This document shows positions 1 to 64,000 of a stretch of DNA of 64,000 nt, piece by piece. How positions within the stretch are numbered: the first letter of the stretch is position 1; each line of letters starts with the position of its first letter. The stretch lies in NCBI RefSeq assembly GCF_000276665.1, contig NW_004955423.1:2042371-2106370 (forward strand), read 5' to 3'. The position numbers and the translations under genes were made by a program. Under the pieces are notes generated by a model. The model saw only the letters and a list, made by a program, of their open reading frames with translations. It did no database searches and was not told the DNA's origin. The stretch is from Chinchilla lanigera. Lineage: Eukaryota; Chordata; Mammalia; Rodentia; Chinchillidae.

Positions 1-113
1 ACTATCTTGTAGATAACAATATGTAAAACAATAACCATTGATAATTTCCTACCACTTTGTAATTTATAGTATTATATTATCCTTCTTTTACTCTTAAGAA
101 AAAAAAAAAAAAC
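1..113 (+). mobile_element. L1 3' end with poly(A) tail (cut by window edge)
   Basis: The sequence ends in a short pyrimidine-rich block (around 80-98) followed by about 14 A. Nearly the same terminal block recurs at 11,535-11,570, and the first 45 bases resemble 2,115-2,145, the end of the next L1-like element. I read it as the 3'UTR end of an L1 family active in this lineage. Only the last ~100 bases lie in the window. Confidence 0.55.
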
Positions 114-187
114 CTAAAACCCAGCTACACCTGGAAGATACCTCAGAGAAGTAGTCATTTCCTAAAGGTTCTAAATACTAGCAATAA

Positions 188-270
188 GGGCCATTGGTAT
201 AGCTCAGTGGTACAGTGCCTGCCTGGCAAGCTCAAGGTCCTGGGTTCAATTCCTACTGCCAAAAATAAAT
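188..270 (+). mobile_element. ID SINE (tRNA-derived)
   Basis: The copy has tRNA-like A-box (TATAGCTCAGTGG) and B-box (GGGTTCAATTC) motifs and an A-rich tail. A perfect 15-base target-site duplication (AAATACTAGCAATAA) lies at 173-187 and 271-285, so this is a complete, fairly recent insertion. Confidence 0.92.
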
Positions 271-285
271 AAATACTAGCAATAA

Positions 286-2145
286 AGTAACCCACAATAG
301 GAAATTTACAAGCACCACCCCAGGAATTAAACTAAAAAAAGGAAAGAAAATGACAAGACACTTAAACAGGATGCAACCCCAGACATCTAGTTCACCAAAA
401 CCTGGGGAACAATGAAGTGGAACAGTCCAAAAGTCACCCACCTGGCCTCTCTGAAGTGGTAACAACAAAGCCATTGAATAGGGCTCTAGAAAAAAATCAC
501 ATCACAAATATTTTCTCAGATAACTGCAGAGATGGTATCCATAATGAAAACCATGCTTAGTGACTTTAGAGCACACACAGACAAAAAAATAGAGGTGCTT
601 AAGAAAATTATGGACGCCATGAATGCTTAGCATAGGAAAGAAATGGACTCCGTAAGGCAGATTCAAACAGATATCCAGGAGAAGAAAAATTCTACTGAAA
701 GTATCTGCAGCAGATTAACCAATGTGAGGACAGGATCTCAGATATAGAAGACAGGCTTGTAATAAGCAATCATGAAAAGAAAGATTTCTTAAAAACAGCA
801 AGGGGCCATGAGAAATCAATACAGCAACAGCTAGATGAGGCAAAGAAGAGTAACTTAAGATTGATTGAAGTCAATGAAAAAGCAGGAGACAGCACAAATG
901 ACATAAAAAACACAAAACTGTTCACAGACATTGTGGCAGACAACTTCCCTGGTAAAGAATTTGACATCTTACAGTAAGTGAGGATTATAGAACTCCAAAT
1001 AGCCATGATCAAAAAACAATGTACAGCCAGGCATATCACAGTCAAGATTCCAGAAATTCAACACAAGAATAGAATCATAAAAGCTGTTAGGGAAAAGAAA
1101 GAAATCACCTATAAAGGAAAGCCCATCAGAATCACAGTAGACTTCTCAGCACAAACCCTCAAGTCAAGAGATGCTTGGAGTGAAGTATTTCAAGTTCTAA
1201 AGGAAAACACCCTTCAACCCAGACCCCCCTAAATTTAAAGACCCAATCCAAAAATGGGCATTTGAGAAAAATGTACAGTTCTCAGATGAAGAGATACAAC
1301 AGCAAATAAATATATATTCAACATCACTGGTCATTTGAGAGATGGAAATTAAAACAACACTGAGATTCCATCTCACTCTGCAAAGAATGACTATTATCAA
1401 GAAATCAAACAATAACAAATGCTGGAAGGGCTGTGGGGAAAAAGGAACCTTTCTCCTCTGTTGGTGGGAGTGTAGACTTGTGCAGCCAGTGTAGAAATCA
1501 GTGTGGAGATTCCTCAAAAAAGCTAAGATTGGAGGTCCCATTTGACCCAGCTATTCCCCTTCTGGGTATCTTTCCAGAAAAATTAAAAACATCATACCAC
1601 AGCAATATATGTGCACCCATGTTCAGCAGCACAATTTGTAACAGCTAGATCTTGGAAACAACCCAAATGCTCATTAACTGAGGAATGGATAAAAAAATGT
1701 GGTCTTTTCATACAATGGAGTACTACTCAGCCATAAAGAAGGATAAACTGGAGACTTTTATAGGAAAATGGATGCCACTCAAAACCATACTCTTAAATGA
1801 AATAAACCAGATGTGCATGTGTAAACATCATATTGTCTCTTTAATGTGAGAAGATGAAAGAGTAAATAAGATTCAAAATGTACAATAAATATTGTAAGAT
1901 GAGAAGAAACTTGGAAAGAGAAACTGGGATGGGGCATGGAGAAAAGAAGGAAGAGAAAAGCAAAATAATAATGATAATAATAAATATATATATATATAAT
2001 AGTTAAGAGAGTTATACTACTAATTTCTCTTAGTTAATTGAAAAGAAATATTTGTGCTAATATTGTTTTGACAATTAAAGGTCAATATCTTGTACTCTGA
2101 GTAACTAATTTAATGATAACAATATGCAATGCATTAATCATTGTT
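286..2145 (+). mobile_element. HAL1-like or internally deleted L1
   Basis: Between about 560 and 1235 the translation matches the L1 ORF1 RNA-binding protein. The clearest part is the conserved C-terminal stretch with EITYKGKPIRITVDFSAQTL followed by a VLKE motif. Directly after it, at about 1210-1900, comes the usual mammalian L1 3' end: the block in which a short subject AATGG... is followed by GGAGTACTACTCAGCCATAAA. The endonuclease and reverse transcriptase of ORF2 are missing. Stops and frameshifts are present, for example a stop near 974. The structure fits either a half-L1 (HAL1) retrotransposon, which carries only ORF1, or an ordinary L1 with a large internal deletion. The bases at 286-560 have no clear coding match and may be 5'UTR. 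Confidence 0.72.
978..1232 (+). pseudogene. L1 ORF1 C-terminal fragment
   Basis: An 84-codon open stretch encodes the C-terminal part of the L1 ORF1 RNA-binding protein: a run of basic residues, then the ITYKGKPIRITVDFSA block and a final LKE. A stop just upstream breaks the frame from the earlier part of ORF1 (visible from about 560). It is a remnant of the surrounding element and not a host gene. Confidence 0.8.
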
Positions 2146-3112
2146 ACCCCCCCCCACTATCTTGTTTTGAAATTTGGGTTTTTTCTCTGTAAAATAAAAA
2201 AATGATTAGGTCAGTATTTCCTTTTTTTCTGTTTTCTGTCACAATATATGGAAACCCAAGTAATATAGTTTTCAAGTGTTTGATAGATCTCACGTGGGCC
2301 CTTTTGGTTGAGTAGTGACAATGGGATGCATACATTTCAACTTTAGTGACTAAAAAAGTACACACACAAAAAAACTGTAGTGACTACACATCTATTCAAA
2401 TTCTTATTTTTTCTTAAACCTTGTGTAATAGATTATGTATGTTCATATACATGTATGAACATATATGCATGTTCAGGAAATGTTCTGTTTAAGTATTCAA
2501 ATTACCACAAACATTTCATTGTATGACTTTAAAAATCTATTCTACTTGTATTTATTTTTTCATTTTAATATTTGCGCCTTTATCTTTTTTCTTGATCAGT
2601 ATTACCAAAAGTGCTTATCATGTTTTTGTAATAGGCTTTCGTTGTCACTCATTTCTACACATGATCTAACTTTTTTCTGGCAAATTTACCCAGTGTCTTT
2701 GCACTAAGCTATGTATTCTCAGCCCTTTCATTATTTTTTTATTTTCAGATAGTTGCCCAGGGTGGGCTCACACTAGATTCTTCCTGTGATATCCTAAATA
2801 ATCCTTGTCTACCTGATCAATCAAACAATAAGAGAGAGAGACATCAGAATCTCCCACGGTGAATTTTTTAACCCAAAGCCTGTGCATGCTGAGCAAGTGG
2901 CCTAGCACTGAGGAACACCTCTCCCCATGCTGGTCATTAAGCTATGTATGCCTTCTTTGAATTCTACCAACTCTTACTTTTGCCTCTTTTGAGGCTTGTC
3001 ATTAGGTGTATAAAATTTTAAACTGTTATGTGTTTCTTGAGAATTGTTCCTGTAATGCTCATTGTCTTTTATAATACTTTTTATTCTTTTATTTTAAAGT
3101 CAATTTTTTTGG
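2146..3112. other. AT-rich unassigned stretch
   Basis: There is no gene and mostly no recognisable repeat. It holds a C-run near 2146 and a possible decayed ID SINE on the minus strand at about 2,855-2,937. Confidence 0.4.
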
Positions 3113-3262
3113 AATGAGTTTTTTGAGACAAAGTCTCACTACATTGTTCAGGCTGGGCTTGAACTCACTATGTAGCTCAGAACAGCCTCAAACCCACAGC
3201 AATCCTCCTGTTTCAGCTTCCTAAGTGCTGTGATTATAGGCATGTGTTACCACACCCAGCCA
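3113..3262 (-). mobile_element. B1-like SINE
   Basis: Reverse-strand B1: GAGACAAAGTCTCACTA at one end and a decayed GCTGGGTGTGGTAACACATG head near 3,240-3,262, with the duplicated right half typical of this genome. Confidence 0.85.
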
Positions 3263-4608
3263 ACTTTCTTTTGGTTGTTTTATTTGTTTTTTTTTTATTA
3301 TTTTTTTGTTGTTGGTTGTTTTTTGAATAGTATTTTTTATTTTAAAATCTTTTTATGTCCTTATGCTTTAGGTATATATCTTTATAAACAGCATCAACTG
3401 AGTATCATTTATCTTTAAAGCCTTTCAGACATGCAAAAGATTTCCAATTGAAACTTTAATATAGTTTGTGTATATGTATTTGTACACCCAAACATTTGAT
3501 CTCCAAGCAACTTAATATAAGAGGAATCTTCTGGTCTCTCGTTTTTAATAAACTTGTAATAAAAAAATTATGATGGGGAGGGAGGGAGAGAGAAAGAGAC
3601 TGAGAGAATATGAATCAGTTTTTCTGTTCAAAGGACTTGATACTGCTTCAATCTGCCAACTCATTTTCTGGCATTTAAAGAAGAATGCTAATTTTCAAAT
3701 CTTTCTCAAGCCCGAGTTTGTTGTCACTGAGGAGGAGAAGTAAAAGCAAGAAGTTAGATTTACTTCTTGATGCTAGTTTTACAAATTTCATTGAGATTTT
3801 TCTCTTTTGGTAAATTCACAAGCCCAGTTTCAATTCTGTCTTTTAACATGAGTTAGACCATTTCCTAGGTTACCCTTCCTGAGAAGGACAATTGATTGGC
3901 ACGTCGCTGTAAGATTTGCTGCAATAGCAGTTTTTCAGCTCTTAGGGCAAGGAAGGTCAGAGTGGGTGTCTGTGTGACTTTTGGGGAAGGCGGGGAACCG
4001 TTCTTTCATTAACATTTGGTAGGCTTTTCTGCTTTTCACCTCTCAAAAATACCTTCCTAGAGATTTCACAAAAACTTAACTTCTCCTTTCCCTGTACTAA
4101 AACCACTATTCATGAGACTCTAGTAAACAAGAGTAACAAGTCCGTAACTTGGCTGATGGAGTCACATCACTGTGATATTTGCACCCCTTCTTCACCACTT
4201 TGTGCAGTCATTTATTGCATCATGTGTTTAGTCTCTATATAAAATGACATATGAATTAAACTTAAAGATAGAATTAGGTGGCCTTCAAAACTCTTTTTAA
4301 TGAAAGGCTCTTTGATTCTTAAACTTTATGTTCCTCTGAGTTTACAATCTAAACTGACATAACTCTCTGGGCATGTTTAAGATGTGTGCAGCCATGTCCT
4401 TCCACTCAGGACAGACTTGGTATCAGGGAGGTGTGGGAAAAGAGATACAGATTATTCCCTATGAGGGTGGAAGCTTTGTGAGTAACCATTGCATCTGTTT
4501 ATCTGTTGTCCAGGGAGATCAGGAATGAGCAGCTGTGATCAAAAGATGCTTATAAATTTGTGTACATATCACATAGTGATTATTAAATTTTTAAAAAATC
4601 AATTAGTT
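3263..4608. other. Unassigned stretch with short simple repeats
   Basis: No gene recognised. A short GGGA/GAGA purine run lies at about 3,574-3,606. The remainder looks like ordinary unique intergenic sequence. Confidence 0.4.
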
Positions 4609-4771
4609 GCTGGGCGTGGTGGCGCATGCCTGTAATCCCAGCACTCGGGAGGCTGAGGCAGGAAGATTGTCGTGAGTTCAAGACCAGCCTGGGCTACAGA
4701 GTGAGCTCAAGGCCTGCCTGAGCTACATGGCGAGACCCTGTCTCAAAAAGACAAAAAAAAAAAAAAAAAAA
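4609..4771 (+). mobile_element. B1-like SINE, complete
   Basis: A full-length B1-like copy with an intact head (GCTGGGCGTGGTGGCGCATG), an internally duplicated right part and a long poly(A). A 13-base target-site duplication (AAAAAATCAATTA) lies at 4593-4605 and 4772-4784. Confidence 0.95.
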
Positions 4772-5118
4772 AAAAAATCAATTAATCAAGTCACACAATA
4801 GTAAAAGTTTAATTTTTACTTGATGATTCACAAACAATTCAGTCTGTTCTAAGCCTTGGGCCATCACCAGGTAAACAGGAGCGCTGGGCACGAGAGTCCT
4901 CTGCATGACAGACTACTGGGCACTGTTTTTCTCATCAAGTAGACAGTGGTCTGGGAGATACTTTGCAGCCCAAACTAGCTCCAGAGCTCTACCGGCTCCA
5001 GGCACCCGCAAGCTTTCTCTTTGTGCATCACTAAGGACTTCTGCGGGCCTATGTGGAGACTTACTTTCTGCTGGTCATGGTTGATTCAAGACTAGGAAAG
5101 TCCAGGTATGGGAAGTGA

Positions 5119-5273
5119 ATCTAAAGTTTTCAAGGGAGTCTAAAGTTTTCTAAAGTTTTCTAAAGTTTTCTAAAGTTTTCTAAAGTTTTCTAAAGTTTTC
5201 TAAAGTCTAAAGGGAATCTAAAGTTTTCAAATCTAAAGTTTTCAAATCTAAAGTTTTCAATCTAAAGTTTTCT
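5119..5273. repeat. 10-bp-unit minisatellite (TAAAGTTTTC)n
   Basis: Six to seven perfect head-to-tail copies of a 10-base unit are flanked on both sides by imperfect copies spaced by short insertions such as AAGGGAG and AAATC. It is a local tandem expansion of unique sequence, with no spacers of the kind a CRISPR array would have. Confidence 0.95.
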
Positions 5274-5374
5274 TCTATTAGTTGAAAGGCACAATTGCTT
5301 AGTCAAAAAACATTGACTTGTGAGCCAAAAGGCCTGGCTTATAGTGTCTTTGAGACATAAAATTGTAAGAATGG

Positions 5375-5482
5375 GTGGGGCAGGCTCAGGCTCTATTTCT
5401 TTCTATGTAAAGTGAGGAGGATGAACTAAACGTCTATAGGGGACTTTCTAGCTCTGACTATCTAAGTTCTATGATTCTGTCA
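5375..5482 (+). mobile_element. MIR remnant
   Basis: The ATGTAAAGTGAGGAGGATGA block and the following TCTATGATTCTGT match the MIR core, heavily decayed. Confidence 0.55.
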
Positions 5483-5681
5483 AATGCCTGGCTGGGCCCT
5501 AAAGGTATCCAGCTTGGAGCTGGTCTACCTCAGCTCAAAGGGAAAGAACAATGGTCGGAGTTCTCCAAGAATCTTGTAGCCAACACCTCTGGCCTCTGGG
5601 AAGTTCCTGTATTGTTTGAAGGTTCCAAGAGTTAAGACAATTCCCTGCTCAGGGTATAGCCCTAGGTCATAGTGCCAGCTT

Positions 5682-5682
<1 letters not shown>

Positions 5683-5751
<69 letters not shown>

Positions 5752-5752
5752 A
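5683..5752. repeat. (TG)n microsatellite
   Basis: About 70 bases of almost pure TG dinucleotide with one GGTG and one GCG interruption. Confidence 0.97.
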
Positions 5753-5929
5753 ATACTACCATGGCCCTGATAATTCTTTTATATCTCTTCTTATTTTCAT
5801 GCTATGAAAAGTGATGATTCCTCGGGGTCTTCCCTAAAACATTAGCATGTCAGCAGAGAAGGGTCAAGACTATCTACATCCTAGCCCCAGATAAACCTAG
5901 AAGAGAGCATCACAAAAGGCTGGCTTGTG

Positions 5930-6068
5930 GCCAGGTGTGATGGTGCACCCCTGTAATTTCAGCACTTGGGAGGATGAGGCAGGAGGAGTGCCACAAGTTC
6001 AAGGCCATAACGAGTTCAAGGCCAGCTTGAACTACATAGCAAGACCTTGTCTCAAAAAACAAAACAAA
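5930..6068 (+). mobile_element. B1-like SINE
   Basis: A B1-like copy with A-rich tail and a perfect 16-base target-site duplication (AAAAGGCTGGCTTGTG) at 5914-5929 and 6069-6084. The open frames that cross it have no meaning. Confidence 0.93.
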
Positions 6069-6281
6069 AAAAGGCTGGCTTGTGTCAGGGTGACTGTGTC
6101 TACAAATTATCTTTTTTTCTACGTTTTCTGATGACCTGTTGTTTATGTATTTGTTTTCTTGTTTATCAGCGGATTCTTCATCAGTCAGAGATCATGTCTG
6201 TCTGCTCTACTGCTGCATCCCAAGGACCTATAACGGTGCATGGCACAAAGTTAATATTTTTTGCATGGATAAATATTACTA

Positions 6282-6362
6282 GGGCTGAGAGTATAGCTCA
6301 GTGGTACAGCGTATGTTTAGCACACAGGAGGCCCTGGGTTAAATCACCAATATCCTCCCCAC
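6282..6362 (+). mobile_element. ID SINE
   Basis: A tRNA-like A box (GTATAGCTCAGTGG) and a decayed B box (GGGTTAAATCA) mark an older ID copy. Confidence 0.85.
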
Positions 6363-6387
6363 AAAAAGAATTACTTAAAAAACTTTA

Positions 6388-6545
6388 AGTGGGGTGCAAT
6401 GGCACATGCCTGTAATCCCAGCTACTTGGGAGGCTGAAGGAGGAGAATTGCAAGCTTGAGGCCAGCCTGGGCGACTTGCAAGGCCCTGTGCTATAGCTCA
6501 GAGATAGAGTACCCCTGGATTTGATCCCCTCCTCCCTGCCACTGA
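6388..6545 (+). mobile_element. B1-dID dimeric SINE
   Basis: A B1 left unit (to about 6,485) is directly followed by an ID-like right unit (TATAGCTCAGAGATAGAGTA). This B1-plus-ID dimer is a lineage marker among rodents. Confidence 0.75.
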
Positions 6546-6599
6546 TGGAAAAAATTAGTCTAACTTGAGAACAACTGTATTTCTTGGAGGAAGTATATT

Positions 6600-7290
6600 G
6601 GAAGTACATATATTTATGCACTTAGCAAGTTTTTATCTTGCCTAAGTCTATCTTGCTGACACTAGGAATTTCAGAATAATAAACAAGAAGCAACTCTCTG
6701 GCTTATCCTGAGTTTGGGAGCCCAAAACAGGTTAAAGCCAAGAGCTCAATTGCTATTTCTTCAAGCCAGGAAGCATCTTCTGTCAGCATTCAGTTGCCCT
6801 GCACCTTCCCCACATCACCATAATAGGGATGTGTAAACCACACTTAAATGGGACAACAGTCAATTTTGGAGTACAAATAAGCATTGCTGAACCATAGAGA
6901 GTAGCTGTCATTTTTTTAGGCTTAATAGAATATGGGAAACAACTTTACTCCTTAAGCATGTATCAAATAAGAAAATCTAGGTGTCTTGAAGCTTATTTTG
7001 TCCCTGAAAAAAAATGGTGTGATTGATCTTCTCTTAGCTTATGCTTTCAATTTCACTATGACTTCTGTCTATGTGAAAAGTGGTTTCCTTTACTCATCAT
7101 CCCCCTTAAAAATTAAAAACTCATTTTGCAAAACAAGTCTACAGCAAAAAAAAAAAAAAAAAAAAAAAATTATACCATTCATGCACAGCAAGAGTCTGGT
7201 GAAGAGTAGGTGTCAGTAAGTAGCCCCACCATAATTATTTTTATCATTATTGATATCTTCAATACTAGTAACTGGTACTACTTATAAAGA
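6600..7290. other. Unassigned stretch with poly(A) run
   Basis: No gene or clear repeat was recognised apart from an A-run at about 7,146-7,168. Confidence 0.4.
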
Positions 7291-7299
7291 CTTTATTCT

Positions 7300-7385
7300 G
7301 GGCCCGGAATGTAACTCAGTGTTAGAACACCTGCTTACCATGCACAAGATCATGGGTTTAATCCGCACAGCCACCCATGAAAAGA
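7300..7385 (+). mobile_element. ID SINE
   Basis: The ID body GGAATGTAACTCAGTGTTAG...CACAAGATCATGGGTTTAAT is recognisable, diverged. Confidence 0.75.
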
Positions 7386-7467
7386 AAAATAAGACTCTAT
7401 TCTATACTAAAGAAATGTGTTTAATGCTCTGCATGCATGCTATTATTTTTAATTTAATTTAATTTTT

Positions 7468-7547
7468 TTTTCCGGTACCGGGAATCGAACTCACGACCTT
7501 GTGCTTGCCACACAGGTGCTGTGCCCTGAGCTAAATCCCCAGCCCCA
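7468..7547 (-). mobile_element. ID SINE
   Basis: Reverse-strand ID: GGTACCGGGAATCGAACTCA (B box) and TGAGCTAAATCCCCAGCCCC (A box and head). Confidence 0.92.
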
Positions 7548-7591
7548 TACATGTTGCTATTTAATCCTAATAATATTTCTAGGAAGCATCA

Positions 7592-7715
7592 GTTATTATT
7601 GTCACTATTTTACAGGTGAATAAACTAAGGCATGGAAAGGCTAAATCTCTCCAGAGTCGCATCATCAAGATGTGACTTAGCTGGAATTTGACCCTGGGCA
7701 ATCTGACTCTCAAGG
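7592..7715 (-). mobile_element. MIR remnant
   Basis: TATTTTACAGGTGAATAAAC, AAGGCATGGAAAGGCTAA and a later TGGAATTTGACCC follow the order of a reverse-strand MIR core. Confidence 0.6.
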
Positions 7716-8130
7716 CTGATTTCAGATTATTTGCATCCTCCTTTGGGGTTAGCTCATGTCACTGGCTGATTTTATTTCTCAACTAGATTATGACAAATTT
7801 TAATCTGAAAACCCTGATAATCTTAGCATTAAATCATATACATTCAATTGAGGGTACATTTAACAACAATCAATTCATAAACACAGTTAACAAATTAATG
7901 ACATTGCTGATGGCAGCAATTTGCAGTCACCTCTTCTAAGCAGTGTTATGCCGTGCCATCACCCAAGTAATTTCTGTTTGCCTGAGGGAGTCACCTCCAT
8001 GTCTCCTTGTTCCTGAATAAGTACATTTATTTAAGACATTGGCAACAGCAATTTACTGATGCCCTGATGCAAAGCTGTATTCTCTCTTTCTCTCTATTTT
8101 AATTAACGTACTGATTCTAAAATCGGAAAC
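7716..8130. other. Unique AT-rich stretch
   Basis: No repeat or gene seen. It contains several runs of homeobox-like AATTAATGA/CAATTA words and could be conserved non-coding DNA, but nothing here proves that. Confidence 0.25.
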
Positions 8131-8339
8131 ACGACTGGGAATAGTGGTAATCCTGGCTATTTAAGAGGCTGTGTAGGAGGACTGCAAGTTCGAGTCCAGC
8201 CTGGGCAATTTAGTGAGATCCGGTCTCAAAAAAGAAAGAAACTAGAGAGCGGATGGACACGATGCTCAGTGGGAGAAAGCTGACCTAGGGTGCTCAGAGC
8301 CCTAGGTTTGATTCCCTGCGCTTCCAAAGAAAGAAAAAA
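8131..8339 (+). mobile_element. B1-dID dimeric SINE
   Basis: A diverged B1 left unit (to about 8,240) is joined to an ID-like right unit ending GGTTTGATTCCCTGCG. Confidence 0.72.
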
Positions 8340-8596
8340 GTCAGAAATACAAACACATTTTCTTGAAGCATTTGGTGAGTGGAAGTGTACATCACACCTT
8401 TGACTGCAGGTAGAGTTCCTCACAGGTAGTGATTATTCTCTGCATTGCTGTGGAACTCCTTGAACATCTATTTCTAGATACACTTGGAAATATTTATTAC
8501 ACAGCATTTGCTATATGCAGGTGAACATACATAATGAAATCCTAAACTGTGGGTGTACTAATAAAATTGGGCAACCGCGAGTCCAGTTGGAGTTTA

Positions 8597-8740
8597 TTTA
8601 TTTATTTATTATTATTATTATTATTATTTTTTTTTTTTGTGGTTTTTCTCCGGTACTGGGAACCGAACTCACGACCTTGCGCTTGCCAGGCAGGCGCTTT
8701 TGCTGCTGAGCTAAATCCCCAGCACCCCCCGCCCCCCAGC
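8597..8740 (-). mobile_element. ID SINE with long T/TTA run
   Basis: A reverse-strand ID (8,650-8,737) whose tail has become a TTATT/poly(T) run. Near-identical flanks CAGTTGGAGTTTA (8,584) and CAGCTGGAGTTTA (8,736) are the target-site duplication. Confidence 0.93.
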
Positions 8741-9302
8741 TGGAGTTTAAAAACTAACATTTCACCAGTACCACTGATTCTACCTGTGTACTCCTTCCTA
8801 CCCTGGCTCATTCACCTGAGCCTCATTCATTAGTACCGCTTTTCATTGTAGACTTTCTTTTTTTTGCTAAGAGCAGAAAGACTTGAAGTGTTTTATAACT
8901 TAAAACAATCAGTTCTAGTTCTCTCTAAAAACTTCAAAAATAGAAGCTGGATTTCCACGGCAGGTACCCTTCCCAAACTCTTGCTTTCCGTATGCTTAAA
9001 TAGAAGATATCTAGAGATCATCGTGGTCTCAGTTTCCCTTGTATCCTTGTGGGTTTTTCTGCTTTGGTTGCCATTATAAGTGTCTCTTTTATCCTCCCAC
9101 CTGGTCACTTGCTTAAATACTTTCTTCAGCATGCCTTCCATGTTTGACTGTAAAATCTGCCAACCTCAGGGATATTCTAACACTTTTATTCTATTCCACA
9201 TATAGAAAACATGCAATGATAATTTAGACTCTGAGGAAACATACATCTCCTATCCTTTATGTGTCAAGTATATTTAATGTCTCCGTTAGGTCGTTGTCCT
9301 TT
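8741..9302. other. Unassigned stretch
   Basis: No supported gene or repeat. Open frames here lack any recognisable domain. Confidence 0.35.
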
Positions 9303-9425
9303 GGTTTGTTTTTATTTGCTTGAGATGGGATCTCTCTGTGTTGCCTTGGCTGGTCTCCAACTTCTGATCCTCCTACTTCAGCTTCCAGAGTAACTGGGAT
9401 TACAAACACGCACCACTGTGCCTTG
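9303..9425 (-). mobile_element. B1-like SINE
   Basis: Reverse-strand B1 with GAGATGGGATCTCTCTGTGT and CTGGGATTACAAACACGCAC, lacking the duplicated segment. Confidence 0.82.
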
Positions 9426-9464
9426 CGTTAGGGCGGATAGCATTCTGTCTGTATAAGAAGGCGG

Positions 9465-9525
9465 AAACTCATGCAGGTGCTAAGTGGTGGAGCCAGGATT
9501 TGGATACAAGCCTTCTGGAGGTGTG
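9465..9525 (-). mobile_element. MIR remnant
   Basis: GCTAAGTGGTGGAGCCAGGA followed by TTTGGATACAAG is the end of a reverse-strand MIR core. Confidence 0.5.
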
Positions 9526-11080
9526 ACGGGTGTCATGGGAATCAGGCAATCTCATTCCTTGATGTCAGGTTTTTTTCCTCCTCTTCCTACTCCCTCATTC
9601 TCTCTACAGGGGCATTGCGGGGCTCAGGGAGATACCAGCTAAATTTCAGAGGACAGGGGCTGTGGTGATCAGAGGCATCATTTATGTTATTTTCTGATGG
9701 TCAGGCAGGGAGTGGTCATTAGTTCTGTAGCATCTTCCCTGTGGAGACAAGCAAAGCTCATTACTGCTAATTTCGACAGGATCCCAGACTTCAGGCCACC
9801 CTGCTCTCAGCCGTTTTGATTTACCAGACGAGCTCACACAGACTGCTGTGGGTGCTCCCTTTTGCGTCCTTCCTGTCCCACAGCTTCTCACCAACAGGCT
9901 CCAAGGCAGGACTTGGGCTGAAGGCTCAGAAGCAAGATTGCCAGCACCCAAACACAAGAATAAATTCATAGGACTTTTAATAATACCTTAAAATAGAACA
10001 AAATGCTAATAATTATAAATGTATGCTAATCTACCAGAGAGTCCAAAGATGTGGCCAGCAGGGCAACAAATTTTAAGTTCAGAGTGAAGGTCAGAGCTTT
10101 TGGGAAAATTTCACAAATGAAAACGCAGCACCTGTTAATGCCACTTTTCTCTTTGGTCAGCGAATTTAAATATTGAAAAATGACAATTCTCCAACTTCTT
10201 TCTTTGCCTCTGCTATTAGATTGATTTCCTTCGACATCCTGCTTCTTGGTCATGGTAGTGAGAAACAGCGTGTGTGCACTGGCGTTTTGAGGGTGGTTTG
10301 GAGTTTTACTTCCACCAAGTTGATTAACTTCCTCCTCCCTAACGGTTTTCTAGGCTCTAATCCTAATCATTGCCTTCTTTCCAAATTCTCCATGCATGTA
10401 GCTCAGGAAGTTCAAGTAATTGTAAACCACAGAGGTTGGGTCTTACCAACTGTTGGACTCAACCTACAGAAAACATAGCCAGTCCTTCCAGGGCAGCTCC
10501 AAAATGAAGAAAGTGAACTCATATTGTGTAAATTGTACCCAGAACAGTCTCAGGAAGTATCACAGCTTCCTGATTGCAAACCTAGATAGAGTCTAAGGCT
10601 GTAGCTACTAAAGACAGAAGCCACCAACCCGCCAAAATTAAGAAAATGACATCTCAAGGCAGCAGCTGTGAGAAAGTACCACTAGATACCTTGGGGATCT
10701 AACAGAGAACTCAGATGAAAGAATCAGTTTTCTGTCTCAAGCAAACAAAGATTACCTGGAACTTTGGAAATAGCAGGGAACCAGAGTCGTCTGGAAGTTC
10801 TGACTGCTAATGTTATGAGGACCGTTTGTACGTGACTGTTTCACTGTAGAGAATTTGGAATCTGATGAATAAACAAATTGTGGATATAGGATGAGCTAAT
10901 GGGAGCCCGTATGTTGGAACCCTAACATGGAAAGACAGCCTGAAAAAAATCTCTTCTGTGCTTAACCTGCTTTCAGTGCCTCCTCTAAAACATAAAAGCC
11001 ATTATGTACCATACATATTAAGAAAAAAAGTTTTTGCAGCTTGAAAAGGAGATCAAGAAATTACAGAGGATTCAAATTCC
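9526..11080. other. Unassigned unique sequence
   Basis: About 1.5 kb without a recognised repeat or gene. Short open frames (for example 10,173-10,478) show no domain and no flanking splice or retrocopy signs. Confidence 0.35.
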
Positions 11081-11084
11081 TTTC

Positions 11085-11215
11085 CTGACTGGTTATATAA
11101 ATTTGGACAACTTAATCCTAGTTGCTTTATCTGTTAAATGGGAAGAAAAATGCCTACTCATAGGATTATTCAAACCAATAGATGCAAAATGCCAAGCCAT
11201 AGGAGACAATCAGCA
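11085..11215 (+). mobile_element. MIR remnant
   Basis: TTTATCTGTTAAATGGGAAG, then CCTACTCATAGGATTATT, follow the MIR core order. Confidence 0.55.
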
Positions 11216-11387
11216 TATATGTAGCAGCTGGAAACTTCCATTTCTGGCAGTATTGTAGATTTGATATCCTAAATAACTCTCTAGATTGATGCAACTAAAA
11301 TGTGGGGTAAAATATTTTTAAGTAATTGTAAGTACATCACTGATCTGTCAATAAAGTAAAACATTTGCTAATTTTAAAAATAGCAGT

Positions 11388-11660
11388 GGGTATCCCTGGT
11401 GGAACAGACCTGTAATTCCGACTTTCTGGGAGGCTGAAGCAGGAGAATCATGTTTGAGCCCAACCTGGGCAACTTAGTGAGACCTTGTGTCAAAATTTTA
11501 AAAAAAGGGCTGGGACTTGGTAAGCCTCTCCCTCCCCATTATTATGTTATCCTTCTTTTACTCTTTAGAATAAAAAAATTAAAAAAAAAATTAAAAAAAG
11601 GGCTGGGGATGTAGCTGAGTGCGAAGGCCTTGGGTTCAGTTCTCAGTAGCACAAAAACAA
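11388..11660 (+). mobile_element. B1-dID SINE split by a tiny L1 insertion
   Basis: A B1 unit (11,388-11,490) is followed by an ID unit whose head is interrupted at 11,514 and resumes at 11,591-11,655 (GGGCTGGGGATGTAGCTGAG). The interruption is a separate L1-mediated insertion. Confidence 0.75.
11515..11590 (+). mobile_element. 76-bp severely 5'-truncated L1 3' tail
   Basis: The last bases match the L1 end at 65-100 (TTATCCTTCTTTTACTCTT then A-rich tail). It is bounded by a perfect 17-base target-site duplication (TTAAAAAAAGGGCTGGG) at 11,498-11,514 and 11,591-11,607. Only the tip of the L1 was copied. Confidence 0.85.
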
Positions 11661-12012
11661 AATGCCAGTAGCGAAAGTAGGAATCTGGTCTGCAAACAGG
11701 TGCCAGGTTGGTGTTTCCTTGAAGCTTTTTTCAAATTCTGGAGAATCTTTCCACCTTTGAGGATGCATGAAGCAGAGCACGGAGTCAGGGGTTGAAGCCT
11801 AGGGCTGATTGATGTAGAGAATCTATTAGGGAGCCCACCTGGCTCCACCCTCAGCACAAGAGTGGATAAGAAATCACACTGTGTAAAAGGAGACAGTAAA
11901 GAAATGCCTTTTCCGCCTTGACGCTGCTGGGAGTGACGGTGTGTAGAAATCTTCCTTGTTGGCCCTCACTTGTGTTTTCTGTCAGAATTCACTCTAGTGA
12001 AGGTAGAATGCT

Positions 12013-12146
12013 AATTTTTTTTCTTTCAATTTTTTGAATTAGAGTCTCACTATGTAGCTTAGGCTGACCTTGAACTCTGAGGCGATCCTCTTGCCTCAGC
12101 CTCCCGAGTGCTGGGATTACGGGGCTGCACAACCACACCCAGCTAG
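12013..12146 (-). mobile_element. B1-like SINE
   Basis: Reverse-strand B1 ending in a head copy (GCTGGGTGTGGTTGTGCAGC on the minus strand). Confidence 0.88.
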
Positions 12147-12149
12147 AAC

Positions 12150-12570
12150 TCTAAAATTGAATCAGACTATACTTGTTGATTGGTAGGAGCTTGAGGAATG
12201 GATTGAAACAAGTACAGATTTCTCAGGAGGAATTTAACTTTAAACCAGACTTTAAAGAATTCCTGCTGGTTGAACTGCAAGGAAAATGGATGGTTTATAG
12301 TTTGAAAATATAGTGAAGTATACAGTGAAAACAGGGACGTCATAAATGAGAACTTTCAGAAGAAAATTTCAGCAAATATAGATTCACAAATATTCTGAAT
12401 GTTGAAATAATTAACATAAAATATGAAATATCTATGTCTAGTATGTTTAAAGAAATAAAATGAATGTTTAAAAATAGTGACAGTAATGACCAAGTAGATT
12501 TGAAGGTAAATATAACTTTTAGAAATTAAAAACAGAATAGAAACCAGATGAAATATATAGAAAACAACAA
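12150..12570. other. AT-rich unassigned stretch
   Basis: Nothing recognised. The sequence is rich in AAATA words and may be old L1, without a diagnostic match. Confidence 0.3.
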
Positions 12571-12572
12571 AA

Positions 12573-12725
12573 TATTGCACTAAGGTACATGCCTGTAATC
12601 CCAGCACTCAGGAGGCTGAAGCAGGAGGACCACCACAAGTCTGAGGCCAGTCTGGCCTATGCAGTGAGTTCAAGGCCAGCCTGAGCTACATATTGAGACC
12701 CTGTCTCAAAAAAACAAAAAATAAA
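12573..12725 (+). mobile_element. B1-like SINE
   Basis: B1-like copy with the duplicated right part (GAGTTCAAGGCCAGCCTGAG) and an A-rich tail. Confidence 0.88.
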
Positions 12726-12820
12726 ACCAAATACCTCCCTATACTTTATTATTATAATTATTACTTTTGTGTGTGTGATAAGAACACAATATAAATCTAC
12801 TCCCAACAATTTTTTATTTT

Positions 12821-12945
12821 ATTTTTTATTTTTATTTTATTTTATTTTATTTTTTTTTGGTTTTTCTCTGGTACCGGGAACCGAACTCACGACCTTGCGC
12901 TTGCCAGGCAGGCGCTTTTGCCGCTGAGCTAAATCCCCAGCCCCT
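12821..12945 (-). mobile_element. ID SINE (young subfamily)
   Basis: Close to the consensus seen at 31,934 and 53,254: GGTACCGGGAACCGAACTCA and GAGCTAAATCCCCAGCCCC. A TTTTA-rich tail and flanks CCAACAATTTTTTA on both sides (12,806 and 12,946) show a complete insertion. Confidence 0.94.
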
Positions 12946-13102
12946 CCAACAATTTTTTAAGTATACAGTGCGGCACTGTTAAGGGCACTATGGTAAGCAG
13001 TAAATTTCTAGGACATGTTCATTCTGCATAACTGAAACTTCATACCTTTTAACCAATAACTTCCCACTTTCCCTCCTCCCAGTCCCTGGAAACCACTATT
13101 CT

Positions 13103-13448
13103 TGTCTTAGTTACTTTTCTCATTGCTGGGACAAAATACCCAACACCCAAAGTGAAAGGGAGAAAGGTTTATTTGCCTCACAGTTTGCAGAGATTTCAGT
13201 CCATACGTGGCTGCCTCCAAGGCAGGTGGAAAGGCAGCAAAGGCAATAAGGGAAGGGAGGAGACAAGCCTCCTTCTGTCATTTGTATCATATCTGGTCTA
13301 CTGGGTTAGGGTGGTGCCTATCCGATCACCCACCCTTAATCCCAGCACCACACCACAAATCAATCCACACTCTAGATTCAGCCGCCTCCAGAAAAATCCT
13401 ATGACCACGTGAAGATTTGGGGGGACATCTAGACACAAGCCATAACAA
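13103..13448 (-). mobile_element. MaLR-type solo LTR
   Basis: Begins TGTCTTAGTTACTTTTCTCA and ends ACACAAGCCATAACA, the reverse complement of the TGTTATGGCTTGTGT head shared with other LTRs in this window (15,165; 61,207). The internal AGGTTTATTTGCCTCACAGT is the reverse of the polyadenylation region. The open frames inside are accidental. Confidence 0.78.
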
Positions 13449-13497
13449 TTCTACTCTCTCTTTCCATGAACTGGACTCTTTTAGGTCCCATATTCCT

Positions 13498-13855
13498 ACA
13501 GTTTAGATCTTGAATGTCTCCCAAAGGCCTGTATGTTGAAGGATTAATCCGCAGCCTGTGGCACTGTTGTGAGATGTAGGGCCTGGTGGAAGGAACTTAA
13601 TCATTAGGGTGTACCCTTGAAGGGGATATCTGAACACCAGACCCTTCCTGTCCCTTTGATCCCTAGCTGCTGTGAGATGACTAGACCTCCACCACCACGT
13701 GTTTCTCACCATGACATACTTTGCACAGTGGGGCTAAGCCAACAAGGCCAAGTGACCATGGACTGAAACTTCTGAAACCAGAAGCCAAAATAAACTTTTC
13801 CTCCTTTTAAATAGATTGTCTCTGGTATTTTTGTCACAGTAACCAAAAGTTTAAG
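13498..13855 (+). mobile_element. MaLR-type LTR
   Basis: TTAGATCTTGAATGTCTCCC near the start and GGACTGAAACTTCTGAAACC...AATAAACTTTTCCTCC near the end match the layout of MaLR/ERVL LTRs, including an AATAAA signal. It ends near GTCACAGTAACCAAAAG. Confidence 0.78.
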
Positions 13856-13857
13856 AT

Positions 13858-14790
13858 CATGTAGTATTTGTCCTTGTCCATTATGCTAGTATCTCACTGA
13901 TCATTATGTCCTCACAATTTATCCGAGTGATGGTAAATGGCAGGACTTTCTCCCTTTTTAAGGCTGAATAGTACTCCATTATATCTATAGCTATACCATC
14001 TGTATCTATATCTGTCTATCTGTATAGATCTCATATATTTTCTTTACCTATTCATCATCCGTCAACGGCTTCCATGTCTAGGCTACTTTCATAGTGCTGC
14101 ATGAACACATGAGTGCAGATATCTCTTTGAAATTGATTTCAGTCCCTTCGGATATATACATGAGAGTGGGATTTCTAGGTTTTATGCTAGTTTTATTTCT
14201 AGCTTCTTGAGAAACTTCCATGCTGTTTTCCAGTTGGTTGCACTAGCATTGCTACCAGCAGTGTGCAAGGGTTTTACTTTCTGTTCATCCTCACCAACAT
14301 TTTTTTGTCATTTGGATTTTTGTTAATAATATGCATCTTAAGTGGAGTGAAGTGATACCAATGTGGTTTTGATTTGCATTTCTCTGATGATTGCAATGTT
14401 TGGTACCTATCACTTTACCAGTACTAATATTTTTTCTATGGCTCAGAGTGTAGCCTATCTTGGCAAATAGTGGTTATGTTTCAACTGTAAGATAATGTAT
14501 ATTCTGTGTATGCTTTTTTGTTGTGGTGGTGGCGGCGGTTCTGGGAATCAAACCCTAGGTCTCACACCTGGCGAGGCAAGCACTTTACCACTGAGCTATG
14601 CCCCTATCCTGAGTATAGTTTAACAAAATGAGCATTCTGCTATCGCTGGCTGGAATGCTTTATGTATGTCAGTTCGATCAAGGTTGTTCCTAGTCGTGGT
14701 TATGTCTTTTGTTCTATCAGTTATTGAGAAAATAGTATAGTGATTACCTCAGTATTCATTGTTAATTTGCTCCAGGAGGCTTAATGAAGA
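13858..14790 (-). mobile_element. L1 3' end and ORF2 fragment
   Basis: GCTGAATAGTACTCCATTAT is the reverse of the conserved L1 tail, and the sequence continues through GTGGGATTTCTAGG to a more internal ORF2 block near 14,440-14,780 (TAAGATAATGTATATTCTGT). An ID SINE lies inside it at about 14,521-14,612. Confidence 0.8.
14521..14612 (-). mobile_element. ID SINE inside L1
   Basis: Reverse-strand ID: TTCTGGGAATCAAACCCTAG and TACCACTGAGCTATGCCCCT. Confidence 0.82.
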
Positions 14791-15065
14791 CCAAAAATTA
14801 TGAGTACCAGACAAATTGTCTTTGCTGAAAGGGTAGTGAGTCACGAGGTGATCAACATGGACAAGTTCTAGCTTGTGTGCTATGTGGAGTGTCAAATTTG
14901 ACAAGTTGCAGTTTTATCAGTTTTTGTTTGGTGAAGCTCTATAATGGGTCAACAAACTGAGTTCCAGAAGGACTAATGAGAATGGGGAACAACAATATTT
15001 CTCAGATCCAGGAAACACAATAAATCTCAAGTAGGATATTGCTAGACATATCATACTGAAACTGC

Positions 15066-15116
15066 AGAGAGAGAGAGAGAGACAGGGACAGAGATAGAGA
15101 GAGACAGAGAGAGACT
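15066..15116. repeat. (GA)n-rich low-complexity run
   Basis: Repeated GAGAGAGA interspersed with GACAG. It directly abuts a MaLR LTR; a similar run flanks the next LTR at about 15,856-15,887. Confidence 0.9.
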
Positions 15117-15855
15117 TAGTGACTTTTCTGTCATTGCTGAGACAAAATATCCGACACCCGAAGTGTTATGGTTTGTGTCTGGATGTTCCCCCAAAGGCTC
15201 ACGTGGTCATGGGGGCTGGGCTTTGCAGCGGTGGCTGAATCTAGAGTTTGTGATTGGCTCATTGACTAGTGCTGGGATTGAGCGTGTGAGTGCTCTTGCT
15301 TTTGCTGTCTTCTTCAGCCATTAATGGCTGCCCCTCTGCCACACCACCTGCATCGGAGCTAGCTGTTTATGGACTGAAACTTCTACAAACTATGAGCTAA
15401 ATAAACCTTTCCTCCCTTAATTTTGGGTGTTGGGTATTTTGTCTCAGCAATGAGAAAAGTAACCAAGGCACAAAGTTAAAGGGGGAAGGGTTTATTTAGC
15501 TCACAGTTTGTAGAAGTTTCAGTCCATAATTGGCTGGCCTCAAGGCAGGGCGGCGTTGGCAGACAGGCATCAAAGAGGAGAAACGTTTTATGGCAGATAG
15601 AAGATAGCAAAGCAACAAGGGACACAACAAGCCTCTTTTTGTCCTTTATATTGTATCCAATCTACCGGGATTAAAGTGATGCCAGGCCAATCAGGGGACT
15701 AGTTTAATAATCATCCCCTCTTAATCCTAGTACCTTTAATCCTAGCATTGCACCATGAATCAATCACGCACTCTAGATTCAGCCACCTCTGAAAAAGCCC
15801 CCCCTACAACTGCATGAGACTTTGGGGTGACATCTAGACACAAGCCACAATAGAG
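15117..15855 (-). mobile_element. MaLR-type LTR, interrupted
   Basis: Two parts, 15,117-15,164 and about 15,471-15,853, together match the LTR at 13,103-13,448. The left part contains CATTGCTGAGACAAAATATC and the right ends GACACAAGCCACAA. The middle is split by another LTR of the same broad family in the opposite orientation. Confidence 0.78.
15165..15470 (+). mobile_element. MaLR-type solo LTR nested in another LTR
   Basis: Starts GTTATGGTTTGTGTCTGGAT and ends near GTCTCAGCAATGAGAAAAGT, with TATGAGCTAAATAAACCTTT as polyadenylation region. Short flanking AAGT words (15,161 and about 15,473) fit a 4-5 base target duplication. Confidence 0.8.
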
Positions 15856-16222
15856 GCAGAGAGAAAGAAAGAGAGAGAGAGACAGTTTCAGTTCATGCCA
15901 AGGCAGGGTGCCATGGCAGAGGGGCATCACAGAGGAGAAAGAGTTCATGATGTGGCAGGCAGAAGGCAGCAAGCAGCGGCAGCAAGCAGCGGCAGCAAGC
16001 CTCCTTTCCCTTTTATCCCACCCAGACTACAAGCTCTTTGGGTGGTGCTACCCGTACCCAGCCTGGGTCTTTCATTATCCACATCCAGAACTATGTTAAA
16101 CCAATTTAGTTATCACATACACTTAATCCCAGTAATATACATCTAAATCCAGACACCTTTAAAAAGTCCTACCTATGAGTGCATGAGGCTTTGGGGGGAT
16201 TTCTAGATACAAGCCATAACAC
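15856..16222 (-). mobile_element. MaLR-type LTR fragment
   Basis: Lacks the usual end with the AATAAA region, starting in a GA run. It continues through CAGTTTCAGTTCATGCCAAG and ends TTTCTAGATACAAGCCATAA as in the other minus-strand LTRs. It holds a small AGCAGCGGCAGCA tandem repeat near 15,970-16,000. Confidence 0.72.
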
Positions 16223-16310
16223 AAACCCTGCCTCAAAATAAAAAATATAAAAAAGGACTGGGGATGTAGCTCAGTGCAGAGGCCTTGGGTTCAATCCCCT
16301 CTCTGAAAAC
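16223..16310 (+). mobile_element. B1-dID right part (ID unit)
   Basis: CCTGCCTCAAAATAAAAAAT then GGACTGGGGATGTAGCTCAG...GGGTTCAATCCCC: the end of a B1 unit plus an ID unit. Confidence 0.72.
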
Positions 16311-16673
16311 AAAAAGAAAAAAGAAAGAAGACAGTTTGAGAGAGGGAAAAGCAGAAGGAAAAAAGTAATAATAACAGGGTCTAGAGCACTTATCTTAGTG
16401 CCTGGCATGTTATTATAAAAATGAGTATTATACTAAATAATGTATATAATTTGTTATTCTTATTACTTTATTTCTATTTTGATCAGTCTCTGTTTGTGAC
16501 GTTTAAGACAGGGACCCTAACTCTTTGATGTTAACAAGCTGGTAATACTACTTCAAAGAGAGATAGTAATTTGGAGAAATTAAAAAGTTTTGCTAAGGGC
16601 TAGCAGTATACTTCAAATGTAGTGCGTGAAGTCCTGGTTCCCATCCACAAATATTGAAAAAATATATATATTT

Positions 16674-16773
16674 NNNNNNNNNNNNNNNNNNNNNNNNNNN
16701 NNNNNNNNNNNNNNNNNNNNNNNNNNNNNNNNNNNNNNNNNNNNNNNNNNNNNNNNNNNNNNNNNNNNNNNNN
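16674..16773. other. Assembly gap (100 N)
   Basis: Exactly 100 N between two AT-rich runs, the usual placeholder for a gap of unknown size. Confidence 0.99.
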
Positions 16774-16839
16774 ATATATGCATATATATTTAAAATAATT
16801 AAAAATAAAAAGCTCTATTATTTACTAGGTATATAACCC

Positions 16840-16920
16840 GAAGCCAGTCATGTGTTGTGGCTTTATTTGTAAAATGAGGGGGTGGAAATTCAAATTGGTT
16901 AGTTCTATATTTTTAAATCC
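16840..16920 (+). mobile_element. MIR remnant
   Basis: GAAGCCAGTCATGTG then TTTATTTGTAAAATGAGGGG follow the MIR core. Confidence 0.5.
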
Positions 16921-17545
16921 TTACTAACTAAAAGAAAGAGTAGCTGACTGGCAAAAAATAAAAATAAAAACAAGAACGAAAGGAGGAAAAGGTAGAGTGG
17001 GCTGGTTCAGAGATAGCTTGGTGAGTGGCCATCACAGTACTATAAGAACTTAGAAGTTCAGTTCATACCAAATAGGAATCCAGAACCTGACAAGTTTGGA
17101 GGCTGCTTGAGTGGAAGCAAAGCAAAAACAAACCCCTGATCAGAGGAGCCTTGGGAAGGCTCCATTTCCACTAGGATGGAAAAAATTCCAGAGGCCCTTA
17201 CAAGAGCCTGTAGGCTCAGAGCTCTGCATAGAATCACTAAGGTGGGGCTGCTAAACAGGTATAAAGCTATCAAATAAACTCACTTTTCTTTCTCTTAATT
17301 ACACAGACTTTTCAGATGCATCCATCCCACCTGAGAGTCTTCTTGGACGTGGAGCTCCTGGCATTCTTGTAATTCACACAGAACATCTGTATGCATTTTA
17401 AGTATTGTACATTGTGATATTGTTATTGGGTAGTTCCTTTAGAAATTCCTCACCACTCAAAAGTATTTCAGGTCCTTCTTGCCTTGAACAAGGAATTGGA
17501 TGAGATAAGCCAAAAACAGTGCCAAAAGTTTATTTCAAAAGTGAA
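16921..17545. other. Unassigned stretch
   Basis: No gene, domain or clear repeat was recognised. Confidence 0.35.
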
Positions 17546-17549
17546 GGGG

Positions 17550-17735
17550 GGCCAGGTGTGGTGCTGCAGACTGATAGTCCTAGCACGCAGGAGACTGAGG
17601 CAGGAGGATCACCATGAGTTCGAAGCTAGCTTGGGCTACATAGTGAGTTCAAGTCCAGCCTGAACTACACAGTGTGACCCTGTCTCCAAAAAACCCACCA
17701 AACAAAAATAAACAACAAACAACAAACAAAAGTGA
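17550..17735 (+). mobile_element. B1-like SINE
   Basis: A complete B1-like copy. The word TCAAAAGTGAAGGGG occurs on both sides (17,535 and 17,748) as target-site duplication. Confidence 0.9.
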
Positions 17736-17761
17736 AAAAAAATCAGGTCAAAAGTGAAGGG

Positions 17762-17905
17762 GGCCAGTGGTACCATGTCTATAATTCCAGCACTCAGGAG
17801 GCTAAGGCAGGAGTATCACTGTGAGTTTGAGGCCAGCCTGAGACACATAGTGAGCTCAAGGAGAGCCTGAACTACGTAGGAAGGTGCTGTCTCAAAAAAA
17901 GAAAA
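17762..17905 (+). mobile_element. B1-like SINE, second of two adjacent copies
   Basis: A second B1-like copy inserted next to the first, using the same AAAAGTGA-type site. Its tail runs into AAAAGTGAGGGG. Confidence 0.88.
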
Positions 17906-18540
17906 GTGAGGGGTGAATGGGTATGGGAGAAATTAGCTCTGCAGAGCAAACTTGGGCAGAACAGGAGAAAAAAAAGGTAAAAGCAAAAATAAAAGTACAC
18001 GCTGTGTCTAGGAAATGCAGCGTGGGCTATCGTGGGAATTCACAATAGCTTCCAGTGGTGTCTGGTCTTCTTTTATGCCGTCCACATTTCATGGGAGCCT
18101 GGGAGCTATACATGGGGTCCTGGCAGTGCCCCGCGACCTTGTAATTGACAGGTCTGGCTCATTTTCCCAAGCAGGCTTTGCCACTCCCTGTCTCCCATAC
18201 CAATATAACGCCCTCCAGGTCGAGGTTTGCCCAAGAAAGCTTGGATATGGACGATAACTCGTTCAGCCTCAGGTCTGTGCTCAGGTAGGGGAGAAAGGAG
18301 CTGGAAACCCATGCTTCACAGGAATTTGGTGGTGGTGTGATTCCTTCTGCTGTTCCCAAGTATAGTTTATCTAATCTGCCTTGAAACAACTCTGCTGACT
18401 GACTTCCTTATCACTCACAAATCTGCTGAATCGCCTCTCTGCAGCTTCTGAAGATGCGGTCTGATCTATCTCAAAGCAATGTCATAAATAAAAGGGCGTA
18501 GTAACGCACAAGAATATGCACCGTAATTGTATTTATTTAT
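17906..18540. other. Unassigned stretch
   Basis: Moderately GC-rich unique sequence with short open frames on both strands (for example 18,015-18,257) that show no recognisable protein. Confidence 0.35.
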
Positions 18541-18592
18541 TTAGCAGTACTGGGGATTAAATCAGAGTTCACACTGAGCTCCATCCCCAGTC
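18541..18592 (-). mobile_element. ID SINE fragment
   Basis: TACTGGGGATTAAATCAGAG and GAGCTCCATCCCCAGTC are decayed reverse-strand ID motifs. Confidence 0.55.
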
Positions 18593-18616
18593 ATTTTAAT
18601 GAATTATTAATTAACT

Positions 18617-18857
18617 AGGTTTTTTGAGACAGGTCTTGTTATGGACTTGAACTCAAACTTGCAGTCATTCTCCTGTCTAAGGTTTCTGAGTGCTGGGATT
18701 ACAGGCATCTGCAACACCGGGCTCTTTTATTATTTTTATTTTGAGACAGGGTTTTATGAAGTTGCTAATTTCCCAGGATGGGCTCAAACTTGGATCCTCT
18801 TGCTTCAGCCTCTCAGAGTGCTAGGATTACAGGTGTGCATCACCACACCTAGCTCAG
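18617..18857 (-). mobile_element. Two adjacent B1-like SINEs
   Basis: One reverse B1 fragment (18,617-18,726, ending GGATTACAGGCATC) is followed by a second (18,730-18,857, GAGACAGGGTTTTATGAAGT to CACCACACCTAGCTC). Confidence 0.85.
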
Positions 18858-19012
18858 AGTATTATTTAAAGTAGTGGAATATTGACAAGAATCCATTAGT
18901 AGAGGCCTGGGGAACATTCCTCTACTGTAATGCTGGGAATTTGACATACAGTTAGGCAAGTTGGTGAGTGATGTACAAAGTATGATCTCATTCTGGAAAA
19001 AAATCAGTGATA

Positions 19013-19095
19013 ATGAACTGGGAATGTAGCTATGGTAGAGCACGTCCCAGGCATGCACCAGGCCCTGGGTTCAATCTCCAGTACCACCAAAAAGA
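19013..19095 (+). mobile_element. ID SINE
   Basis: GAATGTAGCTATGGTAGAGC and CCTGGGTTCAATCTCCAGTA. Confidence 0.82.
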
Positions 19096-19442
19096 AAAAC
19101 AAAAAAAATTCATGATTAGTGCACATTATTCAGGTCTTCAGTGCTAGGGAAGGAACAGACCTCAAGTTCTCTTAGCTTCCAGGGAGGCTAAAAACAAGAT
19201 CAAGGAGTGCTAGAATGTCAGGCTATCACTGGGCAGTTGTTTCAGTGCAGAGGAAACCTCTTAGAGTTTGAGCAGAATGTGAGTACTGAAGGTAAGACAA
19301 GGACTAAGGTAATTTCACAGTTTCTAGAGTAAGGGACCGGGAAGCTGGAAATTATATTTTGATAACTCTAATTTCATATTACATGACTTGTGTTAAAATA
19401 GAATCAAGTCTAGAAAAAAAATTAATTAGTTCAATAAAATGT

Positions 19443-19530
19443 CAGGAAATGGAGGTATAACTCAGTGGGAAAGCTTGTGATTGGCAGGCACTGGGCCCTG
19501 GATTCCAGCCCCAGCACAAAACAAAACAAA
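19443..19530 (+). mobile_element. ID SINE
   Basis: GGAGGTATAACTCAGTGGGA and a CAAAACAAAAC tail; moderately diverged. Confidence 0.78.
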
Positions 19531-20050
19531 ACCCAACTGTTTTCAAAGTAATCATTTGATTGAATGTAACTGGTTAAACAAAAGTCGTGTGTTTAGACAC
19601 AGATTATAGCTTTAAAAAGTGCATTAACTAAGGCTGGAAAAAGTGCATCGGCATACTCTGTATGGGTATCAGCTGCTCAGTTTGTCTCCACTGAATCTCT
19701 GTTTCTGCTCTTAGGAGATGAAGACTATCAATCACTTGTCTACATATCTGAAAAAGTAATTAAATGACTCATTTATTTATTTAGTTCTTTATTGGAGGCT
19801 TGTTGTTGATGTATTTTTTATTTTACTTTACTCACAAGCAGCACTTGTTGGCAGTGCATGTAATAGTAACAGATCAGCGAAAGAGGCGATTACCTCTGGT
19901 CACAGACATACAAAGTAGATCAATCAGCTGCAGGAGTGCCATTGCCCCACCAGTAGAACTGCAGGCCAGAGGGTGGGCAGTAACGCAGCTTTCAAGGGAA
20001 GGAAGCACAGAGCCAAGAGGGTCTGATTTTCACAAAAATCCCTGCTAGCC
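19531..20050. other. Unassigned stretch
   Basis: Unique sequence; the 82-codon open frame at 19,800-20,048 has no recognisable domain. Confidence 0.35.
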
Positions 20051-20054
20051 CACT

Positions 20055-20175
20055 CTAGAGATGTGAAATCTTGGGCAAGTCACTCAGTCTCTGAGGCTGA
20101 TTCTCATCTGTAAAAGGGAGCTAATGATGCCCATCCTGGGTTTGTGCTGGCTGTGAAAACTGCTGGACGGTGTGC
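20055..20175 (+). mobile_element. MIR remnant
   Basis: AATCTTGGGCAAGTCACTCA, GTCTCTGAGGCTGATTCTCA and ATCTGTAAAAGGGAGCTAAT are in MIR order. Confidence 0.72.
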
Positions 20176-20569
20176 AGACAGAATTAACCACAGTAAGTAT
20201 CTTGATCCATATTTCTGAGTGAAGTTGTCAATTCCCAAGCATCTTGTTACCTTATTTCAGGGGAGATCTACAATTAAAGAAGATACAACCAATCACCACC
20301 ACATCACACTTTAGTTTCCCAGCTGTTTCAAGTGTATTCATAAATCCCTTTAAGGCAGATGCGTATTTCCACATCTCTGATTTATGTAACTATTAGCCCC
20401 AACCAAAACAGACCCTTTCTCTCTCTCGATCTGGCCTGCTTCCCAGCTGTTCACATTCCCTCTGGGATTGTTAGAAGCTCCACTCGCTCTGGAGCTGGAG
20501 GAAAGTAAACAGCTCCACCAGGCAGGCGCCCCACCCATCATTTTATTTTGCTAAATCACTCCTTTAGCT

Positions 20570-20705
20570 AATATTTCAGGGACAGACACGCGACGCATCT
20601 GGCTCCAGCCAAATATTTTCAGTCACTCAGATCCCAAGGTAAATATTTGCCAGTTCAATTGCAGTAACTGGGGTAGTGTGAAGTAAGGAGCCATTAATCA
20701 TCTTT
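20570..20705. other. Candidate conserved non-coding block
   Basis: Repeat-free sequence with repeated AAATATTT-type words, TCAGTCACTCAG and TTAATCATC, directly upstream of the CpG-rich block. It looks like regulatory DNA by composition only. Confidence 0.25.
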
Positions 20706-20735
20706 CAATCAGGGCCTATGCAGCTGCTCCAGTTG

Positions 20736-20822
20736 CAGTCCCGCCCCTTTCCCCGTGAGCCCTCGCGCGAACCCGCCCCCCGCTTCCGGTCTGGGAGCAC
20801 TAAAGCAGCTCTTCTGAGGTGA
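20736..20822 (+). promoter_or_regulatory. CpG-rich promoter-like block with splice donor
   Basis: In a CpG-poor window this block has two GC boxes (CCCGCCCC at about 20,740 and ACCCGCCCCCC at 20,771), a GCGCG run, and an exact ETS/GABP-type site (ACCGGAAGC, minus strand, 20,782-20,790). About 28 bases further on comes a strong consensus 5' splice site, CTGAG|GTGAGT, with GT at 20,819-20,820. It resembles a small TATA-less promoter with a short first exon on the plus strand. No downstream exon can be tied to it. Confidence 0.4.
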
Positions 20823-21177
20823 GTGGAGGTGTGTGGAGGAGAAGCTGGGTCACCTGAGTGCCTTACATTGTGGGGCTTTTTTAGCATGTGTTGCCGTTGT
20901 TCACTCCCTCAGAAGGGTTGCTTGAGGCCATCTGGAGGTGGGGACACAAAGGGGAAGGGTCAGAAAACTTCCAAGGACTTATGGAGGTATGCTTTGAGGG
21001 GAAAGGCTGGGCCATTCCTCCCAAAGTTTGTGCCCCTGCATATTTCCTTATTTTAGGAGAGTTTGCCTTAGCTCAAGGCTTTTGAGCTACAACAGTGAAT
21101 AAACAAGGCATAAAGGTTTTTGCATTTCAGTGGATGTGAAAATACAAGGAGTTGTCGAAAAATAGGAATGTTTAAAT

Positions 21178-21313
21178 TTTTTTTTTTTTTTAGAAGCGGG
21201 GAGTGTCTCGCTGTGTAGTTCGGGCTGGCCTTGAACTCCCTATGTCAGCCAGACTGGCTTCCAGCTAATGGTGATCCTCCTGCCTTAGCCTCCCCAGTGC
21301 TGGGATTACCTAC
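21178..21313 (-). mobile_element. B1-like SINE truncated at the LTR
   Basis: A reverse B1 with poly(T) start; its head is missing after CTGGGATTAC, exactly where the ERV 5' LTR begins. Its missing head is not found beyond the 3' LTR. Confidence 0.8.
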
Positions 21314-21617
21314 CGTTGCTGGTGGCTGAAGGTGGAAAGTTATTACGCGTGCAGGACGATGCCAGCCCAGGAGGAGCTCCTGGAAGCATGTCAACAAGCG
21401 TTGTAGCTTCTTAACTGACTGCTGCACAGAGAGGCTGAAATTAATCAACCTTTCAACGGTATAAAAGAAACACTACTGTTCTTGGGCAGTTCCCCTTCTT
21501 TGTTCAGGAGAGAGAGGACCTTCTCCTGATCATGGCTTTTTGTCTCTTGTCTATTTTTTCCTCATTCTTGCTGCTGTTCCTTTCCGGGGTACAGCAAGAA
21601 CCCAACAGATGCTTACA
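21314..21617 (+). repeat. 5' LTR of the ERVK-like provirus
   Basis: It matches 28,090-28,365 along its whole length, for example GAGGAGCTCCTGGAAGCATG and TTGTAGCTTCTTAACTGA. A TATA box (TATAAAA) lies at 21,460-21,466. It starts CG where TG is expected, one transition from the 3' copy. The end at TTACA is chosen by alignment with CTACA of the 3' LTR and is uncertain by about 10 bases. Confidence 0.85.
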
Positions 21618-21619
21618 AC

Positions 21620-21637
21620 TGGTGACCATGAAGGGAA
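21620..21637 (+). promoter_or_regulatory. Candidate primer binding site
   Basis: TGGTGACCATGAAGGGAA begins two bases after the proposed LTR end. TGG at the start is universal for these sites. The first eight bases (TGGTGACC) resemble a tRNA-Trp-type site more than the lysine type common in betaretroviruses, but decay makes the assignment weak. Confidence 0.35.
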
Positions 21638-22255
21638 ACCCAGTAGGAATAAGTGGGTGATAAGAACACATCTAAAGAGCATGCAACAGAAGGGGGAAAG
21701 CACACTTGTGAGAGCTAGTAGCACTGCAGTGCGTCGTGCTGGCATGTCAGGTGTAAAGCATGGGGATGTGGGTTCTCTAGGGCCAGAAAATGTATAGGCT
21801 TCAAAGAAGCCAAAAGAGAAAGGGATATTGAAGTGCAAGTAGAGTCTCAGTACTGCTGGGGGTATATGTATGTAGAAGTGTTTGTTGCATGTTTGACTCC
21901 TATATTTAATATCTGGATGTTGGTTTGAAGGAGTTTTGTAACCATAAAAGATTTGGCTCAGAATGTTATGTTAAGATCAAGTCCCGAGCCTGAGCAGGAC
22001 ATGGAGGACAGAGAAATGGTGCTGCTGGCAGAGCTTGCGTCCTCTATCCTGGTCCAATTTAAAAAGGAAAGAGAAGCACCTGCCTGGCAAGCACAAGGTC
22101 CTGAGTTTGAGTTCCAGTACCAAAAAAAAAAAAAAAAAAGGAAAGAGTGGTGGGAGACAAGAGTGACTTTTTTCCACCAGAGAGGTGTTTCCTTATGAAC
22201 TGTGTCTCACAACAGCTGATGAGTTTGACTGAGCCACAGGCAGCTATTCTGGCAT
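21638..22255. other. ERV leader and gag 5' part, degenerate
   Basis: No continuous gag frame can be followed here. It holds a 5'-truncated ID insertion. Short open frames on both strands have no domain. Confidence 0.4.
22076..22138 (+). mobile_element. 5'-truncated ID SINE inside the ERV
   Basis: CACCTGCCTGGCAAGCACAA followed by a decayed B box and poly(A), with AAAAAGGAAAGAG on both sides. It inserted after the provirus formed. Confidence 0.85.
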
Positions 22256-23365
22256 TTTTAGCTAGGGGAAATTTGGCCGTGACACAGGTGTCTTCCACCT
22301 CCCAGGGAGTAGAGCCATTTTCTCTGTCTTGCTTGCAATTGGCATTAAAAGAAGCTAGAGGGGCAGGAGAGATCATGGAGGGTTTTCAGCATATCTAACC
22401 TGTATCTGAAGTTCAAGTCCCTGAAAGTCTGGGACAAGTTATATGTCATTATGAAGATATACCTTTTAAAACCCTAAAAGAGCTAAAACAAGCTGTTGCT
22501 ACTTAATGGCCCTACTGCTCCCTGTACTTTGAGTTTAGTAGAAATTCTAGGACAACAAATTGTGGCCCCAAATGATTAGAAAGCAATAGCTAAAGCATGT
22601 TTAAATCCAGGTGACTACTTGCTGCGAAAAGGAAGATTTTTTGTATATTGCACAGACCAGGCAATTTGTGATGCTGTTTACTGCATAGCTATTACAAAGG
22701 AGATGCTAGTCTGGGAAGGTGCCTTTGCTATCACAAATAATCAACTGACCTTTGAATTGCCAGCATATGAGCAAACCAAGACGGCTGCCATGAGGGCTTG
22801 GAGGGAACTTCTTTCCAAAGAGGAGGCATCTCTTAATTTGGCTTCTATTTATCAGGGCCCTGATGAGCCTTTTCAAGATTTTGCCACATGCTTATTGCAG
22901 GCTAGTGAGAGGATCATAGACAACACAGAAACTAGCAAACTAATAGTTCAACAGCTGGCTTTTGAAACTGCAAATAAATGGTGTAAAGAGGCCTTAAGAG
23001 CCCACAAAGAATGGGCTATGTTGCCAGAGATGATTTGGCTGTGTGCAGATATTGGCCCCTCATATGTACAGGGAGGGGGCTGCCTTGGTGACAGCTGTTA
23101 CTCAGGTTATTCGTGCGCACGCTGGAAGAAGGGGAAAAAACAAGGCTGTTTGTTTTCATTCCAGGGACAAGGGGCATTTTGTTTGGAACTACCTTGCTGC
23201 ACCAGTAAAGGCAGCTCAGCCAGTCTCTTCAGCTAAACCTTGCAGTCCTTGTACTGTGTCAGCGTGGGTGTCGCTGGAAATGAGTATAGATCTAGAACTG
23301 ATGGGAAAGGTTGGCCCTTCCTGGGAAACTCCCATTGGAGCTTGCCTTGGCCCCACCAAATAATG
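22256..23365 (+). pseudogene. Betaretrovirus-like gag (capsid to nucleocapsid), broken
   Basis: The capsid reading includes an early FKTLKELKQAV motif (about 22,465) and, in the 205-codon stretch opening at 22,619, the major homology region IYQGPDEPFQDF typical of Gag. A frameshift near 23,075 moves the frame. The first zinc knuckle is damaged: Cys-X-His-Ser replaces Cys-X2-Cys and the last Cys is Tyr (about 23,140-23,190). A second frame change follows, and the last part resembles the region behind the second knuckle. A stop replaces a Tyr/Thr-rich site near 22,503. The copy is non-functional. Known role of the family: Gag builds the particle and packages RNA. Confidence 0.85.
22353..22396 (+). 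repeat. 44-base gag segment repeated at 23,556-23,599
   Basis: From AGCTAGAGGGG to CAGCATATCT the two copies differ at one base (C/T). This is the original, in its natural place in gag just before the capsid N-terminus; the other copy sits inside the ZAR1 segment. Confidence 0.93.
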
Positions 23366-23557
23366 GGGGCCCCGATGGCTGCAGTGGGGGACGAGGTGCT
23401 GGGTACATTCAGGTATCTGGTGTGTGCCCTCTACTCCTATCTCTTCCCCTACCTGCCCGACACCAAGGCTGATGCGCTCATGGCTGGTGGCTCCACAGCG
23501 GGGGACACCCTCCTGCCTCGTTCTCCTCCACCATGCTTCTGTTGCATGCTAGCCTAG
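23240..23557 (+). pseudogene. In-frame gag-ZAR1 fusion reading frame
   Basis: A 105-codon open stretch starts in the decayed second zinc-knuckle region of gag and passes without a stop into ZAR1 at 23,369 (gag-like GNSHWSLPWPHQI, then MAAVGDEVLG). It ends at TAG 23,555-23,557. The ZAR1 start codon is kept and its frame equals that of gag. This is the arrangement expected when a retrovirus captures a cellular gene as a Gag fusion. Upstream frameshifts in gag mean it cannot be read from the gag start today. Confidence 0.72.
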
Positions 23558-24332
23558 CTAGAGGGGTAGGAGAGATCATGGAGGGTTTTCAGCATATCTG
23601 TGAGGCTGTGCCCCCGCAGGCCCAGCTGCCATGCTGTGGGGGTGCAGGTGAAACTGTGGTGTGACGCCTTGGTGCAGTGAGTGCCCGGGCAGCAGATGCC
23701 ACCGTGCAGGGCCCGAGACCTAGGAACCTGTGCCTGCCTGCATGCTTCCTGTGCTCACCTGTACACTCACTGCCTCATTGGCTGCCTGGAGGAGGCCCCA
23801 GCAAGCACACAGGGCCCTGCTGTGCTACAGGAGGGTGAGGGGGCAGTGAGGCATCCTCACCACCAAAAGCTGGGCAGGAACAGCAGGAGGCTTGAATAAG
23901 TGAGGTGGCCCCACAGCCTGCACTGCAGAGGGGAAGTGGCCCCTGGCGGTGGAGAGGGGTGGGGACAGTGGGGATACAACCATCACCATTCAGGAGAGGT
24001 TGCCACCAGGTGCCTAGCCAAGCAAGGAGCGCCTGTGCTTCCCGCAAAAATATGGCAATTATCATCACTGCAAGGACTGCAACATCCTCTGGGAGAATGC
24101 GTATGTGTGGTGTGTACAGGGCATGAACAAGGTTTACTTCAAACAGTTTTGCAGAACGTGTTGGAAATCTTACAACCCTTACCAAATGAAGGCTATCACC
24201 TGTTAAAGTTGTAAAAGAACTAGATGAAGAACTAGATGTTTCTGCCCAGTAAGACTTTGCTACAGGGGCCCCAGGTGCTCACATCGTCAAGACCTGTGTG
24301 AGAGAAGCAAAGGTAAGTGCCTGTCCTGTGAT
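23369..24332 (+). pseudogene. ZAR1: ZAR1 retrocopy captured in the provirus
   Basis: The N-terminal part (23,369-23,557) reads MAAVGDEVLG then CALYSYLFPYLP and TKA, as in ZAR1. After a 44-base gag patch, a block with VQVK...DALVQ (about 23,645-23,685) matches the conserved centre. At 24,045-24,332 the C-terminal zinc-binding domain is unmistakable: CKDCNILWENAYVWCVQG, NKVYFKQFCRTC, KSYNPY, CKRTR and HRQDLCERSKGKCLSCD. The cysteines of the CXXC pairs are largely kept. Introns are absent, so it derives from mRNA. Defects: loss of residues between the N-terminal and central parts, a stop at TAA 24,194-24,196, a short duplication around CKRTR with a further stop, and loss of the last residues after LSCD. 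Human and mouse ZAR1 act in oocytes and in the oocyte-to-embryo transition. Confidence 0.88.
23556..23599 (+). repeat. gag-derived patch inside ZAR1
   Basis: A second copy of the 44-base gag segment (22,353-22,396) lies at the point where ZAR1 coding sequence is missing. It joins two ZAR1 pieces and so records a double template jump or an internal recombination. Confidence 0.9.
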
Positions 24333-25235
24333 GGTGCTAGTACTTGGGATCTGAGCAGGAACAAAATACCCAGTAGCCAGAGTGGGAAAAATGACAAGCT
24401 CGCCCAGATCTGAGGTGATAAAATGAAAGCTGCAGCCAGTCACCGCCAGAGCCATTAGTATCAGCACCATTCCGTCCAAGGTGGTGCCTGGAGCTGTTGC
24501 TACTTCCACAGCCAGGCTCCCTTGCCTCACTGCTCATGGCCATGCCCATTCCCCTGTCCACAGCACCCTTCCTCCAGCTTGTAGCCACTCTTGTCTAGGT
24601 GCTGCAGGATGCACAGGGGTGCCAGATAGAATGGGGGACAAAGAGGCCAAGGCCCATAGCAGGGATGGAGGAGGCCACTCAGGGAGTAGCTGGCAAAAGA
24701 CTAAAAGCTAGATGTGCACAGAGAGGATGGCAAGGATGAGGATAAGCTGTGGGGACAGGCAGGGAACCTTGGTCAAGAAGCAAAGGAGATGGTTGTGGAT
24801 GCTGGCAAGGTAGCACAGGACTGGGACGTGAGGAGCTCCAGGCACCCAGGGGACCTGCCACTGGTGGCTAGCCAGTGCCTGGTCCCTGCAGAGGAAGGAC
24901 AGGGCCACCAAACACTGGCCTAGCTGTGCCAGTGCCACACTAGCTGGTGCTGTACAGCACTGCATGTGGCAAGGGTGGCAGCAGGGCCAGGAGTGCCATA
25001 TAGGGGTTGAGTGGCTAGTGACTGAGGCCCAGGTGACCTAGAAGCTGGTAGGACCTGGCAGTGGTGGCGGGAGCAGGGATCAAGGGCTGGGCCCCTCAGG
25101 ACCTTGGTGGCAGGCATCTCTGAGGCAGAGGGGATGCTCATGGTCACCCTGCTGTAGGCTGTGCAGGGCCTGTTCCCTGAGCTGCACCACTTCCTGCAAG
25201 ACTTCACGCCCCAGGTGCTGCACCAGACAATAAAG
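24333..25235. other. GC-rich insert of unknown origin within the provirus
   Basis: About 0.9 kb of GC-rich sequence starts where ZAR1 similarity ends and stops where PIGK similarity starts. Several overlapping open frames of 60-109 codons exist on both strands, with none recognisable. Towards the right end a plus-strand reading includes AVQGLFPELHHFLQDF, which looks protein-like. It may be a third captured transcript. The AATAAA at 25,229-25,234 lies at the PIGK junction and is not followed by poly(A). Confidence 0.5.
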
Positions 25236-25830
25236 CAATGAACTACCACTTAGTATTGACACTTGCCAAGGAGTGTCTACGTGTGAGTGGTTTTATTCTA
25301 ACATAATGGCTCTAGCCAGTAGCTAAGTGGGAGAATTCCCTCTTCCACCAACCTGATCCTGCAATTAGAGTCCTCTCATGGATATATACACATGTCTTGG
25401 AGTTTTCAGAGGTAATTAATCCAGCTAGCTAAACTAACATGAATGACCTTTTTCAAGAATGTTTGAAGAGTCTCTGTATGTCTACTCCTAGACATTGCAC
25501 GGATTCTTTTAAGAGGGATCCTAAAAATGTCCTGATAATTAATTTCTTTGAAAGTATATGGAAAATGTAAATTCTGACGAAGATTATTAGTTTGTGGCAG
25601 GATGCAGAAATCATGGAAAGCAGCTACATTATCTTGATGCTTGCCAATGATATGGCCTGCAATCCTAGAAATCACAAACCAGCTACCATATTTAGTCACA
25701 AATATATGGAACTAAATGTGTATGGAGGTGACATAAAAGAGGATTATAGAAGCTATAAGGTGACCATGAAGGAATATTTTACAGGAATTAACTGGGAGTA
25801 TTCCATTTAGTAATTTTAAGTTAAAACTAA
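25236..25830 (+). pseudogene. PIGK: PIGK retrocopy with permuted order
   Basis: The first part (25,236-25,627) matches the catalytic and C-terminal half of PIGK: IDTCQG (the family's catalytic Cys region), FYSNIMALASS, VLEF, NPAS, TNMNDLFQ, RDPKNVLI and EIMESSY. At 25,628 it continues in the same frame with an earlier part of the protein: IILMLANDMACNPRN, KPATIFSHKYMELNVYG and DYRSYKVT. In the normal protein the second block lies before the first. Weak similarity may extend to about 25,960. Several stops are present, and no introns. PIGK is the cysteine-protease-like subunit of the ER GPI transamidase that attaches GPI anchors; this copy is not functional. Confidence 0.85.
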
Positions 25831-26716
25831 GGCTAAATCTGACATAGGGCTAACCAAAAAAATTGACCCAGAAGGCCCAGGAAATAGTAATGAAAGTGGG
25901 AATTAAAGAGTTGAACAAGTGATAGAGTATATAGAGATAATTGGGCTGAAAGTTACCAGTATTCTTAAGACAGAATAAAATACAAAGAATATATATATAC
26001 ATATATATATGTGTGTATATACATATGATTATATTCCTTCCAAACTTTTCTGATAAGAAATCTCTGATAATTAATGAACAACAAAATCTGACTAGTCTAT
26101 TTATAATTATAAATTTCTAAAAACTAAGAGTTACATAATTTCAATTTGATCTAGAATATCTTTGAGTGCATTCTGATTTTGTAAGATATTTTTGTGTTCT
26201 GTGTACTTGTGACATGTTTGTCATTCTGTGAGCAGCTGTTCACCTTTATTTTGAGCTCAACTGTTTTTCTTTGATCACTTGTTTATACTTTGGATTATAG
26301 ACTTGAAAGTATGCTTTCTCCCGAGCTACCGGCTGGTTTAAATAATATCAAAATTGGCTTTCTTGCAGCTCATCAAAAAATTAAAATCTTTAACCATAAT
26401 CCCTTAGGGTGAGGAGAAATTATTGGGCAGGATTCCAGGTGGTGAATAGAGTAGTGGCCAACCTTTGTTCATTAAGAACAAAGATCTCCCAATGATCTCC
26501 AGAGTCTCTTGGGAGACATACCCAATAATTTGGTCATGGTCAAAAGTGTTCCAGAAAAAAATAAAATATGAGGTTTTGTCACAAAAGATGCTCTTGGTAC
26601 AAAACTAAATTAAGAAACAAAGATTTTCACATGGTAATTAATTATTGTTAATCTCATGGTGTATTAAATGTATTCATGATTCTGGGTGTACATGTCTTCA
26701 AAATGTAAAGCAAGGA

Positions 26717-26885
26717 GCCAGGCATGGTGGTGCACACCTGTAATCCCAGCACTTGGGAGGCTGAGGCAGGAGGATCATTTTGAGTTCAAGACCAGCCTGG
26801 GCTACAAAGTGAGCTCAAGGCCAGCCTCAACTTCATAATGAGACCCTGTCTCAAAAAAACCCCCAAAAAACAAAAAAACAAAAAC
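26717..26885 (+). mobile_element. B1-like SINE inside the provirus
   Basis: A near-intact B1-like copy with a perfect 17-base target-site duplication (AAAATGTAAAGCAAGGA) at 26,700-26,716 and 26,886-26,902. It inserted after the provirus. Confidence 0.95.
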
Positions 26886-28077
26886 AAAATGTAAAGCAAG
26901 GATTGCTTATGATAAAACTTTTCATTCTGATTCAGGCCTCTGCCTTAACAAAAACTTATGTAGTTGTTAAAGGATAACAGGTAGATAAAAGCTTCTTATG
27001 TATTGGATAGGGATGACTGGTTAAAAGGGTTATGTTATGTCAAAATGAAAATTTAAGTATGTTACAAAATGTCATGATTGTCATGTGCCAAGGTTACGTG
27101 ATGATTTGTTTTCTAACTTTAATGTAAAGACATGTAACCATTATCTGTTGAAAACCTGTAGGGACCTAAATGATAGGATATCCATGGTTGTTAGACAATA
27201 ACAGTCCTATTTTATGTTCTAAGATGTTTGATACTCAGATAGATAGTAATGTTAAACTTACTACCTCTATTATTTCAGATCAATAGTAATGTTAGGCTTG
27301 CTGTCTCTAGCACAGTGTAATGTCATTGAGCTTCTCTTCTGGATATTTAGCAACTGAGATTTGGAGACCAAAGAAGTAGATAAATACCAAAGTAGATAAA
27401 ATACTGGCTTAAGAGGATAGCCAGTATTTTGGCTGTAGCCCTCTGAGGTCAGAGTAAACCCAGGACAGAAGAGAACTTCTGCTACGACATCCTGTAACTC
27501 AGTTGAATCCCTGGTTTTCTGATCAAGGAGATTATGGGACCACAGAGGAAAGTGATTTGACAGTGTATAGTGTGCCTAAGGAGAGTCACTTGGAGAGATA
27601 AGGTCTCTCAAGCTTTTGTAGAAAGCAACTTGGTCAAGCAATGCCTATGACTCATCCAGATGGCTGACACTGACAGTGGATTTAAAAGGTGCTGTGTGTG
27701 GTTCCAAGGTAATCCTGAGGAGAGTTAAGTGATCTTGATAGTGAACAGTGGTTAACATGGATCTTGACTTACCTTGGTCTTAAACATCCAGCAGAAATGC
27801 TTCTTAAACATCAGACTCCCACAGAGATCTGGCCGGCCACAGAGCAGCTGGAGCCTAGGTCCCATGAATCAATTCCTTGTGCCCCTATGAGAAGAACGGC
27901 TTGTGATGTGCAAGATGCATTGCCACAGTAAGATGCTAGCTGTAAAGGGTTCAAATCACCAATAATTTGGGACAGTTGCCAGCTAGACTAGTAACTGACT
28001 ACTGTTATGGATATTTGGAATGTATTCTCCAAGCATAGCTTTTCCAGCTTCAGCTAAACACTCATCATTTACAAAAT

Positions 28078-28087
28078 AGAGGAGAAA
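28078..28087 (+). promoter_or_regulatory. Candidate polypurine tract
   Basis: AGAGGAGAAA lies two bases upstream of the 3' LTR start (TG at 28,090), where plus-strand priming occurs in retroviruses. Confidence 0.55.
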
Positions 28088-28089
28088 TA

Positions 28090-28365
28090 TGTTGGGAGTG
28101 GCTGAAGCTGGAAAGTAATTACACATGCAGGATGAAGCCAGCCAAGAGGAGCTCCTGGAAGCATGTAACAAGCCATTGTAGCTTCTTAACTGATTGCTGG
28201 GCAGAGAGGCTGAAATTAATCAACTTCTACTGTTCTTGGGCAGTTTTCCTTCTTTGTTCAAGAGAGAAAGGACCTCTTCCTGACCACAGCTTTTTGTCTG
28301 TTGTCTATTTTTCCTCATTCCCACCGCCGTTCCTTCCCAGGTTATAGCAAGAACCCAAATCTACA
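28090..28365 (+). repeat. 3' LTR of the ERVK-like provirus
   Basis: Starts TGTTGGGAGTGGCTGAAGC and matches the 5' LTR throughout. It lacks about 20 bases that in the 5' LTR carry the TATA box (gap after TTAATCAACT). It ends near CTACA. Confidence 0.85.
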
Positions 28366-28389
28366 ATGACATGCTTGTAGCCCACTGCC

Positions 28390-28660
28390 CCTTTTGTAAC
28401 AATTTTATTTGAACCAGGTGTTTTGATGTCTAAGAATTTGTTGCCAAATCCAATGTCAAGATTTTCCTATGTTTTCTGTTAAGGTATTTGTAGTTTTACG
28501 TGTCATACCTACATCTTTGATCCATTGAGTTAATTTTTGTATGTAGTATAGGGTCTAACTTTATTCTTCTGCAGTTGGACATCTAGTTTTCCTGAGCCTA
28601 TTTGTTGAAAACTTTCTCTATGTGCTGCACTTTCTTGATGCCAGATTTATTCTGGTGGGA
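28390..28660 (-). mobile_element. L1 ORF2 fragment
   Basis: TTGATCCATTGAGTTAATTT, TTCTTCTGCAGTTGGACATC and CTAGTTTTCCTGAGCCTATT are the reverse of a conserved ORF2 segment. Confidence 0.75.
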
Positions 28661-29065
28661 GCCTAGGCTGCTTCTCTCACCCCTGCTCCATGCTGATAAG
28701 TGCTCAAGAGGTCATAAATCAATTTGAATGGGATTGTAGGGAAGACATAAACTCAAGTCCAGTGGAGAAGCATGGTGGCCTAGTACAGCCTAGTGAAAGT
28801 GATTGCTGAGATGTTGACTGTGGAAAGCTTGATAAAACTTGGGCTAAACCACTTTCATTTGTCATAACATGGGGATGATGGTAGAAGGCCTTCTTTTTTT
28901 TTGCCCAAGAATAATTGCTGGTATATTACGATGGCTAATAGTGTGGGTAATGCTTATGGGGAGTGTTATGTGTGCTGAGTATTATATGTTAAAGACTTTA
29001 CATATATTATTGAATACACTGAACAGTTTTATGAAACAGGTATTATCATTTTCTCTATTATCTTT
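28661..29065. other. Unassigned stretch
   Basis: No recognised gene or repeat; the open frame at 28,869-29,117 shows no domain. Confidence 0.35.
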
Positions 29066-29069
29066 GAGA

Positions 29070-29192
29070 AGATGTAAAATGGGGAAAAATAATATCTACC
29101 TTACAGAACTATTATGAGGATTAAATACAAATAGTGAACATAAAAAGCTTAGCAAAGAATATACACATAGTAGGTCCCTAATAGGTGTTTTT
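29070..29192 (+). mobile_element. MIR remnant
   Basis: GATGTAAAATGGGGAAAAAT, ATGAGGATTAAATACAAATA and CACATAGTAGGTCCCTAATA are the ordered MIR 3' motifs. Confidence 0.8.
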
Positions 29193-29386
29193 CTCAGCCC
29201 AAAAGTGATTCCTACTAGCACAAACAGTTATAGAAAGATTGTGCTTGGTAGTTAACAATCTTGAATTTCCTGGTACTTCTTCTTTAAGGTGAATTAGAAT
29301 GATTATACCAGTTGGATAGGTAAGATCTGGTGCCAGTTATTTATTTATTTATTGTCCTTTTTTCTTATTTATTTATGTAGTATTGT

Positions 29387-29527
29387 CTTTTTGAGACAGG
29401 GTTTCATTATGCAGTTTAGGGTGGTCTTAAACTTACTTTGCAGCCCAGGCTGGCCTTGAACTCACAGCAGTCCTCCTGCCTCAGGCTTCTGAGTGCTGGG
29501 ATTACAGACATATGCCACCATGCCTGA
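29387..29527 (-). mobile_element. B1-like SINE
   Basis: Reverse-strand B1 from TTTTTGAGACAGGGTTTCAT to the head CCACCATGCCTGAC. Confidence 0.9.
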
Positions 29528-29529
29528 CC

Positions 29530-30555
29530 CTGCTACCATTTATTTATAGGACTAGAATATCTTGTAATCACCTACCTGCCAGGCAACTATTTACTATCGG
29601 ACAGAAGGAAGACTTTACAGTCGCTCATCTAGAAGTTAGCAGTCACTGGCAGCTCTATATTTTGTTCCAATCAGTTAGTGATGTTCGAGCTCTTCATTTT
29701 GGCTGATAAAGTACTGGTTCCTCAAACCATTTTCATTTTACTACCTTTGCTCAATTTATTTTTTAAATGATGATCAAAGTGAAAATTTACAACTGTCTGA
29801 GACCAAAATAGATGAGGCAAACAGCACTTGTTAGTTAATACATTAGTATAGATAGTGATTGCAGTTATTCTGGTCCACATTTTCTGGATGTTGTTTGGAT
29901 ATTTATTGGGTGGATCGAGGCCACATAAATTCTTTTTAGTTGTGGCTAATAAATTAACTGGCGGGAGGATTAAGTCCTGCTCCTCAGTGGCAGCTGGGGC
30001 CTCCTTCAGAACTTCTCTGCTAATTGACTTCCTAATTCCCTACAGCAGCTCTTGTAAACCTTTTCCTCGCTCCTCCAAACTCTTAATCTTCTCCCTGCTA
30101 TTGACATACTGTGTAGCAGGTGGAGCGTGCATTGGTGACCAGTTCCCTTTCCTGTTGTCTTTGGGTCCTCTGGCATCTTTATCTCTCTGGGGTTCCCATC
30201 TCTTCCCCAGGTCCCTCCTTCTCTCTCTGGCCCTGGCATTTTTCATTGCTTCTCTTATAACTTGAGCCTTCTCTTTTTTCCCTTTCCCCCATAAACAAAC
30301 TCAGATCATCTTCAATTTATAGAAGTCTCAACCATATCTCCTGGAAAGCTAATACTTTCCTTCTTTTATTACTGTCAAGCTCTTCAGTTTTTTCAATACA
30401 AAAGTCATGTATTTCTTCATATTTGTAGTAGAAAAATTGCAAGGTGCAAACAACCAGGCATGTTTCAAAGACTCATAATTACATTTCTGGAGATAACCAC
30501 CAATATTAACATTTTGGTTTATATTCCAATCTTATTTCTTTTATATGTAGTATTT
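29530..30555. other. Unassigned unique sequence
   Basis: No repeat recognised. The 136-codon frame 29,855-30,265 is the longest open stretch here but has no domain or conserved motif. The block around 29,760-29,970 looks unique and could be conserved non-coding DNA. Confidence 0.3.
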
Positions 30556-30559
30556 ACTT

Positions 30560-30712
30560 TAATATTATTAAGGAGAGGAAGAGGGGTTGTAGGGAGGTGA
30601 GGGGACTGGGGAAAAAGGAAAAATCAGGATATGGCATGTACAGGTACAAATCCCCTATGATGAATGTGATCATTATTTCTAAAATGTACCAATAACATTA
30701 ATTTAAGAAAAA
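30560..30712 (+). mobile_element. L1 3' UTR end
   Basis: TACAGGTACAAATCCCCTAT, GATGAATGTGATCATTATTT and AATGTACCAATAA recur, inverted, at 36,985-37,080, showing the shared 3' end of one L1 subfamily. Confidence 0.7.
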
Positions 30713-30714
30713 GA

Positions 30715-30800
30715 CTACTCCATCATCTGCAGTAGCCTTGTAACTAGTCTCCTTGCTTCAGGTGCCCCATTCCAACTTGTTCTACACATTGAAGCCCCAA
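30715..30800 (+). mobile_element. L2 fragment
   Basis: CTTGTAACTAGTCTCCTTGC with the following pyrimidine-rich words matches the L2 3' region also seen at 40,880. Confidence 0.5.
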
Positions 30801-31059
30801 ATTACTTTTTTGTTCATTTAAAAAATGTTTACTTTTCAATGATATAATTGATACATACTTGTGACAGTTGCAGTGTAGTTGTGTATACCATGCAAACTGA
30901 AAGATCCCCCAGTTACCAGAAGAGTCACTTTCTTTGCTATGAGACTGAAAGAGAAAAGAGATAGGCTGCTCACAACCTGGCTATGGATGACCTAGCATTA
31001 GACAGAGTTACTTAGCAGGCGACAGTTGGAGTAGTCCAGGCTATGGACTTAGATTCTGT

Positions 31060-31440
31060 ATCAGTCCATTTTCATAATGGAATACCTGAGGCTGGATAAC
31101 TTTATAAAGACAGAGGTGTGTTTAGCTCATAGTTATGGGGGCTGAAAGTACAAGATTGGGAGACCCCTTAATTGTGCTTTTGGTGAGGACTTTATGGCAG
31201 AAATATGTGTGAGGAAGAGATTGCATTGCTAGACAGGAAATAGAGGGGGTCAGGGAGGAGCCAGCCTTGCTCCTTTTATAATAACCCTCCCGCCAGAACA
31301 CTTTAATTCCTGAGGGCAGTGCCCTCAGAGAACAAACAGTTCCCACCAGGTCCCACCGCATCTTACATCTTCACACTGAGGACTAAGCTTCCAACTCACA
31401 CGTTTGGAGGATTACGCACATCCAAACCACAGCAGCCTCT
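31060..31440 (-). mobile_element. MaLR/ERVL-type LTR
   Basis: Starts TGTATCAGTCCATTTTCATA with AATACCTGAGGCTGGATAAC, and ends CCAAACCACAGCA, the reverse of a TGCTGTGGTTTGG head. Confidence 0.75.
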
Positions 31441-31880
31441 GTTATTAAAAACGGGATATTTGGGCCCCCACGTTTACTCTTTGTCTACTCTCACTTTCAG
31501 AACCTTAGGCAAAGAAGGGCACGATTTATTCATGGAGAACCCTTTGGAGCCCCAGCGTAGTTTCAGCAGACACACACATGCAAGGTCTTTGGATCATGTT
31601 AATATAGTCTGTGGACCATATTTACCTACTTTTTAAAATAAAAATGAATCATTTTCTCTCTGTATTATATTTTCCCAGATGTTTTATTTATGACCTTATT
31701 TATATAATAGTTGTGAACATTTGTACAAATATGTCTTTCATATTTTTTAGAGCCTCAGACTTGCCATTCCTTTTTAGGAAGGTGTCACCTAGTCTCAGTT
31801 TGTGTATATAGTCTTCAAAAATTTCTTGCACTGAATTTTTTTAACCATTCTTTTTCTTTTTTGCAAATTAGAAATATTAT
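31441..31880. other. Unassigned stretch
   Basis: No gene or clear repeat. Confidence 0.35.
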
Positions 31881-31891
31881 TTTTGTATAGA

Positions 31892-31899
<8 letters not shown>

Positions 31900-31933
<34 letters not shown>

Positions 31934-32017
31934 TTTTTCTCTGGTACCGGGAACTGAACTCACGACCTTGCGCTTGCCAGGCAGGCGCTTTTGCCGCTGA
32001 GCTAAATCCCCAGCCCC
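31900..32017 (-). mobile_element. ID SINE, complete and young
   Basis: Close to consensus, with a T33-type run (tail) and a perfect 16-base duplication TGTATAGAGTCCTCTT at 31,884-31,899 and 32,018-32,033. Confidence 0.96.
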
Positions 32018-32084
32018 TGTATAGAGTCCTCTTACCTTTTCCCGTGTGGAAAACCAGTTGTGCTGGCATTATTTATTATACAGT

Positions 32085-32140
32085 AGTCCATTCCTGCACA
32101 ATAGGGTGACTGTAGTTAATAACAATGTACAGGTTTGTTA
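32085..32140 (+). mobile_element. L1 3'UTR fragment
   Basis: CAATAGGGTGACTGTAGTTA and ATAACAATGTACAGG match the L1 3'UTR motif also decayed at about 54,820-54,850. Confidence 0.55.
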
Positions 32141-32144
32141 AAGG

Positions 32145-32500
32145 GACAGGCTCTGCGGTGCATTGTGTTCATCTTGCACTACACGGTCGCCGCTGTGGCC
32201 CTGTGCCTGCGGCAGGTTCCTTGACAGCAGCGCCACGATGCTTGCAACCTGCTCCAGGCCTCTGTTGACTGCAGTAGCAAAACTGCCGGCTTTCAGGACA
32301 GCTGGCGAGGTGTTGTTCCTGTATCCATAGGTTCTGAGAGCTGTGTGAAGATCCTGGGTCTGGTGTTCGAGGACCTGTGCCAGGGCTGCTACCACAGTAG
32401 CTAGATGGTGGCCTGGCATGTGCCGCTGAGGGTGTACAAACCAGTGGCCCTGTGTGCACCGCATTTGGAGAGGAAGCATTCTCTAGACACATTTGTTTTT
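32145..32500. other. CpG-containing GC-rich block, unrecognised
   Basis: GC-rich with several CpG, abruptly set in AT-rich DNA next to an L1 3'UTR fragment. A 113-codon frame is open on the minus strand (32,138-32,479) and plus-strand frames carry a few stops. No protein was recognised on either strand. It could be an unidentified retrocopy. Confidence 0.35.
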
Positions 32501-32665
32501 ACCCTCAGTACCCTGACTGTGAGAAGTGTGTTATCCACCTTCGCTTGCATACAAGAATTGCAGTTTCAGCCTCTACCTCTTTGTTCCGCTCCACATCCTA
32601 CTGACACAGAGGAGACCCAGCTAGTTTCAGAGAATGAAAGTATTTCAGAAATCACTGTATTAGAG

Positions 32666-32815
32666 TTGGGCATGGTGGCACACACACCTGTAATCCCAGC
32701 AGCTGAAGCAAGAGGATTGTTGTGAGTTCGAGGCCAGCCTGGGCTACAATGTGAGTTCAAGACTAGCCTGAAGTGCATGGTGAGACCCTGTCTCAAAAAG
32801 ACAAAAAAAACCACA
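32666..32815 (+). mobile_element. B1-like SINE
   Basis: GTTGGGCATGGTGGCACACA head, duplicated right part, A-rich tail; CACTGTATT flanks on both sides. Confidence 0.9.
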
Positions 32816-32819
32816 AACA

Positions 32820-33625
32820 AACACTGTATTTATCATCAGATTATGTTGGTTTTTTCCCCCCTTTTTTGGGGAGAGAGAGGAAAGGTTAATTTAAGAATGT
32901 AAATGAGCATCAAGAGCGAAGACAATAGAAATTAGAGATTACTAAAGAACTTCCTAGTGGGCCAACACAGTGGTTGCACAAGTTCAGATGATGGCCATCT
33001 GTCCCTGTTAGGAATGGGATGAAACTGAAGAGTGAAGAGGAGTGGAAATGATGGTGGTGGTAGAACGTGTGAGGGGGGCCTGCCCTGATCCCGGAGAAGG
33101 CATTTTGAGGAGCGGAAGCCTCTGTGAGGAAGCCTTTCAAAAGGCTTCTCAAAGTGAAGCAAAAGCGTTCCGAATTTAAGGCGATGTGGACTCACTGGGC
33201 AGACTTGGTTCTGAGAGTGAAGCATGGATGTGTGTGTGCAGAGGCAAGTGGCCTACTCTGAATACCCAGACCTTTAAGTTCCAGGGTCTTCATGATTTCC
33301 TATACTACCTACTCAGAGAGCAGTGTCCTTGGAAATCTCCTTTCTTGAGATCATGGTCATGTAAGGTTCTAATAAGGTAGTGCAGTTTTCACTCTTTCAA
33401 GAGTAGGGTAAAATGTACAGTACTTTATAAATTGGCGATGCAGCATTAGGAAACTGGGAAAGGCTTCCTTGAAAAGCTGCCACTTCAAATGGAAAAGGTT
33501 AATTTTAACATGAAAATGTGTTTTGTTAAAAACTATACTTTTTACTGCCTTTCAGTACTTCAACAGGATATATGTTTGATTGCCTTCAAATATTATTTAT
33601 CTAGGGGCACAACAAAAAAGGAGGG
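32820..33625. other. Unassigned stretch
   Basis: No gene or repeat recognised apart from a GAGA run near 32,868-32,880. Confidence 0.35.
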
Positions 33626-33629
33626 AACA

Positions 33630-33720
33630 GGGGCTGGGGATTTAGCGCAGCAGCACAGCGCCTGCCTGGTAAGCGCGAGGTCGTGAGTTCGATTCCCAGT
33701 ACCGGAAAAAAACCAAAAAA
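33630..33720 (+). mobile_element. ID SINE ending in a gap
   Basis: GGGGCTGGGGATTTAGCGCA head and TTCGATTCCCAGTACCGG; the A-rich tail runs into the assembly gap. Confidence 0.94.
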
Positions 33721-34012
33721 NNNNNNNNNNNNNNNNNNNNNNNNNNNNNNNNNNNNNNNNNNNNNNNNNNNNNNNNNNNNNNNNNNNNNNNNNNNNNNNN
33801 NNNNNNNNNNNNNNNNNNNNNNNNNNNNNNNNNNNNNNNNNNNNNNNNNNNNNNNNNNNNNNNNNNNNNNNNNNNNNNNNNNNNNNNNNNNNNNNNNNNN
33901 NNNNNNNNNNNNNNNNNNNNNNNNNNNNNNNNNNNNNNNNNNNNNNNNNNNNNNNNNNNNNNNNNNNNNNNNNNNNNNNNNNNNNNNNNNNNNNNNNNNN
34001 NNNNNNNNNNNN
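33721..34012. other. Assembly gap (292 N)
   Basis: 292 unresolved bases directly after an ID SINE tail; open frames drawn across it are meaningless. Confidence 0.99.
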
Positions 34013-34108
34013 GTTTCTTTCAGCATAGAAACAGCAGATAGAAGAACAACCATGTTATCTATCCTGTATATACATACATACAAAATTTCTCCTTCTTTCC
34101 CTTCTCAG

Positions 34109-34215
34109 GGGCTGTGGATTTAGCTCAGCAGCACAGTGCCTGCCTGATAAGCACCAGGTTGTGAGTTCGATTCCCAGTACCGGGAAAAAAACAAACAAAA
34201 AAAAACCTAAAAAAA
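34109..34215 (+). mobile_element. ID SINE
   Basis: GGGGCTGTGGATTTAGCTCA head, TTCGATTCCCAGTACCGG and an A-rich tail. Confidence 0.93.
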
Positions 34216-35150
34216 ACAGAACAGAAGGTCACATGTTTAGGAGGCCATGATAACCACACAGTCAAAAAAAAAAGCATTTTCCTAACTTCCACTAGTGCGG
34301 TTATCAGGAAGTTTTAAAAACTCTAGGCCTGGTCAGTAGTCTTATCTCACTTACTGTTAAATCTGAAATTAGACCAATGGGAAAAGTCTGTAAAGTTAGC
34401 ATTAAATATAAATACATATATATATACATCTAAAGGTATTTAAAATGTAAACTCAAAAGAATATAGGAATGCTATTTTTAAAAAGAACATAAATTTAGTT
34501 CCTGTCAAGAGAGTTAAGTCATCACTTTATATGTTCTTATTCCAGTTTTTCAATAATTCTATTTAAAATGATTTTTCATATTGTTTTGCTGCACCGTTTG
34601 TCATTTAACCTCAGGATCTTCAGACCCACAGGATCGTGTTGCTGCTGGAGGTTTTAGCGCTGTGCTGGCTGTGCGCTCCTTCCCGTTCACAGCCACATGC
34701 TCCCGGCTTTCCCACAGAGCAGTTAGCTTTGTGCACTGAGAACATTTCTGGATACTGAGTGGAAGGGAGACAGGGATTCCCATAATAGAAATTTTGGACC
34801 AGCTCATTTCTAAGTGCTCGATCTAGAAACCCTGGTGCTTGCCAGGCAGACTGCTGTACTGGATTTGATAGATTAGTTTTTCTTTCAAACAGTATGTTCA
34901 CTTAAATATAGAAAAGCTCCTCCATAGTTACGTGTTTAAAGATCCGTAGGCCACTGGGTCAGAGAGTTTTCTGTAAACATTAGGTAAATATGTGCTTTTT
35001 ACCCCTGGATGTACATGTCTTTTGTAACCATGTAAATGTCAAACATACTTCTTTCACTGTTTAAAATCACAGCCACGGTTTAAAATCACATTGTGCAGTG
35101 GTTATACAAGTAATGATCACAAAACTTATTCCCTGCTTTCTTTTCTAAAG
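34216..35150. other. Unassigned stretch
   Basis: Unique sequence with a short GC-richer part at 34,620-34,720; no recognised gene. Confidence 0.35.
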
Positions 35151-35154
35151 GGTT

Positions 35155-35318
35155 TTTTTTCTTTTCTTTCTTTTTTGAGACTGGCTCTTGCTCTGTAGTT
35201 CAGGCTCTCCTTAAATTCACTTATGTGGCCTAGATTATCCTTGAACTCACAGCAATCCTCCTGCCTCAGCCTCCTGAGTGCTGGGATTACAGGAGTGTGC
35301 CACCATACCTGGCTTTCT
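35155..35318 (-). mobile_element. B1-like SINE
   Basis: Reverse-strand B1: TTGAGACTGGCTCTTGCTCT to GTGCCACCATACCTGGC. Confidence 0.9.
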
Positions 35319-35647
35319 AAAGGTTTTTTACTGTGCTTTGTTTTCTGTATATCTTTAATAGGTATGTGTATTTAAGTTCTGTGCAAATTGTTTATCTTCA
35401 GTTATTAATTTGATTTCTAAGCTATAGTTTACATGTCACGTCAAGACATCTTCCACTTCCATGAAACCAAAACAAGGGAAAAGAAACAAACAGTATAAAC
35501 TAATACTTATTCAGCTTCATGTAGAAAAGCAACCACTTAATGGAATCCTTCAGTAGCATTGCCCTTTCTGCTTGATCAAAGAAATTATGAAGTCCTTTCA
35601 GCAGAACTGAAGCAAAGCCAGCTTTGTGACATTTAAGAGACTAGGTC

Positions 35648-35802
35648 AGCTGGGCGTGGTGGTGCATGTGTGTAATCCCAGCACTCGGGAGGCTGAGGCA
35701 GGAGGCTTTCTATGAGTATGAGGCCTGCCTGAACAGCATAGTGAGACCCCTGTCACAAGAAAAGAAAAGAAAAAAAAAAAAAGAAAAGAAAAAGAAAAGC
35801 AT
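35648..35802 (+). mobile_element. B1-like SINE
   Basis: CAGCTGGGCGTGGTGGTGCA head, lacking the duplicated segment, with an AAAAGAAAAG tail. Confidence 0.9.
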
Positions 35803-36285
35803 AGGCCAGAGGTATGACTTGATGTTGGTATGCCTGACCTGAGCAGTAGGTTGAAACCGCATCTTTTTATAAATAAGATACAATTTTACAAATGTAGAAA
35901 GCTACAGTGGTACAGAGAAAACCTGTGAATGAAGATAAAAATTTAGCTGCTATTCTTTATTCCAATGTTGTTCTTACTTAGTATGGAAAAAAAATTGGCC
36001 TGAGAATTTTTCTTTGATGAAAAAAGTTTGAAACCCTAAAACTTTACTTTTTGTGTTTTTGTTTTACACAATAAGAAACTCAGTAGGCAGGTTTTATGTT
36101 TTTGATAAATTACCTATGAGAACTTTCTTTTTATCTTTATTAAAAAGGTAATAGTTTAACCCACAAGACAAAAGGGTTATATCTTGTACTCTTGTTTGAA
36201 CCCCAGAGTTCCTTTTGTTTATACTGATTACACTAAATGAGTATACTAAAAAGAGTAATTGATTCTTGAAAATTTGACTTTTTGG
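35803..36285. other. Unassigned AT-rich stretch
   Basis: No gene or clear repeat. Confidence 0.35.
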
Positions 36286-36287
36286 GG

Positions 36288-36430
36288 GAGGAGAGTTTGA
36301 GACAGCGTTTTGCTATGTAGCTGGTCTTGAACTACCTATGTAGCCCAGGCTGGACTTGAACTCACGGTGGTCCTCCTGCCTCAGCCTCCCAAGTGCTGGA
36401 ATTACAGGTATACATCACCACACCCAGCTA
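36288..36430 (-). mobile_element. B1-like SINE
   Basis: Reverse-strand B1: GTTTGAGACAGCGTTTTGCT to CATCACCACACCCAGCT. Confidence 0.9.
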
Positions 36431-36481
36431 TGAAAACGTGATTGTTGAAAATTTCCAGAGATTAGGTTTTAGATGTCCTCA

Positions 36482-36489
<8 letters not shown>

Positions 36490-36524
<35 letters not shown>

Positions 36525-36685
36525 AACATATGCAAATATTTGTACATATAAAATATACAAAATATATATAAAATGTATAAAGCATGTATAAAATATATAA
36601 ACATTTATATATAAAAATTATACAATGTATATATGAAATACATATACATATATATAGGTCTATACATATATGTATATATATCAAG
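36490..36685. repeat. (TA)n / TATATACA low-complexity region
   Basis: About 200 bases of imperfect TATA/CATATA repeats. An open frame that reads Ile-Tyr-rich on the minus strand is produced by it. Confidence 0.93.
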
Positions 36686-36879
36686 TAATGAGTATGTAAG
36701 TTGGTTTTATTTAGTCATTCCACATCTGACTGATGTATATGTACATCTAAATATGTTGTACAGTATACAAAAGTAAATTTTCTTTTGTACCAAATTAAAC
36801 TATGATATGTATTATTAACTTTTCCTACATATTTTTATTTATTGCTGATTTTCTATTTTGTCTTACTGATCTATTTAAG

Positions 36880-36965
36880 TCTGAGACAGCATTTCTCTAT
36901 GTAGTCTGTGCTGGTCTCATACTTCTGGTGATCCTCCTAGTACAGGCATGCATTACCATCCTGCC
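36880..36965 (-). mobile_element. B1-like SINE fragment
   Basis: TCTGAGACAGCATTTCTCTA and GGTGATCCTCCTAGTACAGG are the ends of a deleted reverse B1. Confidence 0.65.
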
Positions 36966-36969
36966 TCTT

Positions 36970-37085
36970 GTATTTATCTTTTTAATAAAAATTTGTTTTC
37001 TTCAATCAGATTTTATTGGTACATCTTAGATACACATAATGATCACATTCATCATAGAGAATTTGTACCTGTACGTGATGTCTAT
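36970..37085 (-). mobile_element. L1 3' end
   Basis: Inverted copy of the subfamily end at 30,610-30,700 (TTATTGGTACATCTTAGATA and CATTCATCATAGAGAATTTG). Confidence 0.7.
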
Positions 37086-37211
37086 TTCTCTATTTGTCTT
37101 ACTTTATAAAATGTTCTGGTAAGACAAGTCTCTCTTATTGTTCTTTTTATAATATTCTTAGTGATTTTTAGTTACGTATTCTGCACATACATTTTATAAA
37201 ATGCCATTACA

Positions 37212-37365
37212 GAGCCAGGTATAGTGGTGCATGTCTATAATCCCAGCACTCAGGAGGCTGAGGCAGGAGCATCACCATAAATTCAAGGACAGCTTGGCTT
37301 AAATAGTGAGTTGAAGGCCAACCTTAACTACAGAGTGAGACTGTCTCAAAAACAAATAAACAAAA
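37212..37365 (+). mobile_element. B1-like SINE
   Basis: GAGCCAGGTATAGTGGTGCA head, decayed duplicated right part, A-rich tail. Confidence 0.87.
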
Positions 37366-37622
37366 ATATTTTTATACAAACCTTGTTGATATTTTAATTG
37401 GAATGAATTCAATGTATATGTTAATTTTAAGGAAATTGACATTTCAAAGCTTGTAGATCATGGTGTACTTTACACTATTTAGATACTGTTTTATGTCTTC
37501 TAGCATATATTCTTCATTTAATGTCTGTGTTTTTCTTATTAATAGATATGTGGTTATAGTTTTGATTGCTTACTTTCCCTATTTCCTTTCCTTGTGCTTG
37601 ATGATAAAGTTCTAATGTTTTT

Positions 37623-37677
37623 TATACTGGAGAACAAACCTGGGGACACTCTACCATTGAGCTACATTCCCAGCCCT
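37623..37677 (-). mobile_element. ID SINE fragment
   Basis: GAACAAACCTGGGGACACTC and TGAGCTACATTCCCAGCCC. Confidence 0.65.
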
Positions 37678-37679
37678 TA

Positions 37680-38485
37680 CTATTTTTTGAGACTGGGTTT
37701 TGCTAAGTTTCTATGTGGGGGATGACAGACTGGCAGAAGGAGAAGAAATCAAGGGATAGTGCTCTAACGATGAGAAGACTATTTTGGATGGTATCTAAAA
37801 ACTACAAAGTGTATTATGTGGTATGAGGGCTTCACACAGATGTTGGGGGTTGTTTTAGGGAAGACCTAAGGTGCGGCCCAAGCAGCTTGTGTGAGGTAGG
37901 ACGTGCTCCCTTGTAGGCCGTCTCAGAGATGGGCCCTTAGTGGTCAGAGGTCAGGAATCTCCAAGGCCTGGGGGGGCAGTGGTTGGACTGTATATATATA
38001 TATATTTCCTGCCTGCCTTGGAAGCCTTCATAGCCTTTCTTCCAAAGCAGCCAATTCGAAGTGTGGGCCTAAAACCACCATCACTTTCTTTCAGCTGTTA
38101 GAGACAACCCTGACTAATCAGCAATGCCAAGAATCATGCTCTTCTAACATCCATTTTGATTTAAAATCTCTTATGTTTGAGATGGACTTTTCTTTGTTGA
38201 CAGTGGGCTGGGTTGGTCCTACTTGTTAGGTGTGGTACTACTGACTTGTGGTAAATCCTGATTGGAAAACAATATAAACACATTTCCTGGTAAGTGTATA
38301 AATACATATATGGATGTTGGTTGTTCCCCTCCCTAGCACTAACATACACTGAAGCAGCAGCAATTTGAAGCAATTTAGACATGCTCAGCATCTGGCCCTC
38401 ATAAAAGAGCTTGGGTGAGTCATGACTGCACCAACAGAGAGGGCTTGTCTTGCTTCTGGAGAGCATAGTGTTTACCTCCTAGACT
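37680..38485. other. Unassigned stretch
   Basis: A short TATATA run lies near 37,990-38,007. Open frames on both strands (37,903-38,229; 38,161-38,466) have no recognisable domain. Confidence 0.35.
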
Positions 38486-38496
38486 TTTTTCCTCCA

Positions 38497-38622
38497 TTTT
38501 TTTTTTTTTTTTTTTGTGACAAGGTCTCGCTATGTAGTTCAGGCTGGCTTTGAACTCACTATGTAGCCCAGGTTGGTCTTGAACTTGCAGCACAGTGATC
38601 CTCCTGCCTCAGCCTCCTGAGT
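38497..38622 (-). mobile_element. B1-like SINE
   Basis: Poly(T) start, GACAAGGTCTCGCTATGTAG, ending at GCCTCAGCCTCCTGAG (head lost). Confidence 0.88.
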
Positions 38623-39035
38623 CTTTTCCTCCCATTCTTCCCTGTGATACTCTCCCTTGCTTTATGACGATCAGTATAATTTTTGTGCAAAGATATAAGA
38701 AGGATATGAATTTGGGGCAGGGTAACAAGAGGAGGTGGGAGACCTAGACACTACATATTCAATTTCAAAGCAATAGTTTTAGAGAGAGCAACCTACTTTT
38801 TGCTTTTGAGAAGAGAATGACAAAGTAGTGGAAAGAACCTTGGGACCATCCTCCTAGGTGTCGGCCACTGAAGCAATTGGTGCTTTAGTTTGCTTACCTG
38901 ACAAGTGGGGCCAGCAATAGCTTCCCTGTTGACAGGAAGGAGACCTCTTGCTTCAGAGCACTGCTGAGAGCCAGTTCTACAGCGATCTCCTTAAATGTTA
39001 TCTCTTCCAGTGCCCAAGACAAACCTCTATAGGTG
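38623..39035. other. Unassigned stretch
   Basis: No gene or clear repeat. Confidence 0.35.
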
Positions 39036-39039
39036 GCTT

Positions 39040-39140
39040 TAGAAGGACTTGAACTTTGAGAGGCTGAGTGGCTTATCCCAGGACACAAAGTATCTCAAGA
39101 CACAAACCCACGTCTTATCTGGCTGTAGACCCCATTACTT
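39040..39140 (-). mobile_element. MIR remnant
   Basis: GAGAGGCTGAGTGGCTTATC and ACAAACCCACGTCTTATCTG follow the reverse MIR order. Confidence 0.6.
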
Positions 39141-39514
39141 GGTAATACTGACATTGGTGTCAGAGGATGTGTTATGATCTCCTGGGAAGGGGAAAAACAA
39201 AGAGGCTTCCCTGATCCAAGGTCTGGGGTGATTCCTGGATCCTTTCCTTCCACAGAACGCCCAGTCCGCCCCAGTTCAGTTTCCTCAGAGCCCTGCTGTC
39301 TGTTGTGGGAGCAGGCAGGCAGGTTGTTAATCTGATAAACGGCTTCCTGCTAAGGTGGGAGGGGTAAATTAGAGAGCTTCTGTACTGCCCTCCAGAGTGG
39401 CAGGTGGAAGACTCCGGTGAATTTGTCCACAGAAGCACCGCAGGACTATGATATGACAGGATGAGGGCTTTGGGGATCACTTGAGCCTGGGTGGGAGGCT
39501 TGGCTGTATTTCTT

Positions 39515-39655
39515 GCTAGCAGTGTGATCTTGAGCTGTCAAACTTTAGTGTCCTCTTCAGAAAAATGTGGATAAGAATGCTTACTGTGAAGTGCAGGTGT
39601 TGTTTTGACTATTAAATGAGATAGCGTGCTTAACATCATCATACGCAATCAAGTA
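39515..39655 (+). mobile_element. MIR remnant
   Basis: GTGATCTTGAGCTGTCAAAC, AAAAATGTGGATAAGAATGC and ATTAAATGAGATAGCGTGCT are ordered MIR core motifs. Confidence 0.75.
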
Positions 39656-40615
39656 CAAGCCAGTCTGCATGGAGCAGGTAGGCGCTTTGAGGGAAGCTGG
39701 TTAGGCATTCAGTAGTTTTTGTGTCTCATTCTTCAAATCCATTCACTGTATGTTTATTGGTTCAGTAAATGCATTCTAAATAGCCAACTGTGTTAGCTGC
39801 TAAGGATAAGCATGTATGAGGCCAACAGTGGACTTGCCTTTGTAGAATTCACACTTGAACTGGAACCATGTTGCTTGTGGTAAACAACTTGTTACAGTCA
39901 CAGAGGGGACAGGACATGAGAGTATAAGCCTGACCACTTCAATAGGATCTGTTAGAGTCTGACGTTTGACAGTCTGGGCCTCCTCTTAGATTGTGAGGCA
40001 CACACTTTCCTTGTGGGAAGGGGTAAAGGAGAGGCTGGGCGCCGGACTCCGGGAGGAGGTGGCAGAGGTAGTGGGGTGGGGGTGGGGGTGGGTCAGCCTC
40101 GTGGTCCTGGAGATGCTTCCCATCTGCTGCTGGTAAAACCCACTACCTTTGGCAAGACAGCCTGATCTCTCCAACTCAGAGTTTATGGGATAATTTACTT
40201 GTTATCTGAGGCATTTATAGGGTGTAGGTGTTCCATATCTTCCAAGGCTGGTAAATGTGGCAAAGACCTGATCCAGCTCCCAGCTCCCAGCCCACTGACT
40301 CATCAGTCAGCTTGGCTTTGGGCAGGCCATGAGCCCTCTGAGCATTTCCTGGGAATCAGTGGGACAGTCTGGGTCCAGACATAGAACCTGGAGAAAGGGC
40401 TTGATGCCAGCTGAGCTGGTAGGAAGCCCCAGGTACTTCTCTCTTGCGGCGAGAGTAGGGGTTAGGTACAGGCTGCACACCCTTCTGAGATTTCCAGGTC
40501 CTTGATGGTCCAGCCCCTCCCTATTCCAACTTACCCCACTTTCCTGTTTGTTTCCCAACAACTAACACACCAAGTTAGCTCGTAGGTCCTTCACATGCCC
40601 CCAAACACAAGGAAA
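39656..40615. other. Unassigned stretch
   Basis: Unique, moderately GC-rich sequence with a GGGGTGG run near 40,074-40,092. Nothing coding recognised. Confidence 0.35.
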
Positions 40616-41005
40616 TGAATTCCCGCCTCACTGATTTTGTTTAGGATTGGATCCTCAATTTTTCAGTTCCCCCTGGACAGTTTCTCTCTCAAGCCCAGCT
40701 CTCATGCTGTCCTTTTCAGGAAAACTTGCTTAACTTCTATAGCACACACTGACCTTTCTGCTCTTGGATATCCCCACGTTAGCGACTCTTCATTAATTAC
40801 AGTATCATCAGAAAGCATTACCTCTTCTATTTCCCAAATTCACCTACTTCTCCCCATTTGCACTGCTTTACCCTAGTTACCTCCTGGCTGGATTATTAAA
40901 CACCCTTGTAATTGGTCTCCCTGATCTCACTCTGCTTCTCTCCAAGCCCTCTGTATTCCATGAAGTGCTTAATGGTTTTTTATTTTTTAAAAGTAATTTT
41001 CTTCT

Positions 41006-41062
41006 GCAGTACTGGGGATTTATCCTAGGGTCTTCACACTGAGTCACATCCTCAGACACCTC
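41006..41062 (-). mobile_element. ID SINE fragment in L2
   Basis: GTACTGGGGATTTATCCTAG and ACACTGAGTCACATCCTCAG. Confidence 0.55.
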
Positions 41063-41082
41063 CTCTCCCTCCCTGACTAAGT

Positions 41083-41175
41083 CACTCTTGGTTGCTCAGG
41101 CTGGACTCTAATTTGTGATTCTCCTGTCTCAGCCTCCCAGAGAGCTGTGATTATGTGCATGTCATTACATCTAGC
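41083..41175 (-). mobile_element. B1-like SINE fragment in L2
   Basis: TGGTTGCTCAGGCTGGACTC, CTCAGCCTCCCAGAGAGCTG and CATTACATCTAGCT. Confidence 0.75.
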
Positions 41176-41660
41176 TCCAGTGGTCTTTTTAAAGGTGTAT
41201 TAGCTCCTGTCAGTCCCCTGCTTAAGTTTGCCAGTAGCTTCCCAGAGACCCCACCAGCCTACAAGGCTCTGCTCTGCTAATCTGACGCTTGGCTACCTTC
41301 TCAGACTCCTCATTTCATCATTCATCTTGCTCTTTTTGTTTGTGACTTCAGCTGTTTTTCAGTTCCTCAAAAAGACCAAACTACTACTACTTTTGGGGTT
41401 TTGTGCCTACTACTTATTCTACCTAGAAAGGTCTCAGCTCCTTAGTGCCCGCCGCCGCCTCATCACTCAGCTCTCTGTTCACGTGCCACCGCCTCAGCAA
41501 GCTCTTCCCGGCACAGTCTGAAGCAGCACTTGTACTTCTTAGTTCACACTTTATTTCACTGTATTCTTTCTATCACTAACATCTTTCTGAACTTACCTGT
41601 TTCCTGTGTCTGCTTTTCTCTGCTAGTGAAGAAGCACCTCTGGAACAGAAATAATATTTT

Positions 41661-42105
41661 TGTTACATCCTCAGAATTTAAAATTATGCCTAACAAATGA
41701 ACAAAACTTGTAAATGTTGATTAATAATTTATTTCACGGGTATTAAATGCCTTCAACATAGCTGGCCCTGGAAATATGTAATTACTACCATTGAGCAGAG
41801 ATACAAACACATATCCTGGACTAAGGATTCTCAAAGGTAGTCCATGAAACTAGTTTTGGGCAAGTGGCTTAGTGATTTCAGAAGAAAAACTGATGAAATG
41901 ATTCTGTTGATATTCACTCAATTAAAAATGTAAAGTTAATTAAGATTTTCATAGACATTCTATTACTTTATTTCATGACATTTACTATAAGGACTATGCT
42001 GGTCAGTTCATCACAGCTAATTTTAGTTATCAATTATAGATTATTTTCAGTATGTTTTATTTTATGATAGTGTTAAAAATCTTAGTCATGAAAATCTACA
42101 TTTAA
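41661..42105. other. Unassigned AT-rich stretch
   Basis: No gene or clear repeat. Confidence 0.35.
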
Positions 42106-42109
42106 AAAT

Positions 42110-42670
42110 ATTTTTAATTGACACATATTAGTAATACATAGTGAGACTCACTTTGATATATATATATATAATTTTGATTTTCATTCCCATGACCTCCTTT
42201 TCCCTTTCCTCCCTACCCCTTTCTCCTCCTTCCCCCAATCCCTTTCCACATTTATAAAAGTCTATCTTCTCATTCCTGTCAGCTCACATTTTTTTAGATT
42301 GCTCTTATAAGAGTAAATATAGCATATAGTTTGCTATATTTAACTTTCTGAGAGTGGCTTATTTCACTTAACCTTATGGTCTCCAATTCCATCAGTTTTT
42401 CTCCAAATGATATGATTTTGTTCTTTATGGCTGATTAATACACCTTGGTGTATATAAACCTTGTTTTCTTTATCCATTCAGTAGTTGATAGACATTTAGG
42501 CTTTTTTCCACAGCTTAGCTACTGTGAATTACTCTGCTATAAATATGCATATGCATGTATCACTAATGTGCTGTCTTTAATTCTTTTGTGAATATGACAG
42601 AGTAGTATAGTTGGAACAAATGGTATGTTTATTTTTAGTTTTGAGGCATCTCTACTGAAAAAAAATTCTT
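42110..42670 (-). mobile_element. L1 3' end
   Basis: GTGGCTTATTTCACTTAACC, TATGGCTGATTAATACACCT, TATCCATTCAGTAGTTGATA and ACTGTGAATTACTCTGCTAT are the reverse of the conserved L1 tail. A TA run lies at about 42,155-42,170. Confidence 0.85.
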
Positions 42671-43140
42671 AATGTTACTATTTTGTTGCATTAAATCTTG
42701 ATACTGTTTGTTGAACAGTAAAATTAATGATGAATATCAGTAGTGTAGTAGAGAATAATATCGTAAGTATAAATATTTAGTAGGATTATAGTTATACGCC
42801 ATGAATCTATATGAAGTAGGACAAGATAATTGGCAAGAGTGTTGATTTAGCATGATAGCTTAAAAAAGTTCAAATGGGAAATACAGTACTGAATATCTCA
42901 GAATTGGATTTTATGGGGATGTGAGTGGTCCAAAAGGGCATTTTTTCTTGTGACACTTTGTCCTGTAGTGCTACACAGGTATCAAATCTTGACAAAGTTT
43001 TCAAACACAGTATGGTTACTTCTCTGGTATATCAACTGATATTTTCCAGAATATGTATAGGAAACTGATTGATTATGTTAGAAAAGGTAGAGACCAAAAT
43101 TACAGGGATATCATTCAAAGTTGTACTTCTTAGAACAAAA
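42671..43140. other. Unassigned AT-rich stretch
   Basis: No gene or clear repeat. Confidence 0.3.
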
Positions 43141-43144
43141 ATAT

Positions 43145-43640
43145 GAAAGGTGACTGAAAATTAAGGTGGAAGTTTAAAAGAAATTTATTACAGAAAAGGA
43201 CACATCACCATTAAAGCCGCTTGCACCAAACACACTAATTCCATTCTGAAGCAGTTCTGGAAGTCTTCTTTAGTGGGTGTCTCTATGAGGTGCAATAAAA
43301 AAAATAGTGACTGCTGATGCTGCTGAGTGCTATCCAACAGAAAGGCAGGCTTGTGAAAACACTGCAGTGTATCACCATCCATCTTATTCACCCGATCTCA
43401 CACTGTATGGCTTGTGGCTCTTCCCCACAGTCAGAGTGACCGTGAAGGGTAAATGTTGAGTAGACTTAGGACACTGAGGCAGCCACAAGATCTGAAGGCA
43501 CTCTGGAAAGAAGACTTCCAGAACTGTTTCAAAAAGTAGCAAGAATGATGGGATAAGTATGTTCAAAGTGAGGGGGATTAATGGCATTGTGTCTTTTACT
43601 GTAATAAATTGTTAAACATTCATTGTATTTTTTGATCCTA
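43145..43640 (+). mobile_element. Mariner remnant with inverted duplicated end
   Basis: At 43,370-43,460 the translation holds YSPDLTLYGLWLFPTV and a VTVKGK motif, the conserved C-terminal block (YSPDLAP..) of mariner transposases; a WDKYVQSEGD-like motif follows at about 43,550. The end of the element is present twice in opposite orientation: 43,179-43,268 is the inverted copy of 43,510-43,616. The exact core is CAGTTCTGGAAGTCTTC (43,252-43,268) against GAAGACTTCCAGAACTG (43,510-43,526). The transposase is broken by stops and frame changes. Confidence 0.78.
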
Positions 43641-43689
43641 CCACGTATGCAAGTCATATTCCTGTTAAGGTGCTTGAAAACTTGAGAGA

Positions 43690-43715
43690 AAGCAAAAAAA
43701 AAAAAAAAAAAAAAA
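43690..43715. repeat. Poly(A) run
   Basis: About 25 consecutive A within otherwise unassigned sequence. Confidence 0.9.
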
Positions 43716-43954
43716 TTTGGCACAATTCTTTTATGAAAAGATCCTGATAAAAGCAAAGAAAACAACTGGATGTGAATCTGATTTATGGCTCAAGCCAATC
43801 CTGAGCTGACCATAGATACCCTGGTAAACTATTGAAAACAACTTTATCCCTTTCTCTCTTTTGGAATCATTATTTTTGTTTTTTATTTTTGTTTACAATA
43901 ATTTTCAATGAAAGTAATTAAATTCATAATTAGAAGTCTTCCTACAAAGAAAAT

Positions 43955-44650
43955 TCCCAGCCCCGCACAGAATCATTCATGAATTCTGTCAAGTATTTAA
44001 GGAAGAAGTAATATCAGTCCTTCACCCATGGTGAACTTCCAGAAACTAGACCTGAGCAGTATACTTTCTTATTGAGACCAATAATACTTTAACCTCAAAG
44101 CCTGACAAACATTGTAAGAGTTATAAACCATTATCACAGAATAGGCAAAACATTTAACCAACTACTGACAGAATATACTCATAAGCAAAAACGAAAGTAG
44201 CTATGATCCAGCAGAGCTTATCCTAGGATGCAAGGTTAATTTTAAGTATCATTAACTATAAGTTATAACAACAGAAATGCGAAGAAAAAAATGATCGTCT
44301 GTATAGATGCATTAATAGCTTTGGGCAAAATTCAACACTTATGACTCAAAAAGCCAAAAACCTCTGAGCAAATTCTAAATACCTGGATACTTGCTCAACT
44401 TGATAAAGAGTCTGTATGAAAAACCTAACACTTGACATGTTTAATGGTGTAAAGCTGAACACTTTCCCTTTAAGACTGAACAGCCCCTGCGCCCAGTGTT
44501 CAGTATTGTTCTGATGGTTCTAGCCAGGGTAATAAGAACTAGAGAGATTGGCAAAGAAGTATTAATCTTTTGCTCATGACATGATTATGTAGAAAATTCT
44601 AAGGATTCCACCAAAAAAAAGTCCAAGAATAGTAGAAAAAGTATTTAGTT
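43955..44650 (+). mobile_element. L1 ORF2 (reverse transcriptase region) fragment
   Basis: ATTCTGTCAAGTATTTAAGG, ATCCTAGGATGCAAGG, TAATGGTGTAAAGCTGAACA, GGTTCTAGCCAGGGTAATAA and ATTCTAAGGATTCCACCAAA follow the ORF2 RT order, with stops and deletions. Confidence 0.85.
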
Positions 44651-44684
44651 TTTCTAAAAATGGCTGGAACTTTTATTCTTTTTT

Positions 44685-44857
44685 TTTTAAGGGTTCATTT
44701 TCTTTTTATTTATTTATTTTTTGTCTTTTTGAGACAGGGTCTTCCTATATGCAGTTCAGGATGACCTTGAGCTCACTTTGTAGCCCAGGCTGGTCTCGAA
44801 CTCACGAAGATCCTCCTGCCTCAGCCTCCCAAGTGCTGGGGTGTGCCACACATGGCT
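44685..44857 (-). mobile_element. B1-like SINE
   Basis: TTTTTGAGACAGGGTCTTCC to GTGTGCCACACATGGCTGG with duplicated right part; short deletion near the head. Confidence 0.92.
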
Positions 44858-44869
44858 GGAACCTTTATT

Positions 44870-45400
44870 CTGTAGACATCTTTGCTTTTGTTGCCAACAT
44901 GGGCGGGTGTGGTACTTTCCACAAAAAACTCAAGGCTTTAATCACAGAACAAAGTTGATAGGTATGTTTGCTGGTTTTATTGAATTGATCCTTACAGAAG
45001 AGGGTGAGAAAAGTCTTCAGTAATACCTTCCTTTCCCACTTGGTAAATATTGCTTCTGTGCCCTACAGGCATTCCCTGACAACCTCCTAAAGTAACTGAG
45101 TTGTTTTCCCAAACTCTTAAAACCTAAAGGCTGCTCACTGGTTCTATGTTGTCTCAACCTATAACGAAGCTCAGAGGTTCCAAATACAAAAACTTCTGAG
45201 CCTTAAAAACCAAAGTATATTCTGACTCAAACCAGCATCCAACACAAGCTCAGCTTTCCCTGTGGTGACGACCCTTGTGCAGCAGAATGACAGTGGAGGG
45301 AATCTCAGTTTAGCTCACACAGACGGGTGGTTACCCTAATCCCAGGTGGGTTTTCATTGAAAAAGTCCCGTCTTGAGCTGTGCTTTGCCTCCCCTTGGTT
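44870..45400. other. Unassigned stretch
   Basis: No gene or clear repeat; AACCTTTATTCTGTAGACAT resembles sequence just left of the B1 (AACTTTTATTC), a possible target duplication. Confidence 0.35.
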
Positions 45401-45550
45401 CTTTTCATTTAAAGTGATACATAAAAATATAAAAGATTATACATATTAATGGAGTATTAAGTGATATTTCAATACATGTACTTATACAATATTTATTATA
45501 AAGAGAATAAAAAATAATAAAATAACATAGACAAAAACAAAACAAAGCAA

Positions 45551-45855
45551 AAATAGTAAGAATGATACAGGGTTTCAAAACGAAATCATAGGAATTAACA
45601 ATGGTTGTTATATTACATATCGTTATCTTCAACGAAGTTGCTCAGATTACCAGATGTAAGAATGCAAGATTGATCAAACCATTAAAAAGAATAAAAAAAA
45701 ATTTTAAAAAATCAGAAATGATATAGAGCTTCACCAAACAAGATGGTAGGAATTCACCAATGGTTGTTATATTGCATATTGTTGTCCTCAAATCAGTTGT
45801 TCCGATCATCAGATATAAGCATGCAAAGTTGGTCAAAAAAATTTTAAGAATTAAC
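45551..45855. repeat. Two-copy direct tandem repeat (~150 bp)
   Basis: Copy one (45,551-45,710) and copy two (45,711-45,855) share CAATGGTTGTTATATT, then CATAT.GTT.TC, and ATCA/ATTACCAGAT..AAG..TGCA, then GATCAAA/GGTCAAA. It lies next to L1 sequence and may be an L1 UTR tandem unit. Confidence 0.7.
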
Positions 45856-45906
45856 TGTTCCTTTCAATAAACCACCAGACATCAGCAGTATAATTATCCC
45901 AGCTAT

Positions 45907-45907
<1 letters not shown>

Positions 45908-45957
<50 letters not shown>
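45908..45957. repeat. (TA)n microsatellite
   Basis: About 22 uninterrupted TA units followed by CACACA. Confidence 0.97.
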
Positions 45958-45960
<3 letters not shown>

Positions 45961-47310
45961 TTTTTTCCCTTCCTTTTCTTTTTCTCCTTTCCCTCATCCC
46001 AGTTATTCCTTCCTTTGAGCAATTTCGTTCCCTTTCATATCATACATTTTGGGTTTATTTACCCTTTCAGGTTCTTACACTAGGGAGACAAATATGATGT
46101 TTACACATGTGCGTCTGATTTATTTCACTTATGAGTATGGTCTCTATTTGCATCCATTTACCACAAAAGCCTTGAGTTTATCTTTTTTATAGCTGAGTAA
46201 TACTCCATTGTATAAAAATACCACATCTTTTTTATCCACTCCTCAGTTGATGGGCAGATACAATGTTAAAAATATCTCAAACACATCCTATCTTCTTGGT
46301 GAAAACATTCAACATCCTTTCATCTAGCTTTTTGAGGTACATAATTGTGATCGATAGCTCCCCTACTGTGCAATAGAATACTAAGAACTCCTATCTTACT
46401 ATAAATTAATGTCTATTGACCAACTTTTTCTTCCCTCCATCCCTCTCCCCAACCTCTGGTAGTGGCCATTTTGAACTTTTATGAGATCAACTTTTTAATG
46501 TACCATATGAGTGAGATCATGTGGTAAGCCAATCCTGAGCTGAGTATTTGTTTTGCTGTGCTTGACTTATTTCACGTAACATATGATCTTCACTTCCATC
46601 TTTTATCACAAATAACAGATTATTTTCCTTTCTATGGCTAAGTAGTATTCCATTTTATGTATGTTTTCTTTATCCACTCATCAGCTAATGGACACTTTGG
46701 TTATTTCTTTTTCTTGGCTATTATGAATAGTGTTGCAGTAAGGATGGGAGTGCAGATATACTCTTTAACATACTGATTTTGTTTTCTTTGGATACATACC
46801 CAGTAGTGGGATTGAGGGATCATATTATAGTTTTATTTTTAATTTTTTGAGGAACCTCCATACTGTTTTCAGTAACACATGTACTAATTTACATTCTCAC
46901 TAACAGTATGCACAGATTCCTCTTTTTCTTTTTGTTTTTTTTTCCGGTACTGGGAATCAAACTCACGACCTTGTGCTTGTCAGGCAGGAGACTCCCCTTT
47001 TTCCACATCCTCACCAGTACTTATCTCTTGGCTTTTTGCTAATAGCCATTCTTACAGGACATGAGTGTTAGCTTATCATGGTTTTGTTTCCCTGGAGATT
47101 AAAGACGATGAGCATTTTTTCATATACTTGGTGGCTTTTCGTGTATCTTTTGAGAAATGTCCATTTAGTTATGTTGCCCATTTTGACTTTTTTGCTACTA
47201 AGCTTTTAGAGTTCCTTAAATATTCTGCACATTAACACATTGTCAGAGGTGTAGTTTTCAGGTATTCATCCAACAGGTTTGTCTCTTCACTGTGATTTTC
47301 CTTTGCTTTT
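45958..47310 (-). mobile_element. Two adjacent L1 3' ends
   Basis: The first (45,958-46,260) contains AGCTGAGTAATACTCCATTG and TATCCACTCCTCAGTTGATG. The second (46,261-47,310) repeats the motif order (GCTAAGTAGTATTCCATTTT, TTATCCACTCATCAGCTAAT, ACCCAGTAGTGGGATTGAGG) and continues inward. An ID SINE is inserted at about 46,941-46,993. Confidence 0.85.
46941..46993 (-). mobile_element. ID SINE, truncated, inside L1
   Basis: CCGGTACTGGGAATCAAACT and CTTGTGCTTGTCAGGCAGGA; the 5' half is missing. CTCCCCTTTTTC-like words flank it. Confidence 0.88.
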
Positions 47311-47446
47311 TTTTTTTTTTTTTTTTTAATAGTAGGGTTAACCATAGACAAAGACTTTGAGAACTGGGTTCTGGCAACTGGTCTACTAGAACTGGCTGAC
47401 CTTGTCTCAGCTAAATGTCTCCAGGTCTTAAGTAGTACATTTTTAG

Positions 47447-47592
47447 TTTGTTTTGAGACAAGGTCTTGCTATGTAGTTCAGGCTGGCCTCAAAGTCAGTT
47501 AAGTAGCCCAAGCTGGCCTTCAACTTGCAGTGATCTTTCTGCCTCAGCCTCCTAAGTGCTGAGATTACAAGTGTGTGCCACTGTACCCAGCT
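47447..47592 (-). mobile_element. B1-like SINE
   Basis: GTTTTGAGACAAGGTCTTGC to GTGTGCCACTGTACCCAGCT. Confidence 0.9.
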
Positions 47593-47924
47593 TAAGTTTG
47601 TACATTTTTAAAGTGAGGGGTTTAGACTAGCTCAGTGATTTTGAATTTTTTTTTTACTTAGTAGCAAGACTTAGTAGCAATACAAAAGAAATCTTATGTG
47701 GATGCTCAATACTGAAGAGGTTACAGCTACTCTGGTTGATCCCTATAGAACTGGGTTAGAAAGTTCTTTTTATACAAAAGACTCTTTGTACACAGATGGG
47801 TAATATGTTAATAGGACAGCGTGGGAACAAGAGGTAAGGATGTGGGAACAAGCAAGTAACATCATAGACTATATTTTTGTGTATCAAAAATGAAAATAAA
47901 CATGGGTGTATCAAAAATGAAAAT

Positions 47925-48045
47925 AAACATATATCGCTGTGATATGATGTTTTTAATTCTTCTGGGAAAATATGCAGGAGGGGAATAGCTGGATTAAGTG
48001 GGACTTCCAACCCTAGTTTTGTGAGGAATCTCCAAAAAAAGAGAA
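47925..48045 (-). mobile_element. L1 3' end fragment
   Basis: On the minus strand it reads ATTCCTCACAAAACTAGGGT, CCAGCTATTCCCCTCCTGCA and AAAACATCATATCACAGCGA, matching 1,515-1,605. A short duplicated TGAAAATAAACAT word lies at 47,890-47,930. Confidence 0.82.
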
Positions 48046-48049
48046 AGAG

Positions 48050-50430
48050 AATAAAGCTATTACAGAAGGTATTAGCACACTGTTTCTCTGGAAAGTCTTA
48101 CATGAAGTAATACGAAGTTATATGTATGTCAACTTCAAAACAGTACAGTACCTGGGTTGTTTGGTCCTAGTCAGTAGAGGTCAGATGCACATCCAGGGCC
48201 CTGGCTTTGCCTGCTCATCTAAAGAATGAATACATTCGCTGCTGCAGCACATTATTTGCTATTTTATTCCTGTCAGAGGCCCTATGAGCTTGCTTGGGTC
48301 AGGGGTCACCCAGAAAACCTGCTTCCACTTTCTTTAATTATGCAAACTAGAGTGAGGTGACTAAAAACCTGCATTTAGTCTGCAAGACTTGGGGAGTTTT
48401 GTAAGACCTAAGGGAGTGCAGAATTTCCTGAAGATGTTGCAAGGTGGCCGGCTTTCTTCTGAAGTCATGCAATGTTCTCCTTTGCTTTGGTTATGACTGC
48501 AGAGGTGCTGAGAAGCAAAATGAAGACTAGCACCTTGGAGTGGGCTTTTCTCCATGGGTCCAGAGGCAAGGCCATCTCATGGAGAAGAGCGAGCTTGTGT
48601 CTAAAGGTATTTTGATCCCATCCACCACCTCTGTTCTTCACTGGTAACAGGTTTTCCAAAACATGTTTTTCCTAAGGGAACAGCAAGCAAAGGCTTAAAG
48701 ATTTATAGAAAGCTGGATGGCTGAGAATGTCTAATTTGTATTTTGCTAGTTTAATTTGGAGAAGCAGCTTCACAGTGGAACACATTTCATCAGGAATCAT
48801 ACAGACATTTCTGCAGGAAACATACAGGACAGTTCTCAGCAGTAACTGCCCCATAATTTGTTTGCTCCGGGTTGTGCTGTACATGCAGGGGCGGGGGGGG
48901 GGGGGCTAGTGTTCCCCACTGTGTGCACACTGGCTTGTGCTTCCCAAGCTGGACAGCAAAATTCCAGGAGTCAGTCCTTGCCTCACACTCAGGCCTCTCT
49001 GGGTACATTTTCAGTTAAGTTACCCCTTGCTCCCCTCACTTGCCCTTTGCTTCAGCAGAGGCAAGCTTCTAGACATCCTTACCCCTCTTCTTCTACCAGG
49101 ACTTACAATGTCAGGTTGTGAAAGATTTCCAAGATTTCAAATGGTATCATATCCTTGGTTGTAGACAAATCTTTATAGAGAAGTAGATCCTGTTCACTAA
49201 TAAGTATGAAGAGCAGCAACTAGTCATGGCTATGACTTAGGAGCACAAGACGCTAGCATCTTAAAAGAAACTCCACTAAGTACATTCAGTCTAGTAGGGT
49301 TTTTAAGAATCTGATGGGAACAGAAATATTCAAAGTGCAAGGTTTTTAAAATAAAGATACTATTCTCCAAATATAACAGCATGTGCATTTAAATGGAAGT
49401 GAAACTCAGTCACACTGTTTACTGTTCATAGTAAAAAGCTACTTAGAATTCAAATTGTTTTTATGGGAGAACAACAAGATTTTTGCAAAACGTATCTTCC
49501 CATACTCTGAAACTTGGAAGTTCCCAAGAACACCTGGAAGTAATGTTCTATTGTAGGATGTCATATACTTCAATAATGAATGTCACATGGGCATGAGGAT
49601 CTGGAGACAAGACTGGCTTCTGAGTCAGCAGAACACATGACTGAACCCCAGACTGGGCCAGGGACCTAGGGCTTTGCGCTCCCTGGGTGCTCATCTCTTG
49701 CCAAGGCTCAGAACTCAGCAAATGGCAGTGTCAGGGTTTAGAAGGACCCCGCAATACCTGTGAGAGTTACCCTGGGTGGGGTGGAGCTCAGTGTTTATCA
49801 AGGTCCTAGAAAAAGCATAGGAAAAGTTAAGGAAAGAATATGAGAGATGTGGGGAGAAAGGATCATGGAAATTAATTTCATTCATAAGAGTTTTAGTCAC
49901 TTTCCAATTACACTGCTGCCCAAAGATGTCTAACTTTTAGTTGGCTCTCAACCCTAGCTGACCTTGTCTTCTAATCATGGTTGCCACTGTTCTCTGAATT
50001 TTCTCCAAATTCAGATTTCTGTACCTTAAGCTCAGACCCTGATACCTTTCCTATATCTGGGTCTTTCCTCTTGACGGTGCCCCTACCTGGGCTGTATGCT
50101 CTTCCTTGTCCTTTCAACCCTGCCTCAAGCACCCAATCCATCCTTCCCTGCCTTCACAGAAGTCCCCTCCCATCTCTGACCATAACAGCAAAACTGGTGC
50201 CTTTTAGGTGGTGTGACCATCTAGATTATTGCCCAAACCAGAGTACTTTTGGAAGCAAAAGGGGGTGCCTTTAATTAAGAATGTTGCTGGATAACAAGTA
50301 TAAATTAGAACTGTTGCAGGCAAACCAGGATTGTATGTCTAGCTTTACAGCATTTGTGCTAATTGTCACGCCATCCCATTGACAGATTTTGAGAGCCGTT
50401 TTTGGATCTCCTATATGCAACCAGTTTTTG
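48050..50430. other. Unassigned unique sequence
   Basis: About 2.4 kb without a recognised gene or clear repeat. A G-run lies at 48,889-48,905. The pyrimidine-rich block at 49,985-50,190 may be old L2. Open frames on both strands lack domains. Confidence 0.35.
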
Positions 50431-50435
50431 TTTTT

Positions 50436-50571
50436 TATACAGGGTCTCACTTTACAATTAAGGATGGCCTTGGACACACTATGTATCCCAGGCTGTCCTC
50501 ACACATAGCAATCTTTCTGCCTCAGCCTCTTAGGTGCTGGAGTTACAGGCATGCACCACCATGCATGATTG
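50436..50571 (-). mobile_element. B1-like SINE
   Basis: TATACAGGGTCTCACTTTAC to ATGCACCACCATGCATGATT. Confidence 0.85.
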
Positions 50572-51149
50572 GCCTGCCTTCCTTCTTCTATCTCTCTTAA
50601 AGCAAACTTTCTATATGGATTTACAGAAAGCTGCAAAGATAGTGGAGTTTTTGTACACACTTCACCCATCTTCCCGCCTTGTCAATATTTTGCATTTCCA
50701 AGGCTATATTTGTCAAAATTAGGAAGCACCATTGGTTCATTACTATTGACCACAAACTTTATTCAGATTTAACCAGTATTTTCATTAATATCTTCTTTCT
50801 GTTCCAATCTGGAGCAGGGTAGCACACTTCATTTCATTTTCATGTGTCCCCCACGTGTGGCACTCTCAGCCTTTCTGTATTTTTTGTGACCTTGACAGTT
50901 TTGAGGAATACTAGCTAAATGCCCCGCAGGAATGTGCCCCAATCCGGGTTTGTGTTTTCTCGTAATTAAGACAGGTTAGTATCCTTCTCATATCAGGCAG
51001 TATGTGATTTCCACCTGCTACCATTGACATTAACCTTCATCACATGATAAACACACTGTTTTTCTTCTGTTTTCTGGAAGCAAGTCACTAAATTTAACCC
51101 ACCTTTAAAGAGTAGGCTTGAAAAAGAGTATTATATGCATACTCAAAAA

Positions 51150-52012
51150 TGGACAATTCTTTTTCCAACAGCCTTATTTCTCTTTTTATTAAAGAGCTTG
51201 TACGGAAACAGCTTAAGATGACTTGCGGCTCTTCCTGCCCACTCAGTGGCTTGTACGGGAGAGCTGCAGCCCGTCTTCTCTGGCAGGCCGAGAGCTCGTC
51301 TTCAGTCAAGACCTGCCAGACCACACGGTTCCTGCACAGCCTGCATGCTGGGATGAACAGTGAGCCCAGGAGTTTGCGGAGCCCATTTACCCTGAAGTCC
51401 CTCCTTTTCACAGCCTTGCAGCACTGGCCTATTCTTTTTTCCATTCTCTTCACAATCTTCTCATAGGCAGAGATCAGGTAGGGCTTCCGATGGGTGCTCA
51501 CTAGAGACTACACAGAACTTCCCAGACCACCATCACATCAGACTGAGTGTCCCTTGTCACGTGGTGGCAGTCCACAGAGGAGAATCTGTTACATACAGTA
51601 GTGGCAGGCATATTAACGTAAGATGCTTCTGAGAGGCTGGTCATCAGTAACCTTGGATTGGTTACTTGACAAAGACAGGGCTCCCAGAAGGCTGCCTGGA
51701 TCTGGCTGTTGAAGGTTCCAGAAGTGAAGTGTCCATCAGCAAGAGTGACTTCAGTAGCACTAGCAAAACTAAGCATGGCTAGTTGGCCAATACGCTTGGA
51801 GAATGTGACACTGGCCTCAGCTGGGTTTTCAGTGGTAGAAATCACTAGTAAGTGTTTCTCCTGGGTTTCGTCAGATTTATGATATAGACATCATCACTTT
51901 CCCTTTTGTAGTTGTACTATAACATGTGGAAATAAAAGTTGGTGCCACCTAAGTGAGTTCCTGCTGCAAGGAATTTGAGGACATCCTCCTCTCCATTTAT
52001 AGGACATCAAGG
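51150..52012 (-). pseudogene. RPSA: RPSA processed pseudogene
   Basis: Reading on the minus strand from 52,012: ALDVL, KEEDVLKF-like, AGTHLGGTN and YIINL (frame broken), then ENPAEASV, FTSGTF, QIQAAFWEP and LSEASYVN in the 51,501-51,845 frame, then SEHPSEALPDL, LQGKWAPQ and ATEWAG in another frame to about 51,230. This is the order of 40S ribosomal protein SA (laminin receptor), without introns, with stops, an internal deletion after LSEASYVN and frameshifts. A 3'UTR-like stretch follows to about 51,150. The 135-codon open frame at 51,094-51,501 is an off-frame reading of this pseudogene. RPSA is a structural component of the 40S subunit; the copy is dead. Confidence 0.88.
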
Positions 52013-52046
52013 GCTCTGGATACTGTTTCTTTTCTTCTCTTTTGTG

Positions 52047-52115
52047 GTGCTGGGGCTAAAACCCAGGAACTGATACACAGTATGCAAACACCACAGAGCT
52101 ACACCCCTAGCCCAT
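52047..52115 (-). mobile_element. ID SINE
   Basis: GGTGCTGGGGCTAAAACCCA and CAGAGCTACACCCCTAGCCC; an older copy next to the RPSA retrocopy. Confidence 0.75.
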
Positions 52116-53217
52116 GAATTTCTCTTTACATTCTTATGAGAACTGACACAAACGTGATATGGATCCCTCTCTGGGTAGTGTGGAAGGGTCTACATACACT
52201 ATTTGGAATTCTTTAAGGAGATATGTCTCTTTCACATTTATTAATTTTTATCAGTATGGACTCATGTATGGTTTATACATTTATATTCTGTACTTTGGAT
52301 TATAATCTAATACTATGTTTTCTTTTGTTGTTGAAATCATTTCAGCATTAGTCACTGGGAACTCATTTGGGTCAGCTATGGCCCTTTGATATGCTCCCAT
52401 CCTTTTCTATTAAGCAGTTGTTTATTTGAAATATAACATATATATTTATTTCACCCATTTTAAGTGCACAAATGTTTTTAAAGTTTACAAACTTGTGCAA
52501 AAACCACAACTTATTTTGAGAACATTTTCATCAGCCCAAAGAAATCCCTTCTACCTATCTACAGACAATCCCTGTTTTTACTCTAAGCCCATGCAACCAG
52601 ATATCTGCTTCAGAGATTTCTTTTGGACTTTCACATAAATAGAATCCTATCTTATGTGGCCTTTTCATTGGGCTTATTTTACCTATCCAAATGTTTTTGA
52701 GGTCATCTATGTTTGTAGCATGTACCACTACTCCATTGTATGGACGTGCTAATTTAAGAAATCCAGGAGAAGGTCAGATTGTTTCCAACCTTTTTTGGAC
52801 AAGTATGAATAATACTGCTTCAACGTTTATATAAAATCCTGACTTCAAAACTTACAGGAACACGTCTTCATTTCTCTTCAGGTGGCACACTGATTAGAAT
52901 TGGGGGATAATGTGGTAAGCTTATATTTAAATTTTTAAGCACTTAGGTTTTTATAATACCATACTCATTCTAGTGAGCATGTCATACTATCTCATTTTGG
53001 TTCTGCTTTGCATTTTGTTAATACATAGTGGTGGTATACATCTTTTCATATGCTAAGCTGTATATCATCTTTGCTGAAATGTCTATTTAAATCTTTTGTC
53101 CATTTAAAAATTATTTGCCTCGAGTTTAAGATTTATATGTTCTGCATACAAATCCCATTCAGATACACAATTTAGAAACGTTTTCTCCCAGTCAGTCATT
53201 TGTCAGTTAAATTTCTT

Positions 53218-53252
<35 letters not shown>

Positions 53253-53332
53253 CTCCGGTACCGGGAACCGAACTCACGACCTTGCGCTTGCCAGGCAGGC
53301 GCTTTTTGCCACTGAGCTAAATCCCCAGCCCC
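53218..53332 (-). mobile_element. ID SINE, complete and young
   Basis: Poly(T) tail, GGTACCGGGAACCGAACTCA and AATCCCCAGCCCC, with a perfect 17-base duplication TGTCAGTTAAATTTCTT at 53,201-53,217 and 53,333-53,349, inside the old L1. Confidence 0.97.
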
Positions 53333-54009
53333 TGTCAGTTAAATTTCTTAATGGTGATTTCTGAAGGGTGAAACTTTTATATTTTAATCCACTTTATGGA
53401 TTATGCTTTTGGTACCTTAACAACTCTTTTCCCAAATGAAGGTCATCTAAGTTTTCTCCCTGTTTCATGTAAACATTTTAGTTTTATCTCTTACATTCAG
53501 GATTCTGATCCATTTTGTTTCAATTGTATACTGTGGTAAGGGACTTAGTTAAGCTTTTTATTTTTTTGCACCTGCTATCCACATGTCCTAGTATTATTTG
53601 AAAAGATCATCTTTTCACAGTGAATTGAATTGTCTTGGCACCTTTGTTCAAAATCAATTGGCCATGAATATGATGGTTTATTCCTGGAATCTCTCCTGCT
53701 TCACTTACCTATACTCCTATCTTTATATTAACAAACACTGTATTGTAAGTTTTGAAGTCAGGAAGTGTTCACTTCCAGAATTATTTTATCTATTCTGGAT
53801 TCTTTGCATTTCCATGTAAATTTCAGGATCAGCTTGTCAAATAAGCATGCTATGACTTTTTCCAAACCAGTAACTGCATGCTTTTTTCTCTCATTAGTTC
53901 ATGTACTCCTGTTTAAATTATATAAATTTATAAGATATGATATTGATATTCAATACACGTATACAGTATATAAAGGTAAAATCGCAGCAGTTAACATTTC
54001 CATCTCTTT

Positions 54010-54990
54010 GAGTATTTTTAAATTTTTTTTTATTAATATAATTTGCTGTCAGAAAAAATATAAATCAAAATCACGAAGAGATTTTATCCCGGTTAGAATG
54101 GCTAGAAAGACAAAGAATAAGGGGCTGGCAGCTGGGCTTGATGGTGCACACCTGTAAACCCAGCACTTGGGAGGCAGGAGGACTGCTGCAAGTTTGAGGC
54201 TAGGTTGAGGTACATAATGAGTTACAGGCTAGTCTGAACTACTTAGGGAAACCCTATTTCAAAAAAAGAGGGGCAGGCGTGGGTAGGCTGGGGTGTGGCT
54301 CAGTGGTGGAACACTTGCCTAGTGGTGTAGGCCTTAGCCGTATGAACAGCAGTTTGGAGGTTCCTTAAAAAACTAAAAACACATCTATAGTATGATCTAG
54401 GTATCCCAATGCTAGGTATATATCCAAAGCCAATTAAATCAGAATATCAAGTGGTAATTGTATACCCAAGTTTATTGCTGTATTATTCACAACAGCTAAG
54501 ATAGTCAATCAATCTATGATGCCCATGAGGGGATAAAGAATATGTGCTATAGATATACAATGCATGATTATTCATCCATAAAAAAGAATATTCTTCATTA
54601 GCAGCAAAATAGATGGAAATGGAGGGTACTAGGTGGAATAAGTCAGATACAGAAAAACAAGTATAACATGTTCACTTATTTCTGGATTTTTTTTTTTAAA
54701 AGTCAACCCAAACATGTAATAGTGGTTACTGGAGGCCGAGAAGGGTATGGTAAGGGAGTACAGAGGAAGAGTGGATCACAGGTACCGAAACAGAAGTCAT
54801 TCTAGTGTTTAACAGCACAGCGGGCTGACTGCAGTTTGCAATAACCTATGTTTTATGAGTAACTACAGAGAAGCCTGAAGGCTCCAAGCACAAACTAATG
54901 ATAACGAGATGGATGTTAATTACCCTGACTTGATCAGTACATACTGTACTTATGTTCTGAAATATCATGTGGGAGAACTGCTGTATTAAC
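54010..54990 (+). mobile_element. L1 3' end with nested SINEs
   Basis: AAATCAAAATCACGAAGAGA and CCCGGTTAGAATGGCTAGAA, interrupted by B1/ID, then AGCAGTTTGGAGGTTCCTTA, TATTCACAACAGCTAAGATA, CATTAGCAGCAAAATAGATG and a 3'UTR (AATAGTGGTTACTGGAGGCC). Confidence 0.85.
54128..54345 (+). mobile_element. B1 plus ID (B1-dID or two SINEs) in L1
   Basis: B1 unit 54,128-54,263 followed by ID-like GGCTGGGGTGTGGCTCAGTG at about 54,282. Confidence 0.78.
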
Positions 54991-55034
54991 AATACTGGAC
55001 ATTCCAATTCATTACTATAGAATGCCTTTTACAT

Positions 55035-55295
55035 TTTTTTTGCCTTTTACATTTGTAACTTTAAATTTCTCTGAATGTTTTATAATTTCCATTATTGAAG
55101 TCTCCTTTTGTTAAGCTTATTCCTAAACATTTTTTGATGCTATTATGAATAGAATTTTCTTAATTTTTGGATTTTTCCATTGCTGGTACAGAAAAGCAGT
55201 TTTTTTTTTTTTTTTTTTGTACACTGATATTTTAATCTATGTCCCTGCTGAACTTTATTAGTTCTAGGACATTATGATTTTTTTTTTGTGTGTGT
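55035..55295 (-). mobile_element. L1 ORF2 fragment
   Basis: CCTAAACATTTTTTGATGCT, ATGAATAGAATTTTCTTAAT and CTGAACTTTATTAGTTCTAG are the reverse of a conserved ORF2 block; a poly(T) run lies at 55,200-55,219. Confidence 0.72.
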
Positions 55296-55448
55296 GGCTA
55301 TATCTCATCCAGTCAGATGAGGTTAAAAAAATATCAAAGATGCCCCAGACCAACAGTATGGTCGTAGCACTCAGTCCTTTTCAGTAGAGGCTGTATAGCC
55401 TACCGCCTTCTTCTATAGACAACTGAAATGAAGTCCATAAAGTTCAGG

Positions 55449-55535
55449 TGACTTGGGCTGGGGATGCAGTTCATGGGTAGAGTGCTTGCCTAGCATGCAC
55501 AAAGCCCTGGATGCTTATCCAGACCTGAAGAAACA
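55449..55535 (+). mobile_element. ID SINE
   Basis: GGGCTGGGGATGCAGTTCAT and GCTTGCCTAGCATGCACAAA. Confidence 0.8.
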
Positions 55536-55688
55536 ACAAATCATTTAGATAGCTGGGACACAAAGCTAAGAGCTGAATCTAGATCTCTACCTTCTGTCTT
55601 CTTTGCATTGTTGGGTGTGAGCATCTGTCATTTTACAGTACAGTTAGCTTCTTTAAAAGAATGACTGCACTTCTCTAAAGGATTATTT

Positions 55689-55843
55689 TTTTTTGGTCTT
55701 TTTGGAGACAAGGTCTCACTATGTAATTCAGGCTGGTCTTGAACTCACTTTGTAGCCCAGGCTGGTTTCAAACTTGCACTGATCCTCCTGCCTCAGCCTC
55801 CCAAGTACTGGGATTACAGGAGTGTACCACCACGCCTGGCTGA
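55689..55843 (-). mobile_element. B1-like SINE
   Basis: TTTTTGGAGACAAGGTCTCA to GTGTACCACCACGCCTGGCT with duplicated part. Confidence 0.92.
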
Positions 55844-56680
55844 AGGATTTCATCTTAGATTATATTTATTGACACAATTATTTACTGTTCTTTAGCCTCT
55901 AGAGTTTATACTGGAAGGCCAAAATGGTAATTTTCTCATTTCTTTTTTTGTCAAATGCTTTGATAACAGATATCATTCAAAAAATTAGAAGTCATTACAT
56001 TTTCTTAAATATTGATTCCAATTTCAATTTAAGACTTCAGTGTTTTCAAATAAAAATACTATGTTGTAGCTAGGGATGCAAGGACTTGGGTTATTTTTGT
56101 TGGGGGAATGGTTCACCTCTGATGTAGGAACTAGGAGATGGGGAATGAAACCTGAGAAGGTAAAGATCCTTCTTGGAACAAAGCTAGTTATCAGTCACCA
56201 CTAGGCCATAACTATGGCTAGAATTTCAGATATGGTGAGTAGAAATTCGTCTTCTGTTCTTTTTTTCTTAAATTATACCTGTGAAGCAAAAAAGGACAGT
56301 TTGAATAAAACACCTATTTTATCAGCTATTGTAGATACTGTGTTCTTTTCCCAATACATGTTCCATTTCTTTCCCATTATGTCACAACAGGAGGTTGGAC
56401 AGAAGACGCCCAGCTTCACATTTGTTTCAGGGATAAGCCTGGACTGATCTAGGTCCAATAGACAATTCCATTTCTTGCCCCATTCCTTGCCAGAATAGGG
56501 TAGCTCAGCCCACAGGCTGCTTGCCCTTTTAAAAAATGATAAAAATATACTTAATAAGGAAGTTTTGTTACATACGTTAACTATATATTTTATATGCAGT
56601 CCAAGACAAGTCATTGTGGCTCAGGCAAGCCAGAAGGTGAGACACCATGATTGACAGCATTCCTACGGCCATGTGGATTA
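55844..56680. other. Unassigned stretch
   Basis: No recognised gene or repeat. Overlapping open frames at 56,214-56,614 on both strands show no domain. Confidence 0.35.
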
Positions 56681-56689
56681 GTTCAGGGA

Positions 56690-57300
56690 TATCCTGCATC
56701 AATGTCAAGTTCCAGACTCTCACCAGGATAGTATGGAATGTTACATATAAAACTGGGAACTACTGAACAATTTTGAGACTTCTGGTACAGCTTGTAACAT
56801 GGCCCCTCAATGGTTGCTGCGTACCTGTCTTTAGACAACACTTTCATCTTGAGTGTGGGCTGGACCTGGTGATTAGTTTCTAATAAAATATAGCAAAAGT
56901 GATGGTAGTCACTTCTAAAAATAGTTACAAAAATGCTGTGGGTGTGCTTTCTCACTTGCTCACTGTGAGGGAAGATAAATGTGGTGCACTGTAGAGAAAC
57001 CCACACTGCAAGGTTATTAGGGAAGGTCTCTGGACAAGTTAGTGAGAATCTGAGGCCCTGAGTTCAACAATCTGTGAGGAACTAAATCCCAGCCACCCAC
57101 ATGAGTGAGCTTGAAAGACCATCTTGTAACTAGGGCTTTCATGTGAAATTCTAGCCACAGGAAATAGGTTAACTGCAACATCATTAGAGACCCGGAGGTA
57201 GAGACCCCCAGCTCAACTAAGCTCAGATTCCTGATTCACACAAACTGTGAGATAAAAAAGTGTTTTAAGACACTGAGTTTTGGAGGGAGTTGTTAAATAG
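56690..57300 (+). mobile_element. MLT1-type MaLR LTR
   Basis: GGTACAGCTTGTAACATGGC, ATAGCAAAAGTGATGGTAGT, CTTGAAAGACCATCTTG and the diagnostic end AACTGTGAGATAAAAAAGTG...TAAGACACTGAGTTTTGG place it among the old mammalian MaLR LTRs. Confidence 0.8.
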
Positions 57301-57311
57301 CAGAAGATATC

Positions 57312-57490
57312 CAAATCAGACACAGTGCCACATGCTTGTCATCCTAGCTGTGTAGGAGGCTGAGGCAGGAGGATCACAAGTTGGAGAACCTGTCTCAAAA
57401 TAAAATTGAAAAAAATGGGAAGGGGCTGATGTAGCTGAGTATTTGTCTAGCATGTGTGAGGTCCATGGTTCAATCTTTAGTACTAAAGTA
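57312..57490 (+). mobile_element. B1-dID dimeric SINE
   Basis: A deleted B1 unit (57,318-57,405) joined to an ID unit (GGGGCTGATGTAGCTGAGTA ... TTCAATCTTTAGTA). Confidence 0.78.
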
Positions 57491-57779
57491 TAAAATAAAA
57501 TAAAAAACCATCCAAACCCTAGTGTATGACCATTAACAAAAGCTAGGTAGAGCTGGACTTTTTTCCCTATTATTTGGAATCAAAAGCATATTAACATATA
57601 CTTGATAGTAGTAATCTTGAAAAGACTCCTAGACATTAACATCTTTGTAGACTCAAATTTACCACAGTTTATAAACATCAGGCAGATAAAAAAACTATCC
57701 ACCTACTGAAAAACCATCTCCATGTTTCTTATAGAAAACTGTGTAATAAAGCCTCATTCATAATCCTTCATCATGACAG

Positions 57780-58205
57780 TCTGTGTCAAGATTTACCCTT
57801 AATTATGTAAGCAAAATGTACAGTGTAAATAAACAATGATCAGAGGGTAACTGTTAAGTCCGCTTAAAACATCTATTGTTAAAAATCTTTAAAACCATTT
57901 TAACAGTTTACATAAAAATTTAAGATATATTAATTAAAACTATTCTTAAGTAGTATCAATTAAAGCTGGTCTAGAAAGACTTCTAATTAGGCACTGTTTG
58001 CTTTCTGTCTGATTAAGAAACCTTTCAACCAATGGACATGAGGTGTCATGAACTAAGAAATGTGATTAATTGTACCTAATGTTCAATATAACAGAAGATC
58101 CCGACTTCACCATATTGTTGAAGGGCCTTTGAGTGCTATGCCTATATAAGCTAACTGAGCTCACTCCCTAAGTAAAAAGTCTTTGCTTTACAGGGTCCTT
58201 AGGGT
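57780..58205 (+). mobile_element. Possible solo LTR
   Basis: An unassigned block has an LTR-like promoter: CCAAT box (ACCAATGG, about 58,030), TATA box (CTATATAAG, about 58,142) and a downstream AGTAAAAAGTCTTTGCTTTA resembling an R/poly(A) region. No clear terminal TG/CA or duplication was defined. Confidence 0.3.
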
Positions 58206-58315
58206 AGCAGGATCACTTGAAAAGGCCAGTGGGTATAAGTTGGGAGGCAGTTACAGAGAATTCTTTATATTGTATTTCCTACCTAGGTTCATGAGGGATG
58301 ATTTAATTTTTTTTA

Positions 58316-58392
58316 AATGGTACTGAGGATTGAACCAAGGGCCTTATGCATACTAAACAAGCTCTACACCCTGAGCTATATCTTTAGCCCCT
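58316..58392 (-). mobile_element. ID SINE
   Basis: GGTACTGAGGATTGAACCAA and CCTGAGCTATATCTTTAGCC. Confidence 0.75.
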
Positions 58393-58502
58393 GTTCTTTT
58401 TTACCTGAAAGATACCTCTCTATTCTTCTTATGAAAGGTTTGCTTAAAGACTGTTTTACAAATATTCAAATAATAAATATAAAAAATATGTATTATATGC
58501 TT

Positions 58503-58572
58503 CACAATGATCCTCCTGCCTTAGCCTCCCAAGTGCTGGGACTACAAGTGTGTGCTACCATGCCCAGCTTCT
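58503..58572 (-). mobile_element. B1-like SINE fragment
   Basis: CAATGATCCTCCTGCCTTAG to GTGCTACCATGCCCAGCTT; only the head half is present. Confidence 0.85.
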
Positions 58573-58574
58573 TT

Positions 58575-59245
58575 TTTATACAGAAGGAATTTTGCATTAC
58601 TTTTTATTTTATGCGTTTGTGTTGGTTTTATAAATGTATAAAAAATTTAAAGTTAAATATAAAAAAAGAAAATGCTTCCTGAGAGGTTCTCATTTGTAGT
58701 TCAGGATGAAGTCCTTCAATTATTAACACTAAATCTAAGTACTTTGGAGGATGTGAAATAAGGGAAGAGGTGGAGAGTTAGGGGGCAGTTCTGAAAGAGG
58801 CAGGGACTCGAGACACAGAGAGATATGCTAGGAGCAGACTGAAGATTCAGCGAAGCCAGGCAGATATATTCACCTGCTTATCAGTACATAAGACAACTAA
58901 GGTATTGCCTGCATAGCAGGTGATTCCATTGAAAGGAGCAGTAGAAAGAAGACATTCACTATGAATCACTGCAATAGTTGGGCTGAAATAAATTTCTACT
59001 TCCTGGAAAGAAACATCATCAGGATATGGGGGATGGCCTGGACTTTAGTAAACAGTGAGGAGTTTTCTGGAGTGCAAGGAACAGAACTAATTGCTATAGT
59101 CTACAAAGGAAGAATAGCAACAAGGATGCGGGACAAAGAAAAGTACTATAGATAGAAGTGACAGGTAGCTGAGAACTAAGGGAGAGTACGCCCTTAGCGA
59201 GCTGAGCGCATCTTGAAGTCTGTATAGTACTTGATTTAAAAAATT
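58575..59245. other. Unassigned stretch
   Basis: No recognised gene or repeat; the 64-codon frame at 58,961 has no domain. Confidence 0.35.
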
Positions 59246-59250
59246 TCCAC

Positions 59251-59335
59251 AAAGGGCTGAGGGTGTTGCTCAGTGGTAGGATTCATGTCTAGCATGCACA
59301 AGGCCTCACATTTGATCTCCAGAATGAACCTCCCC
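59251..59335 (+). mobile_element. ID SINE
   Basis: AGGGCTGAGGGTGTTGCTCA and GCATGCACAAGGCCTCACAT. Confidence 0.8.
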
Positions 59336-59845
59336 CCAATTTCCAATACAAAAAAAATCCACATAGACAACAATGAGAAAAATCCAAAGTGAAATACAAC
59401 CCAACTTACCACTCTGGTTAATTGCTAGTTCTAAATATGATGGTTAAACTTTCAAGGTCTTCATTCTTTAAGTGTAATTCTTCAAGCATGGTAGCTATAA
59501 ACTGTGTAAATAACACATTTTTTGGAGAATGCTTCTGAATGCCAAGAACTGAGTTCAGTCTGAAACCAAAAAATAAATGAGAAGAGTGAAGGGACTCATT
59601 TTCAACATGGCAGGGAGGACTGAGATCTCTGATGTAACAAAATTCCCAGAGGAAAGCTTTACTTAAAGTGGCAGCAAAGTCTTAGGAAAAAAGCAAATAT
59701 TGTTAAGTAAGAAAATAAATCTGAACTTGTTAACATGTTTTTTATTGTGTCAGTGAAGTCTCCTAAAATACTTTTAGAAAATAAAATGAATTTCCATTTA
59801 GGGAAGGAAAGATGTGGAGAGGAGCTGAGTACTATTTTAAAATAA
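59336..59845. other. Unassigned stretch
   Basis: No recognised gene or repeat. Confidence 0.35.
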
Positions 59846-59849
59846 TCTA

Positions 59850-60000
59850 GCTGGGGATTTAGCTCAGCGGCACAGCGCCTGCCTGGCAAGCACAAGGTTG
59901 TGAGTTCGATTCCCAGCACCAGAAAAAAAACAACAAAAAAAACCCCCCAAAAAATCAAAAAACAAAAAAACCCCAGAAAAAAACCCAAAAAAACCTAAAA
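59850..60000 (+). mobile_element. ID SINE with complex A/C-rich tail
   Basis: CTGGGGATTTAGCTCAGCGG, TTCGATTCCCAGCACC, then a 70-base tail of A runs broken by CCCC. AAAATAAT(CT) flanks at 59,839 and 59,997 are the duplication. Confidence 0.93.
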
Positions 60001-60355
60001 TAATTTATATGGAATATTTGGATTATATTGCCAGAAAAAGATAATAAACACAATTATTTTTTGCATGAATAACAGTGGTTTTTATAACACTAAACAAATG
60101 AATTATGTCTCCCAAGGCATTTAATACAAACTTGGTAAGGAATCAGCCTTTTTTTCACTGATCATTTCTGTCCTAAAGACTGAACTGACTGCATATAAGG
60201 GAATCTTTAAAGTAATTTTCATTGAAGTGTGGTCACTAAGCAGAATTTTTAACTAGTAAGCAATCTAGAAGATTCAAGACTGTGAACACAGAGAGATGCA
60301 CAGTGCTCATCAGCTCCATTTTCTGAAAGAAGAACCAAAATAACAAATATGTACC
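60001..60355. other. Unassigned stretch
   Basis: No recognised gene or repeat. Confidence 0.35.
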
Positions 60356-61206
60356 TGTATGTTGAAGTGAGTGACCTGGGGAGAAAACGAAATTGAGAGA
60401 GGGAGAGGAGAGAGAGAAAATAGAATCTTACATGATTTGGAGACCTAAGACAACAGCATTGTAAGAGAAATCAAATACCCTGATATCAGCCGCCCTAGCC
60501 CCACAACCAGAGCAGTGGGAATCTCCCCTTTGCAGATGTAAGGGTGAAACAGTCTCAGTGAATTGTATCATTGTGGGTGGCTGCAATCCTGACCATCGGG
60601 AAGTTTACAATCTCCCAGGCTGGCGGCTTACTTGTATAAGTAACCTGAGATCTGCACAACAGCCTTGCTTTGGAAAAGGATCTCACATCATTTCCCAGGG
60701 ATTTCCCCACAGTGCTGTAGCCAGGGGCCATTTTGAGACGTGAGCTATAGTCTGAGTCTGGACTATTCTAGGCATCTGAACAGCCTATGTATTACCATCT
60801 CTGGGACTCCACAGACATTCTACTGCCCTGGCTAGCTGCCTTGTAAGCCCAACTTGGTTCTGCAGGATGACCGTGCTCTTATTTCTGCTGGGTGCTCTAC
60901 ACTGTAAGTGACAAGTGATGTGACATGGAGAACAGAGGGCACCAACTTTGTGAACAAGATCAGGGTGCATGTTCTCTGAGACCAGGGGTGGTGCCAGCAG
61001 CTATGGATTCATCTTAGTGCCAGGACTGAAGGCAGGCAACCACTTGGCCCCTTCTGTTCCACCCTCCTGTGCAGTATTCAGATGCCTGTTACTGACAAGA
61101 CTAGGGAGGGAACACTGTTTCCTGCTACTACCTGCCTACAAGGACATGTGTGGCCAAAGGCCCACTTTTCCAGAGGAACTCTGTGCATCTCTGTCCACTG
61201 GCCCTG

Positions 61207-61603
61207 TTATGGTTTATATCTACCACCCAAAGCCTCTCATAAGTGGGGCTTTTGGGAGGTGGCTGGATCATGGGTGCATGAAAACTGGGTTAGTCCACTG
61301 ATTGGTTTAGCATAGTTTAGGGTGTGGACAATAAGAAGGCCCATCTTGGGTATGTGGTGGCACCAACCAATGGGCTTGTAGCTTGAATGGAATAAAAAGA
61401 GAAAGTAAGGCTTGCTGCCTCCTGCCTGCCACACCATGAACTGTTTCTCCTTTGCCATGTTCCTCTGTTATGCTACCCTGCCTAGGAAATAGCTACCTAT
61501 GGACTGAAACGTCTACCAACTGTGAGCTAAATTAAACCTTTACTCTTTTACCTTATGAGTGTTAGGTATTTTGCTCCAGCAATAAGAAAGTAATTAAGAC
61601 AGG
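61207..61603 (+). mobile_element. MaLR-type solo LTR inside L1
   Basis: Starts TGTTATGGTTTATATCTACC; GGACTGAAACGTCTACCAAC and GAGCTAAATTAAACCTTTAC near the end; terminates about AGTAATTAAGACA. Confidence 0.82.
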
Positions 61604-62985
61604 TCTACACCCAAGTGGGCATTGCCCCTGAAGCAACAGAAGGGAAAAGGGAATATCGTAGTTCCCACTGCTAACCTCCTATGCAGCAGTTCCTGCTGCT
61701 GTCCTGCCCTGCTCCTGCACCTTGTCTGACTATGCACTGTCAGAACAGGGTGTGAGTACTATAGAGAAGGTGCTGCAGTTCCCGCCACTACATGTTCCTG
61801 TGCAGCATCTGGGGCTGAACTATTGAATGGTCAGAGGACAAGTATGTCAGGCCTTTCACCACTACTTAGGTCCACCATTGCTAGAGGCCCTTGTTAGTAG
61901 TAGATCTAGCAACAAGCATGCTTGAAGATACACTCATTGTCTTACAGTAGCCACCACACCCACTGCAGGCCTAGCCACGTAGTGAGTACCTCACACCTAC
62001 ATACTTGCCTAAATTATTACTGTCTCTGTTCTTGTGTTTGTCCATACAGACCTGTGTCTTTGACTCTGCAATAGTATGCACTGTGCTTAAGCACAACCAG
62101 AAAGTTTTAAGGAGATGACATTATGGTGTACAGCTAGAATCAAAGACAATAATGTATAACAAGTATCACCGTAAGACACATCTTCAAGAGAAAGCTACTT
62201 GTTAAGACTTCCCCATAAAAGTCGCAGAACTGATTCACTAAATGAGCACATCTCAATGCAGGAGCACAAGAATTATGAAAAAAACAAGGTAATATAATGT
62301 CTCCAAAATAACTGATTCCAAAGAAATAAAAACATGAAATGCCTGGTAATTTAAAAAATTATTATTATAAAATAGCCCAGTAAAATCCAAAGGAATACAA
62401 ATAAACAGTTAAATGAAATTACAAATATAATGCAGTATGTAAATGAGAAGTTCAACAAAAAGAGATTTTGAAAAAGAACCAAAAATCTTGGATATGAAGA
62501 GGTCAATAAGTCAAATACGAAATATAGCTGAAAGATTCAACAGCAGACTAGAACAAGTGGAAGAAAGAATGTCTGAACTTGACAAGTTATTTTTTGAACT
62601 AACCTAGTCAGATGATGATGACCACCACCACCACCATAAATCAAAAAATCCAAAGAACAAAAATATGGAAAAGAAGGAAGAAAAAGAATATTCAAGACCC
62701 ACGAGACACCATTAAATGAAGAAACATCTGTGTTTTCAGAACATCTGAAAGCAAGGGGGAAAAAGTAAGGGCACAGAAAACCTACTCAATGAAATAACAG
62801 AAAACTTTCCTAATTTTGGGAAAGATCGGGGCATCCAGGTATGTGAAATTTATAGGGCCCCAAACAGATTTTTCAGCAAGATATTCACCATTGCATATTA
62901 TAATCAAATTCTCAAAAGTACAAGACAAAGAACTTTAAATTCTGCAAGAGAAAAGTCAAGTCATATGGAAGGGTTATCTTCACTG

Positions 62986-63355
62986 TGTTAGTCAGCTTTC
63001 TTTTAGTGACACAAAATACCTGAGATAATCAACTTCATAAAATGTTTATGTTGGCTCACCGTTTCAGAGGTTTTAGTTGATGGTTACATGGCCCTGTGGG
63101 CATGTGGAGATGCAGGACATCAGGGTGGGAGTGTAGGGTGGGGGAGTCTGTTTGACCTCTTGGTGACCAAGAAGCAGAGAGACAGCAAAGAGCCATTGTC
63201 TCAATACCTCTTCAAGGAAACATTCCCAATGATATCACTTCCTTTCACTAAGCGCTAGCTTCTGAAGGTTTCACTCTCTCCTCCTCATTAGCACCATGGG
63301 CTAGGGCCCAGCCTTCAACACACGGGACATGCATGATCAAATGTGTAGTACCCAT
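62986..63355 (-). mobile_element. MaLR/ERVL-type LTR inside L1
   Basis: TGTGTTAGTCAGCTTTCTTT and CACAAAATACCTGAGATAAT match the minus-strand LTR at 31,060; the L1 reading continues on both sides. Confidence 0.72.
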
Positions 63356-63547
63356 TAGACTAACAAAAAGACTTCTCAGAAGAAATACTGTAGTCTTTGA
63401 GGGAAAGAAATAACATATTTCAAGTCCTGGAAGAAGAAAAGTATCAGTGAAGATTACTATACTTAGTAATTATTATGTTTAGTACTATATTTGATATTAT
63501 ATCAGAAATGAAGGAGTAATAAAGACTTCCAAAATATGGCATAAAAA

Positions 63548-63652
63548 TTTGCTGGGCATGGTGGTGCATGCCTATAATCCCAGCACTTAGAAAGCTGAGG
63601 GAGGAGGATCACTGTGAGTTTGAGGCCAGCTTGGGCTACATAGCAATAAAGA
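63548..63652 (+). mobile_element. B1-like SINE
   Basis: GCTGGGCATGGTGGTGCATG head to GGCTACATAGCAATAAAG; right part shortened. Confidence 0.88.
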
Positions 63653-63661
63653 AAAAAAAAT

Positions 63662-64000
63662 TATGCCCTTGTCGATGTGAAAACTACTTATGCTTTCAAT
63701 TTAGAAATTTATCCTGGAACTCAGCCATCAGGTCCTTACTCATATAGTAATAAACTGAATGATACTGTGAACACATCTGTAGCTCCTATCTCCAAAAGTA
63801 ACTGGAATGTGACATTTAACACTGCTTTACCAGTTTCCAATTGATGTTACATTTGCTAACAGAGCACAAATTGACCAGGGCAGGAACTGTACACAGAAAC
63901 AAAAGCAGAAATTCCAAATGAAATGTTGCAATTTCAAAATACAGAATTACACAGTACGGTTTTTGGCTTTTAGGAAGATTTACATTGGCCTCATATATGG
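63662..64000 (+). pseudogene. piggyBac transposase remnant (cut by window edge)
   Basis: The reading DVKTTYAFNLEIYPGTQPSG, then PYSYSNK and APISKSNWNVTF, follows the piggyBac transposase core around its conserved DVK and N(V/I)T.DNW region. Downstream, in shifted frames, EIPNEML and HSTVFGF continue the family order. The Asp-Asn-Trp motif is destroyed and at least two stops and frameshifts are present. It may be a decayed piggyBac DNA transposon or a copy of a domesticated PGBD gene; the window ends before this can be decided. Confidence 0.7.

What the first reader, a model, noticed from the sequence alone, without database searches (positions are those of the whole stretch)
21314..28365. Ancient ERVK-like provirus that carries captured cellular transcripts instead of pol/env
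Seen: two matching LTRs, a gag with a clear major homology region, then intron-less ZAR1, an unidentified GC-rich block and PIGK, all between the LTRs, with no pol or env. Known: acute transforming retroviruses and some non-autonomous elements carry captured host cDNA. Inference: this was a non-autonomous, multi-capture retroviral element of a rodent germline. An oocyte transcript (ZAR1) would be well placed for packaging in the germline.
Basis: partly seen in the sequence, partly recalled or inferred. Interest (0 to 1): 0.92.

Follow-up and report, generated by a model that had tools for sequence, protein, structure and literature searches.

The report
Retrovirus that swallowed a circular RNA
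An old rodent retrovirus family picked up pieces of three host gene transcripts, one of them apparently a complete turn of a circular RNA, and then copied the chimera to dozens of places in the genome.

Summary
Window 21314-28359 is a provirus with paired LTRs and a betaretrovirus-like Gag, followed by host sequence. Searching the host genome settled the main question: at least 57 places hold two or three of these sequences close together, and copies share the junctions, so the chimera was mobilised as a unit. PIGK is the surprise. It reads exons 7-8-9 then 4-5(-6); 35 of 35 non-parental places with both halves have this order. The join falls exactly at the exon 9 donor and the deduced exon 4 start, and in longer copies the piece begins and ends within a few codons of the same point: one turn of a circular RNA of exons 4-9. 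A copy without TUT1 or ZAR1 carries this lap between protease and integrase, and TUT1 came after PIGK. ZAR1 joins Gag in frame in 14 of 21 loci; evidence of selection on it is only suggestive. Retroviral capture and circRNA-derived pseudogenes with LTR flanks are known; one closed lap plus two further captures in a multicopy family is a new variant.

The parts
21309..21313 (.). possible 5' target-site duplication (CCTAC), at the end of a B1-type SINE
21314..21607 (+). 5' LTR
   Evidence: 40 scored LTR matches in own genome
21608..22618 (+). leader and matrix part of gag; SINE tail at 22074-22139
   Evidence: leader and part of matrix shared with L005, L008, L048, L050
22619..23236 (+). gag capsid, betaretrovirus-like
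23237..23356 (+). end of gag nucleocapsid; its last part is in the frame of ZAR1, but in this copy a frameshift lies within the nucleocapsid
23357..24345 (+). captured ZAR1, residues 1-352 of Cavia numbering (residues about 52-80 missing in the matches listed for other copies)
24349..24439 (+). retroviral remnant between ZAR1 and TUT1; 24349-24387 and 24402-24439 also present in PIGK-only relatives
   Evidence: L048, L050
24440..25244 (+). captured TUT1 C-terminal part, up to and including the stop codon (TGA at 25239-25241)
   Evidence: parental last exon L024
25236..25623 (+). PIGK exons 7-8-9 (residues 196-331); shares CAATGARCT with the end of TUT1
25624..25828 (+). PIGK exon 4 and part of exon 5 (residues 80 to about 148), placed after exon 9; the rest of exons 5-6, kept in other copies, is missing here
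25829..28089 (+). 3' internal region of the provirus, no recognised gene; its first part matches sequence after the integrase region in L049, L051
26719..26860 (+). later B1-type SINE insertion with 17-base duplication aaaatgtaaagcaagga
28090..28359 (+). 3' LTR
28360..28364 (.). possible 3' target-site duplication (TCTAC)

Best explanation
This is one copy of an old, helper-dependent betaretrovirus-like (ERVK-type) family of a hystricomorph rodent that gained host transcripts step by step, by template switching during reverse transcription. Step 1: in an element that still had protease and integrase, reverse transcriptase jumped onto a circular RNA of PIGK exons 4-9, copied it for one turn and jumped back, leaving one permuted lap between protease and integrase. 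Step 2: TUT1 mRNA was joined at an 8-9-base match between the end of its coding sequence and PIGK exon 7, taking the place of the protease stretch. Separately, ZAR1 mRNA was joined to the end of gag, in frame. The chimera then spread. Shown: shared junctions, the exon 9/exon 4 join at splice boundaries, lap closure, and PIGK before TUT1. Inferred: the circular state of the PIGK template, template switching as the mechanism, the need for a helper, and loss of the template to RNase H as the reason for exactly one lap.
For: Copies: TUT1 query 42 matches at 40 scored places of 100 candidates; of 127 places clustered hold all three genes, 22 PIGK+ZAR1, 7 TUT1+ZAR1, 4 PIGK+TUT1. Junctions shared between copies. 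L024 is the separate parental TUT1, open last exon, no ZAR1 or PIGK within 1.5 kb. PIGK order: 35 of 35 non-parental places with both halves are permuted, none in gene order. Exact join: parental exon 9 ends GGCAG|GTATTC; exon 3 ends CCTGACAG|GTAAGA, so exon 4 must begin with the last base of codon 80; exon 10 begins TTACAAGG. Of 15 other loci 9 read AG|CCAC at the join, the rest carry substitutions or damage, and none reads the exon 10 start. Lap closure: 9 of 11 segments tested continue through exon 5 into exon 6, eight of them to residues 187-192; L044 and L047 run from residue 192/193 to 330, then 80 to 192 and 189. Three matches ran past residue 331; all three were fetched and show exon 4 sequence at the join, so the overrun is alignment noise. 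C39 keeps protease (1.3e-5) upstream and integrase (1e-7) downstream of the lap. TUT1-bearing copies lack the first codons of the lap, kept in L044/L047, so TUT1 came after PIGK. Source: four ERV ZAR1 rows and three hystricomorphs are split from four other species at 100/99.
Against: No RNA data: a PIGK circular RNA in this host was not seen, and 'circPIGK' is in no paper of the library. The exon 4 acceptor was not read: 20 kb after exon 3 (585 N in it) held no exon 4, an exon 4 coding pattern hit 10 places, none in the parental locus, and the 6 fetched were proviral copies, and an acceptor pattern search did not complete. It is deduced from exon 3 and from gene-model proteins. Exons 3 and 9 both end in CAG, so a 3-base microhomology jump at that point is possible. 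Parental exons 4-8 and parental ZAR1 were not recognised, so exon 7 was read only from copies. At C42 the integrase piece had no Pfam match; its kinship with C39 rests on DNA alignment. The window itself lacks the end of exon 5 and exon 6.
Confidence: 0.88

Rival explanations
1. Same retroviral family, but the permuted PIGK piece came from jumps between linear PIGK mRNAs rather than from a circular RNA.
For: Retroviral reverse transcriptase does switch between RNAs at short matches (passages of PMC5408686); an 8-9-base match is seen at TUT1/PIGK, and exons 3 and 9 share CAG at their ends.
Against: It needs the inner jump to fall exactly on the exon 9 end and exon 4 start, and the outer ends to meet within a few codons out of about 250. 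My own rough estimate, from no call, is 1e-3 to 1e-4 for the first and about 2 in 100 for the second. Both hold.
Confidence: 0.08
2. A linear PIGK transcript with duplicated exons 4-9 (genomic duplication or trans-splicing) was captured.
For: It would also give an exact exon 9/exon 4 join.
Against: One lap that begins and ends at the same point would be a coincidence. In the parental locus on C22 exons 2, 3, 9, 10 and 11 were each seen once (a further damaged exon 10-11 match lies on C79), but exons 4-8 were not read and one search scored 105 of 262 candidates.
Confidence: 0.03
3. Separate L1-made processed pseudogenes landed in an old provirus, or the window is misassembled.
For: PIGK lacks introns here, and old proviruses collect insertions, such as the SINE at 26719. 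(TUT1 is one exon in this stretch, so its lack of introns says nothing; ZAR1 intron positions are recalled.)
Against: The same junctions recur at many places; I saw by eye no poly(A) tails or duplications at the junctions; no N nearby.
Confidence: 0.01

Closest known systems
circRNA-derived pseudogenes of mouse (circRFWD2, circSATB1)
   Same: Non-collinear exon order from a back-splice junction, many copies, no poly(A) in 39 of 42 circRFWD2 cases as the review states; LTR sequences reported in the flanks (passages of PMC5345220, and PMC5408686; the original Dong 2016 paper is not held).
   Different: Here the lap is complete, sits inside a recognisable provirus between protease and integrase, and the same family later gained two mRNAs. 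How complete the mouse laps are I did not see.
Acute transforming retroviruses (Gag-onc; recalled)
   Same: Host mRNA replaces viral genes and is fused in frame to Gag; helper-dependent.
   Different: Germline family, three host genes, no oncogene, no evidence of disease.
LTR-mediated retroposition and maize Bs1
   Same: Template switching at short similarities; Bs1 carries pieces of three cellular genes (passages of PMC5408686; Tan 2016 not held).
   Different: Mammalian betaretrovirus-like element; one source was apparently circular.
ETn/MusD and VL30 non-autonomous rodent elements (recalled)
   Same: LTR elements whose coding part was replaced and that spread by help in trans.
   Different: Here the replacement is identified as named host transcripts.

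Membership tests
ERVK / betaretrovirus-like endogenous retrovirus | paired LTRs with short target duplication | tested here: met
   duplication 5-6 bases with one mismatch
ERVK / betaretrovirus-like endogenous retrovirus | betaretrovirus-like Gag capsid | tested here: met
   best PDB match 6hwi (M-PMV, recalled), then HERV-K chains
ERVK / betaretrovirus-like endogenous retrovirus | RT phylogeny | not tested
   no RT was identified in the window or in the loci read
Non-autonomous element mobilised with captured host sequence | same host junctions at several places on different contigs | tested here: met
Non-autonomous element mobilised with captured host sequence | lacks its own RT and integrase | tested here: met
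   forward frames of the window; not tested for the other chimeric copies
circRNA-derived pseudogene | permuted exon order joined exactly at splice sites | tested here: met
   exon 9 end and exon 3 end read in the parental gene; exon 4 start deduced, not read
circRNA-derived pseudogene | closed lap with no poly(A) | tested here: met
   poly(A) judged by eye
circRNA-derived pseudogene | the circular RNA exists in the host | not testable with these tools
   no RNA-seq available
L1-made processed pseudogene | own poly(A) tail and target duplication for each host piece | tested here: not met
   read by eye at the junctions
Gag-host fusion (as in acute transforming retroviruses) | in-frame Gag to host coding sequence | tested here: met
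   14 of 21 loci with both anchors keep frame, 7 do not, the window among them; L037 has a natural open frame from capsid through nucleocapsid to the start of ZAR1, L033 from the nucleocapsid tail through most of ZAR1 (Pfam 8.8e-7 for the zinc domain)
Gag-host fusion (as in acute transforming retroviruses) | host part under selection as protein | tested here: inconclusive

The most novel reading that the evidence does not exclude
While it spread, the family made a Gag protein extended by the oocyte RNA-binding protein ZAR1 (and perhaps the TUT1 tail), kept by selection because it helped the element in the female germline; and retroviral reverse transcription captures circular RNAs as exactly one lap, because RNase H destroys the template behind the enzyme.
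Probability: 0.3. Interest if true: 0.93.

Novelty: new variant of a known kind. Interest (0 to 1): 0.85.

Why it matters
It gives a multicopy fossil record of a retrovirus gaining host transcripts in succession, and a clear case for a circular RNA as a retroviral template. The single closed lap makes a mechanism testable: whether RNase H limits copying of circles to one turn. If the Gag-ZAR1 fusion was functional, it would be a germline counterpart of Gag-oncogene fusions, using an oocyte protein.

Tried and rejected
Exon 6 in the window copy: a codon-aware alignment scored no better than shuffles (178 of 300 as good), so an earlier impression was dropped; exon 6 is present in other copies. 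A breakpoint inside PIGK exon 10, which the window letters alone allow, was rejected after other copies and parental exon 10 were read. Selection test: variants shared between copies show third-position excess over singletons in gag (OR 1.48, p 0.16), ZAR1 (1.55, p 0.025) and TUT1 (1.60, p 0.029), not in PIGK (0.93 and 0.88); pooled gag, ZAR1 and TUT1 p 0.0003, coding against PIGK p 0.009. Against it: a presumed noncoding control (U1) gave OR 2.23, p 0.013 and 1.56, p 0.11, where columns needed 8 instead of 10 copies; other noncoding controls (LTR, leader, U2, U3) had too few sites; 13 of 25 loci share a frame offset inside TUT1 and the ZAR1-to-TUT1 frame is kept in only 10 of 25; related copies are not independent. 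I count this as suggestive only. Gag search of 5.8 billion proteins: none of 26 candidates passed; IMG/VR: one stretch matched a pattern, none was confirmed. A 3' piece searched as a possible fourth transcript found only a chance-level row, E 0.66, and proved proviral. Pfam did not recognise ZAR1 in the broken window copy, though it did in L033.
Full report
What is in the window. Two LTRs, 21314-21607 and 28090-28359, differ at 41 of 271 aligned columns (K2P 0.172). With a neutral rate of 2 to 4.5e-9 per site per year (recalled, not from a call) this is very roughly 19-43 million years. Between them lie a leader, a gag with a good capsid match, a nucleocapsid end, ZAR1, TUT1, PIGK and a 2.2 kb tail without recognised genes. 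A B1-type SINE with its own 17-base duplication entered later.

The host. The best ZAR1 matches are Cavia, Erethizon and Octodon. A tree of four naturally open ZAR1 frames, chosen from the ten ZAR1 loci L032-L041, with seven species splits the copies and the three hystricomorphs from squirrel, rabbit, gopher and vole with support 100/99. Parental PIGK exon 9 (57 residues) and exon 10 (28 residues) are identical to Chinchilla lanigera protein P0131.

Mobilisation. The host genome (2.37 Gb, 442 contigs) could be searched. The LTR gave 40 scored matches of 638 candidates. The TUT1 block gave 42 matches at 40 scored places of 100 candidates. I read 19 of those 39 non-window places with 1.5 kb flanks (L010-L028); 18 are proviral copies or fragments and most of these carry gag, ZAR1, TUT1 and PIGK in that order as far as the flanks reach. 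Thirteen span the gag/ZAR1 junction, 18 the TUT1/PIGK junction and 15 the PIGK exon 9/4 region, of which L019, L026 and L028 are damaged at the join. L024 is the parental TUT1: open last exon with a splice acceptor in front, no ZAR1 or PIGK beside it. Clustering one row per place (40 places; 90; 78 non-parental), start points less than 5 kb apart, gives 127 places: 24 with all three genes, 22 PIGK+ZAR1, 7 TUT1+ZAR1, 4 PIGK+TUT1, 37 ZAR1 only, 28 PIGK only, 5 TUT1 only, one of the last being the parental gene. Some ZAR1-only places may be host gene exons. The lists were cut by the tool, so the counts are lower bounds and a place listed with one gene may hold more.

PIGK as one lap of a circle. 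In the window, residues 196-331 come before residues 80 to about 148. In 35 of 35 non-parental places that hold both halves the order is the same. Parental DNA fixes the boundaries: exon 9 ends GGCAG|GTATTC (L042), exon 3 ends CCTGACAG|GTAAGA (L059), exon 10 begins after CAG with TTACAAGG (L030). Exon 4 must therefore begin with the last base of codon 80 followed by the codons for HIV. Of 15 other loci 9 read AG|CCAC at the join, which is exon 9 joined to that start; the window has one C to T change there, the others carry substitutions or damage. Gene-model proteins of other mammals, as I read them, agree with these boundaries. The outer ends meet too: 9 of 11 segments tested continue through exon 5 into exon 6, eight of them to residues 187-192 (L010 less clearly), and L044 and L047 run from residue 192/193 round to 192 and 189. 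Exons 4-9 are thus present once, opened at the end of exon 6. A circular RNA copied for one turn explains both joins at once. RNase H removing the template behind the enzyme would explain why there is one turn and not more; that step is inference.

Order of events. Two PIGK-only places (C39 and C42) were read further out. They have the same type of LTR and leader (71-76% identity). At C39 a protease fragment lies upstream of PIGK (RVP, 1.3e-5) and integrase downstream (IN_DBD_C, 1e-7; rve core below its cut-off); the C42 piece gave no Pfam match but aligns with C39 at 72-77%. The stretches 24349-24387 and 24402-24439 of the window match both places, so these are retroviral, not TUT1 or ZAR1. 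Parental TUT1 ends AATAAAGCAATGAGCTGC, chimeric copies read AATAAAGCAATGAGCTAC, and PIGK-only copies read ACAATGAGCTAC (L043) or ATAATGAGCTAC (L047), so the switch lies within eight or nine shared bases. TUT1-bearing copies lack the first codons of the lap that L044 and L047 keep, so TUT1 arrived after PIGK. ZAR1 has retroviral sequence on both sides, so it was a separate capture; its order relative to TUT1 is not settled.

Gag-ZAR1. Of 21 loci with both anchors, 14 keep the nucleocapsid in the frame of ZAR1 and 7 do not, the window among them because of a frameshift within the nucleocapsid. This reflects one ancestral in-frame join rather than 14 events. L037 has a natural open frame of 216 codons from capsid through both zinc knuckles to the start of ZAR1; L033 one of 377 codons from the nucleocapsid tail through most of ZAR1, in which Pfam recognises the zinc domain. 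Codon-position counts point to constraint before insertion, but one noncoding control also showed a signal and the TUT1 frame is often broken. I therefore claim the fusion, not its function.

Literature. Library searches. I read passages of PMC5345220, PMC5408686 and PMC12747553, and otherwise search listings. The passages report circRNA-derived pseudogenes in mouse and human, most circRFWD2 ones without poly(A), LTR flanks in mouse, LTR-mediated retroposition by template switching, and maize Bs1 with three cellular genes. In these listings and passages I saw no report of this family or of ZAR1 captured by a retrovirus. The library holds open-licence papers only.

Noticed in passing
window 22353-22396 and 23556-23599: A 44-base stretch of gag matrix recurs, 98% identical, inside ZAR1. 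In loci whose ZAR1 alignment begins near there it starts at base 43-55 of that piece, so most lack it; it looks like a copy-specific templated insertion.
   Followed up: partly
L033 (G000:C6:28298981), L034, L036 and other ZAR1 hits: Some copies keep long ZAR1 frames without stops despite their age. Within fetched loci I found 377, 330 and 327 codons in L033, L034, L036; the tool's own open-frame column gives larger values, some implausible.
   Followed up: partly
G000 ZAR1 search: No high-identity parental ZAR1 first exon appeared among the matches listed; the gene may be missing from the assembly, or crowded out by copies.
   Followed up: no
L014, L018, L020-L023: A subgroup has roughly 85-130 more bases than the window between ZAR1 and TUT1, and its alignment to PIGK stops early in exon 5, apparently a second lineage of the chimera.
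   Followed up: partly
window 193-264: Rfam tRNA match of 34 bits that ARAGORN does not call; probably a tRNA-derived SINE.
   Followed up: no
window 16674-16773 and 33721-34012: Runs of N, assembly gaps outside the element.
   Followed up: no
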